Positions 1-64,000 of a stretch of DNA of 64,000 bases are shown here, in pieces. The notes under the pieces were generated by a model. It saw only the letters and a program-made list of their open reading frames with translations, ran no database searches and was not told the DNA's origin. The stretch is from contig NC_134678.1 in the NCBI RefSeq assembly GCF_024713945.1, positions 1,426,001-1,490,000 of the forward strand. Reading direction: 5' to 3'. This DNA comes from Dermatophagoides farinae (Eukaryota; Arthropoda; Arachnida; Sarcoptiformes; Pyroglyphidae). Both the position numbers and the translations under genes were made by a program. The stretch's first letter is position 1. Each line of letters opens with the position of its first letter.

Positions 1-2637
1 ATCATCATCATCATCAACAATAACAACAACAACAACAATGCACATACAATGTTGGAATTTTCAAAAAGTTAAACAATAGTGATTCTATTGAATCCATAAA
101 TTGTTTAACAAAAAAAAAAAGGAAAAATAGCGACAACCAGCCAGCCAGCCAAAAAAAACCGATGACAATATTTGGTTTACGGTAATTTTTTTTCTTAAAA
201 AATTTATTGAATAAAAGTAGAATGTATTCTGGTGGTTTTTCACTGTTTGACAAACACTACACACACTACAATACAAATTCATTGAAACTAAAAAAAAAAA
301 AAAAATGAGAAAAATTTCTATTTGTTCAACCCATTGTGACCAACAAAACTGCTTCATCTTTTTTTTTGTTCAAATTCTTTCAAATGAAAGGTAGAATCGG
401 TGTGTCATTGTCAAACGAAAACGAGAAACGTCTGAATGTCTGAATCATCATCATTTTATTATTACAATTCATAGAAAATTCTTTACACATTTTTTTCATG
501 AAAATTCTCAGCTTTTGAAATTTTTTTTCTTTCTCTTTGGTTACGCAAAAGAATATAAAGAGAAGCTTCGATTTTGGGTAAATATTTGTTCAAATAACAT
601 TTCAGAGAATGAATGACAAGAAAAAAAAATTCAAAGCAATTGACGAATGCATCAACTGATTTTGGTTGTTCAAATATATATTATATAATTGTCAAATAGC
701 TGTCATATAATGTCTCTGTCTACATTGTATGTCGCGCTATCACAATCTGTTTTGTGTTTTCACAATTGTGAAAACAAAAAAAAAACAAAAAAAAACAACA
801 GCCATAATTTGTCAAGCTAATTTTTTTTTCCTATTTTCGATTGCTAAAAGTAGTTAGATAAATAGAATTTGTTGAATCAACAATAAAAAAAAACGAAATG
901 ACCGGAATGATAACAGAACAGAACAAAAATTAATTAAATTAATGATTAAAAGATGTGTGATATGAATTAAACCGGAAAACTTGTTGGGTCCAAAATAAAA
1001 CTAAACAGAATTTCAGAATTTGTGCTAAACGAAACCAAATCTAACATATAGAATATAAAACATAGAGAAAATAAAATATTTCGAGGCTTTCAAGTGATTT
1101 TCTTTTTTTCCTTCTGGTTTGGAACCAGAAGGAAAAAAAACTATATTTATTCTTTCAATAATTGATGATCAAATCAATGACCAACAATTTCATGGTGGAA
1201 AGAGTAAAAAAAAAAATATTCTCAATTTCTCAAATTTTTTTTCGACAGGAAAAATAAATAAATTCCGGATATTATGTGGACACAGCAAAGGAAATAATTA
1301 TCAATGTTTATGTGTGTGTGTTTGTGAGAGAATGAATATATCGATGAAATAAAAAGGGAAACTTTTTTGCAATTTTTCAACAATTTTCATCTTTTTTTTA
1401 CGTTTTTTTTCATTTCATCACCACCATTAAAGCCAGCCATTACATATGAATATATGATGTATGTGGGTGAATGGTGGTGTATGAAAAGAAAAAAATTCTC
1501 TACACATTCATGATTTATTCATTCAATAGCAGAGAGAAAAAAAAATGAAAATTTTTCTCGTTTAAAAAAAATAAATAATTCGATTATCAAGAATTTATCG
1601 ACCCATTGGCAATGAGATGGTGGCCGGTCGTTCAGTTGGTAATGTGTGTCAAATTATTCATCATCATCATACACACACACAAACACAGAAAGGCTATTAT
1701 TATTACCATAATCAATTATTCAATGTTTAAAAAGATTTTTCAAAAAAAAATCGTAATTTATCATACCGATCATCAAATGGTTGGTTAGCCCACACACACA
1801 CACGCACTCGTCGGTAGACACCTACTGAATTTATTTAAATTGTATAAATTTTGATTGTTCATATTGAGTTTGTGTGTGTGTCTAGTTTAGGTGAAAAAAA
1901 ATTTTTTTTTTTTAAATTCTATACACGATTTCTATTCAAACTATTCAACAACAATAACACAAAGAGAAACTTTATCCACATCACACACCAAACACATTTT
2001 GAATTCGGAAAATTTTATAGAATTTTCAATCGAATCAATATTGTTAAAGAAGAATTAAACGAGAATAAATTTTTCTCTATTTCTCTATTTCCGTTGTTTT
2101 GTCAAAAATGAACTATGAAGATGAAGACTGATCTATCTCTCGGAATTCAGTACCAGTATTATTATGATGATGATTCACATTATTTCCAAGATTTATTCAG
2201 CCCAATCGTTATATTACGAGATAAATATTGACACATTTTTTTTCCCGGGAATTTACATTACACCAAACTGAAAAATAACTATAGTGGATAGTGAAATAGT
2301 AATAAATATGTTTAGCAGAACCAAAAAAAAAAAAAAAAAAAAATCTCGAAAGCCTTATGACATCTTAAATTTGAATTCTAAAATTTCCTATTTCAAACCG
2401 GATGTTCAATGAAAGTGAAAAAAACGGATATTTTGGATTTTTTTTCTTTCACAAATTGAAATGATAATTGAATCACATTTATTATTATAACACAAAACTT
2501 GACAAACAAACAAATAAAAAAAAATCTGGAAAAAAAATTTTCAATTTTCGAATATCTGATATGAATTTGGAACATATGGAACATTTGGATGAATGAAAAA
2601 AAAAGAAATGGTACGAAAAATAAAACAATATGCTTAC
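1..2637 (-). other. Intron of the GPCR gene (continues past left edge)
   Basis: No coding segment is seen on either strand. The stretch consists of A/T homopolymers, short TG/CA microsatellites (for example 1310-1325 and 1788-1803) and ATC/GAT triplet tracts. The donor GTAAGC for the preceding micro-exon is at 2632-2637 (minus strand). No acceptor joined to a DRYWAI-like coding sequence was found, so the intron is at least 2.6 kb. Confidence 0.6.
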
Positions 2638-3473
2638 CGATGCTGTACAACATAAACTATATATATATGTGTACAATATTGTCATTGTATGAAGATGTTT
2701 GTTTGTCCAAATTACATGAAATTGATTACATGAAAAAAAAATCATCATGGCGACATTGTCATCATTTTTTTTTTCGCAAGCAGAGGACATCATTGAAATC
2801 ATTGTCATTGATTTATTTATTGATGTGAATGTTGTTGATGGATAATTTGATCGTGACACACATACACACACACACACACACACACGAACACATAAATTGA
2901 AACAGGAAATTGATAAAATCAATTTTCATCATTTGATATTATAACAACAAAAAGGAAATGATCATGATTTTCAATTAAAATCATATATAAGATTTATGAC
3001 AATTTGAAAACAAAAATGTAATTAGAAGAAAGTTTCCAAGGAAATTGTTGTTGTTTCACAAAAAAAAATCAGAATTATTATGATGCAACATAGATAAGCA
3101 ATGATAATGATGATGATTTGAGAATAAAGTCCATCATAATCATCATAATTGATTATATTTAGTTGTTGTAGTTGATGATGATGATGATAATGAAACATTT
3201 GATCACAATCACGTTTTCAGTGCACGATAAATTATTAGTTGTGTTGTATTTTTGTGTAATTTGAACAAAACGAATCCGTTTCACACGTATAGAATATAAT
3301 TCAATGGATTAATATTACAATACAAGCGCCACAGAGATGAATCAATGTAATCAAATGGAAATCGAAATAGAGGCGCGTTCGAATGATTTGAAAATTCAAT
3401 GTTCGAAAAAAAATGTTTTAGTTTTGTTGATTTTATGGAAGAATCATTATGATGAGAGTGAAAATAAAGTTTT

Positions 3474-3504
<31 letters not shown>

Positions 3505-5401
3505 GTTGTTGTTAGTTTTCACACCATTTGTATTGACATATCATCCAAAACAAAAAAAAGTTGTTGCGTTTTTTTTTCGTAAACATCAATATATAATTAT
3601 CACATTCATTTTCAAACAAAACGATGACAAAAATAATAGTTTTTTGATGATGATGATGAGATTTTAATGTTACCACAATTTGATATTATCGAATAGTTCG
3701 TTGTTTTAAACCACCAAACAAGAAGAATCCCAAGATTAATCGAATAGTGAAGACGATGTATGTTTGTTGTTTGTCATTTTGTTGTTGTTGTTAATGGTTT
3801 GTGTGATAGTATGGTAGGAAATGAAAATAAATGTACAAATAGTTATTTATAATTAGAAATAGAAGCAAAAAAAAAAATAAATAAAAAAATAATGGTAATA
3901 ATAATGGACATTGAACACAAAGAAGAAAATGGAAAAAAAAACAAAATAACAAAAACAAAACAAAAAAAGTTTCGAATGCATCATCAACAGCTACATCGAA
4001 ACATTGGCCACTAAATGTCAAAATAGTTTCGAATATAATAAATAAAAAAGTGAATATATACAGATATAGTACTTACACATCGCTTGTTAACCACATTTCA
4101 CATAAATGTAAACCAAAAATCCATCGATCTAATAGACTATAAGCAAGATTAAATGGCATTACTAGTACAGCGACGGCAATATCGGCAACAGCTAATGATA
4201 CCATAAACATATTTTGTACATTATGTAATGGACGATAATTGAATATTGCATAAATGACCATTAAATTTCCAACAATTGTAAATATTGTTATTATTGCCAA
4301 TATAATTGTTATTGTTATACTATTTGTATAATTATTATCCATTGATAATGATGATTGTTGTTGTTGTTGTTCGAATATTGATGAATTTTTATTATCATCA
4401 ACATCATCATCACTATAATCTTCAACATCGATATCATCATTATCATCATTTGAAAATTTGGCAAGAATATTTTCATCATCAACATCATCATCATCATCAT
4501 AATCATCGATATTATCATCATACTTATTTTTGATGACATTATCATCATTCCATAATGAATCAATATCTGTTAGAGATGAATTTGATTGTGGCTGAATCAC
4601 ATCGAATCTATTATTATCATCATTTTCATTTTTGGTTATTGTTTGATGATGATAATCCAAAGGTAATAACAATGGTGTTTGTGTTATAAACAATGTTGTT
4701 GATGATTGGCTTTCATTTTTTATTATTAGATTTGAAAATGGTGGCAATGTTGGCATTGATGATGATGGAATTGAAAATGAATTTGTTGAATAATATGGAA
4801 GATCAAATTGATTCGACAATGATGATGATGATGATGGACCAGATGATTGTTGTATTGTTGTAGCCGAACGTCTTATATGATGATTATTATTATTACGAGA
4901 CGAAAACATTGACGATGACGACGGAAATGAAGATGATGATAGAAATGGAGCCAATGTCGATGAAGACATTAATAATATTGCCAATGTTAATGATGGAAGA
5001 TAAGAATTTGTTGAATATTGTTGTGGCTGTTGTTGAGAATCGGTTGTCGTTGACGTTGCTGTCGTTTTAGTCGTCGCCGTCGATGATGATGACAATGTAG
5101 GCATCTGATAATAATACTGGCCATATGTTTGTGGATTATGTAAAAATATCGATGTTGTTGGTGGTAATGATGATGATGTTTGAATAAAATTTGTTGATGA
5201 TGCTGATGGAGATTCAGGCCAGATGTTATTATGATTAATTGCTGCTTCTGTCGTCGTCGTCGTCGTCGCCGCCGTCGTAGTAATTGGTGAATATTGATGA
5301 TAATAATTATGATGATGGTAATGATGATGATGATGAAAATTACCAGCCGTACTTGATGATGTTGATCCAACACCTGTATTCAACATCATCATCATCATCA
5401 T
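2638..5401 (-). CDS. Tyramine/octopamine-type GPCR, 5' exons (partial)
   Basis: Class A biogenic-amine receptor of the plasma membrane, closest by eye to the type 1 tyramine (octopamine/tyramine) receptors. Exon 1 is 4077-5401 and ends at a GTAAGT donor. It encodes a roughly 350-residue extracellular N-terminus, extremely rich in Ser, Thr, Asn, His and Asp, then TM1 (with the GN motif), the RPLHNVQNMF loop, TM2 (SLAVADIAV) and the start of TM3 with HLCEMWLTSDV. The Asp just before the splice site is the amine-binding Asp of TM3. Exon 2 is a 19-nt micro-exon at 2638-2656 that adds LCCTAS in phase. The next exon, expected to encode the DRY segment, is not visible down to position 1, so the gene runs off the left edge. 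The first Met lies in a run of Met codons at 5387-5401 and is uncertain; the low-complexity N-terminus is far longer than usual for the family. The usual Cys before the TM3 Asp (LTCDV) is Ser here. Confidence 0.85.
2657..4076 (-). other. Intron 1 of the GPCR gene
   Basis: A 1420-bp intron between the large first coding exon (donor GTAAGT at 4071-4076, minus strand) and the 19-nt micro-exon (acceptor TATATATAG ending at 2657). It contains a (CA)n tract at 2855-2885, a (TTG)n tract at 3474-3503 and no coding potential beyond microsatellite translations. Confidence 0.7.
2855..2885. repeat. (CA)n microsatellite
   Basis: A nearly uninterrupted CA dinucleotide run inside intron 1 of the GPCR gene. 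Confidence 0.9.
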
Positions 5402-6329
5402 TTGTTTGTTTATTTCTTTCCCAGGAAATTATTTACAACAATTTGATTATAACCAGAAATTGTAACATGATTCGATGATGGCTTGAGCAATTTTTCTGAT
5501 TGAATTATTGATTGATTTTTTTTCTGTTTGGCAAATTATGATGATAATTATACACCTGATCAATGTGTTTTTGGTTTATGAATATCAGAAAAAAATTAGG
5601 TGGTGATGTTTGGCACGTATTCGACAAAATCATTCACAAGGTTTATCATCATAACATAAAAATAAACAGTTCCAGAATTGGAAAACAGCACTGGAACAAA
5701 ACAAAACAAAAAAATCAAAGAGATTCATCCGAAAGTAAGACAAGACTACGAATGACGACGAAAATCACGAATGAAATGAAAAAAAAAGTCAGCACCAAAG
5801 AAACGAGAGTGCGAAGAAAAAAAAACGAAACTCTTTGAACATGGCCAATGAGAAGAATATTTTTGCGCGCGCGAGGTTCCAAAAATAAAAATGTGATGTC
5901 TGTTCTGTTTTTTTTTCTTTCTTTCTTTCTGATTGACTCTGAATTCAAGAATCTATGTGGGCCCATCGTCATCATCATCATCATCATCAACATTCTGGTA
6001 TGTTTATGTGTGCGTACTGGAATGGTTTTTTCCTTTTTCAACAACAACAACAACAACGATGCCTAACACAGATTTTGCTATATCTATCTATCTATCTATC
6101 TATCTATATGGGTGTTGTGCGTTGTTGGTTTGTTTTTTTTCTGCTATTTATGTTCCCATCATAATAATCACATGGTACTTTAATTCACCAATTTGGACTT
6201 TGAATGTTTTGGGGCAGAAAATTCTTGAATTTTTTTTTCATTTCATTGGTTGTAGATTTTATGGACAAGGGTATTCAATATTCATTTATATATTATATAT
6301 ACTCTATTTATGTCAGTAATGACTTGTTG
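5402..6329. other. Intergenic region between GPCR gene and secreted gene trio
   Basis: About 0.9 kb with no convincing gene. It should hold the promoter and 5' UTR of the GPCR (leftward). Visible structure: a (CAT)n tract at 5969-5990, (CAA)n at 6040-6056 and a (TATC)n tract at about 6080-6107. Apparent reading frames here are translations of these repeats. Confidence 0.5.
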
Positions 6330-6575
6330 TTAAAAATTTATTTAACATATTGAAAAAGTTGACCGAAAAAATGAAAAAAAAATCAAATCACACACACACA
6401 CACATTTATTGACTTTTAATCATCATCAATAAATTCGTATTTATATTGTCTGAGTGAAAGGAAATTTTTTTTTTTTTTTTTGGCAGTCATCACATCACAG
6501 AAAGCTTTGTTTTTTCAAGTTTAAAACTTGATTAACATATGAAAATAAAAGGATTTTTCAATTTTTTTTTCGACA

Positions 6576-6585
6576 TATATAAAAA
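6576..6585 (+). promoter_or_regulatory. TATA box of secreted-family copy 1
   Basis: TATATAAAAA lies about 90 bp upstream of the start codon at 6673. The same box, followed by a conserved TTCTGTTTTCATTGTGCT segment about 25 bp downstream (probable transcription start region), occurs before all three family members, which supports it as the core promoter. Confidence 0.7.
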
Positions 6586-6672
6586 GCATTTTCAACGTTT
6601 GTTCTGTTTTCATTGTGCTTGGTGATTGATTTTTTTTATTCATCAATCTTGTAATCATCATATTCATTCAAA

Positions 6673-7698
6673 ATGATTTCCATATCATCATCTCTATCTC
6701 TATTATTTTTTATTCTGTTTACTTCATCATCATCATTGATTCAATGTCGATCAATATTTTCTGAACAACAGGAACAATTTTTATCGGAAATATTTCCACC
6801 AGAAATGGTCAATGTTCAACAAATAGCCGAAATGGCAATGAATCCTGGTGCAATGTCTAATCATACATTGATTGATTTGTTTACACAAGCCAATGATATT
6901 GTTAATTCAACCGGTGCTGATAGTGTTTTATTGCAAATTGATAATTCAGACAAGAATAATAACAACAGTATCAAAGTATTGGCCGTTGCTAAACCAGATG
7001 TTCCAAGCCATGAAGATTTAATGAAAAAATTTAATCTTTATTTTGTAAATTTAACTGAAAGTCCACTTTCATTTATCAATGATGATCATCATACGAAAAC
7101 AATGTCAACAACATCCAAACCTATTCCATATAGTCATCGAACTTATTGGCAGATATTTGTCGATTTTCTACGTAATCAAGCTAATGCTGTAATTGGTGCC
7201 ATGATGATACCGATTAATGTTAGTATGAATGCAATACAAAAATCAACCCAAACACATGCTGAATATGTTATGGCTGGATCATCATTAGGTTCAGTAATAT
7301 CAGCACCGGTTATATTGAAATCAATTTCAATACCGAATATATTATCACAACATATTGTCGATGTGGCATCAAATCAAGTGAATAATCTTGAAACATTTAA
7401 TGAACAAACAAAATTAATGGCTGATAATGGTATAAAAACTTTTGCCAATGGTCTGAATAATGGTACACAAATTGTATCGAATGTTACCTCACATTATGTT
7501 ATTCGTCCTATTGGTGCATTTACTGGATTCAATTTAAATCGTACTGGTCATCATATTAATAATATTGGACAATCATTTGCCAATACTGGACTTAATATTC
7601 ATTTATTTGGTGAACGTGTTGGTTCGAATGCCGAAAAATTGGTTAGTGCTGGTGCCACGGCTATCGTTTGGGGCTTGGATAACACTGTTAAATTTTGA
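6673..7698 (+). CDS. Secreted cysteine-free glycoprotein, copy 1 (unknown family)
   Basis: I do not recognise this protein. It has 341 residues and no intron. Residues 1-26 form a typical signal peptide (Ser/Leu/Phe-rich core, probable cleavage near LIQC/RS). The mature chain has no cysteine and many N-glycosylation sequons (NHT, NST, NNS, NLT, NVS, NGT, NVT, NRT), so secretion through the ER is likely. The middle part (about 155-215) is hydrophobic/amphipathic. The C-terminal 90 residues are rich in Gly and Asn spaced every 6-9 residues (NGLNNGT, GAFTGFNLNRTG, NIGQSF, NTGLNIHLFG), which suggests a repetitive amphipathic structure, and it ends in WGLDNTVKF. Two paralogues follow at 8563 and 11593. 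A TATA box is at 6576 and an AATAAA signal at 7935. A duplicated, intronless, strongly TATA-driven secreted gene suggests high tissue-specific expression, but no function can be assigned. Confidence 0.85.
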   Translation: MISISSSLSLLFFILFTSSSSLIQCRSIFSEQQEQFLSEIFPPEMVNVQQIAEMAMNPGAMSNHTLIDLFTQANDIVNSTGADSVLLQIDNSDKNNNNSIKVLAVAKPDVPSHEDLMKKFNLYFVNLTESPLSFINDDHHTKTMSTTSKPIPYSHRTYWQIFVDFLRNQANAVIGAMMIPINVSMNAIQKSTQTHAEYVMAGSSLGSVISAPVILKSISIPNILSQHIVDVASNQVNNLETFNEQTKLMADNGIKTFANGLNNGTQIVSNVTSHYVIRPIGAFTGFNLNRTGHHINNIGQSFANTGLNIHLFGERVGSNAEKLVSAGATAIVWGLDNTVKF

Positions 7699-7934
7699 CC
7701 ATCACGCACTTCATAAGAGTTCATCTGAGAGTAAAAAAAAATGACCAAAATTAAGAAAATCAATCAGCCAAATTATCAGACTTATCATTTGTCTATAATT
7801 TTTTTTTTATATTGTTGATGTCATCTTTGTTCGTTTTTTTTTGTTTAAAATTTTTCCACACTACATTCACTTGTCATTATTTTTGTTTATGAAATTTTTT
7901 CATTCTTTTATGTGTTTTTGTTCGGAATGTGATA

Positions 7935-7940
7935 AATAAA
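7935..7940 (+). terminator. Polyadenylation signal, secreted-family copy 1
   Basis: AATAAA about 240 bp after the stop codon, in a block (GATAAATAAATTATA) conserved 3' of all three family members. The equivalents are at 9813-9818 (+) and 10364-10369 (-). Confidence 0.6.
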
Positions 7941-8440
7941 TTATACCATGTTTAAAAAAAATGACGATAAAAAAATGTTTCCGGAATAAATGTATTTAAT
8001 TTATTGTTGTCATCATTATTTAATGATGATGTTGATAATGTGACAATAATGATGATAATCTAATATAACCACCACACACATAACCTATATCTATTTTTTT
8101 TCACTACGAAAAAAATATTTGTTCATCATCATCATCATCATCGTCATCAATAACGTGTAAGGTTTTTGAATGATACTTGGTAACAAGTATTTGCTGACCT
8201 AAACAGAGTAGCAGATTTAACAGGTGATAACAACATCATACGATTTGTGAAATGATGAATCTCAGCAAAATAATGTGTACATCACTAACTCAGCAATAGT
8301 TTCCATAAATAATATTTAGATAATTTTAGTATATAATCCCAACCAAAAATCCTAACCAAATCATGTTATGTTTTTACATTACGTTTTGATTACAACCTCA
8401 AATAAATTATTATTTAACAACGTTTATCCAGAAGAGAGTT

Positions 8441-8473
8441 TATGACAGTTTGTCATAATATTATATATAAAAA
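8441..8473 (+). promoter_or_regulatory. TATA box and upstream palindrome, secreted-family copy 2
   Basis: TATATAAAAA at 8464-8473 matches the other copies. Immediately upstream is a perfect inverted repeat, TATGACA-GTT-TGTCATA at 8441-8457, absent from the promoters of copies 1 and 3. Upstream sequence of copy 2 is otherwise unrelated to theirs, so its regulation may differ. Confidence 0.6.
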
Positions 8474-10030
8474 GGATTTTCAATGTTTGTTCTGTTTTCA
8501 TTGTGCTTGTGATTGATTTTTTTTATTGTTCATCAATTTTATCATCATCATATTCATTGAAAATGATTTCCATATCATCATCGCTATTATTGTTTTTTCT
8601 GTTCACTACTTCATCATTGATTCAATGTCGATCAATATTTTCCGAACAACAAGAACAATTTTTATCGGAAATATTTCCACCAGAAATGGTCAATGTTCCA
8701 CAAATAGCCGAAATGGCAATGAATCCTGGTGCAATGTCTAATCATACATTGATGGAATTGTTTACAAACGCCAATGATATTGTTAATTCAACCGGTGCTG
8801 ATAGTGTTTTATTGGAAATTGATGATCATGCAAACAAGAATAATAACAACAGTATCAAAGTCTTGGCCGTTGCTAAACCAGATGTTCCAAGCCATGAAGA
8901 TTTAATGAAAAAATTTAATCTTTATTTTGTAAATTTTACTGAAAGTCCAATTTCATTTATCAATGATGATCATCATACGAAAACAGTGTCAACAACATCC
9001 AAACCTATTCCATATAGTCAGCAAACTTATTGGCAGATATTTGTCGATTTTCTACGTAATCAAGCTAATGCTGTAATTGGTGCCATGATGATACCGATTA
9101 ATGTTAGTATGAATGCAATACAAAAATCAACCCAAACACATGCTGAATATGTTATGGCTGGATCATCATTAGGTTCAGTAATATCAGCACCGGTTATATT
9201 GAAATCGATTTCAATACCGAATATAATATCACAACATATTGTCGATGTTGCATCAAATCAAGTGAATAATCTTGAAACATTTAATGAACAAACAAAATTA
9301 ATGGCTGATAATGGTATAAAAACTTTTGCCAATGGTCTGAATAATGGTACACAAATTGTATCGAATGTTACCTCACATTATGTTATCCGTCCTATTGGCG
9401 CATTTACTGGATTCAATTTAAATCGTACTGGTCATCATATCAATAATATTGGACAATCATTTGCCAATACTGGACTTAATATTCATTTATTTGGTGAACG
9501 TGTTGGTTCGAATGCCGAAAAATTGGTTAGTGCTGGTGCCACGGCTATTGTTTGGGGCTTGGATAATACTGTTAAATTTTGACCATCACGCACGTCTTAA
9601 AAGTTCATCAGCGAGTAAAAACAAATGACCAAAATTAAGAATCAATCAGCCAAATTATCAGACTTATCATTTGTCTATAATTTTTTTTTTTATATTGTTG
9701 ATGTCATCTTTGTTCGTTTTTTTTCGTTTATAATTTTTCCACACTACATTCACTTGTCATTATTTTTGTTTATGGAATTCTTTCATGTGTTTTTTTTTCA
9801 TCAAATGTGATAAATAAATTATACCATGTTTAAAAAAAAATGACGATAAAGAAATGTTTCCGGAATAAATGTATTTAATTTATTGTTGTCATCATTATTT
9901 AATGATGATGATGATGATGATGATGTGGCAATAATGATGATAATCTAATATAACCACCACACACATAACCTATATCTATTTTTTTTCACTACGAAAAAAA
10001 ATATTTGTTCATCATCATCATCGTCATCAA
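8458..10030 (+). repeat. Tandem duplication unit 2
   Basis: Second copy of the block at about 6560-8155, from the TATA box through the gene to the same CATCATCATCGTCATCAATAA tract. Homology stops abruptly on both sides. Confidence 0.8.
8563..9582 (+). CDS. Secreted cysteine-free glycoprotein, copy 2
   Basis: Paralogue of the gene at 6673, in direct orientation; 339 residues from the Met homologous to that of copy 1. An in-frame Met 20 codons upstream (8503) lies beyond the conserved start and close to the presumed transcription start, so it was not chosen. Signal peptide, sequons and the WGLDNTVKF end are all kept. By eye I count roughly fifteen amino-acid differences from copy 1, nearly all in the first half (for example Gln to Pro in NVQQ/NVPQ, and LLQIDNSD/LLEIDDHAN). 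The last 180 residues differ at a single Leu/Ile position. This gradient points to recent duplication or gene conversion of the 3' half. An AATAAA signal is at 9813. Confidence 0.85.
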   Translation: MISISSSLLLFFLFTTSSLIQCRSIFSEQQEQFLSEIFPPEMVNVPQIAEMAMNPGAMSNHTLMELFTNANDIVNSTGADSVLLEIDDHANKNNNNSIKVLAVAKPDVPSHEDLMKKFNLYFVNFTESPISFINDDHHTKTVSTTSKPIPYSQQTYWQIFVDFLRNQANAVIGAMMIPINVSMNAIQKSTQTHAEYVMAGSSLGSVISAPVILKSISIPNIISQHIVDVASNQVNNLETFNEQTKLMADNGIKTFANGLNNGTQIVSNVTSHYVIRPIGAFTGFNLNRTGHHINNIGQSFANTGLNIHLFGERVGSNAEKLVSAGATAIVWGLDNTVKF

Positions 10031-10609
10031 TAAAATTCTGGGTGCTGATGATGATAATATTTGCCATTGGGCAAACTAATCATCATCATTACACGCATGT
10101 ATATAGGAGATGATGATGTATACGAAATTCTTCGATGATAATGACGAGATATATTTTTTTCATGTTCGAAATTTTTTCGTTAAAATAATTGCCATTCATT
10201 TATTTTTTCCAGAATAGGAAACAGAATTTTTTTTTTGGTTTGTTTCACACGTTCGTACAGAATTGCTGAAATTTCTATATCTGTTAATATAAATGGATAT
10301 CATGACAAGTTTTTAAATATGAAAAAAATAATTTTAATTTCCAGTAACAAGCCTTAGTTATAATTTATTTATCACATTCGGAAAAAAAACATAAAAGAAA
10401 AAATTCCTTAAACAAAAAAATAATGACAAATGTTCAGAATGTGAATGTAGTGTGAAAAAAATTATAAACATCAAACGAAAAAAAAACAAAGATGACATCA
10501 ACAATATAAAAAAAATTATAGACAAATGATAAGTCTGATAATATGGCTGATTGATTCTTAATTTTGGTCATTTTTTTCATCTGATTAACTTTTAAGACGT
10601 GAGAGATGG

Positions 10610-11593
10610 TCAAAATTTAACAGTATTATCCAAGCCCCAAGCAATAGCTGTGGCACCAGCACTAACCAATTTTTCGGCATTCGAACCAACATGTTCACCA
10701 GATAAATGAATATTAAGTCCAGTATTGGCAATTGATTTTCCAATATTATTGATAAGATGACCAGTACGATTTAAATTGAATCCAGTAAATGCACCAATAG
10801 GACGTATAACATAATGTGAGGTAACATTCGATACAATTTTTGTACCATTATTCAGGCCATTGGCAAGAGTTTTTATGCCATTATCAGCCATTAATTTTGT
10901 TTGCTCATTAAATGTTTCAAGATTATTCATTTGATTTGATGCTATATCGACAATATGTTGTGATATTTTGTTCGGTATAGAAATTACTTTCAGTATAACC
11001 GGTGCTGATATTACTGAACCTAATGGTGATTCAGACAAAACATATTCAGCATGTGTTTCAGCAGCTTTTAGTGCAGCATTCATACCAACATTAACCGGTA
11101 TCATCATAGCACCAAGTAAAGCATTAGCTTGATTACGTAGAAAATCGACAAATATCTGCCAATAAGTTCGACGATTATATGAAATAGGTTTAGATGTTTT
11201 TGTATGATGATTATTATTGATAAATGAAAGTGGACTTTCAGTTAAATTTACAAAATAAAGATTAAATTTTTTCATTAAATCTTCTTGTTTCGGAATATCT
11301 GATTTAGCAACGGCCAATACTTTAATACTGTTATTATTATTCTTGTTTGCATGATCATCAATTTCCAATAAAACACTATCAGCACCGGTTGAATTAACAA
11401 TAGCATTGGCGTGTGTAAACAATTCCATCAATGTATGATTAGCCATTTTGGCTATTCGTGAAACATTAATCCTTTCTGGTGGAAATATTTGCGGTAAAAT
11501 TTGTTCCTGTTGTGCGGACAATATTGAACGACATTGAATCAATGATGAAGTAGTGAACAGAAGAAACAACGATAGATATGATATGGAAATCAT
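10610..11593 (-). CDS. Secreted cysteine-free glycoprotein, copy 3 (inverted)
   Basis: Third paralogue, on the opposite strand; 327 residues from the Met homologous to copy 1 (the reading frame continues 70 codons upstream through the promoter, which is not taken as coding). It is the most diverged copy. It lacks seven residues (MNPGAMS) before NHTLMELF and about four before SKPISYN, and has changes such as INVSRIAKMA, GMNAALKAAETH and ESPLGSV. The signal peptide (ISYLSLFLLFTTSSLIQC), cysteine-free mature chain, most sequons and the WGLDNTVKF end are kept, and there are no stops or frameshifts, so it looks functional. Its distal 5' flank resembles that of copy 1. Function unknown. Confidence 0.85.
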   Translation of the reverse strand: MISISYLSLFLLFTTSSLIQCRSILSAQQEQILPQIFPPERINVSRIAKMANHTLMELFTHANAIVNSTGADSVLLEIDDHANKNNNNSIKVLAVAKSDIPKQEDLMKKFNLYFVNLTESPLSFINNNHHTKTSKPISYNRRTYWQIFVDFLRNQANALLGAMMIPVNVGMNAALKAAETHAEYVLSESPLGSVISAPVILKVISIPNKISQHIVDIASNQMNNLETFNEQTKLMADNGIKTLANGLNNGTKIVSNVTSHYVIRPIGAFTGFNLNRTGHLINNIGKSIANTGLNIHLSGEHVGSNAEKLVSAGATAIAWGLDNTVKF

Positions 11594-11682
11594 TTTCAAT
11601 GAATATGATGCTGATGTTGATAACATTGATGGATTAAAATCAATCACGAGCACAATGAAAACAGAATAAACATTGAAAATCC

Positions 11683-11692
11683 TTTTTATATA
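11683..11692 (-). promoter_or_regulatory. TATA box of secreted-family copy 3
   Basis: Reverse complement of TATATAAAAA, about 90 bp upstream of the start at 11593 and followed by the conserved TTCTGTTTTCATTGTGCT segment, as in copies 1 and 2. Confidence 0.65.
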
Positions 11693-11875
11693 TGTCGAAA
11701 AAAATTCATGTTCAAATTCTAAACTTAAAAAAACAAAGCTTTCTGTGATGTGATGAGCGTAAAAAAAAAATTTCATTTCACTTGAGCAATATAAATGTGA
11801 CAAGAATTGGCGAAAATACGAATTGATGACGATTAAAACGTGATTTGATTTTTTTCATTTTTCCGGCAAAGTTTT

Positions 11876-12939
11876 TCAATATGTTATAAATTTTTGACAA
11901 TTTTTTGCAATCAAATCATATGTTAATTGATAATAATAATAAAGTTGACGTTGTTTAGCGTATAAATCATAGAAAATTTGTCTCATACCAATGGAAAAAT
12001 GTGTTTGATAATCAATTAGATGTGGATTACGTTGCATTTTAACAATCATATGAAATCTATTGTGTAGAGAGGATTGAAAATTTGAAAATGCTATAATAAT
12101 AAAAATAATGAAAATGAATAATTAATGACATGTTGAGATTTTTCAATATTCACATTACCTTGAATAGAATGGGCAAATTCTTCAACCATATCTCGGCAAT
12201 AATCTTTTGTTTCAATGTCAATCATTTGTTGTGAATGTTGTGGTGCATTGGAAATTTTATTATTAACGGTAAACATTGATGGTCGACATAATTGTATGGA
12301 TCGTATGAATGAATCGGACCAATCTAGGTAGAAATCTTCATATTTTTGTAATGATTCAAGTATGGCCATTAAATCTTTATCAGAATCAATATAACCATTG
12401 TATGTGAGAAATAATGGCAAATGATGATAATTATAATTACAATATTGTTGTTGTTGTTGTTTGAGATTTTTTTCATCATCAACATTATAATCATTTAACA
12501 TGTGGCCATCATTTGCTTTAGGTTGTTGTTTAGAATTTTGATTAAGCAAAAACATTTTTGACATTTTTGTTGCCTTCGATATGGTCATCATAGTGATCGT
12601 AGAATGATGATCGTTTTCCAAATCTGTTTCAGATTGATGACAGTTGTTGTTGGTGTGGTAATAATCACCACATCTACTATGGTGATCATCAATCATTGCT
12701 TTCAATTCACGTATATTTTGTGGAAACTGTTCAAATAATAATCTAAATGGTTTGATAATATAGTGAAAACGTAATTTTGTAATTTTTGGTGAACCACAAA
12801 TGTTCAGGCGAAAATTATATAGCCCACCACCATTATAACGATCAACAGGTTTTGAACGATTCATTTTCTTTTTCTTTTCATCATCTTCATTGGTTCGATT
12901 CATTTTTTTTCGATACGATACGATTTCCAGTGATATCAT
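11876..12939 (-). CDS. Unrecognised two-exon protein
   Basis: I do not recognise this gene. Exon 1 is 12159-12939 and exon 2 is 11876-12090, joined by a 68-bp GT-AG intron that closes in phase (SIQ-GAFSNFQ), giving 331 residues and a TGA stop. The product is soluble-looking, with no signal peptide or membrane segment. A basic N-terminus (residues 1-32) is followed by NGGGLYNFRLNICGSPKITK, a helical-looking FRLLFEQFPQNIRELKAMID, a low-complexity His/Asn/Gln centre, and a better-structured C-terminal half (LESLQKYEDFYLDWSDSF, DMVEEFAHSIQG, MRQIFYDLYAKQRQLYYYY). The last two segments look like amphipathic helices. The gene ends just upstream of the inverted secreted-family copy, and its last codons lie at the limit of the sequence shared by the flanks of copies 1 and 3. 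The start at 12939 is the first Met; Met 13 or Met 26 are alternatives. Confidence 0.65.
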
Positions 12940-15900
12940 TCAATTCATTTTATATTTGATTGAAACAAAATCCGATGATGATGAACAAAATAATTATAAC
13001 CAAAAAAAATCGAACAAATAAAAATAAATTTTATCAACTTGCGATGACATCTAGCGGTGAAAGTTGAAAGAATTTTTTTTTGCCAAAAAACGCAATTCGT
13101 CATTAACGTTCGAAAAAAAAATCGAAAACAGAAAAAAACATCCACCGAAAAACCCGCCGATTTTTTTTCAAGAAACAACGGCACAGTTTGAAGTTATTTC
13201 CAAAACTTGAAATGTATTGCCCCCCTAATTATTTTTTATGCTTTCCAAACTGTGTGGTTTTTTTTTCGACTGTGTAAGGTTGTTGTACGATTGATCGATT
13301 GATCGATCGAAGATGATTACTAATCGATTACATAAACAACACAGCTGAGATGGTTAATATTGATTCCTAGAAATAAATAAAGAATTTTATGATGATGATA
13401 AACAACATTGTTCATGTTGATAAATTTTCGTTTATTAAACATTAAAAAATGTGCCTAATCAATGGGGAAAAAAATTTTTGTTTTTGATTTTTTTTTTATC
13501 ACGCGAATCATCGTCATCGTCATCATCACCAATAATTGCTAAAAGATTTCCATTTTTTTTCTGACGTTACAGATCGATTATTATCATTACATAATCATTG
13601 TCGGGTATGATTGGGTGATCATCGATAAATAAAAACGAACCTCTTTTTTGCTCAATGTATTTCGATGTAATCTCTATTTCACTATATATATATCTTCAGC
13701 AGTTCTCTCATCATCGACGTTGTTTACCTTGAATTTTTGTGATCATCAACAACAAAACAAAACAGATGAAAAAAAAGGTACGTGATGATAAGGTGATTTC
13801 TCTCATTTAATCCGAAAATAAGAAATTTTCTTTTTTTTTTTACATGTGATGATTTGTCATCAATCAACAAATTATTATTGCAATTGGCATAAAAAATAAA
13901 TAAATGAAAAAGATTTGCTACCTTCTTGCCCTTCTTGATCATTATCATAAATCTTTGAACAACAACTGCGAAAAACAAAAACAAATTTCAAAATGGATTT
14001 ATTCAACCATCATTCATTTGTTCATTTCATCATTATTTGCTGAATCATTTCACATATCATAAAATAAATGGGTGATCATCATCATCATCATTGTATAATA
14101 ATGGATTGAACTTGAAAAAAATAATCGAATGACAATGAATTTCAAGTATAAATAGGATTTTTGTTTTCCCGTTCATCATCATTAATGATAATGAAACAGC
14201 AAACAAAACAACAAACTTTTTTCAGCAAAAAAAAATAACCATTCCTGTGTGCATCATAACATCGTATCAATCAACCTGATTTGTTTATCCTTTAAAAGTT
14301 ATTAGATGGATAAATAGACAAAAATAACGACAATTTAATGATGATGAATATTCATTCAAACACGTACAAAATTGATATTATCATTATTGTTGACGGTGAT
14401 AATGGTGATGATGTTTATTGTCCTTATGAAAAACAACAACAACGACAAAAATATTCCAATGAAAATTTTCCAATGTTTATAAAGTTTATCATCATAGCTT
14501 CCATTTGACGACTGATGTTTATCTCAACAACAATAAGTGGTAAGTGATTTTTTTTTTGTTTCTTTCGTTTTGTGTGGTTGTTTGAAAACCTTTTTTTCTG
14601 TTGCTCTCTTTTTTTTCGTTTTTTTGGTTCATTTGATTGAACAATCCACTGATCGATTGTTCCAAATTGGTGTTTGATTTGATCTGAACCTAAACAACAG
14701 GAAACTATTAAATAAATGCACAGCTGTTGTCAATCATTGATCGATCGTCATTCATTTTCCATTGATTATCATGATAATAATTAATATCAATACATAATCA
14801 ATTTGATTTATATTTTCTGTCTTTAATTTCAATTGCATGGTAAGGATAGTAATCTTCATATATCCATTCAATGTTTCCAATGTTTGATGTGTGCGTGTGT
14901 CTTTTTTTTTTTTTTTTTTGTTTGAATCCATCGTACGGTATCAAAATATTGCCATTGATATGCTATGCATCATATCAAGTATGGCGAATTTTGATCAAAA
15001 CAGACCAAAATCCAAAAAACAAAAAATCTTTCCAAAAAATTTATAGTATACATCAAAATCATTTCATCAAAAAAAAAAAAAAAAAAAAACAGCACACGTT
15101 CATAATTTACGATATGTTAGTTACTATGATTTTGATTTGATATGAATTGTGTGTGTGTGTGTATGTTAAATTGATATCAATTCGACATGTGATATGTTTT
15201 ATCACCATGACCATCATCATAGTTTTGTCAAGAATCAATAATAATATAATATAATATATATGTATGTACATAAGACAATTTCGTCCAATATATACAGTTG
15301 TACACACGCACACGCACGTAGTGATAAAAGAGAGAGAGAGAGAGAGAAAAAAAAATCTAGCGATATGATGAATGATATATAAATCCAACTTTTTTCTTTC
15401 ATTGAATATCCGTTTTTTCTCGTTTTTTTCTGATCAATTCGTTCCTGTACTCTTTTTGTTTGTGAATTTATGATGATGATTGATTTATTTTTATTATTTA
15501 TATCCTGTTACCATTTTCGTAAATAATCTGGTAAGTCAATTTATTTTTAGAATTTATATTGAATTCTTGTTATTCTCTGCCACCATTATCGTTCTATGGT
15601 CATCATATTAATGTTTGATAATTTATTGTATTTACAATAACAACAACGATGAATGAATGAATGGATGAATGAAAGAGAAAAACAACCAAAGTGTCAATTA
15701 TTACTCATAAAAAGTGAGATGCCACAATGGAAACTTCCATTCATTTGTAGCAAACAAAATATCATTATCGTTTTGTGATAAATAATGTATGGTGTAATAT
15801 TCAAATATATATCAAAATGATGATGATGATAATCATCATGTCATGTTTTTTTTTGTTAACCAAATTTGGTTTAACAAAAAATAAAACAATTAATCAATCA

Positions 15901-18347
15901 ATCATTCAATTTTTACTAGGTTGATTTGATTACAATCAACACTAATTTTTTTCCGTTAGTTGATTTGTATACTATTTGTGTCTGTGTGTGTGTGTTGGTT
16001 ATATATTTATCGATCGATCAATCAATCAATTTTTTTGTTTCATTGATCAATTTTCTCATTATTAGCATCATCGATCTATGATCCTCTTGTTATGATTTTG
16101 ATAAATAATTTATATATATATGAACGAATCAATTGTATTTATCGAAAAGGAAATGACGTAAAATGTCCTGTTCAAAGGTCCAGATTATAGTTTATTATTA
16201 CTATTATTTGTGATGCTATTTATAGAAATGCTATAATTGATTTTTCATTATCGAAATCGATAACGTTCAAAAGAAAAAGAAAAAGAATGAAGATTTGTCT
16301 TTATTCATATAAATAGCATCCATAATGAATGAACGAATGAAGAATCTTGTGATCATCAAAACAAAGAGAAAGAAATGCAAGAAAAAAAACGAACTAACAA
16401 ACGAATAACGCATATAATAAATACAGTGGCAATGACATTCTACTACAAATGTATATAGTAGTGGGATTGTAAATTGTAAAAATTCTTGACTGAAAGTTCA
16501 TTGATCATTAAATGTGTGTTCATGCTCTGTGTGTGTGTGTGTGTTCATGTTGATCCATCATTCGTTTTTGTTTTTGTTTTTATTGTTTGTTGATCGTTCC
16601 ATCAAAAGTTCATTGAATTGTGTGAAATGTCGATCTATGTTTTCTTTCACACATATGGTTAATAATAATAATAATAATCATTAATTCACAATTCAATTTC
16701 AGATTTCAATTCATAATCAAAAAACATTATTCAAATGATCTCTAGTTGTGATTGATAATTTCAAAATAATTTGTTTTTTCATTTGATATAAGAAGTGTAA
16801 ACATCGTTTATACATCTCTTTTTTCACTTGTTTTTTTGTGTGTGTGTGTATGCGTGTGTGTATTCAAATAAAAAAATATTCTCATCAACACATAACCAAA
16901 CAAAAAACATCAAAATATTTTTGTTATTATTTCTTGGAAATCAAGTTTTTTTTTTTGGTGGTAAGTAGTTCATTTTTTTCCTCAATGTAAAAAACAACAT
17001 TACAAACATAGACCAACTTATAAGAGACAAACAGCATACAAACAGTTTTAGTTTTATCTTTCTTTCTCTCTCTCTCTCTTTTTTCTATACAAAAATAAAT
17101 TCATAGATTAAACACTTGTGACAAAAGTTTAAATTTCTGTTTTTTGTTTGTTTATTTGTTCATTCGTGTGTATTTCCGTTATCATTGTCATCATCATCAT
17201 CATACGATTGTTTTCAATGATTATAATTATAATTTGAGAATAATAATATAATTGACTATGACTATGTCACATCATATGCTAAGTAAGCTAACCATTATGA
17301 TGTTGATGTTGATATCGATGATGATGATGACGTTTGAACGTAATCGTATGACTCTGACTAACGGTATGCATATATGAATGAATACGATTTTTACAATTTC
17401 TAATGTTGCTTGGATAGAAAATGCAAAAAAAATAGAAAAAAAAATTTTCTCTAAACCAGAAAAAAACTATTTCAACATATATATTTATATATCACCAAAT
17501 TAAGAGATGTAAGCCAAATTTTTCGTTTTATGCTTTCATTTTATTATGAAAAAAAAACTAAATAGCAGCAGTCATGATTTACGTTAATCGTGGTTTGTTT
17601 TGTTTTTGTTTTTTTTTTTTTGATGTTATTAAAAAAATACTTGCGGTTTTTTCTTCTTTATATCACGATTTGTTGCCAGATACATTTCAACTTTAGAATC
17701 TAATGAATGAATGAAGTTTATGTTCTCGTTAATCCCAACGTTTTTTTCTATTAATTTGCTCTTTTCATTGAGAAAAGAATTTATGTTTAGAGCAGAAGAA
17801 GAAGGAGAAAGGCAAAAAAAAATTCTTGCTGTTGTTGCTGGGTTGTCCTCTTTTTTTCATTTTTTTTTGCATGCCGATATGCAAATCTAAATGCCGTAAA
17901 TCGTAATATGTTATCGATTTTTTTTTTGATCTAAATGAAAAATAATCCGATTACACAATGGTGAATAACCGATCAACAAAAAAAGTCGATTCAAATGAAT
18001 CATACACACACACACACTATAGTAACCGATAAATGATTCATCCATTTCCAAATGTTTTATTGCAATAGTCATTTCATTACACACACACACACCCTGTATT
18101 TTACTTAAATGCCATTTGTGTTAATCATATTTTTACGTTGAAAAATTTAAACAACAACCACAACAACAACAACCAGAATATGATTTTTATTTTCTAATCA
18201 AATTGTTTCATTTTTTTTCTCACTTTATTCAAATAGTGTTTGAAAATAATTTACAAAAAAAACTATTAAAAAGTGTGAATTTTTTGTTTGGTGAATAAAT
18301 ATTGAAAATTAATTAATTTTATTAAATAAAAAAAAACAAAAATAATA
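12940..18347. other. Gene-poor region upstream of IP6K
   Basis: More than 5 kb with no convincing coding sequence. It holds A/T homopolymers, (TG)n and (CA)n tracts (15149-15163, 16531-16543, 16837-16850), an (AG)n tract at 15331-15346 and several triplet repeats. A plausible 5' UTR intron of the IP6K gene spans about 14540 (donor GTAAGT after CAATAAGTG) to 18236 (acceptor AAATAG preceded by a pyrimidine tract). This is inference from splice signals only. Confidence 0.4.
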
Positions 18348-20379
18348 ATGAAAACTATTCATCAAAATGATAATAATCTGCATGGATTATTTGAGTCCAA
18401 TGGATCAATCAATATTGATAAATCTGTTCATCATCGTTCATCATCACCATTACCTTATCGAAAAATTTCCTGGCATATTACAGCGACCAATTCGTCCGAT
18501 CCAACATCATTATCATCATCATCATCATTACATCGTTCAAATTCATTAATTCGTTTCACACATGATTTATCCAATAATTATCATCAACAAACATCAACAC
18601 CATCAATCTGTTTCAATAATATTGTCAATGATAATAATAATAATAATGATATTAATCAACTACCAACATCAACCATTGCCACCAATGACCAATCCATCGA
18701 TTTGATGATAACAAATTTAAATTTTAAAGATCTCATCGTTTTATCACCATTTGATCATCAGGTATTTTTGTTTGTCATTTTTTTTAATTATCAACAAAAT
18801 AACCAATAATCACCTCAATAATAATTTAGGTTGGTGGACATACGCAAATAATGTTATTGAATCAATACACTCTTTGTAAATCATTAATACCAAGAGAACT
18901 TGATTTCTATCTAAACATTCCACGTCAATTGAATGGTTTTGTACCACGTTATAAAGGCGTTGTTGAAATTTGTCATAATGAAAGCATGATTCCAACATTA
19001 TATCATCCGAATAGAAATTTTTATTCCAAACATAATAATAACTGTAACAATAAACCGGAATTACGTGTACGTTTATCTGTTTGTAATGATCGTCGTTTGT
19101 TGGAATCGATACGTGGTCATTTTGAACAGCAACGTGGCTACGGCTCACGTCCTAATCAGCAATGTAATTATCTATTGTTTTTTTTGTTGTTGTTATTTGA
19201 CGATAATGTAATAATAATTTTTTATTTTATTTTTTCTTTTGAAAACAAAATTAGATTTCATGTTATTAGAGAATATAACATCAAATTATCATTTGCCATG
19301 TATATTGGACCTAAAAATGGGTACACGACAACATAGTGATGATGCATCGGATGAAAAACGTCGTCGCCAGATAGCAAAATGTGCATCAACAACATCGGCT
19401 ACATTAGGCATACGTATCTGTGGCATGCAAGTATATCATAAATTATCGAATAATAATAATAATAAATATAAATTATATCAACGAGATAAATATCATGGTC
19501 GTCGTATTAAAAATGAAAATGGACTTCGTAATGAACTTGAGGTATTGATAATTGATAATAATAAATATTTTTTTTTATAATGTTTACAATTGAATTCATT
19601 GATCATTTTTGGTTTATTTTCAGATTTATTTTCTCAATCGTACTTATCTGATTCGACCGATTATATCTAGATTGAAACAATTGAAATCAAGAATTATTGA
19701 AACATTACGTACAACATCATTGAGATTTTTTTCCACTTCATTACTTATCGTATCTGAAGGATGTTTCAATGTTGGTAATCCAGCTAGAAAACAACGTCTA
19801 TTCTCCGATGGTGAAGAAGATGTTGATGATGAATTTGAAAACGATGATTATTTCTATCCATATGATAATAATATCACTGCCCGAAACGGAATAATTGATG
19901 ATGTGGATGATGACGATGAATGTACCTCATCTAGTCTGGATTCAATGTCCGAAGAATCATCATCATATAATATGGAAAAACATTTAAACGATAATGAAGA
20001 TATTCTTTACAATTGTAATCGTGATCATTATCGTCTTCATAGAACATCAACATCATCGAAAAACAACAACAATGACCTGCCAGCATTCGATATACGTTTA
20101 ATTGATTTTGCACATACTTCATTCAATTCATCATCACCATCATGTGATTATGGTTTCATTTTGGGTATAGATAATCTAATTCGTTTATTGAATGAAATAT
20201 TATTCGATGCTATTCGAGCACGTGTAGCAATGAATCAACAACGTAATAATAAACGTCGAAGAAGTAGTGGCCAAAATATGGATAATGATTCACAATTTCC
20301 ACATATGCCTTCCAATAAGAAATGGGTAATTAATAATAATAATAATAATGATGATGATCATAACTGTGATGAACTTTGA
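18348..20379 (+). CDS. IP6K: Inositol hexakisphosphate kinase
   Basis: Phosphorylates InsP6 to the pyrophosphate 5-InsP7. Four exons: 18348-18761, 18830-19163, 19255-19541 and 19624-20379, all GT-AG and closing in phase, giving 596 residues. After a Ser/Asn/His-rich N-terminus come [13 protein letters not shown], the family signature PCILDLKMG (PxxxDxKxG, inositol phosphate binding) followed by [16 protein letters not shown] and [17 protein letters not shown], the SLL-type element [10 protein letters not shown], and near the C-terminus LIDFAHTSF with [15 protein letters not shown], which carries the metal-binding Asp of the kinase fold. An acidic, Asn-rich insertion of about 90 residues separates the last two blocks. 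It is larger than vertebrate IP6Ks (about 410-440 residues) because of these low-complexity inserts. Convergent with the zinc-finger gene that ends at 20557. Confidence 0.93.
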
Positions 20380-20556
20380 TTGATAATAATACGCCTATGG
20401 CAGCCAATTGATAATCAATTTATTAACATTTTTTTTTAATATAATAACAATTATATCCCGATGATGAATATATATAATCCTATAATAATAACATATTAAT
20501 CATGTAAATTTTTTATTACTATTATTATGAATAAAAATGTAAAAAAATGTTCATTT

Positions 20557-21930
20557 CTAGTGTGTGTGTGTGTGTGTTTTCATTATTTTATTAATTTTTT
20601 TTTTTGATGAAAATGATGATAAATTTTTTTGATATTGTCTTTCCAATCGTTTCAATGCTTCAAGATTATCATCATCAAAATATTCTATCAGATCTTCATT
20701 GTTGGCTGAATAATCCATCAATATATTTTTCAATTCCAAATTGATTTTTTCTGGATGAATTGTATGTACATGATCAGTAATATGATGATATAATTCTGGT
20801 AACCAATAATCTTCACGTTTATCTTTGTAACAAAGTATACATTTGTATTTTTTATATGATGAATGTTCAATGTAATGTGCTTTTTGATTTGAACATAACC
20901 GACGATGATCATTATTTTCACCATTTACAACTAGTTTCAAACAAATTGGACATTCTGGATAGAATTCTCTATAGCTATGTTGATTTAATATGAAAGAATC
21001 GATCCAATTGTTGAAAAATTCATCACGATTTTTTTCCGTTGAATCAAACAAATGTTCAATCAAATGTTTACGTATGGCGATTTTTGTTAAAAATTTATTA
21101 TCACAGAAAAAACAACAAAATTGTATGTTAACATCATTGTCACTATCATCATCCAGATGATCACCATTGATTGTACTGAATTCAGATATGTTTTGATCCA
21201 AATGGATTTCATTTTGTCGACTAAAATAATATAACAATGGATATTCAGGATGAAAACGAACCATATGTTGTATCAATTCTTGAAAAACATCCCAACAACA
21301 ATCACAATAAAGACATTGAAATTGACAGTTAGTTTCAGTATTTCGATCAATTTTGTATTTATCATAGAAATATTTTAATGTTAGATTAGTCGTTTCATTT
21401 TGTGAAATATTACAATAAATAATTTTACGATTTTCAGAACACAATGATGATTGATGATGACAAAATAATTGATGCAGATTAACATGATCAGCGGTGATTG
21501 CCCGATATGAACAAGAATTGCATTGGAAATGTTGATTTGTATGAAATTTATCCATATGGATTGCCAAAGTGATTGGTTTTCTAAAATGTTTAAGCTAAAT
21601 ATATGGTGGAAAAAAACGAGATTAAAGAACAAATTAAATTTTTGGATTCGAAAAAGTGAAAGTAGAAAATTGACAAACCTTTTTAGAATCCTTCAAGTGA
21701 CAATAGATACAAATCAAGTTTGTATGACTATGTTCACGTTGAACATGTTCAATGAAATCATTTCGTACATTTGTTGCATATCCGCATGATTGAAACACTC
21801 TTTTTTGTTCAATACAGGCACACTTGTAAAATTCATAACCATTATCATGATTAGTATTGATTAATTTAGAATTATTAGGATTTTCTGGACAAAAATAAAA
21901 ACCAACACGATCGGAAAAGTACGTATTCAT
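20557..21930 (-). CDS. C2H2-type zinc-finger protein
   Basis: Two exons, 21679-21930 and 20557-21594, joined in phase 0 (DSKK-LKHFRKP), 429 residues. The protein carries about seven Cys/His modules of C2H2 type or degenerate C2H2 type: CACIEQKRVFQSCGYATN with HVQREH; CIYC with HMDKFH, which is split by the intron; CNSCSYRA with HQLFCHH; CLYCDCCW with HMVRFH; CFFCDNKF with HLIEH; CPICLKLV with HRRLC; CILCYKDK with HVHTIH. The linkers are long and lack the TGEKP consensus, so this is not a typical tandem DNA-binding array. It is possibly a nuclear nucleic-acid-binding or protein-binding factor, but no specific orthologue is recognised. The C-terminus (KTHTHTH) is encoded by a (CA)n microsatellite that runs into the TAG stop. 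Confidence 0.75.
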
Positions 21931-22380
21931 TGTGATGTTGGTTATTATGTGGATAATAAAATAAAAACAAGTTTACCCCAGAAATCATACCATTTTGTGA
22001 TAATATATACATCAATCAATTAATCGAAGATTCGAATTTCAAATCAGCTGCTATCGAATATGTGGCAAAATCTACCCATATAGGTTTGATTGGATAGAAA
22101 AAGAAATTTTTTTTTTATTTTCACTTAAGCTCCTCCCATATACACTTTGTCTTCAATATATATCGGAAAGATGGATGATTTATTCAACGATTGGATTGGA
22201 TTTATGTGTTTTTTTTTTGTTATTGTATTAATATTGTAAACAAAACGTAAAAAAAATTGATACATTTTCTATCGTGTGTGTAAACAGGCTTCATCTTTTA
22301 CGAACTGATTCAAATTTATTTTTTTCAATGATTTATTTAAATTTGAAACAAGAAAAGTAAAACAAAAAAAAAAAATAGTT

Positions 22381-23642
22381 ATGGCTATCAATCCACAGCA
22401 ACAACAACAACAACAACATCCGAACAATAATTCGATCAATTATCAGATAACAACTGGTAACACGACAACAACATATCAATCAACATTGAATGGTGGAAAT
22501 ATTGGTTCAGCGATTATTGCTGCTGCTGGTGGTGGTGCTGGTGGTGGTGGTGTTGGTGCCAATATTATCGGTACCATTAATAATCCAATCAATAATCTAG
22601 TTAATATGAATTTGACAACAGTATCGGCAACAAATACATCGACAACAAATCTAAATACCAATACCAATATTATTGCTAATAATCAAAATAATAGCAGTAA
22701 TAATAATGCATTATCATTATGTTGTTTGATTGAAAATGGTACAAAATGTACAAGAAATGCAGGAAATGCATCCTATTCGAAAAGGATTGAAAAACAGGTG
22801 AGTAGAATTTTGAGTAAAATTTTCAATCAAAAAAAAAAAAAAAAAAAAAAAAACTATGGATATAAACTATTTTATTAATAATAATATTAATAGGTTGCCC
22901 AAAGAAAATTGCAGCTAATTGTTGATCCACGTTCATCACATGCATATATCTGTGAACATCATAAACAGATTATACAATCAATTCGAACGAGTGGAAAACG
23001 TAAACGTAAAGATGGTGGTAGTGTTATCGGTGGTCATGATGATGGCCTAATTGATGATGAACTTTCATTAAATGATTTTAATGGTATTAATGATTCATCA
23101 AATGAAATGATAACACATTCAATTACATCAACAATGAATATAAATTCATCATTATCATCATCATCGACATCAGCACATCAATCACATCATCATATGAATA
23201 ATAGTGGAAAATATGGATCACAACAACATCATCATCAACAGCATCAGCAACAGCAACAACAACAACAACAACAATCATCTTATACATCATCATCATCATC
23301 ATCACCAATAGATTTTCATAGTTTACAAGTGAATACATTACGTAAATATAAACGACATTTTCGTTTACCAATTAAACATGCAAGTAATAAAAATCAATTG
23401 GCTGATGTAAGTCATTCATTCATTCATTCATTAATTGATTCAAAATTTTTATTAATTCTTTAATTCATTCATTTCAAACATCATAACAGGAAATTCAACG
23501 ACATTTTCGTGCATTAGATGTAAATGAAAAAGATGTTATCAATAAATTTATGTATATGGTGAAAAATGGTAGCAATAATAATAATTCGAATAATAATAAT
23601 AATAATGGAAAATCGAATGAATTTAGTAATTCCAAAGAATAG
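22381..23642 (+). CDS. SAP30: SAP30, Sin3/HDAC corepressor subunit
   Basis: Subunit of the nuclear Sin3-histone deacetylase complex. Three exons, 22381-22797, 22894-23406 and 23490-23642, in phase, 360 residues. After a Gln/Asn/Gly/Thr-rich N-terminus (about 118 residues, including a GGGAGGGG run) comes the atypical SAP30 zinc finger: [34 protein letters not shown] and [16 protein letters not shown], with the Cys and His ligands present, followed by the basic KRKRK segment. A Ser/His/Gln-rich insert leads to the Sin3-interaction domain, [36 protein letters not shown] and KFMYMVKNG. The order matches vertebrate SAP30/SAP30L; the protein is longer because of low-complexity inserts. Intron 1 has an A-run of about 21 bases (22831-22851). 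Confidence 0.93.
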
Positions 23643-24062
23643 CCGCCTGACGACATTTTTTTTCTCTCTCTCTCTATCATCAAATTCATCAATCAATCAT
23701 CGTAACTGCTAAACAAAATAATTCTTTAAGAAATTTTATTTTCCAAATTTTCAACAAATTCATTCATTCATTCATTCATTTTTTTTATTTTGGCCTATTA
23801 TATTATATATATATTATAGACATAGAGCATCATCGTCATCATCATCATTGTGTTTGAAAAAAACCCAGAATTTTCTTTTTAATAAATAAAATTTTTTTTT
23901 CTTTATTTCATCATTATTTTTAATTATAAATTCCTAAATTTATTCATTTTTTTTAAATCAAATAGTTTGTGTGTGTGTGTATATATGTTGTAGAGAATGA
24001 AATGGAATCTGTATAATTTTGTAGAATAGAATCGATGCTTTTTTTTCATTTCATTCATTTAT
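23643..24062. other. Convergent 3' flanks of SAP30 and cytochrome c
   Basis: About 420 bp with (CT)n and ATTC repeats (23757-23780), a (CAT)n tract and AATAAA at 23881-23886. No gene seen. Confidence 0.5.
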
Positions 24063-24444
24063 TCACTTTGTTGATTCTTCCAAATAGGCAATCAAATCTT
24101 CTCTATCCTGTGCTTTTTTCAGGCCAACAAATACCATTTTTGTACCGGGTATATATTTTTTCGGATTCTCCAAATATTCAAATAATGTATCATGACCCCA
24201 TGTGATTCCTGTGTGTTGATGGTGATTGATAAATTCAAAATGGATAACCCACAAAAAAAAGAATCATACCTTTTTTAATATTTGCATCGGTATATTCAAA
24301 ACCGGGTGCCTGGCCAGTTTTACGACCAATCAAACCATTTAGATTTGGACCAGTTTTATGTCCACCACCTTTTTCAACCGTATGACATTGAGCACAACGT
24401 TGAACAAAAATTTTCTTTCCTTTTTCGGCGTTTCCTCCTCCCAT
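24063..24444 (-). CDS. Cytochrome c
   Basis: Mitochondrial intermembrane-space haem protein that carries electrons from complex III to complex IV and takes part in apoptosome signalling. Exon 1 is 24270-24444 and exon 2 is 24063-24208, giving 106 residues. Visible residues: haem attachment CAQCH, His ligand in the same motif, [29 protein letters not shown] with the axial Met, and the C-terminal helix [13 protein letters not shown]. The intron splits the Gly codon of NIKKG-ITW (phase 1), the same Gly codon that is interrupted in vertebrate somatic cytochrome c genes (from memory). The reading frame is open upstream of the Met, but [11 protein letters not shown] is the conserved start. Confidence 0.97.
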
Positions 24445-25061
24445 TTTTTTTTTGTTTCGTTTCAATAAAATGAAATGTGTGATGAAATAAATATAAATCA
24501 ATTGATTAGTACCTAATAAATAAATTAAATTCTATTCAAAAAAAACGAGAAAAAAAATTAAATTAAAACAATTGAAATAATGTGTATAGAATTATGAGAA
24601 AAAAAAATCGAAACATACAAATCCGGCGCGAGGATAATGAATGAAAAATGTTCTTCAAAATCAATGAAAAAGGACATACACCATAAGCATTTTTTAGATG
24701 ATGATGATGATTATAAAATGTGAAATGTGATGTACAATGACGACACGACATAACCTAATGATTTTTTTTTTGCGTTTGCGCATCCATTACATTTCCTTCT
24801 TTTTCTGTTTGTCTTGGTTATTTCATGGCCATCCATGTTGTGTGTACTACCATTGCATTGAACCACTACTACTTTGTTTATTATTGCAATTTAACCTTTG
24901 TACGAACTTGTTCGATTTTTTTTTTTTTTTTGGTACCGTTCATAAATGATGTAATGAATTTTTTAAAATTTTATTAAACTTTTTAATAATAACTCATGAT
25001 TAATTGATTATTATATGTGATCAGAATCAATAATAATAATTATTATATTCAATTCGAGATT

Positions 25062-26648
25062 TCATGGCAACTCGGTAATTATTCGCATTGTATTTGTATA
25101 ACCGGAACCTTGACGCCAACCGGTTATCAATACAACTGAATCTCCAGCTTGAATGAAACCACGTTTTCGTCCATATTTGATGCCAAACTCGATCCTAGCA
25201 TCCATATCGTTTGTCCATTCTTCTTTACGTGGTTGAGTATAATGAATCGGTAATAATCCACGGAAAAGATGAGCCTGTTGTGTAACTTGTTGATTTCTTG
25301 AAATAGCAATTATTGGACATCTTGGTCGATATTTAGCCACTGTATATGCACTTTGTCCGCTCGATGTAATGACAATTATGGCTGATGCTTCAACTTTTAA
25401 TGATGCACAAACAGCTGCAATAGCTGTTGCTGTAGTTGCATTTGTTGGTGGTGGTGTCATATAATCAAGTTCATGGAAAAGATTTCTTGAATGTATGGCC
25501 ACTTCAGCTTCCAAACAAATACGATGCATCATTTGTACAGATTCCACTGGATAATTACCTTTAGCCGATTCTCCAGATAACATGACACAATCTGATCCAT
25601 CCAATACAGCGTTGGCTACATCCGATACTTCAGCACGTGTTGGTCGTGGTTTTTTAATCATACTTTCCAACATATGTGTTGCACAAATTACCGATTTACC
25701 GGCAATATTACATTTGGCAATCATCATCTTATGTGCTAGAAGAACTTTTTCCGGTTCAATTTCAATACCAAGATCACCACGTGCAACCATTATTCCATCA
25801 CTAACATCGATAATTTCATCAATATTCTTAACACCTTCATGATTTTCAATTTTCGATATAATCTTTATGGTTTCACCACCATGTTTTTTAAGAAAATTAC
25901 GTATAACTTTAACACCATCAGCATTTCGTATGAATGAAGCGAAAACAATATCAACATTTTGTTCAATACCAAATAGAAGATCTTTTTCATCCTTTTCGGA
26001 TAACGCTGGTAAATCTACCGATGTTCCAGGCAAATTAACACCTTTATTCGAACCAACCAAACCACCATTCTCTACTAAACATTCGAGATAATCTGTTCCT
26101 TTTTCTTTCACCATCAATGAAATAAGTCCATCATCTATGAATACTTTACTACCAATAGCCACAACGTTAACCATATTTTTGTAATCAACAAACAATATTT
26201 TCGATGATCCACGTTCACGGTAAGCATCATCCACTGTTATACGAATCATTTGATTTTTAATCAATTCCACTTCAGCAGTTGGACCATTTTCCAGTAAACC
26301 GGTACGAATTTCTGGTCCTTTCGTATCCAAAGCAATAGCAACTGGTAAAAATTGTTCATCATAATCAGCGGCAGCTATTTTCACTGCTTTACGTACATTT
26401 TCAATTAATTCACTATGAAAATCATATGTACCATGTGAGAAATTTAAACGAGCAATATTCATTCCAGAACGAATCATTTGGGCTAACGTATCGACATTTT
26501 TCGATGCTGGACCAATCGTACAGATGATACCGGTCAAACGTTCATATGGTACTTTAACATCAATATCCAATGAACTTAGATGATCAAGCATATAATTAGT
26601 ATCTTTATCTTTACGATATTTACTCTTACTTCTTTTCAAACTTGACAT
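25062..26648 (-). CDS. PyK: Pyruvate kinase
   Basis: Last step of glycolysis: phosphoenolpyruvate plus ADP to pyruvate plus ATP, in the cytosol. 528 residues in a single exon. Visible: IICTIGPAS and [11 protein letters not shown] (substrate and K+ site), [11 protein letters not shown], the B-domain, [10 protein letters not shown] with the catalytic Lys, [28 protein letters not shown] and [10 protein letters not shown], then the C-domain ending in [20 protein letters not shown]. Length and domain order are normal for animal PK. Two departures from the usual signatures are His for Gln in CATQML and Ser/Asn in the GETAKGDYP motif. The absence of introns contrasts with most neighbours. The start Met opens a basic KRSKSKYRK segment. 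Confidence 0.97.
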
Positions 26649-27285
26649 GATGTTTGTTGGATGTTTGAAATTTTCACTTCAAAAGAAACAACGAAAATGA
26701 TGTTAATGATTCATCCATCCATCAATTGGCATTCATTTTTATATATATTGTCATTTAATCAAACACAGCAAATATATGATATGCCGAGTGCGTGTCAAAA
26801 GCATGATCAATTTTCATTGATTGACTTGATAGCTGATTGTAACCTTAGCAACCATGTTTTCAATCTTATCCAAATACAACAGACAGCCACATAATAATTT
26901 TGATTAATATCTGCACACTAATTTATCTTAAATTTTCTAGATCTATATACAAATTATCATCATCATCATCATCATCATCAAATGTTCAAAGATCATTATA
27001 TAACGCCCAAAAACATTGCGACTTTAAATTACACATTTCCACATTATCCATTGATTGGTTGTCATCAGAAAAAAAATGAATATATGAATATTAGTGTAAT
27101 AATTTCTGGAATAAAATTTTTTTTTTTTGAATTTTTAATTTAAAATTGCGCGCCATTTTTTATATCAATATTGAATATATATAAATACATTGTTTATGAA
27201 TAGTTTCCATATATAAAGCACGTTGTTTTTAATTGTATAAATATCAGCGCCATTGTATCGTGTGGCGGCAACCAAACGAACTATA

Positions 27286-27376
<91 letters not shown>

Positions 27377-27773
27377 GTGTCTGTGATTGTATTTCACCCA
27401 TCGATTGTTCCGAAACGATGCTCGGTTTGCTTTTTTTGTGTGTGTGTATGTAATACGATTTTCGCTCGCAATTGAATTCGATATTTTTTTCTTAACACAT
27501 TCGGTGACCATCAAAAGTATCGATATATCAATTTTGAAATTTCGTATCGTTTACTATTTACCGCGATTCTTGATTTGATTTGATTTTTTTTTTGTTTTGA
27601 TTTGATTTGACATTTTTTTCTGCATTCTTTCTACAATGATTTAAATGATCTGATGATGATTTATAATTTTTTTTTCTATTTCAAATATAGAATACTTCGA
27701 ACGAACCATTTATAACATTTGTTTGTTTTGATCATATTTCATTGTTTGTAAACAAAAACAAAAACAAAAAAAA
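26649..27773. other. Intergenic region between PyK and BED-finger gene
   Basis: No gene seen. It should contain divergent promoters for pyruvate kinase (-) and the BED-finger gene (+). The main feature is the long (CT)n tract at 27289-27374, about 400 bp upstream of the BED-finger start. A (CAT)n tract lies at 26959-26981. Confidence 0.5.
27289..27374. repeat. Long (CT)n / (GA)n microsatellite
   Basis: About 86 bp of perfect CT dinucleotide repeat, the longest simple repeat in the window. On the complementary strand this is a GAGA tract, upstream of the BED-finger gene. Reading frames across it are repeat translations, not genes. Confidence 0.95.
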
Positions 27774-28939
27774 ATGTCAGAAAGTAAAACAAAAAGTTCA
27801 CGATCACCAATTTGGCATTATTTTGAACCAGTTGATGTAAAAAATACTAAATGTCTACTTTGTCAAAGTACTTATCGTAATTCTGGTAATACTACCAATC
27901 TTATTGATCATCTAAAACGTAAACATCGTCATGAATATAATCATGTTGCTGAAATGATGAAAAATCAATCAAATAATAGCAGTAGTAATAATAATGCTAC
28001 TAATAATAATGTTAATGTTAATAATAATAACAATAGTAGCGATTCAGAGATACCGATTGCCATTGATGTTATTGATGAAAAACAAAAACAATCCGCTGAA
28101 ATTATTGAAGAACAACAGATACAATCAACAATGGATAATAATAATGTTATTATTGAACATAATAATAATGATGATAACGATAATGGTGGTGGTCTTGGTG
28201 GTGATGGCGGTAATAAGAATCAAGAAGAATTGGAAAGTGCTGAAAATATTCAAGTTGTTAGGGTAAGATTTGAGATTCATTTATGAATTTGCAATCTAAT
28301 TTTGAAAAATCTTTTTGTTTTTTCTTTCATCTATCTCAGGTTGTACCATTACCACATGCACGTTCCGAAGTATGGACCTATTTTGGTTTCGTTGCCAATG
28401 ATGATGGCCAAATAATGGATCGAACAAAAGTTGTCTGTAAAATATGTGCATCAACATTTTGTTATTCAGGAAATACAACGAATTTTTATTCACATCTAAA
28501 ATCAATGCATTCAGAGGTACAGATGCGTAATATATCATCGAAAACAGCACGTCAAATGAAAAGATCATATTCAAATTTTTTGGATGATGGCGGTGATAGT
28601 ATGGATGCTGTTGGTACATCAAATGATAGTTATTATCATCATCAAAATAATATTACTGGTATTACATTAGATGATGAACCATTACCTGATCGTAGTTTGG
28701 ATAGTATAATATTTGTTGAAGATATAACACAATGTTTATTAGATTTTCTTGTTACCGATTGTCGACCATTATGTGTATTACAAGGTAAAGGATTTCAACG
28801 TTTATTACGTCTATTAGCACCTGGTTATGTAATGCCTGATAAACAAAAATTATCCAATGCATTACGTAAACGTTATGAAGAATTACGTAAAACTGAACAT
28901 GAACCATCAACAATGGAAAAATTTGATAATCTAACCTAA
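27774..28939 (+). CDS. Double BED-finger protein, hAT-transposase-derived
   Basis: Two exons, 27774-28262 and 28340-28939, in phase, 362 residues. Two BED-type zinc fingers are present: one starts at SPIWHYFEP with CLLCQSTY and HLKRKH (residues about 11-52); the other starts at SEVWTYFGF with CKICASTF and HLKSMH. They are separated by an Asn- and Asp-rich linker. The C-terminal 70 residues (ITQCLLDFLVTDCRPLCVLQ, GFQRLLRLLAPGY and LRKRYEELR) resemble the segment that follows the BED finger in hAT transposases and ZBED/DREF proteins. The protein stops there, so the catalytic RNase H-like core and the hAT dimerisation domain are missing. This looks like a domesticated, DNA-binding remnant, probably a nuclear regulator. 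No terminal inverted repeats were noticed. Confidence 0.75.
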
Positions 28940-29373
28940 AATTTAATATGAAAAAAATCATTCATCAATATTATCATCATTTGAAAATTCATTCTTCATT
29001 TCATAATTATTGGAATTTCATGATCATTTTTTTTCACACAAAAAAAAATCAAAACAAAATGAAACATTCTTACATAATCATCTTTCTGTCATAAACATTC
29101 ATTACACACACACACACACACACACATGAATATTGGTAAAAATCCATTTGTTAAACATTTTCATTTTATTATTTTATTTTGGAATCAAGAAAAAAGAATT
29201 AAAAAGTTTGAAGAAAAATTGTTAATTTACACAATTTGAAACCTAGAAAGAGAAAGAGAATCTTGAATCTGAATTTTTTTCATTTGAATTTTTTTTTTTA
29301 TAACATCTCTTTGGATGGTATTTACAAACACAAACAAACAATCAAACAAAAATTTTTGACAGATTCTTTATAT
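28940..29373. other. Short convergent intergenic region
   Basis: 3' flanks of the BED-finger gene (+) and SDF2 (-). Holds a (CA)n tract at 29104-29126; nothing else seen. Confidence 0.5.
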
Positions 29374-30063
29374 TCATAATTCATCATGGCCAACATATTT
29401 GGTATCAAAATTATTTGGTTTAACAAAAATTCCTTCTTTTGCAATCCAATAAACAGATGAATCAGAATAAGTGCTAGCAATGATTTCCATTTGTCCTTGG
29501 ATTGGTCGTCCATATACATGACCAGATGATGATAGATACATTTCTGTATCAACATGTTTGAAACGAATATTTGAATTCAATTCCCAATGTTTACCACCAC
29601 ATAATATTTGCCAATTATCACCAGTATCACCATCACCATCTTTACCGAATGCGCTAACTTCTTGATTATGTGATAATGGTGATGGAAAATGATGTGAATG
29701 TAGATTTTTTTTCGTTTGTAAATGTGTTAATCGTATGATTGAACCACATTCGATTGGTGTACCACGTTCACATTGTTCATCGGTTTTAGCACCAATTTGC
29801 CAATAACTATTAACATCTTCTTGTTTATCAGTACCGGTAACCGATTGTTGTCCACTACCTGATCCATATTTTATATCATGTGAATGTAGTCTAATACCGG
29901 AATTTACATTCATTAATTTCAATACAGAACCACAAGTAACCGTTGTTGATGAACTACTACAATTTGTTATAAAAATATTAAAACATGTGATGATTAACAG
30001 ATGAATTGGAATGAATTTCAAACGAAAATTTTGCAAACAAAATAACGATGATGGTGATGCCAT
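29374..30063 (-). CDS. SDF2: SDF2-like MIR-domain ER protein
   Basis: Soluble endoplasmic-reticulum protein, 229 residues in one exon. It has a hydrophobic N-terminal signal sequence (IPIHLLIITCFNIFI), then three MIR repeats: CGSVLKLMNVNSGIRLHSHD with GSGSGQQSVTG, CGSIIRLTHLQTKKNLHSHH, and HWELNSNIRFKHVDTEMYLS. It ends in HDEL, an ER retrieval signal. Size and order match SDF2/SDF2L1, which work with ERdj3-type chaperones and resemble the MIR domain of protein O-mannosyltransferases. The SDF2 versus SDF2L1 assignment is not resolvable by eye. The first Met sits just ahead of the hydrophobic stretch. Confidence 0.93.
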   Translation of the reverse strand: MASPSSLFCLQNFRLKFIPIHLLIITCFNIFITNCSSSSTTVTCGSVLKLMNVNSGIRLHSHDIKYGSGSGQQSVTGTDKQEDVNSYWQIGAKTDEQCERGTPIECGSIIRLTHLQTKKNLHSHHFPSPLSHNQEVSAFGKDGDGDTGDNWQILCGGKHWELNSNIRFKHVDTEMYLSSSGHVYGRPIQGQMEIIASTYSDSSVYWIAKEGIFVKPNNFDTKYVGHDEL

Positions 30064-30325
30064 TATTGATTTGAGAGAAAAATGGGTAAAAAAGCTTCAA
30101 AATTTCAAAAATAATTAATCAGATTGAAACAATTCATTGAAATAAACGCCGATCAATTTGAAACTAACATATACACACACACACATCACACAATCGAATG
30201 ATTGCGTGTATTTTCATATGTGATGAATGAAAAATAATTTTTATTTAATAATTTTAATCATAAGATGGCGTTGACAATACTCGTTTTGCAAAAAAAAATT
30301 GCTAATAAATCGAATACAATAAATT

Positions 30326-30826
30326 TTAAAAAAAATCTAATGATTTTGGTGGTCTTATCTCTCTACCACCGATTCTTGTAATATTTGTTGCTGTTGTTGT
30401 TGTTGTTGATGATGATGAAGTTGTTGATGTTGATGAAGATGATGATGATGATGATGGTGTTGGAAAAGCTTCAAGATTCGCTAAATGAATAGCCGTTGGA
30501 CTTATTGTTTTTTTTACAACTTTTTTTGCCGTTATTGTTGCCAATGGAAAATTATCTATGGAAATAATTTGTGATTTTTCAATTTTTATATTACTAAATT
30601 GTTGTTGTTTATCTATATTCATTGTAGTTGTTGTTGGAGTTGTATTATTCGTTATGAATGCAGCCACATTTGATGATGATGATGATTGAAATGGTACTAG
30701 TGTAAAACCAGAAGAACCAGAAGCAGCAATAGTAGCAGCACCGCCATTTGAAATAGTACGACCACCAAGAATATGTGCAAAATTATTAATGTTATTTGAT
30801 GATGTTGTCGTTATTGTTCCAGGTGT
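30326..30826 (-). pseudogene. Probable KANSL3 C-terminal extension in shifted frame
   Basis: An open frame continues directly downstream of the KANSL3 stop but one base out of register. The shift can be placed at the A6 run at 30826-30831 (minus strand). The encoded stretch (for example NNINNFAHILGGRTISNGGA, SGFTLVPFQSS, SPTAIHLANLEAFPTPS and RIGGREIRPPKSLDFF) has the same Ser/Thr/Asn style as the rest of KANSL3 and no stop for about 165 codons. It is either a 1-nt sequence error, a real frameshift allele, or an undetected splice. I do not see a start codon or promoter suggesting an independent gene. Confidence 0.5.
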
Positions 30827-32740
30827 TTTTTATTATTATTATTATTTAGATTAATATTATTTATCGAATCTTTTTTAGGTGGTCGTGGTGGCCGTTTTCG
30901 TTTTGTTGATTTATCATCAGAATCATTTTCAATTTTTGTACGTTTCCTTGATGACGATGATGATGATGGTGGTCTTTTTCGATTCGTAGATGATGATGAT
31001 GATGTTCCAATAATTGGAATCGGTTGTCCATGTTCATCATGAAAGAAACGATATAATCGTGTATCTTTATTCAATGATGTTGGTGTTACATAGCAGATAT
31101 TACCATCTTCATTATAATTCGTTAGAATTGGTGATAAAAATTCATGAATTTCATCAACAATACAACGATCAACCATTGATTGTGTAAGACATTCTAAACG
31201 TTTTTTAACATTCGATACAACTAATTTATCATCGGCACCACCAACAACGATCAAATTTGTTTCCGTTCTTGTCATTCTTTCACGAAAATCTTCCATATCA
31301 TCCAATGGCGTTAGTACAGAATTTTCACCAACAACAAATTGTATTGGACATGATAATTCAAGTATTGTATCGCCTAATTCACCACGATTACCATTGATTG
31401 TTTTTAATGGAAATCCCAAACATATAACAGCAGCAATTGAACGTGGATTCTGTAATGCACAATGTACAGCAATTACTGATGCTGAATTAAATCCAATCAA
31501 TATGACCGGTCGAGATGAATAAGAATTTTTACAATTTTTAATTTTTTCATTGACAACATAACGTATATCGTTCAGGATGTCAGCAATATAATCCGTTGGT
31601 TTAGCCGGCACCGATAATGATACTAATTTTCCCATTGAACTAAGCAATGAACTCCAATATTTTAGACGTAAAGAATTTGTTTGATTTACATTTTGATTCG
31701 GTCCATTCGGTACAAGTATAAAAATTGGTTTTCGTGAAAGTTTTTTCGGTTTATAATGACTAAGTGTATTGAATAGCGGATCATTTAATGTGGGCCGATT
31801 TTTATTTTCAATTCGATCTTTAACTTGATAGAATTTTTCGATTAATGTAGGAATTTTTTGTCGTAGAATCTGTAACGATTCAATATAAACTGTTTGATAA
31901 TTTACATTCAAATGTTCAAGTATTGTTTCATGAAGCCATATAAGTAATTTTGTATTCCAAAATGTTGATGAAAATAATTCACGAAATTTTTGTGTCGTAT
32001 GATCCTGTAAATTACGTTTCAATAATACTTCATTAACATGACCTTCGAATGATAAACGTGCCATACGATCAGAATGAATAATTTTCATGGCACGTGTCCA
32101 TAGTTTATTTTTTTCATATGTCCATTTATCAGTGATGGATGAATCGATTTCAGGAACATCATCATCGATTTTGATCGGCACCGGTGGTGGCTATAAATGA
32201 TGAAATTTATAATTTTGAAATTAACGAATTTTCAATTTTTGAAAATAATTCACTTACTTTTGGTGTTAGAAATGGAATTTTTTTCATCTCATCATATGTA
32301 ACGACATCAATATCGACAATATTATCGGATTGTTGATATTTATTCGATGTTTTGGTTAGATGTCGAGGAAAATGTTTCATAAAAAGATATTTTGTTGGTT
32401 GTGCATGTATCTGTGGATCAGGATGTATATGTGGAGATTTAGCATAATTATGTTCAATCTCTTGAATTGTTGGTTTACATAATTGACCAGAAACTGTATG
32501 TAGATATTGTTGAATCTGAACACGTTGTGCACTGTCAAATGTTGCTGCTGTTGTTGTTGTTGTTGTTGTCGTCGTCGTCGTCGTCGTTGATAATGATGGT
32601 GATGATAATGATGACGCAAATTTTGAAATTTTTTCATGATTTTTTCCATTTATAACCGGTAATTCTGAAGAAATTTGATCAGAAATTTTTTTATCATTCA
32701 TTTCATTAATAAATTGTGAATCTGATTTAAACATTTTCAT
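30811..32740 (-). CDS. KANSL3: KANSL3, NSL histone acetyltransferase complex subunit 3
   Basis: Subunit of the nuclear non-specific-lethal complex, which recruits the MOF/KAT8 acetyltransferase to promoters. Exons 32258-32740 and 30811-32190 join in phase 0 across a 67-bp intron (LTPK-PPPVPIK), giving 620 residues. The central part has an alpha/beta-hydrolase-like fold: PIFILVPNGPN, VILIGFNSASVIAVHCALQ, AAVICLGFPL, PIQFVVGENS, MEDFRERM, LIVVGGADDKL and LTQSMVDRCIVDEI, all characteristic of KANSL3/Rcd1 family proteins. A Thr/Ala repeat lies in exon 1 and a basic Ser/Pro/Lys-rich tail in exon 2. The frame stops at 30811 right after an A6 run. The sequence beyond stays open in another frame to 30326, so the true C-terminus is probably longer. 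Confidence 0.9.
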
Positions 32741-33408
32741 AATTTTTTGATTGATTTATATTGATTATTATTCACACACAATTAGTCAATTTTTCTTTTT
32801 GTCACACAAGAATATGACAATATTCTTTTTTTTCGATTTATACACTACAAATTGTGTTTGTGTGTGTGTGTGTGTGCGAATGTCAGTGAACAAAAAACAG
32901 TGTATAAAAAGGGTGTAAACATTTTTTTTTGTCTGCCACCCATTTTGACAATTTCGAAATTCAATTTTTATTCTTTCGTTTGATGATTTCATATGATGAT
33001 TTTTTTGTTATGATTTTAAAAATTTCTTGATTGATTGATTATCATTATCTTATCATTTGATTAGATTGGTCACGAGTAGTTTTTCAAACAAATAGTGATA
33101 AATTTTCAATACATCCTATATGAATGGTATACGGAACAAGGTGCGATTAAAAAAAAAAAAAAAGGGGAAAAACACATTGTGTGTGTGTGATGAGCATGCT
33201 CGTAACCTAAATAAATTGAGCTCACCGAATATATGTGTGTTGTACTGTGTGCGTGTGTGTGAGCAGCCAAAATCATTTTCAAAACGTATTTGTATTTTCA
33301 TTTGTTACACATCAACATTTAGGAAATTTTAAAATTGAATTTTTTTTTTATCAATTCATTAATTAATAATAATTCCAAATTAATATAAAAATAATAGACA
33401 TTGAAAAA

Positions 33409-36400
33409 ATGACTGAAAAGAAATTCTATAACAATAATAGCAAAAGGTAGGTTTTTTGTTATTTCAATTTTTTTTGTTCCGATTTTTTTTTACTTGATAA
33501 AAATCATTTTAGCAATTTTTCGAATTCGAACGGTATGGATCGTGCATCGAATGACCGTTACAACAGTAGCAGCAGTAATGATTATCGATCTCGTGATGGT
33601 GGTAGTATCGGTTTCAATAACCATCAAAATCATTACAATAATGGTGGTGGTGGTTTTAATCGTGGCCGTGATTCATTTGCAAATCGATCTAATGGTAGTA
33701 ATGGTTTTGGTGGTGGTTATCGAAGTTTTGGAAAAGGTTTGTAGTATTTTTCGTACACAATCATTATCATTATCAACATTATTTTTCATTTTATTGTTAT
33801 AGTTCCTATTCAGGCACCACCATCAGATTTACCGGTGCATAAAAATTTCTATCGTGAAAGTCCGGCAACTAGCCAAAGATCTCAATATGAAATTAATCAA
33901 TGGCTCAGCACTAATAGTGTTACATTTCGTGGACCAAGAATTTTAAATCCCATCTTACAGTTTACTGAACTCATTGGATTACCTGATGGTGTTATGCATG
34001 CTATTATGAAACAAGGTTTCACTACACCAACCGTGATTCAATCACAAGCATGGCCATTAGGTTTAAGTGGTCGTGATGTTGTCGGTATTGCACAGACTGG
34101 TTCAGGTAAAACATTAGCATATGCATTGCCAGCATTAGTACATGTTGATGGAAATGCCCATCGTCGCAAACATGGACCAAGTGTATTGGTTTTGGCACCT
34201 ACCCGTGAATTGGCCCAACAAATCAAAGAAGTTGTCAACATGTTTCGTACACGTGCTGTTTGTGTTTTTGGTGGCGCATCAAAAGGTGGACAACGTCGTG
34301 AAATTGATCGTGTACAACCATCGATCATTATTGCTTGTCCTGGACGTTTGATTGATTTCGTTGAAGAGGGAGCAATTCAACTACATAATATCAGCTATTT
34401 AGTTTTGGATGAAGCTGATCGTATGCTTGACATGGGTTTCGAACCACAAATTCGTAAAATTGTTGATCAGATTCCAAAAAATAGACAAACACTAATGTGG
34501 TCGGCTACATGGCCAAAAGAAGTACGAAAACTTGCTGAAGATTTTCTCGTCGATTATGTTCAGGTTTGTTTCTTTAGTTTTTCTTGTTTTGTTTCATTAT
34601 TTAAAATTAATCTCGATCTTTGAATCTTAGGTCAATATTGGTTCAATTTCATTGGCAGCCAATCATAATATCACACAAATCATTGATATCTGTGAAGAAA
34701 GTGAAAAAATGAACAAATTATATAAATTATTGACACAAGTGAATGCAAACAGTCGCGATAATAAGACAATCATTTTTGCCGAAACTAAACGTAAAGTTGA
34801 TCAATTAAATCAACAAATGCGATCAGTTGGATGGTATTGTAGTGCAATTCATGGTGACAAACCACAAACCGAACGAGATTGGGCTTTGAGTGGTAAGTGT
34901 CAATATGTTTTTTTTTTTTTTTTTTGAAAAAAAATAAACTAGCCCTCTATTTCCGACTTTTTATTATTCTATAATCTAATTTGGTTGATAAAAGGTGACA
35001 ATATTGGGCAATATTAAGGCAATATTTTGTGTAGGCGTGTTTTCCAATTGAATAATTGATGAAATCATGTCAAGGATAATTTTGGTACAATTTCTAAAAT
35101 TGATTTTAAATTTTTTTTCTAGAATTTAAAAATGGCCGTATAACTATTTTGATTGCAACCGATGTGGCTGCTCGTGGACTTGGTAAGTACACACAGATAT
35201 TTTTCTTTTTTTTCGATAAACTAATAGTCAAAATCAATAATGATTAACTTTCGAGACACAAAAATTTTAAATTTTGATTCTATTTATTGACAATTTTTTT
35301 TCATTATCTGTGTTTCTTGCTTGTTTTGAAGGTTGAAAATTCTGGATCTCACGGAGAGAAGGAGGGTTTCATCATGCCAATTGTAATTTTTCCGTTGGCA
35401 AATTTGTGAAATGTCCTTTTCGCTGTTTGTTTACAAAAAAAAATTGTGTCTCTATGAGCATGAATTGTCTCTATGACAAAAATGGTCATTTATGTTTGAT
35501 GGGATTACACCATCTGGACTTGAATCTCTATAAGCTTTTTACCAGAAGTCCAGTTGTGGAAACCATGCGAACAACCTATGTCTGCATTTCAACTTCGTTG
35601 CTGTGGCTTCCCAAAAAAAAAATGATGATGATAATTGTAATCGACTCGACGACATACAAACATGGATTAATTGATTGATGAACGTCGGCGGAGGACATAG
35701 AAACTTCATTCATCGAAGTAACTCAATTTATTGATCTGTGTTCTCCAACCGCAAAAACATCAACGATATATGCCCTTTTAAAAATGGTCGTCGGGTCCAA
35801 ATAATTACCAAAACAAACAAAAAAGCCATGGCATCAATTTTGGAACAGAGATTGTTCGTTGACAGAACAGAATCCAGAATTTTCACATGCAGCCTTTGAT
35901 AACGAAAAACAAACTGATTTATCCTATTTCCGAGTTGTGCTTCCAATTGTGTACGCCATTGAGATACCTGTTGTGTTAGTTAGTTATTCATGTTATTAAG
36001 TAGACCAACCCTACATTGATCATCGTTGTGTTGTGCGTGTGTTTGTGTGTATGTTTTTGTTGTTGACACGCGAGGATGATCATCGTTATCATCATCAATT
36101 ATTGTTGCAATTTACACACCACAGCGCAATGATAAATATAAACTCGGCAATAAATGTAAATCAAGTACACAGATTTTTTTTTCTAATAATGGTACATCAT
36201 CATCATATCATCTATTTGTCACAAAAAAAATTGATGTGTACGATGTGCCATTTTGTGGAATCGATCATTTTTTGGGTGTCCAAATTTCCCAATTCAGTCA
36301 GGTGATTGTTTTCACTTATGGAAAAAAAATTATTTTTCTGGTATTTTTTTTTTCTATAATTCCCCTTATCAAATAAATATTAAAGACCCCCCTTTAACAT

Positions 36401-36966
36401 TTTATTATTTGTTGTTATAAATCTAATCAACTTTTCTAATTATAGATGTTGACGACATTAAATTTGTGGTTAACTTTGATTATCCTAGCTGCAGTGAAGA
36501 TTATGTACATCGTATTGGACGTACCGGGCGTCGTGATCGTAAAGGAACGGCATATACATTTTTTACATTAAACAATGCCAAACAGGCCAATGATTTGATT
36601 GATGTTTTAAAGGAAGCAAAACAAGACGTACCAGCTAAATTGTTTGAATTTGCTAGTCAATCACATCGATTTGGAAAAAATGTACGAAAACGTTTTGGAA
36701 GTGGATTTTATGGTTCATCATCATTCGGAAATTCACCACGTTTTGGTAATGGTGGCCGTTTCAATGGTTTCAGTAATGGATATTCCAATGGTTATGCTAA
36801 TGGAGGAGGAGGTGGAGCAGGTAGTGGAATGAAACGAAAATTTGATGATTATTCATCACAATCAACAAATAATCGTTTTGCTGGTGGTAAAAGACCAAAT
36901 TATGGTAATGGTACACATTCATCATCGAATAGTGGTCATACAGATCGATTCAATAGTTATGCTTAA
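33409..36966 (+). CDS. DDX5/DBP2-type DEAD-box RNA helicase
   Basis: ATP-dependent RNA helicase of the p68 (DDX5)/DDX17/DBP2 group, a nuclear protein acting in transcription, splicing and RNP remodelling. Six exons in phase: 33409-33446, 33513-33736, 33803-34563, 34631-34892, 35123-35182 and 36446-36966, giving 621 residues. Order: Gly/Asn/Arg-rich N-terminus; Q motif ([14 protein letters not shown]); motif I AQTGSGKT; Ia PTRELAQQ; motif II DEAD; motif III SAT; motif [15 protein letters not shown]; motif [11 protein letters not shown]; motif [10 protein letters not shown]; then a C-terminal Gly/Asn/Phe/Ser-rich tail ([17 protein letters not shown] and others) typical of DDX5-like proteins. 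The last intron (35183-36445), inside motif V, is far longer than the others. Confidence 0.95.
35183..36445 (+). other. Oversized intron in motif V of the DDX5-type helicase
   Basis: A 1263-bp GT-AG intron (donor GTAAGT at 35183, acceptor TTATAG ending 36445) splitting AARGL-D. The gene's other introns are 66, 66, 67 and 230 bp. The segment 35330-36310 has few simple repeats and higher complexity than typical intergenic DNA here. I found no helicase-type coding exon in it, and no clear snoRNA boxes by eye. Confidence 0.7.
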
Positions 36967-37556
36967 AAAATTGGAAAAAAAAATATTATCATCGCCCCCA
37001 TACATTAATCACACATTGACCAATTGTTATCATAACTAGTATTATATAACCAATTTTTATTCAAAAAAAAAAAAAAAAAAAATTCACTACACATACACAC
37101 ACTTCATTACACAAACATCTCAAACAAATATCAATTTAAATAGGTATTATCTAATCAAACATACATTTTCTAATGATGTAATTGTGATGATCCTATATCT
37201 AGCTTTACTTTAAAAAAAAATAATTTTCCAAACAAAGAAAAAAAACAAACAAATGATTTATTGAAATATGAAATAATTGAATAAAAAAAAATAGAGAAAA
37301 AAAAATCCAATTCAAAGTACTGTCGATATAGTCAGTAATACAACGTATCATCATCATCATCATCGATGTGAATTTATAATCGCCTGCGTCGTTGTTGATC
37401 AGCGGTCATATATATTGATTATTTTTGGATCAATATCTTGTTGTGGTGTTGACAAAATTGTGTTGTTTTTGAGTTTGTGCGTTGAATGTGAAACATCTTT
37501 TTCTTTAGTGATTGATAATAAAATATAAAAATAAATATAGCCACCACTCAATATAA
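36967..37556. other. Helicase 3' UTR and PCBD promoter region
   Basis: 590 bp between two genes on the same strand. It has an A20 run ending at 37082 and a (CAT)n tract at 37348-37364. No coding sequence. Confidence 0.5.
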
Positions 37557-38084
37557 ATGCTTGCTACAACACTTGCTCGACAGGATTTTTTCTCCTGTTT
37601 TTCATTGGTGGCGAAGCAAATTACGCACAACATTAAACGTGAATTTTGTGGAAGCAAAAATTCCATCAATTGTTATAATAAATTATTATTGAATTCACCA
37701 CCCACATCATCATCATTGATTAATAAATCGATAATTTTATCATCATTTTCGAATAAAGCTGTTTCTGGATCCAAAATGTCGACCAAATTAAATGATGACC
37801 AACGTAAAGAATTGTTGCAACCATTATTGGACAAAGAATGGACAATGGATAAATCAGGACGTGATGCTATAAACAAGGAATTTAAATTCAAAGATTTTAA
37901 TCAAGCATTCAGTTTCATGACACAGGTTGCATTGAAAGCGGAAAAAATGAATCACCATCCGGAATGGTTTAATTGTTATAATCGTGTCAACATTTTACTT
38001 TCATCACACGATGTTAATGGTCTTAGTGAACGTGATATTCGTATGGCCAAACAGATTGAAATTTATTTCGAACGATTCAAATAA
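37557..38084 (+). CDS. PCBD: Pterin-4a-carbinolamine dehydratase (PCBD/DCoH)
   Basis: Dehydrates 4a-hydroxy-tetrahydrobiopterin in the recycling of the cofactor used by aromatic amino-acid hydroxylases; animal homologues also act as HNF1 dimerisation cofactors. Single exon, 175 residues from the first Met. The catalytic core starts near residue 74 ([18 protein letters not shown]) and includes [29 protein letters not shown] and the signature [20 protein letters not shown] followed by [14 protein letters not shown]. The 73-residue N-terminal extension is Arg/Lys/Ser/Asn-rich with no acidic residue before Asp9 or Glu29, which suggests a mitochondrial presequence. The internal Met at 37776 would give the usual cytosolic/nuclear size of about 100 residues. 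The gene ends 4 bp from the convergent gene at 38089. Confidence 0.93.
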
Positions 38085-38088
38085 TCTT

Positions 38089-39104
38089 CTAATGGTCAAT
38101 CTGTTGACTGGTCACAGTAAATTTGTTTGCCATTGAGAGCTTTTTGGATTTTTTCCGTCGAATTTTCATAACAGAATTCTGTCCCTTATTACTATTATCA
38201 TGTTCAACAAAATTTTGTTTATTTTTTTTCTTATTCCTAGCTTTTGTTTTATTGTCATTTGATTGTAGTTGTGTTAATGATGATTGATAAAGTTTTCTAT
38301 CCATTTGAACTGTCCGAAAGGAAAAAGAAAAAAAAACATAATTATACTGAAAATAAAAATTAATCATTTGAATCAAACAAACCTCCAAGATCATCATTTT
38401 TTGTTTCTTCTCTTTTGTCTGAATCGATAGCTGATTTTGTAGCCGGCATTGGTGTAACATTCATTTTCTTCAATAATTTTTTCAATTTATCATTTTTATT
38501 GTCATCATTAAAATGGCCATAAATATCATATGTGTAGACCATAAATGCTTTAATAAAAATGCTGAAAAAAAACAAACAAACAAAATTAATCCAAGATTAT
38601 CGAATGGTTTATAGGTTTAACAATACCATACTCTTGAAGCTAATGCATTGATTATAAGAAAATGATTGACCAATTGACCTAATTCAATCCATATTTTGGA
38701 AAGTCTACGAATTGATTGTTATTAAAAAAAACAGAAAATGCTTGAGTAAATTTGATTTCAAACCTGAAAACTTTCATGGATACAATGCAAATTTTGTATA
38801 AACAAAAACCAAATTGTTCAATTTTGTCCACCACATTATCGGAATGTTTAACATGAACGTTATTTTGATCAGTACATTCAATGGGAAAATGTTTGATCTG
38901 CTCGCTAAATTTGTCAATCAATCGAACGAGTTGTGTGATTGAACGTGAATAAATAGAATTTCGTAAACGAATACTGATTTTTGGTGACATTCGTTTCAAT
39001 AATTCACATTCTGCTTGAAAACATCGATCATTCATTAAACGATGAAGAGAATTTAATGATTTTTCATATTGAATTATTGCTTGTTTATTATTGATCACAG
39101 ACAT
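38089..39104 (-). CDS. NEPRO-like (nucleolus and neural progenitor) protein
   Basis: Four exons, 38764-39104, 38627-38704, 38383-38561 and 38089-38309, whose phases (2, 2, 1) close exactly, giving 272 residues. The N-terminal part is helical (QAIIQYEKSLNSLHRLMNDR, CELLKRMSPKISIRLRNSIY, ITQLVRLIDKF). The segment across exons 1-3, with a kinase-free FGFCLYKICIVSMKVFRLSK, WIELGQLVNHFLIINALASR and IFIKAFMVYTYDIYGHF, resembles the NEPRO domain of vertebrate NEPRO, where LVSRLWVLYKG is conserved. The C-terminus is a Lys/Arg-rich tail (RNKKKNKQN, MKIRRKKSKK) that would suit nucleolar localisation. NEPRO and related proteins are linked to RNase MRP/rRNA processing (from memory). Assignment is by short motifs only and could be wrong; the exon structure is more secure than the name. 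Confidence 0.6.
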
Positions 39105-39253
39105 TTTTAAATTTTTTTTATTGATTTATTTTTTAAAATAAATATTTTGAAAAATTGTTGGCATTTTCACATGTCCAATTTATGACCATTCATAAAAGCT
39201 GTATCAAGCGGAAATTATTTAATTTTCTTCTTAATAAAATTTTTTTTTTTTAA

Positions 39254-41205
39254 TCAATCTAAATATTTATATTCATGTTCAGATGATTCTTGAAAATATT
39301 TTCCAATCACAGGTATTTTCTGATGAAAACGAACGCCCAACACGGTTAAAAAACATGCATTCTGTAAAAATAATAAACAAAAAATTCCAAATCATGTTGA
39401 TTTGTTTATTGATGAATGAATGATTGTTTCACTTTATACTACTTACCAGATAAAGAATGAATATCAAATAGAATGAGCCAAATAAAATCGATACTGGTAC
39501 TGTAATGTATGAATAATGTCCAGATTTATCAACAATCAATTGTATAGCGAAATAAATATTGACAACAATAACAACAATCGATAATGTTGTTGCAATAATA
39601 AGATTGAATAAATTATTCACAAATTTTCCCATTACCATTATGGATGATGAAAATGTTAATGTTGGAAGTATAGCGAATGGTAATTGTATGACCATCAATG
39701 CATTAAGATAATCATTCATTCCGGTTAAACTTTGTACATTGGAAAATATTGTTACTAAAAATGTTGGTGCAATAGCTATACTACGAGTAAGTAATACTCG
39801 TTTCCAACGTGGCCATTTAAGATTAAGAAAACCTTCCATTGCAAATTGTCCAGCATATGTTCCGGTCATTGTTGATGATTGTCCAGCAGCCAATATACCA
39901 ATTGCCCATATATAGTATGGTAATTCACCAAATTGACATCCAAGAAATATACCAGCCTGATAAAGATCGGCAACAAATGTTCGATTATCATTGGATAATA
40001 CATTCATATCGATAAATCTTTTGGATTTTTGTCGTTCACAAACTTCATAAACATCGTGATTTGTTTTTCCATAAAGTCCTTTAGCGAAAACAGAAATGAC
40101 AGCCATATTGATCAATAATGAAATAAACAGTACAATGGCCGATTCGATTGCAATATAACGATTTGCATCTTTTGTTTCCAGTCGTTTCCGATTGTTTACT
40201 TTCCTAGATTTAACCAATGCTGAATGTAGATAAAGATTGTGTGGCTGTATTATGGCACCAACAATTCCTACAGCCTGTAATAATGCATCCTTACTACAAC
40301 CTTTACAATATGGTAATGCTGAACCCGTTGCTATGCCTCCAATATCCGGTCGTACGACGAAAAATTCATATCCAAAAGTAACTATGAAGAAGAAGAAAAA
40401 AAATGTGATCATTATTTATAAAATTTAATTCAATTACCAGCCATGATTGTAATCAAAAATCCAAAAAATGCTTCCAATTTTCGTACACCAAATTTATCCA
40501 GAAATAAAAATGAAAATGTATCAAGAATTGTGATAAGAACACCAGCCCACAATGGTAACAATCGATTAGTGAGCATATAAAGTGCTAATGCTGTACCGAT
40601 AACTTCTTGCATATCCGATCCAATAATAGCGATTTCAGTCATTATCCATAGTAATAATCTTGGTAGTTTATGATAACGTGAATAACATAATTCAGCCAAA
40701 TGTTTTCCAGTTACAACACCAATTCTAGCCGATAATATCTGTATCAATAGTCCTAGTATTGTTGACCAAAGTAGTATCCAAAGTAATTTATAGCCAGCAA
40801 TAACACCACATTGCATGTCCGATTCAATATTACCCGGATCAAGATAGGCTATCGACATTAAAAGACCAGGTCCAATGAATGACCATAATCGTTTCCATTT
40901 AAATGAATACTAATATAATCATCATGATATCAAAATAAGGAATTTATGTTTTCAGAATCAGATCAACTTACATCATTATCCACACATTCAGGTATGTTCA
41001 CTTCGGATTGAAAATATGTATCCAATTCTTCGGGACCATTTTTGATGATTTCCACACAATCATTATTCGTCGCATTTGTTTCCGATGATACTACTGTATT
41101 GTTTGTTTGTGTTTGTAATCAGATTTTTTTTTAAAAAAAAACGAAACAAAACAAAAATGATTAATTGTGAAAATAACAACGGCCAATTCACAAACTTTGT
41201 TTCAT
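39254..41205 (-). CDS. NRAMP-family divalent metal transporter, copy A (TM6 Gln variant)
   Basis: SLC11/NRAMP membrane transporter, normally a proton-coupled Fe2+/Mn2+ importer. Exons: 41196-41205 (10 nt, tentative), 40972-41093, 40438-40909, 39447-40381 and 39254-39361, in phase, 548 residues with about 11-12 membrane segments. TM1 has the metal-binding [10 protein letters not shown]. The TM6 signature reads [19 protein letters not shown]: Gln replaces the metal-coordinating Met of the canonical MPHN. The rest matches family blocks ([57 protein letters not shown]). The last three coding exons have exactly the same lengths (472, 935, 108) as in the neighbouring copy B, proof of tandem duplication. 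The reading frame is intact, so the Gln change is in an apparently functional gene. The N-terminal micro-exon is the least certain part. Confidence 0.88.
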
Positions 41206-41951
41206 CTTCTCATCAACTATATCGCCAAACAACGATGATGATGTTCGATTCAATTGGTTGACGAAAAAAAACATCAGTGTGATAATTTTAAAAAAAAATC
41301 TACCCCTTTAAATATCAAATTATTTTTAATTTCATATATGTCAACAAACAGCTAAGAGGTAGTATAGAGATGGGCACAGAGTAAGATGGGCACAAAACTA
41401 CCAATTATTTATATTGATCCTTGTTTTTTTCTTTTAATTTTTTGATTTTGACATTTTTCTTATCTCAATTTTCTTTTGTTGTTGTTGTTTTATAAACAAT
41501 CAATCAATCAATTAATTATGATCAACATTCTATATGGATTCTATTCCCAGATCAACAATTAAATCGTCATCATCATCATCATCATCACTCGGTTATCAGT
41601 CATAGAATATAACGATATTTTGTCAGTTTATTACTCCGGGTTTTTATTGTTTAAATAAAACGGATTTTCATTTTTCAAAAAAAAAAAATCAATCAATTTT
41701 TATTATTTCGTACATCACAATTTATTGTTTTAGAATTAAGACGAAAAAAGAATCAATTTCATATCTGGATTTTTGTTTTTTTTTCCATCACATGTTTAAT
41801 AATTAGATTTGAAAAAAAAAATTTATTTTTGATAAACACATACAATGACAAATGATCTAAAATTTCTAATTTTGAGATCTTTATAGCATCAAATAGATAT
41901 TTTGTTTGTTTGTCTGTTTTTTTAATTAGAAATTTTTTCCAATCACTATCA
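41206..41951. other. Spacer between the two NRAMP genes
   Basis: About 750 bp without coding signals, presumably the 3' UTR of copy B and the promoter/5' UTR of copy A. A near-duplicate pair GATGGGCACAGA/GATGGGCACAAA occurs at 41369-41395, and a (CAT)n tract at 41568-41588. Confidence 0.4.
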
Positions 41952-44079
41952 TTAATCAATGTATTTATATTCATATTTTTCAGGTTCATTAAAATATCGA
42001 CCAATTATCGGTATTCGTTCATGGAAACGTACACCAAGTACGCTTAGGAAGCAGCCAATCTATTTCAATATTTATGGAGCGAAATTTTAAAAATTTCAAT
42101 CAAAACGAAAATCAAATAATATAAATTACCAGATAAATGATGAATGAAATATATAAAATGCCCAAAATGATCGTTATTGGATAAAGAATTGGTCCATTTT
42201 GTTTCGTTGAATTATCGATGGTAAGCTGTATGGTTGAATAGATATTAATGGCAATCACAACGAATGATAATAATGTGGCAACGATTAGATTGAATAAATT
42301 ATTAACAAATTTTCCCATCACTAATTTTGACGATGAAAATGTCAACGTTGGAAGTACAGCGAATGGTAATTGTATGACCATCAATGCATTCAGATAATCA
42401 TTCATTCCGGTCAATTCTTTTATATCGGAAAATATTGTTACAGCTAATGTTGGTGCGATTGCAATGCTACGTGTCAACAATGTACGTTTCCATCGTGGCC
42501 ATTGAAGATTAAGAAAACCTTCCATTGCAAATTGTCCAGAATATGTTCCGGTCATTGTTGATGATTGTCCTGCGGCCAATATACCAACTGCCCATATGTA
42601 GAATGGTAAAGCACCGAATTGACAGCCAAGAAATATACCAGCCTGATAAAGATCAGCCTCAAATGTTTTGTTATCATTTTCCAATATATCCATGTTAACA
42701 AATTTATCACTACGATTTGAACATAATTTCCATATATCGGCATTTGTTTTTCCAGATAATCCATGTGCAAACACTGATGTTACAGCCAAATTGATAAGAA
42801 ATGAAACAAACAATGCAATACTTGATTCAATCAATATATAACGATTTGCGTCTTTTGCTTCCAATCGTTTCCGATTATCAACATTTCGTGATTTAACCAA
42901 TGCTGAATGTAGATAAAGATTATGTGGCATAATAATGGCACCAACAATACCAACAGCTTGTAATAGCACATCTTTATCGCAATCTTTACAATATGGAAGT
43001 GCCATTCCTAAACCAATTTTTCCAGCATCCGGTTTTGCACGAACAAATTCATAGCCAAATGTCACTGACGGTCATCATTAATTGATTTAATAATTGAACC
43101 AAATGAAAAACAAAAAAAAAAAAAAACAAAATTTACATACTTGCCATAATTGCAATAAGGAAAGCAAAAAAAGTTTCCAATTTTCGAAGACCATATTTAT
43201 CTAGAAATAAAAATGTAACCGTATCAAGAATGGTAAGCAAAACACCTGCCCATAATGGTAACCATCTATTGGTGAGCATATAAAGTGCTAATGCTGTACC
43301 GATAACTTCTTGCATATCTGATCCAATAATAGCGATTTCAGTCATTATCCACAGCAATAATCTTGGCATTTTATGATAACGTGAATAACATAATTCAGCC
43401 AAATGTTTTCCGGTTACAACACCCATACGTGCCGATAATATTTGCATCAATAATCCAAGAATAGTTGAATAAAGTAATACCCAAAGTAAACGATAATTAG
43501 CAATGACACCTGTTTGCATATCGGATTCAATATTTCCAGGATCTAGATATGCAATAGACATCAGGAAACCAGGTCCGGTAAATGCCCATAATTTTCGCCA
43601 ACTAAATGAATACTTGATACAAATGGTAATTTGTTGAAATCTTGAATTATTCTTTTTTTTTCTACTAATAGAATAGACTATATATACTATAGACTTACAT
43701 CTCCAAATTGATCATGTGGAATGTTTACTTTATTATTAAAATAAGTATTCAATTCCATTTCTTCATTCTGTATGGCTGCATCACTGATCGAATATCTTGA
43801 TTCTTGATAAGAAACAAATGATAGAAAAAAAACGTTAACATTTAAAATAAATAAACTTTCTAAATAGAATTTTTTTTTATCAACTTTTTGTCATGATGAA
43901 TCAATGATGTGTATTGTAGATTATCGATTGGAAAAAAACTGGCAAAAAAAATTACAATTGATTGATGATGGATCAAAAAAACAATTGTTCATTACGTTGT
44001 CATATCCAAATGATGAATGAGGATTGTTTTTTGATCTTGGATTAATTGTTATTGATTACCTTGATGATGATTGCATCAT
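41952..44079 (-). CDS. NRAMP-family divalent metal transporter, copy B (canonical)
   Basis: Tandem paralogue of the gene at 39254. Exons: 44060-44079, 43699-43795, 43141-43612, 42130-43064 and 41952-42059, in phase, 543 residues. The motifs are canonical: [10 protein letters not shown] in TM1 and [19 protein letters not shown] in TM6 with the metal-binding Met and both His. This makes it the likely orthologue of DMT1/Malvolio-type iron/manganese transporters in endosomal or plasma membranes. The extracellular loop between TM7 and TM8 carries sequon NKT, and the cytosolic C-terminus ends EKYEYKYID. Introns sit at the same codons as in copy A. The N-terminus ([20 protein letters not shown]) is short and variable, as in the family. 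Copies A and B are about 750 bp apart. Confidence 0.93.
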
Positions 44080-46260
44080 TGATATGGTTACCATTATCAC
44101 CAAAAAAAAAAAAAAAATTTAATTTTAATTGCCAAGAAAAAGTTATTAAATCAAGTATCAATTATAATAGATAAAATGGCCATCAAAACCAATATGAACC
44201 TGAATTCCGTCACGTTTTCTATTTTTATTTTTATTTATCTCAAATTAATTTATCAAATTTGATTGATTGATTAATACCATAAATAAGTGATAATTTGATT
44301 TTCATTATCATCATCATCATCAATTTGGGTCTTTTTTTGTTCTCCATCATAATTCTTCCGTAACAAATATGAATGTACTATCGATTGTAATTTTCGAATC
44401 GATTAACAAAAAAATTCAGGAACGTAAAAAAAAATCCCAGAACATTCTTCACCACCCCAACCCCTGAGGATTGAATCAAAAAAAAAAAAAAAAAAAAAAC
44501 ATTTCGATTCGGAAACAGACGAATAAAAACAAATAACGACAAATATCAATATATTATCAAATTATCATTTCTGATTCAATATGATAAAATGATTGTCCAT
44601 TTTTTTTGTTTTGTTTTGTTTGTCTAAAATTTTCAAATTTAGTCCATTTAGTTATCTGTTCAATCGACCATTTAGTTTTTCCTTCTCTCTCTCTCTCCTT
44701 CCCAATATATATTTGTTTGTCAATGACCTCGACTATATTGTCATTTCCTGTCTGTTTGTGTTCACATAGCAGTGTGTGGTTGCTATAGCTGGTGGTGTTT
44801 TAAAATAGAAAAAAAAAATCCATAAAAATGAAAAAATCCTTTTTTTGCTTTGATGAGAACTTTGATCTTTCGTACTATCATCATTATCGTCATCGTCATC
44901 TGTATGTTTTTGTTTGAAATGTTTCCTCAAAATGAAATTTGATTTGAAAATTTTCAAAAAAAAAAAAAAATTGAAATTTTTTCTTCTCTTGTTGTTTGTT
45001 CACATAATCATCACAAAATTGAACAGAAAAAAAAACAACAACAAAAAAAACTTGCCACACACACACACACACAACGACCCTATCAACAATTATTATTATC
45101 ATCATCATCATCATCATAATTATTATTAGTCACATTTATTTTTTACCAAATCTGATTCGAGTTCATCATCATCATCATCATCATCATTGTAGTCGTCGTT
45201 ACTGTTGTCGATATATTTGATTAATGATATTCTACTACTGCGCTACCAATGTGTTACAATAAATGATTACAAATGACTATCTAGTCTAGTAAAATAAAAA
45301 AATAAATAATCTTCTTATTATAATCATCATCATCATTATTTGTCGATAATAACCATTTTCAAATGAGAAATGTGAAAAGAATTCTTAAATAACAAGAGAC
45401 TGAATCCAAAACATACACATACACACACACAAACAACACACATGTGATTACAATGTGTTTATCACGTAGATCATATTTTTTTTTGTTTTTGTTTTGTTCT
45501 AATCTAGTTCATTGATGATGATAATGATGATGATTGTTTTATTCGGCTGACCTCGATAACCACCGATATATTGTGTCCTCATTTTTTTTTTTTTTTTTTG
45601 ATTTTAAATATTAAAATATATTCAAAAACATTAATACTCTATATATTTATATTTATATATTGAACATCATCTTCGTTCGATTGGTTTGTTGGTTAGTATT
45701 GTCAACAGTCCAACAGATTATTTTTCGATTCATCATTTTGTTTAAGAATGTGTTTGTTTCGTGTTTTTTTTTTGTTCTAAAAACAACAACGACAAATAAT
45801 AACAAATAATGATCATGCGTCATGTTGAAATTCTTTAACTTCTTTTATCATTTTCAATGTTTCAAAGTTTTTTCAAGTTTCAATAAGTAATCATCATTTA
45901 TTTTAGTTTTCGTTGTTGTGTCCATAATATTGTCACCATTCATTGTTGTGTGTGTCTTATTTTCATGCGCCTTATCTCTGCATTCTCTGTGTGTCTCTGG
46001 TTTTTATCATCATCATCATCATCATATATTTAAATTAATAATAATCCAGCAAAATTTTTAATTCCCGAAAAAAAAACAAACTTTCAAACAATGATGATTG
46101 TAATATAAAAATAAAAATAAGAAGAGCTTATAAATATAAAAAAAAATCAAACAAACTTCGATTTTTGACAAAAAAGAAGAAGAAGAAACGACAATGTTTA
46201 TTGAATTTTGTGATTCATCTCATTATACATTTGAATTTGGTTTTTGAAAATTCATTTTAG
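44080..46260. other. Intergenic region between NRAMP B and the guanylate cyclase
   Basis: About 2.2 kb without coding sequence. Divergent promoters are expected for NRAMP copy B (-) and the cyclase (+). An acceptor TTTTAG at 46255-46260, 10 bp before the cyclase start codon, implies a 5' UTR intron whose upstream exon I could not locate. Repeats: (CA)n at 45058-45074, (CAT)n at 45098-45117 and 45163-45186. Confidence 0.45.
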
Positions 46261-46270
46261 ATATAACAAA

Positions 46271-49200
46271 ATGTACGGTCTTCTCATCGAAAACATTATC
46301 CAATACATACAGGATAATTTTGGTGTCGATAAATGGAATGAAATACGTCGATTAGCACAGATTGAAGAAACTAGTTTCCATACACATACCGTTTATCCGG
46401 ATGTTTATACGAAAAATATTATCGATAAAGCTTGTAAGGTCTGTGAACTGTTTTGTTTGTTTTTTTCTGACTATTTTAACTTGATTTATATTTAATCAAT
46501 GTTCTTTTTTTTCCCGCAGACTCTTCGAATATCGGAAAAACAATTATTATTGGGCATTGGTGAATCATTTGTCACATTTATTGGACGTTATGGTTATGAT
46601 GTTGTTTTATCCGCATTAGGTATGTGTTTACCACCCGTTTGTTTGTTTATTAGAAAATCTCTGTTTATTGTACATACAAAATTTGATAAAAGATCCATTC
46701 AATATAACGGAAATTGTATTTTGATTTGAATTTACCGTTAAAGAAAATGAAATGAAAATGAAAATCAATGTCAGAATTAATGAAATTTACATTCATTATA
46801 TATTTACACTTGTCCAAGTTTATATTGATTGTGAATCGATTTTAATTTTAGAAACAGTTTGAACTCTTTGACACATCAGCAGCAGCCAATAATGACATTT
46901 TCAAGTCCAAAATTTCTTTTTTCTGTTTTGTTCGATTCAATTTGTAGATTGACTTTGTGTTTGTTATTGGCCATAGATTCTATATATCATAGAGAATATA
47001 GTGAACCGAATTCGGAAAGATAAATATAAAACTCGAATTTAGAATAAATTATCAATTTTTCTTTTTTTGTTTTTACCATATTTGTAATTGTTTTTCATAT
47101 TCTGTGGTTGCAATATTTATTTTTTTTCCCATAATAATTTATTCCTTAATAAATGACACAAACAAACAGATCTAGATCTGTGTGCAAAAATGAATTCAAA
47201 GAATGAAAGAAAGAAAGATAAAACTCTCTGGTGAAATAAAAAAAATTCTCTATTCCAGATAAATGTTCATTAAATGATATTTTCACCAGAATCCATTGGA
47301 ATAATAACAAAAAAAAAATCTAATTATTCAATTATTTATTGATGAGTGTGTCTGTGTGTGTGTGGAAAAATAAATTCTGCATAGAACACTATAATTATTT
47401 AATAGAATTATTATTATTTTGCAGAATTGTCACCAGACACACACACACACACACAGTTTTGGTCAATTAATATATTCTCTCATTGCCAGAAAAAAAATTG
47501 TTTCTGGAGAATTTAAGAATTCTGGACCAGTGAAAAAAACGTAGAAATTTCGTTGAATTTAAATCATCTATCTAATGGGATGATGTATGGTATTATTAAT
47601 TAAATTAAATTATTTGCTTTCTGGTACAAAAAAAATATCACCAGAAATTCTTAGGAATTATTGAAATATCTACCATTTTGATGAAATAATTTGTTTTTCA
47701 TCTTTTTTTTCATAGGACGAGAATTTAGCGATTTTCTAAACAGTTTAGATGATCTACATGAATATCTACGGCTTAGTTATCCACGATTGAAACCACCATC
47801 ATATTTTTGTGATAATGAAAATGAATATGGTCTTATATTACATTATCGAACGAAACGTAATTTTTTACTTTGGTATACGGTTGGCCAAATACTTAAAGTG
47901 GCGAAATTATTCTATTCAACCGATGTTGAAGTTGAATTATTAAGCGAAAATCAAGAAATCAATGAATATCATTTCATACTTCAGCTACATTTTGATAATC
48001 GTGTCTATCTGGAACGTTTACGTAATGGTATCGGTGAATATCAACATTCTAGATGTTTATCACGATTATCTGTCAATTCACCATTGTTATTCAATAATAA
48101 TAATAATAATAACAGTAACAATAGCAACAACAATCAAAATAAAAATGATTTATCAATAATCAATAATCGTGAAAGTCCAATTGGAATCAATTATCAATGT
48201 CCATCACAATATCATCATCCTAATTCACATCATCATAATCAAATGATGATTTGCCGTGCTGTATCACCATCATCATCACAATCATTATCATCATTAGTAG
48301 CATCACCATCACCAACACAATTTTATTCATTAAATAATTCATTGGAACACATGAATCTATCACCAATTACATTGGAAGCATTTATGGATATATTTCCATT
48401 CAGTATTGTATTTGATTCGAATATGAAAATCTGTCAGATTGGAAGTTGTTTAAAGGTTTGTTTCGATGAAAAAAAAAATTATAAAATAAATCAAATCATG
48501 TTTTTTTCACATTAAAACTTAATATATAATATATAGATGGTTTGTTCAAATATTTTGGGACAAAATTTGACGAAAATATTTTCATTAATTAAACCGAAAA
48601 TTGATTTCAATTGGGAATCGGTAAGCGATAATTAAAATATGTGTAAAACAATGGATTATTGATAATTTCATACAACAGATACTACGACATACGAATACGA
48701 CATTTGAATTGAAATTGGATATATTACTTAAAAGTGGAAATAATAGTAGCCGTATTATACGTGAATTACGTAATATAAGTCGATCAAATCTAGCTGATTA
48801 TGAAATGATGAATAGAAGTGATGTAGAAATTGCACGTGAAGTACGATATCAAGAAGAATATGGTAATCTGCCACATCATGTTACAGTGATTAATGATTCA
48901 TCACCTATTGGTGATAATCCATCATTCTTGAAGTTGAAAGGACAAATGATTTATTTTGATTGCTGGAAATGTATATCATTTTTGGGTGCACCAAAGTATG
49001 AAATTTGTTTTTTTTCAAATACCTATAATTGTCATTCATAATAATTTAAACGTAACGAATTCCATTAGTGTGGCTAACCTGGATACGTTGATTAAAACTG
49101 GATTATATCTGAATGATTTAAGTATGCATGATTTCTCTCGTGATATGGTATTGGCTGGACAACAACAAAGTGCTGAATTAAAATTAGCACTTGATCAAGA

Positions 49201-49843
49201 ATTACGTAAAAGTCGTCAATTAGAGATAACCATTAGAAAATTGGATGAAGAACGACGTCGATCAGATGAATTACTTTATCAAATGATAAGTTGTTCACAT
49301 TTATTAGATTAGCAAATGTTAATTTAATTTTTTGTTTTGTTTTACAATTATAAATCCCTAAAAAGATTGCCGATAAATTACGTGTTGGTGAGAAAAATAT
49401 TGAAACATGCCAGGTAAGGTAATCAATTGATTAATTGATTAATTAATGATCTGTTCCCTTAAAGTATTTCTCATCGGTTACAATACTATTTTCGGATATT
49501 ATAAATTTTACTGAAATTTGTAGTAAAATTGCACCAATGGATGTGGTCAATATGCTCAATGAAACATATACATGTTTTGATCGTTTAACGGAAAAACATG
49601 ATATTTATAAAGTAGAAACCGTTGGTGATGCTTATATGATTGCCGGTGGTCTGCCTGTCCATCAGGAGGAAAGTAGTTATAATCATGCACGTAAAGTTTG
49701 TCTTGCCGCTAGAGATATGATACATGCATGTTATCAGATTCGTGATCCATCACGTGGTAGACATATCAAAATTCGTATCGGTATTCATACAGGTAAGCCA
49801 TTGCTTGTTTTGTAGAAAAATTCTTTAAAACAAATTATCTTTT

Positions 49844-49876
<33 letters not shown>

Positions 49877-50428
49877 GGACCTGTTGTCGGAGGTATTGTT
49901 GGTCAAAAAATGCCAAGGTTTGTTTTTTTTAAAATAAATTCAATTTTTATTGATTAAAAAAAATTAATTTACAATTTATATTTTTCATTATTATTACAAC
50001 AAAGATATTGTTTATTTGGTGATACGGTAAATACATCAAGTCGTTTAGAGACAACAAGTGCCAAAATGAAGATACAGATTAGTGAAGTGACACAACGATT
50101 ATTGGATCCAAATGAATGGATCATTCGAGAACGTGGTACAATACGTTTGAAAGGCAAAGGAATGATGAAAACATATTGGCTTGAATATCGTAAAGATCGT
50201 ATGAATAAAAATCAATTGGATAGCCGATTGAAAAATGTATCAGACAATGATGATGATATTAGTGATGTTGATCAACAAAAAAATGATGGAACAGGTGATC
50301 AAAAAAATGAACATCATGATAAACAATCGATATCAATCAATCAAAATCATAACAATGATATACTTGATAGTAATTATTCATTGTTTGTTGAAACAAATCG
50401 TTTTAAATGGCCTTGCCTTATTATTTAA
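46271..50428 (+). CDS. Atypical soluble guanylate cyclase (Gyc-88E-like, H-NOX)
   Basis: Cytosolic cyclase making cGMP, sensing O2/NO through haem. Exons: 46271-46438, 46520-46619, 47716-48455, 48537-48620, 48679-48995, 49069-49285, 49354-49413, 49465-49792, 49878-49917 and 50005-50428, 825 residues. The H-NOX domain starts [13 protein letters not shown] and has the proximal haem His in LDDLHEYL and HYRTKR (YxSxR with Thr for Ser). An Asn/Ser/His-rich insertion precedes the H-NOXA/PAS-like domain, followed by the coiled coil ([20 protein letters not shown]) and the cyclase domain: [10 protein letters not shown] (metal Asp), VETVGDAY and [14 protein letters not shown], with the Glu and Cys that specify GTP. 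The MYGLLIEN start and LLYQMIPKK linker point to the atypical, Gyc-88E-type branch rather than the alpha/beta NO receptor. The intron at 49286-49353 has non-consensus AT-AA borders. An Asp-rich tail follows the catalytic domain. Confidence 0.9.
46620..47715 (+). other. Intron 2 of the guanylate cyclase gene
   Basis: A 1096-bp GT-AG intron splitting the Gly codon of ALGREF. A/T-rich, with (TG)n at 47348-47362 and (CA)n at 47438-47454; no coding segment or RNA gene recognised. Confidence 0.7.
49843..49874. repeat. (CA)n microsatellite abutting a splice acceptor
   Basis: About 32 bp of CA repeat ending three bases before the AAAG acceptor of cyclase exon 9, in place of a pyrimidine tract. Confidence 0.9.
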
Positions 50429-50524
50429 ACAAAATGACTGACAACCAACAACAACTTAATAATTAACTTATCGTTTTTTTTGGCTAGGAAATTTACATTT
50501 CAAATTTTTTATGGAAATTTTTTT

Positions 50525-50956
50525 TTATAAATCCAATTTCTTGATTGAATCTAATATGACATTAAAACTTTTCATTTCGTTTGAACTGAGTGGATTCAAA
50601 TTGAATGTACGAAATTGTTCACCTTTTCCTTCCATCTCGTGTATTTGTTGTACATTATTTTTAATCTTTTCACGTATCGTTTCGATTTGTTCGTTGACAA
50701 TTGTTTGATCATCTTGAATAAGTGAACGTGCACGATTCACGGGATGTTTTATGAACATATTGCCCATACAAATATAAATATTTTCAGTATCATTTTGTTT
50801 GTAATGATTTTTTATCGCAGTCAATGCTTCACGATTTTTTTGCCGTATTCGATCCAAGTGAACGATTTCCGATCGATCATGTAGAATATTTTCACCAAGT
50901 AATTCACTTTTTTGAAGGGAATTCAATACATCATGAACATCGGCGACTGGATCCAT
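50525..50956 (-). CDS. PDRG1: PDRG1-like prefoldin-related protein
   Basis: 143 residues, one exon, homologous to p53 and DNA damage-regulated protein 1, a beta-type prefoldin-like subunit of the R2TP/prefoldin-like (URI) chaperone complex. Visible: two helical coiled-coil arms (RSEIVHLDRIRQKNREALTA and QDDQTIVNEQIETIREKIKN) around the beta-hairpin YICMGNMFIKHP, then the conserved C-terminal FNLNPLSSNEMKSFNVIL. Start chosen at MDPVADVHD, because the upstream in-frame Met (50986) would add only MFFLFKKHFI from the presumed 5' UTR. It is divergent from ORC3, whose start is 155 bp away. Confidence 0.92.
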   Translation of the reverse strand: MDPVADVHDVLNSLQKSELLGENILHDRSEIVHLDRIRQKNREALTAIKNHYKQNDTENIYICMGNMFIKHPVNRARSLIQDDQTIVNEQIETIREKIKNNVQQIHEMEGKGEQFRTFNLNPLSSNEMKSFNVILDSIKKLDL

Positions 50957-51111
50957 GATGAAATGTTTTTTAAACAAAAAAAACACATGTATCGATTTTT
51001 AGACGCCGAATCAAAAATTTTGTATCGTTCGTATACTACGTGACACATTCGGCATTTGACCACGATTTGTTCGCTGCTAATGAATTTTAAATCATCGATA
51101 ATTGAAAAAAA
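50957..51111. promoter_or_regulatory. Bidirectional promoter between PDRG1 and ORC3
   Basis: The start codons of PDRG1 (-) and ORC3 (+) are separated by only 155 bp, so both transcripts must initiate here. No TATA box is evident; the segment has more CpG than the surroundings (GACGCCGAATC, CGTTCGTATACTACGTGACA). Confidence 0.7.
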
Positions 51112-53140
51112 ATGTCCAATTTATATGATGATCTAGCATTTTGTGAGTACCACACTCCAAACACAGGGAAAGATGGAGCAAAAAGGAAAAAATTCCACAA
51201 TAAAAATAATTCATCATCATCCGTAGAATGGACTCGAAAACAGCTCTACCTAAAAGAATGGTCCAAAATTGATCGAATGATCGATTCTCGAATTCAAACA
51301 TTGCTCGAACAATTTCTTTGTGATTTTGTCCAAACAGAAATGATCAATAGCGATCAATCAATCAATATGAAAAAAATTCCCACTACTATTATGACTTTGA
51401 GTAAGTAATTGTCAATTTGTGAATTAATATTTCTAACCATTTTAAACATTATTTCAAAAAGATACACCATCATTATGTAAGAAACTAATCCATGGCCTTG
51501 ATTCTATGCTCAACGATTGTGATGAAAAGAACTTGACGATACTTATTCAACTCGATCCATCTCATGATACAATGCGAAATATTTTGCAACAATTTCAACG
51601 AACTTTTAGCCAACAACAATTGTTTGATGATAATTTCAATCTGGACATATTGCAGACGATTGAAGATGTGCTTAAATTAGCAATCAAAACCACTCAAATA
51701 AATGGCCAGCAGGGCCATTTGATTGTGGTTGTGTATGAATTTGAAAAATTCAATATGAATGTATTGAATAAATTCATCACGATCATCAAGTCATTCATCA
51801 ACGATATCCCAATAGGATTCATATTCTTCAAACAAAATCTATTTAATGCCAATCTAAATAATTATCTTCCATTGGATACGATTGATCATTTATTTGTTCG
51901 AATCTATAATGATGGGTTTCAAAAATCTTCTATTCTGTCCTTGTTCGTCGATATTATTCAAGATGATAATCTTCGAATGAAATTTCATCCAAATTTGATC
52001 GAAAAACTATCGAAAAATTTCGAACGAAAAGAATTATCTTTTGAATATTTCCGTCATTTAATGCAAATAATTGTCTTTGATTATTTTAATCAAAATCCAT
52101 TGTCAATAATCTGTGATGAAGATTTTCAATCATACAAAGATGATGATTTTGCATCGTGTTTTCGAAATTCATTGAACATCCTATCATTACAACAAATCCC
52201 ATTCGATGATGAATATATAGATAAATTATCAAAATGTTATGAAAAATTATTGAAGAAAAATTTACAATCGATACAATGTTTAAATATTGTTTTACAATTA
52301 TTCAATGATCTAAGCATACCGGTTGGACATTTTACTAATCATTATTCAAAATTTTTCAAACAAAAATCACCTGACGAAAAATCAGTAGAACATCTACATC
52401 TGGAACGGCTTTATGATGTGACACAAAATCGTATGAAAAATGCGCTAGAAAAATTGAAATTAACTAATCAACATCTAATGACTAATAATCCTGCATTGAA
52501 TGTTATCAATGATTATCTCGTTAAACTTGATGAATTAATCAATCGAGATAAACTGGAACAAGCAAAACAAAATGAATCAATACGACAATTAGGTCTTGAA
52601 TGTCAGGTGGAAATGGTCAAAGATAAATTGCGTAACATCAATTCTCGATATGAATGGAAACGTACATTGAAACCGTTGGCTAAACAAAATCTATCTCAAT
52701 ATGAACAATGGAAAAATAATTTTATCGGTCAGCTAGAACAATCATTAGTTGATTGTCATTTCAATGATGAAGAACGAAAACTAATCGATGCTCTATTCTG
52801 TAATATATTTTCAATGAATCATTTATCCTATCGATTAAACATTGATAAAGCTTTGGCTGAACCTACCAATCACCATGATGGTGGTGCTGCATTAGGTGAT
52901 TCATATCCAAGTTTTTATATCATATACAATTTCTACAAAGAATCTGGTGGCAATCAAGTAAATCTAAACGAATGGTATGAAAAATTTTGTGAAGAGAAAA
53001 AATTGTCAAAAAATTCTATGGAAAAAAATGATGATGAAATGTTTATGGCTTGGTTTTTGAATACAATTCTTGATTTTGAATTCATTGGCCTGTTGAAAAA
53101 TAGTGCTCATAATAAATACAGTAAAATTGTCCATTTGTAA
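51112..53140 (+). CDS. ORC3: Origin recognition complex subunit 3
   Basis: Subunit of the six-protein complex that marks nuclear replication origins. Exons 51112-51400 and 51462-53140 join in phase (TL-NTPSLCKKLIHGLDS), giving 655 residues. The N-terminal region has the ORC3-type WTRKQLYLKEWSKIDRMIDS. It is followed by the ATPase-like domain without a functional Walker A (LTILIQLDPSHDTM, then GHLIVVVYEFEKFNMNVLNK, a Walker B-like strand, and IPIGFIFF), a helical insert domain, and the winged-helix C-terminus (MNHLSYRLNID, YPSFYIIYNFYKESGGNQVN, FLNTILDFEFIGLLKNS). Length and order match animal ORC3 (about 650-710 residues). Head to head with PDRG1. Confidence 0.93.
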
Positions 53141-53858
53141 TAAAAAATTTTTTTTTATCATCAATTATTATAATATGGAAATTGATTCATTGTAATGTAC
53201 CTGCAATATATATTTATATATATAGTATGTAGTGTATATATCGAAGCTGACGATGAGCATCCCTGAAATGAAATCGAAGAATAATTTTTTTTTTTCATTC
53301 TCTCCTCTTTATATATTCATATAATTTGGCATTTACAATTCCATCATTATTGTATGTTCGACTGATGTTACCACTATTCACGGAATTTAAGCGCATGTTC
53401 ATCGGAAAACGATATTACCTTAGGGCGGATTTGTATGTATACGCTAGATGCAAGAATGGTGATGGACAAAAAGTTGGCTACACTTTGTCGGGACCCGATT
53501 CGATGATGCATCATTATTGCTTATATTGTATGCAGTATATTATAATAAGTGAAAGCAAATGTATCTGTGTGTGTGTGTTTGTGGATGTAATAATCACAGT
53601 TAAAGAATATTCGTGAGCACTTATATCCGCATCGTATATATTGTCCGGTGTTCTATCTTAGGTGCTCTTTTTTTTTGTTTGGTGAGAATAACACAAAATT
53701 ATTCGTCTTGTTTGTTTCGGCTATGGCCACACCATCATGTTCATCGTAATTTCATTATTATTATTGGCCATCATTTCTAGATCTAATTTAATTGAATTTA
53801 ATGTTCACTTTTATCATTTGTCTCATCACTATCGATTGGAAAGTTTGCCGTAGCCAGA
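53141..53858. other. Intergenic region upstream of the Ly6 gene
   Basis: About 720 bp. A 96-codon open frame at 53326-53616 resembles no family I know and has no supporting motif; it may be by chance or part of a 5' UTR. (TG)n lies at 53565-53579. Confidence 0.4.
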
Positions 53859-54478
53859 ATGTATGTCATTCAACATATAATGCCATCATCATCGATGAAT
53901 TGTAACTACATCCTTTTGAGTTGTATCATTCTACTAGGTTTGTTACTGAATTTTATTGATAAATTCAATTATAATGAATTTTATAATTATATTTAATAGC
54001 AATGATCATTGCTCCAGTTCGATCATTAAAATGTTTCATATGCCATACAAATGATAATGAACATTGTAAACTACAAGATTGTCCAGTTGATCAGGCATAT
54101 GATCGATGTATGACTACTTTGTATAAGAATCGTATGTATCAATAAAGAATTTAATCTCTTGAAATTGAATGATTTGATTTTTTTTTCTTGATTTTTCAAT
54201 TAGCTACTGATGGACTAAATATTAAAAAAGAATGCGCTCTAGCTCCATGTCATCTGCGTGGTCTTAAACAATTGAATTTTGCCAATTTCAAATCAAATTG
54301 TGAATCATCGAAACAAGATGATTGTATATATTGCTGTACGGAGGATGGTTGCAATAAAGATTCGGCCATCAAATTGATGGCCAATGCTACATATATTATC
54401 AATGTAATAATCATATGCCTTATAGTTTCATTACTATCATCATTTTTATCAACAACAACATCAACCATGATCATTTAA
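53859..54478 (+). CDS. Ly6/uPAR-domain GPI-anchored-type protein
   Basis: Three exons, 53859-53937, 54000-54131 and 54204-54478, in phase, 161 residues. The signal peptide is MNCNYILLSCIILLAMIIAP-like, with several possible starts upstream of it in frame. The mature chain begins LKCFICHTNDNEHC and contains twelve Cys, ending the fold with the diagnostic CIYCCTEDGCNKD (CCxxDxCN), the hallmark of Ly6/three-finger domains. A C-terminal hydrophobic tail (IINVIIICLIVSLLSSFLS) after a sequon NAT suggests GPI anchoring at the cell surface. Arthropod Ly6 proteins of this layout (Boudin, Crooked, Quiver type) act in septate-junction assembly or channel modulation. Which subfamily this is cannot be told by eye. 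Cysteine content rules out confusion with secreted enzymes. Confidence 0.87.
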
Positions 54479-55152
54479 TAATATAACAATCTCCATCTTA
54501 AATATGTATCATCATAAAATATTGGGAAAATATTCTGAAGAAGTTAAAAAAAAATATCAGAATCACTCAAAGCATAATATTGAATATTCTGTTTCTTGTT
54601 TTTTTTTGCAGAATTTTCATTATTAAAGGATTTTTTTTTTCGCTTTTGAAAAATATCATTTTCATCATCACATTCGTAGATACTAAAAAGTACCACACAT
54701 GTAATCACAAATAAACACGGATCCACACGATCATTCCAAAGAAAAATACAATAAATTCGAACAAAAAATGGTGAAATGTGCCAAAAGTAGTTTTGTAATG
54801 ATGTGTCTAATCAAATGACATTGCATCAATTAGAATAATCATTATGGGAATTAAAAAAATTCATAAAAAAACCAACACGAAATAGCAACATTTTTTGTGT
54901 AAAAAAAAAATAAATACCTGATATAGCATACAATCTCTCTCTATACTGACATAGTGAAATAATTTATGAATAAATAAAAATGTCTTGTTGTAAAATTCAA
55001 TGTTGTTGTTGTTGTTGTTGTTGTTGAAAAACAAAAATAATTCTCATTTGTATAATTCATTCATTTGGGTGGGAAAGTTCAGAATTTGGCTTTTCTTTTA
55101 GAGAAAGTGTATTGTTAAGGATTGGATGTTTGGTCAAAGTGGCCAAAATTTT
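54479..55152. other. Intergenic region between Ly6 gene and GFAT
   Basis: Convergent 3' flanks of the Ly6 gene (+) and GFAT (-). No gene recognised. A (TTG)n tract lies at 55000-55025. Confidence 0.5.
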
Positions 55153-59225
<4,073 letters not shown>

Positions 59226-61819
59226 TTTTTTCCAATTTTAATTTCAAATTGTCGTTGAATGTGAATGTTATAATATAAAAAAAAATAAGAATTCAAAAGA
59301 AACAAATTGATGTCGATGCACACATATACACACACTTGACTAATTTAAACACAAGATGAACAGATCTGGATATAGGTCGTCGTATTATTTATAAATATAA
59401 ATTCGTTGTCGTATTTTGTTGATGTTGATGGAAACTGGTGGATCTTTTTTTTTCTTTAATTATTGGTAATGAACTTAAATCAAACACATATATTTGATCA
59501 CTGGTGTCGTCGTCGTCGTCGTTACCAATGATGATGATAAATTTTTTTTTTTATATTTTACAAAAGATGATAGTGAGAAAACAATTTGTTTCCAATATCC
59601 TGATGATAATAGGCTAACGATCATGAGTTAAATATACTGAGTTAATAACAAGATGAAATCAATCAGAATTGAGACAAAAAAATATTTATGTTGACAAATT
59701 GGATTATTTATGTTAATGATAACATGACAGAAATGTGTTACATTAATAATAATGTGGAGATTAAGTCTGGTTGGTCGTCGATTTTGTAGGTGTATAGATA
59801 ATAGAATCCAATCTTAATGGCTCACATCAAGTCTGGATGGATCGATAGATTTGTGTTGATTTTTTTTTTGTTTGCCAATGTGCAAACTTTATGAAATCAA
59901 TCAGTTGATTTATACAGCATAAAAAATGGAGAAAGAAAGATTTGTTGTTGTTTGTAATTTTTTCGAATTGATCAAAATGGAATGAATATTATATCCAAGA
60001 AAAAAAAATGTTTTTTCATAAGAGAAATGGTTTGAGTGATAAGAACAAGAGAGAAAGAACTTGAAATGAGTATACTTGAATTACAACTTTAAAATTATTC
60101 GTCGTTTTTTTTTTTGTATTTGTATCAACCATAAAGCGTGACAATCATAGTTGATGATCAAGATTGTAGCGAGTATTATCGTGTTTTGGATTATATAGTA
60201 GCAGTGTAAAACGAAAAAGATTCAATCAATTTGGTACTTGAATTATGTAGATTTTTAAAAGAAAACAATATGGACATTTGTTTCGATTGAGCTTCGATTG
60301 TTATTATCCCCTGTATACACGGAAAAAAGCCAGTCTATGGAGACCACAGATTTTTTTCTCTGTATATAATATCAAACATTATGGTGACGTAAAAATTCAA
60401 CAAATCCAATCTCATATTGTTGTTGTTGTTGTTGTTGTAAGGAATATCACGAAGCGCATGACCGTGATTCCAATATAATTCGAAAAAAATATTCTATACA
60501 AAAAAACAATCATTAAAAATAGAAATTTAATCAGTGAAACAAAATCATTGGAATGTTATATTACAAACCAGATGGATCATATTTGATTGAGTGATAAGAA
60601 TGTATTTTTTTTTTGCTCCCGAAATGTATCCGGATTGAGAGAGTATCATCAATTGGTTTTTTTTGTTGTTGTATGGTTGCATTGTAAATGAGAAATCATT
60701 ATTTTATTTATTGAGAAATTTTATATCAATTAATTGGGAACGATTAATCGATTACAAAAAAAAAGAAAAGATGACATAAACATTTTCCAAAGAATCAATG
60801 ATGAGATTGATTATTTTTTCATTTTAAAAGGACTCATATCGAATCAATTTCATTATTATCGCCATCTGTTGGCTAAAAATGGATACAAATAAGAATTCTA
60901 TATTTTTTTCATCCAGAATATCATCGTCTGTTTGGCTGTGGTCGTTTTTTTTCTTATTGTGTTCATCATCATCACCTGATTTTTTTGTTTCTCCAAAACA
61001 AAAACAAAAATTTTCTGATTTCAATTTATTATTAAGGACATCGAAAATAGACTATTGATCATTTTCATCATTTTAATGTCCATTTATTGTTGATCAATGA
61101 ACAATGATGATGAATGATGATGATTCATGGCCAAATCTGAAATAAACAATCAAATAAAATTGGACAAAATAACATCAATAATCCATGATGATTGTAACAT
61201 GCCTCATTATGATCATTTTTAATTTGATGATGACGAATAAATAAATATTCATCACGTTGTCATTGTAGCGGAACAACAACGGTTCATATCAAATCTGGAT
61301 AGATTAAAAATCATCATTTTCTTTTTTTGATACATGCATGTATGGATCATCAACCATGGTTGGCATTCACACATTGACGAATCAACTTACTCTCTCTCTC
61401 TCTCTCTCTCTCACTCACTCATTTAATGCCGTTTAATATATAATAACGGTATATATTGAAGCTGTTGTCATTGTACATTATCCACATTTATTCATTCATT
61501 CAAAAGCAATCGAAATAGACAGACTTCAAGTATAAAACAATTTTCCCTTTGCCAAGGATTTGGGCGCCATACGCATGTATATATATATATATTTAATATA
61601 ATTCAATATCGAAGGATTTTTTTCGGAACATAATTATTGAAACAAACTTAAAGGCGCCATTCATCAATTTTCTTCGATCAAGACGAATATCAATTATCAA
61701 TTATTGCTTGATTTTTGTTTTGTTATTTCCGGAATTTTTTTGAAAATTTGTGTGCAACATTTATTTAATCTATTGTGATATTTACAATTGTTCGAGCTTA
61801 AAAATAATTTTTTTTCGGA
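59226..61819. other. Intergenic region between GFAT and PAPS synthetase
   Basis: About 2.6 kb with no convincing gene: divergent promoters expected for GFAT (-) and PAPSS (+). Visible repeats: GTCGTCGTCGTCGTC at 59507-59521, (TTG)n at 60417-60438, (CT)n at 61391-61413 followed by CACTCACTCA, and (TA)n at 61580-61591. Confidence 0.5.
61391..61413. repeat. (CT)n microsatellite
   Basis: Short perfect CT repeat about 400 bp upstream of the PAPS synthetase start codon, similar in placement to the longer (CT)n upstream of the BED-finger gene. Confidence 0.85.
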
Positions 61820-64000
61820 ATGAGCCAAAACGATTGTAACAACAGTAACCAGGTAGGTTTCACAATTGATTTCATACATATATATTTACACACACACACA
61901 CACACACTTGATAAACGGAACAGTGAAACATATGAGCTTTTAGCAAATATTATAAAAATAAAAATAATCAGGAAAAAAATTTTATTTTTATCTCTTACCT
62001 TAGACTTGAAAACCACTTGTTATAATGAAAAGATTTGATTGATTTTATAATGAGAATTTTCTGTGATTGTACTATCGCATACCATACCATACCATACCTC
62101 TAACCGACCTTGTTACCAATGATCATTGGAAATCATTATCATCATCCTTTATGATGATAAATCGAATAATGAATGAATGAAATCAGCATCAGCATCTTTT
62201 ATTCCCTCCATTAATTAGATTTTGATCATTTTTTTTTCTTTGATCAAACAATCGATCAAAGCAATCATTTTAGTATTTATTGGACCCAAATTTAATTTTT
62301 TTTTGTTTCATCTTTGTATTACATGAAAAACGATTGAGAAAAATATTTTCACATTCTTTTCGACATTGACTATAAATAATTGTCTTATCTGTCTTTAAAT
62401 AATTCCATTTCCCGGCAAGGATCAATATCAACAACAAAAACAACCATCATCGAAAATGAATAAATCGACAAACGTTTTCTATCAAAATCATCGTGTATCC
62501 AGAGATAAACGAGCCGAATCATTATCGAATGGACGACAATTTCGTGGCTGTACCGTTTGGTTTACAGGTATGTAAATTACTACTAGTTATTATATTGCTA
62601 TTATTATCGCTCTTTTGTCGAAATTCGTGACACCACAAAAAATTCATTCAACCTATCTGTATCTAGTATATGATTTCGATAATTGTTCAATTTTTTTCAT
62701 TTTTTTTTTTTGACTGTTCATTATTATTGATTGTATATAGAAAATTCAGGTTTTCAATTTCTAATCCTCAATTAACATTTTGCAAATACTATAATACGCA
62801 CACACACACCCAAAACAACCCAATTATCCAGATTATTTCGTGCTAAATTGAATGAACTTGTTCATTTATATTAAAAAAAACTTTCATTGAAATATTACGA
62901 AAAAAAAATCCTAAAAGCAAAGTTTTTTTTATTGATGATTCAATAAAAAAAAATTTTTTTGTCGCTTGAATTTCCTGTTAATGTTCTTGTTTCGCCAAAT
63001 ATCGCGTTTCCTATCTCAGTCAGTCTGTTTCCTTCGTAATACTAATAATAATAATAATAATAATTTACCCTGATTTATTTCCATTTCTCTCAAGGACTGT
63101 CATGTGCTGGAAAAACATCAATTTCATTTGCCGTAGAAGAATTTCTCACCCGTCATCAGATCCATGCATATGCATTGGATGGTGATAATATTCGTTATGG
63201 ATTGAATTCAGATCTAGGATTTTCTGAACAAGATCGTAGTGAAAATATTCGTCGTATTGCTGAAGTAGCACGTTTATTTGCCGATAGCGGTACGATTACA
63301 TTAGCTAGTTTTATTAGTCCATTTAGTAAAGATCGTGAAAAGGCTCGTCAAATTCATGAAAAAGATTCTCTAGCGTTTATCGAATGTTTTGTCGATACAC
63401 CATTAGAGGTTTGTGAACGAAGAGATATAAAAGGTCTTTATAAGAAAGCACGTGCTGGTCAAATTCAAGGATTCACTGGCATTAATCAGGATTATGAACG
63501 TCCTAAAAATCCGGATCTTATACTAAAAGCTAGTGAAGATACAATCGAACAATGTGTTTTAAAAGTGATTGATCTTCTCATTAAAAGAGTAAGTGTAACT
63601 ATTACAACAATGATCTTTTTTTGTTCAAAGTAATTATCATCATCATCAATTAATTTGATAAAAAAATGATTAGAACATCATATCATTGGACAAAATTCAA
63701 GAAATTCATGAATTGTTCATCAACGAAGATGACAAACCAAATGAATTACGTCGAGCTTCACATTTACCATCGATAAACATATCAACCGTTGATCTTCAAT
63801 GGATACAGGTCTTATCAGAAGGTTGGGCTACACCATTAAAGGTATGTAAAAACAATTGTAGTCAGATCATCATTATCATTTGATTTTTTTAAATCAAAAA
63901 TAGGGTTTTATGCGTGAAACTGAATATCTACAGTGCCTTAATTTCGGAATGCTTATGAATGGTAAATGGCATAATCAAACAATTCCCATCACATTGGCAA
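61820..64000 (+). CDS. PAPSS: Bifunctional PAPS synthetase, 5' part (partial)
   Basis: Makes the sulfate donor PAPS from ATP and sulfate. Exons so far: 61820-61852, 62420-62567, 63095-63588, 63674-63841 and 63904 to beyond the right edge, in phase. N-terminal APS kinase domain: [27 protein letters not shown]-loop [89 protein letters not shown]. After the linker the ATP sulfurylase domain begins: [31 protein letters not shown]; its HxxH active site lies beyond the window. The domain order (kinase first) is the animal type. The P-loop has Cys where animal enzymes have Gly (GLSGAGKT). Introns at 61853-62419 and 62568-63094 contain only A/T-rich and microsatellite DNA. Confidence 0.95.

Follow-up and report, generated by a model that had tools for sequence, protein, structure and literature searches.

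What do three neighboring, closely related genes of the house dust mite Dermatophagoides farinae encode, and do their products belong to any known protein family? The genes lie in a window (the whole stretch of DNA analyzed) of 64,000 nucleotides, and a preliminary description had reported them as three intact, intronless genes, two direct and one inverted, encoding proteins of 327 to 341 residues. The three genes were found at those positions, their intronless state being judged from the open frames, and the span given for the group, 6330..11905, agrees with the ends of the repeat (6327-7945 against 11900-10359, inverted). The features are as follows.

6673..7698, + strand: copy 1 gene, single-exon open frame, 341 aa, leader-bearing protein
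8563..9582, + strand: copy 2 gene, single-exon open frame, 339 aa, 95% identity to copy 1
10610..11593, - strand: copy 3 gene, inverted, single-exon open frame, 327 aa, 82% identity to copy 1
6576..6621, + strand: TATA-like word and 24-base start-region motif of copy 1, sequence match
8464-8509, + strand: TATA-like word and start-region motif of copy 2, sequence match
11692-11647, - strand: TATA-like word and start-region motif of copy 3, start motif with 2 mismatches
7935..7940, + strand: AATAAA of copy 1, found by eye in the 3' flank common to all three copies
6575..8142, + strand: duplicated unit of copy 1, matching 8463-10028 (94%)
8463..10028, + strand: duplicated unit of copy 2, matching the copy 1 unit
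10359..11900, - strand: inverted duplicated unit of copy 3, matching 6327-7945 (82%)

A locus of three related protein-coding genes

The homology between copies 1 and 2 starts at the TATA-like word and ends about 200 nt beyond the poly(A) region, and therefore DNA rather than mRNA was copied. These alignments indicate that the window copies arose by local duplication of DNA, one of them in inverted orientation. Copies 2 and 3 are convergent and together make up an interrupted inverted repeat: its five pairs of arms are 70-93% complementary, and the innermost two are 535 nt apart.

The three window copies are protein-coding genes, because indels in their coding regions come in multiples of three (3/3, 5/5, and 3/3 in the three copy pairs, 11/11 in total), because those in the flanks seldom do (1/6, 1/7, 1/7, and 1/9; 4/29 in total), and because dN is lower than dS. 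The dN/dS ratios of the three pairs are 0.37, 0.62, and 0.56, with dN equal to or above dS in 0, 10, and 7 of 300 bootstraps, respectively, values indicating that the copies are under purifying, if rather loose, selection.

At least five genes appear to form one family

The locus had been described as a three-copy family, which holds for the window; the genome, however, contains at least five members, since two distant paralogs had been overlooked. These relatives, the C9 member and the C1 member, lie on other D. farinae contigs and share 25-29% identity with the window proteins. They were detected with best whole-genome E values of 1.3e-8 (C9) and 1.3e-7 (C1), and Smith-Waterman alignment of copies 1 and 3 with each paralog gave z scores of 20.7-24.7 (300 shuffles each). 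The C1 member is likely to carry an 89-nt intron; with this predicted splice and exon 2 included, its length returns to 342 aa and its sole cysteine disappears. Compared with each other, the two paralogs give no match at E <= 1 and a z score of only 5.9, and they are placed in one family because both are tied to it through the window copies. At dN values of about 0.8-0.9, the window copies and the paralogs are too diverged for a rate to be estimated. Overall, sequence similarity unites at least five D. farinae genes, at three loci, in a single family with proteins of about 330-342 aa; the search used four queries against the whole genome and saw exons singly, so that all counts are lower bounds.

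Several weaker genome matches were set aside. L012, L017, L018, and L034 are of low complexity or lack a gene-like frame, and L033 was rejected because its frames resemble exons of another gene, which we take to be of the CAPS/Munc13 type.

Comparison with known protein families

The preliminary description could place the proteins in no known family, and this position was upheld by searches of Pfam, NCBIfam, PDB, PHROGs, and viral and prokaryotic collections, none of which gave a significant match. Query proteins came from one species, D. farinae, and for the C1 member the query was the unspliced frame or exon 1, exclusive of exon 2. At E <= 10, every Pfam match of the five proteins fell far below its curated cut-off. 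The best score was to glycoside hydrolase family 115 (PF15979), whose cut-off is 27 bits; copy 1 scored 14.8 and copy 2 scored 14.1, and neither copy 3 nor the paralogs matched it. The ML domain of mite group 2 allergens (PF02221) was absent from the matches of all five at E <= 10 (C1 as an unspliced 310-aa frame). NCBIfam, queried with the five at the same threshold, likewise returned only matches far below any curated cut-off. In PHROGs, queried with copies 1 and 3 and the two paralogs at E <= 1, the best E value was 0.049; among PDB sequences, queried with each of the five at E <= 10, it was 0.25. Profiles of lipid proteins gave no match, and the prokaryotic and viral collections, a scope that excludes other arthropods, held no confirmed relative. 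A literature search by peptide strings of the window proteins and by keywords, covering titles and the starts of abstracts, returned no description of the family.

When a profile of the five members was compared with PDB sequences, the best E value was 0.011, to three related herpesvirus glycoprotein L chains at positions 195-299. We regard this match as due to chance, as the single proteins do not repeat it.

It is doubtful that the proteins descend from a known secreted family and have diverged so far that the resemblance in sequence is lost. No single family is indicated, given a best Pfam score so far below its cut-off and a glycoprotein L match confined to the profile, yet that match is still the best PDB score of the five-member profile, and a profile drawn from a range of mite species could perhaps reveal what the proteins of one species do not. 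Nor do structural models settle the matter: the two AlphaFold models, with mean pLDDT values of 31.6 and 42.6, are poor and uninformative, too poor for a fold search. Both of these low-confidence models have the order helix, beta-hairpin, helix, and the full-length model has short strands in the C-terminal half too.

Promoter sequences and codon usage

Each copy has a TATA word and a start-region motif, as had been noted, and from these strong tissue-specific expression had been proposed. The 24-base start motif is alike in copies 1 and 2 and differs at 2 positions in copy 3. It was not seen by eye in the two paralogs, and an exact scan of the whole genome matched it at copies 1 and 2 only. 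The sharing of TATA box and start motif is explained by duplication of the flanks along with the genes. TATAWAAR words occur at chance frequency in the window (48, versus 42 +/- 8 in shuffles), and in a single-exon pyruvate kinase gene of this window a TATATAAAAA word lies 88-97 nt upstream of the ATG, the position that it has in copy 1. Codon adaptation, which is a proxy for expression only, is 0.56-0.58 for the three copies versus 0.50-0.60 for ten background genes or exons, below the 0.74-0.77 of EF1A, EF2, and Der f 2. With promoter likeness arising from duplication, TATA words at chance level, and ordinary codon usage, the proposal of strong tissue-specific expression was not sustained.

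Protein features and a proposed function

A hydrophobic leader is present in all five proteins by hydropathy (rather than by SignalP), in line with the signal peptide first described. The only cysteine of each window copy (residue 25, 22, or 21) falls where the leader ends, so the mature chain is free of cysteine, as had been claimed for these copies; in C9 this depends on the leader cut site and in C1 on the predicted splice. The window proteins are rich in Asn, Ser, and Thr. The reported figure of about eight N-glycosylation sequons is correct, with 8 in each window copy, but the number is no higher than composition predicts (shuffles give 4.9-5.4 +/- 2, and 10-14% of them reach 8). The C-terminal sequence WGLDNTVKF ends all three window proteins but is absent from both distant paralogs. 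A search of the five proteins for an internal repeat linking the two halves gave nothing beyond chance; the fraction of 300 shuffles that reached the observed value was 0.10-0.71.

In the C-terminal half of all three window copies, hydrophobicity peaks at 98 degrees, corresponding to an 11/3-residue period. Of 1000 shuffles per copy, 0, 0, and 2 came up to this peak, in a test of 15 stretches without correction; since the copies are near duplicates, this counts as about one observation. Such a period is also compatible with soluble helical bundles. Tentatively, and as the favored possibility rather than a probability, we propose that the proteins of the family are secreted, N-glycosylated, and non-enzymatic in action. 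In the window copies, the C-terminal half would consist of amphipathic helices in which hydrophobicity recurs with the 11/3-residue period; these would rest on surface lipid, a secretion, food lipid, or some other hydrophobic surface, or else would hold a hydrophobic ligand. The N-terminal half would fold into a domain with a helix and a beta-hairpin. The signal is absent from the C-terminal halves of the paralogs, where 0.71 (C9) and 0.10 (C1) of shuffles reach their own peak, and so it cannot be the common function of the family. It seems very unlikely that the five members share an undescribed fold restricted to astigmatid mites, that of a secreted glycoprotein without cysteine, old enough for its members to lie on three contigs in branches of only 25-29% identity, whose window branch gained an amphipathic C-terminal half of 11/3 period that coats lipid surfaces.

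The proteins might instead be structural or matrix components of cuticle, peritrophic membrane, or egg shell, like the hypothetical cuticular groups of mites, which we judge unlikely. They are leader-bearing, cysteine-free, and rich in Asn, Ser, and Thr, and D. pteronyssinus has orphan groups that PMC12105342 assigns to the hypothetical cuticular proteins. However, there is no chitin-binding or other Pfam match above its cut-off, the AAP(A/V/L) motif occurs in none of the five proteins, only five genes were found in the genome, and long-range sequence order is conserved with the paralogs.

That the proteins are secreted by the reproductive tract or by glands (as seminal, oviduct, or salivary products) and evolve fast through local duplication is similarly improbable. 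The copies are locally duplicated, and their dN/dS of 0.37-0.62 exceeds the 0.30 of an NRAMP tandem pair in the same window, a comparison that is loose because the NRAMP pair is older (dS 0.70); relaxed constraint, moreover, commonly raises dN/dS among young copies. PMC12105342 reports many poorly matched genes expressed in D. pteronyssinus males.

Least credible is the reading in which the main role of the convergent copies 2 and 3 is to form an inverted repeat, with siRNAs made from its read-through transcript: the interrupted repeat with its five arm pairs (70-93% complementary) and the greater small RNA coverage at the 3' ends of D. farinae mRNAs, reported as suggestive of cis-NAT siRNAs (PMC5805368), are in keeping with it, but all three frames have stayed open, with in-frame indels and dN below dS, which would not be required of a hairpin source.

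Relationship to known mite proteins and to lipid-surface proteins

Orphan families are ordinary in such mite genomes. As reported in PMC5805368, only 47% of D. farinae genic transcripts are similar to Sarcoptes, Drosophila, or conserved-domain sets, and PMC6493757 gives 3,906 predicted D. pteronyssinus proteins without a BLASTp alignment, of which 1,848 also lack homologs in related species. A five-member family is thus ordinary in kind until its expression or function is shown. The DFP2 family is a mite multigene family without an assigned role, with 32 genes in D. pteronyssinus, where they are classed as hypothetical cuticular proteins (PMC12105342), and 81 in Psoroptes ovis (PMC6806590). 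Compared by description only, the window family differs from it in size, with five genes found here (a lower bound from four queries against the whole genome), and has the codon usage of ordinary genes. DFP1 (UniProt A1KXC1), compared likewise by description only, is a D. farinae protein listed in an exosome protein table (PMC10434197).

Secreted, glycosylated house dust mite proteins are candidates for human exposure, and a family of five is small enough to be tested gene by gene. On the very unlikely reading of an undescribed astigmatid fold, the excreted, glycosylated mite protein could also be an unrecognized allergen.

Proteins of the apolipoprotein and perilipin types are amphipathic proteins of lipid surfaces. 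The family differs from these in having no sequence match to them, a predicted mixed N-terminal domain, and paralogs whose C-terminal halves lack the signal; what the window copies have in common with them, by analogy only, is the 11/3-residue period of the C-terminal half.

A small family with three members in the window

In a genome of 62.4 Mb and 22 contigs, in which the window corresponds to C2:1426001-1490000, a whole-genome search with four family proteins as queries recovered the three window copies and two more members, one on contig C9 and one on C1. The preliminary description of a three-copy family therefore holds for the window, but membership is wider. Exons were searched singly, making these counts lower bounds, and members split by many introns could thus have escaped. 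The remaining weak matches were dropped after inspection of their sequences.

Members of the family
6673-7698, + strand: copy 1, uninterrupted frame, 341 residues
8563-9582, + strand: copy 2, uninterrupted frame, 339 residues
10610-11593, - strand: copy 3, uninterrupted frame, 327 residues
C9:2795316-2796308: C9 paralog, 331 aa
C1:7366703-7367632: C1 paralog, frame of 310 aa that ends early

The account of the three genes given in the preliminary description was otherwise accurate: identity to copy 1 is 95% for copy 2 and 82% for copy 3, and each frame begins with a hydrophobic leader, near the end of which lies its sole cysteine. The eight sequons reported for each copy are also present, yet 10-14% of shuffled mature chains likewise reach eight, and the number therefore carries no evidential weight. 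The window copies are genes. Gaps between them inside the frames are multiples of three in 11/11 cases (three pairwise comparisons), against just 4/29 in the flanks (four comparisons), and dN/dS for the three pairs is 0.37, 0.62, and 0.56, with dN>=dS in 0, 10, and 7 of 300 bootstraps, respectively; the pairs have branches in common, so neither the gap nor the bootstrap counts are independent. Selection looks looser than on an NRAMP pair elsewhere in the window (dN/dS 0.30), although the latter is older. It comprises two adjoining NRAMP-type frames at 39432-43065 (- strand) that probably form a tandem pair.

When the first 22 residues are left out, copies 1 and 3 score z 20.7-24.7 over shuffles against both paralogs; the C9 and C1 paralogs score only z 5.9 against each other, and as whole-genome queries neither found the other at E <= 1. 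Blocks common to copies and paralogs include (A/T)DS(V/I)L, a stretch that contains Trp and precedes RN, and RxIxAFxG with G...L after it. All five members have the sequon that lies at N63 in copy 1. Toward the 3' end of the C1 paralog (L005 725-936) lies a likely intron of 89 nt (GTATGT and CAG ends, phase 0), and the predicted splice would open onto 40 further codons, giving a length of 342 with the Cys gone. Neither the C9 paralog nor any of the window copies has an intron at this site.

Origin of the copies

The segment 6575-8142 matches 8463-10028 directly at 94%, and 6327-7945 matches 11900-10359 in inverted orientation at 82%. Homology between copies 1 and 2 begins at a TATA-like word and extends about 200 nt beyond the poly(A) region, showing that DNA rather than mRNA was copied. 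Their final 71 codons differ by five synonymous and zero amino acid changes, which makes the C-terminal end the segment under the tightest constraint in this pair. Copies 2 and 3 face each other with their 3' ends, and 8463-11693 forms an inverted repeat with interruptions: five pairs of arms are 70-93% complementary, and 535 nt separate the innermost pair. Read-through would yield a long hairpin RNA. A plant-like siRNA pathway is reported to silence transposable elements in this mite (PMC5886382).

Another open frame, 4073-5401, matches rhodopsin-type receptors solely over its last part, residues 378-441 of 442, and a very long region of low complexity precedes the match. The frame probably represents the initial coding exon of a receptor whose N terminus is unusually long.

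Promoters and codon usage

The shared TATA box and start motif had been read as a sign of strong tissue-specific expression, an interpretation that our data do not support. The promoter likeness of the copies came along with the duplicated flanks. An exact genome scan found the TATA-plus-start arrangement at copies 1 and 2 alone, copy 3 being off by mismatches, and inspection by eye did not find it upstream of the C9 and C1 paralogs. TATAWAAR occurs 48 times in the window, against 42 +/- 8 expected by chance, and a single-exon pyruvate kinase gene carries TATATAAAAA 88-97 nt upstream of its ATG, the same word and place as in copy 1. This gene (25062-26648) encodes 528 aa with both Pfam domains; pyruvate kinase matches fall at four loci in the genome, with the barrel domain unbroken here and at C21:60333-61310.

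Codon adaptation, a proxy, was scaled on EF1A and EF2 (names assigned by eye). It is 0.56-0.58 for the window copies, 0.62 and 0.52 for the C9 and C1 paralogs, 0.50-0.60 for a background of ten other genes or exons, and 0.71 for an NPC2-like gene. EF1A, EF2, and the allergen gene Der f 2 reach 0.74-0.77, the first two partly because they define the scale. As far as this proxy goes, codon usage argues against very strong expression of the copies. An ML-family stretch in this genome agrees with Der f 2 at 107/108 residues and has a lower score against Der p 2, which identifies the organism as Dermatophagoides farinae or something extremely near it.

The C-terminal half and a possible function

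In each window copy, the hydrophobicity of the C-terminal half has its maximum at 98 degrees per residue, as expected for amphipathic helices with an 11-residue period; 0, 0, and 2 of 1000 shuffles reach this maximum. The C halves of the paralogs lack the signal (0.71 and 0.10 of shuffles do as well as the real sequences), although a helical period is present in their N halves (0.003 and 0.024); all these fractions come from fifteen stretches and are uncorrected. AlphaFold gave a mean pLDDT of 31.6 with the three window copies as input and 42.6 for residues 60-200, and both models, in which the N-terminal half forms a helix, a beta-hairpin, and more helices, are too low in confidence to use. 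The leader suggests that a family member would be secreted; beyond that, our preferred reading, at low confidence, is a nonenzymatic glycoprotein whose C-terminal half, in the window copies, would rest on lipid or another hydrophobic surface.

Comparison with known families

The failure of the preliminary description to place these proteins was borne out: none of the five exceeded a curated cutoff in Pfam or NCBIfam, the best E was 0.049 in PHROGs (four of the five searched) and 0.25 in single-protein searches of PDB sequences, and four scans for viral and prokaryotic relatives confirmed none. A five-member profile matched three herpesvirus glycoprotein L chains in PDB sequences at E 0.011, which we take as chance because no single protein repeats it. 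The family is real and small, and our searches found no description of it. Its kind is ordinary for this mite group. In the literature consulted, other mite proteins or families without an assigned role are DFP1, DFP2, and a male-expressed group of membrane proteins with a four-bladed propeller, among others. By gene number rather than sequence, DFP2 is a misfit, with 32 genes in D. pteronyssinus (PMC12105342) and 81 in Psoroptes ovis (PMC6806590), against the five found here.
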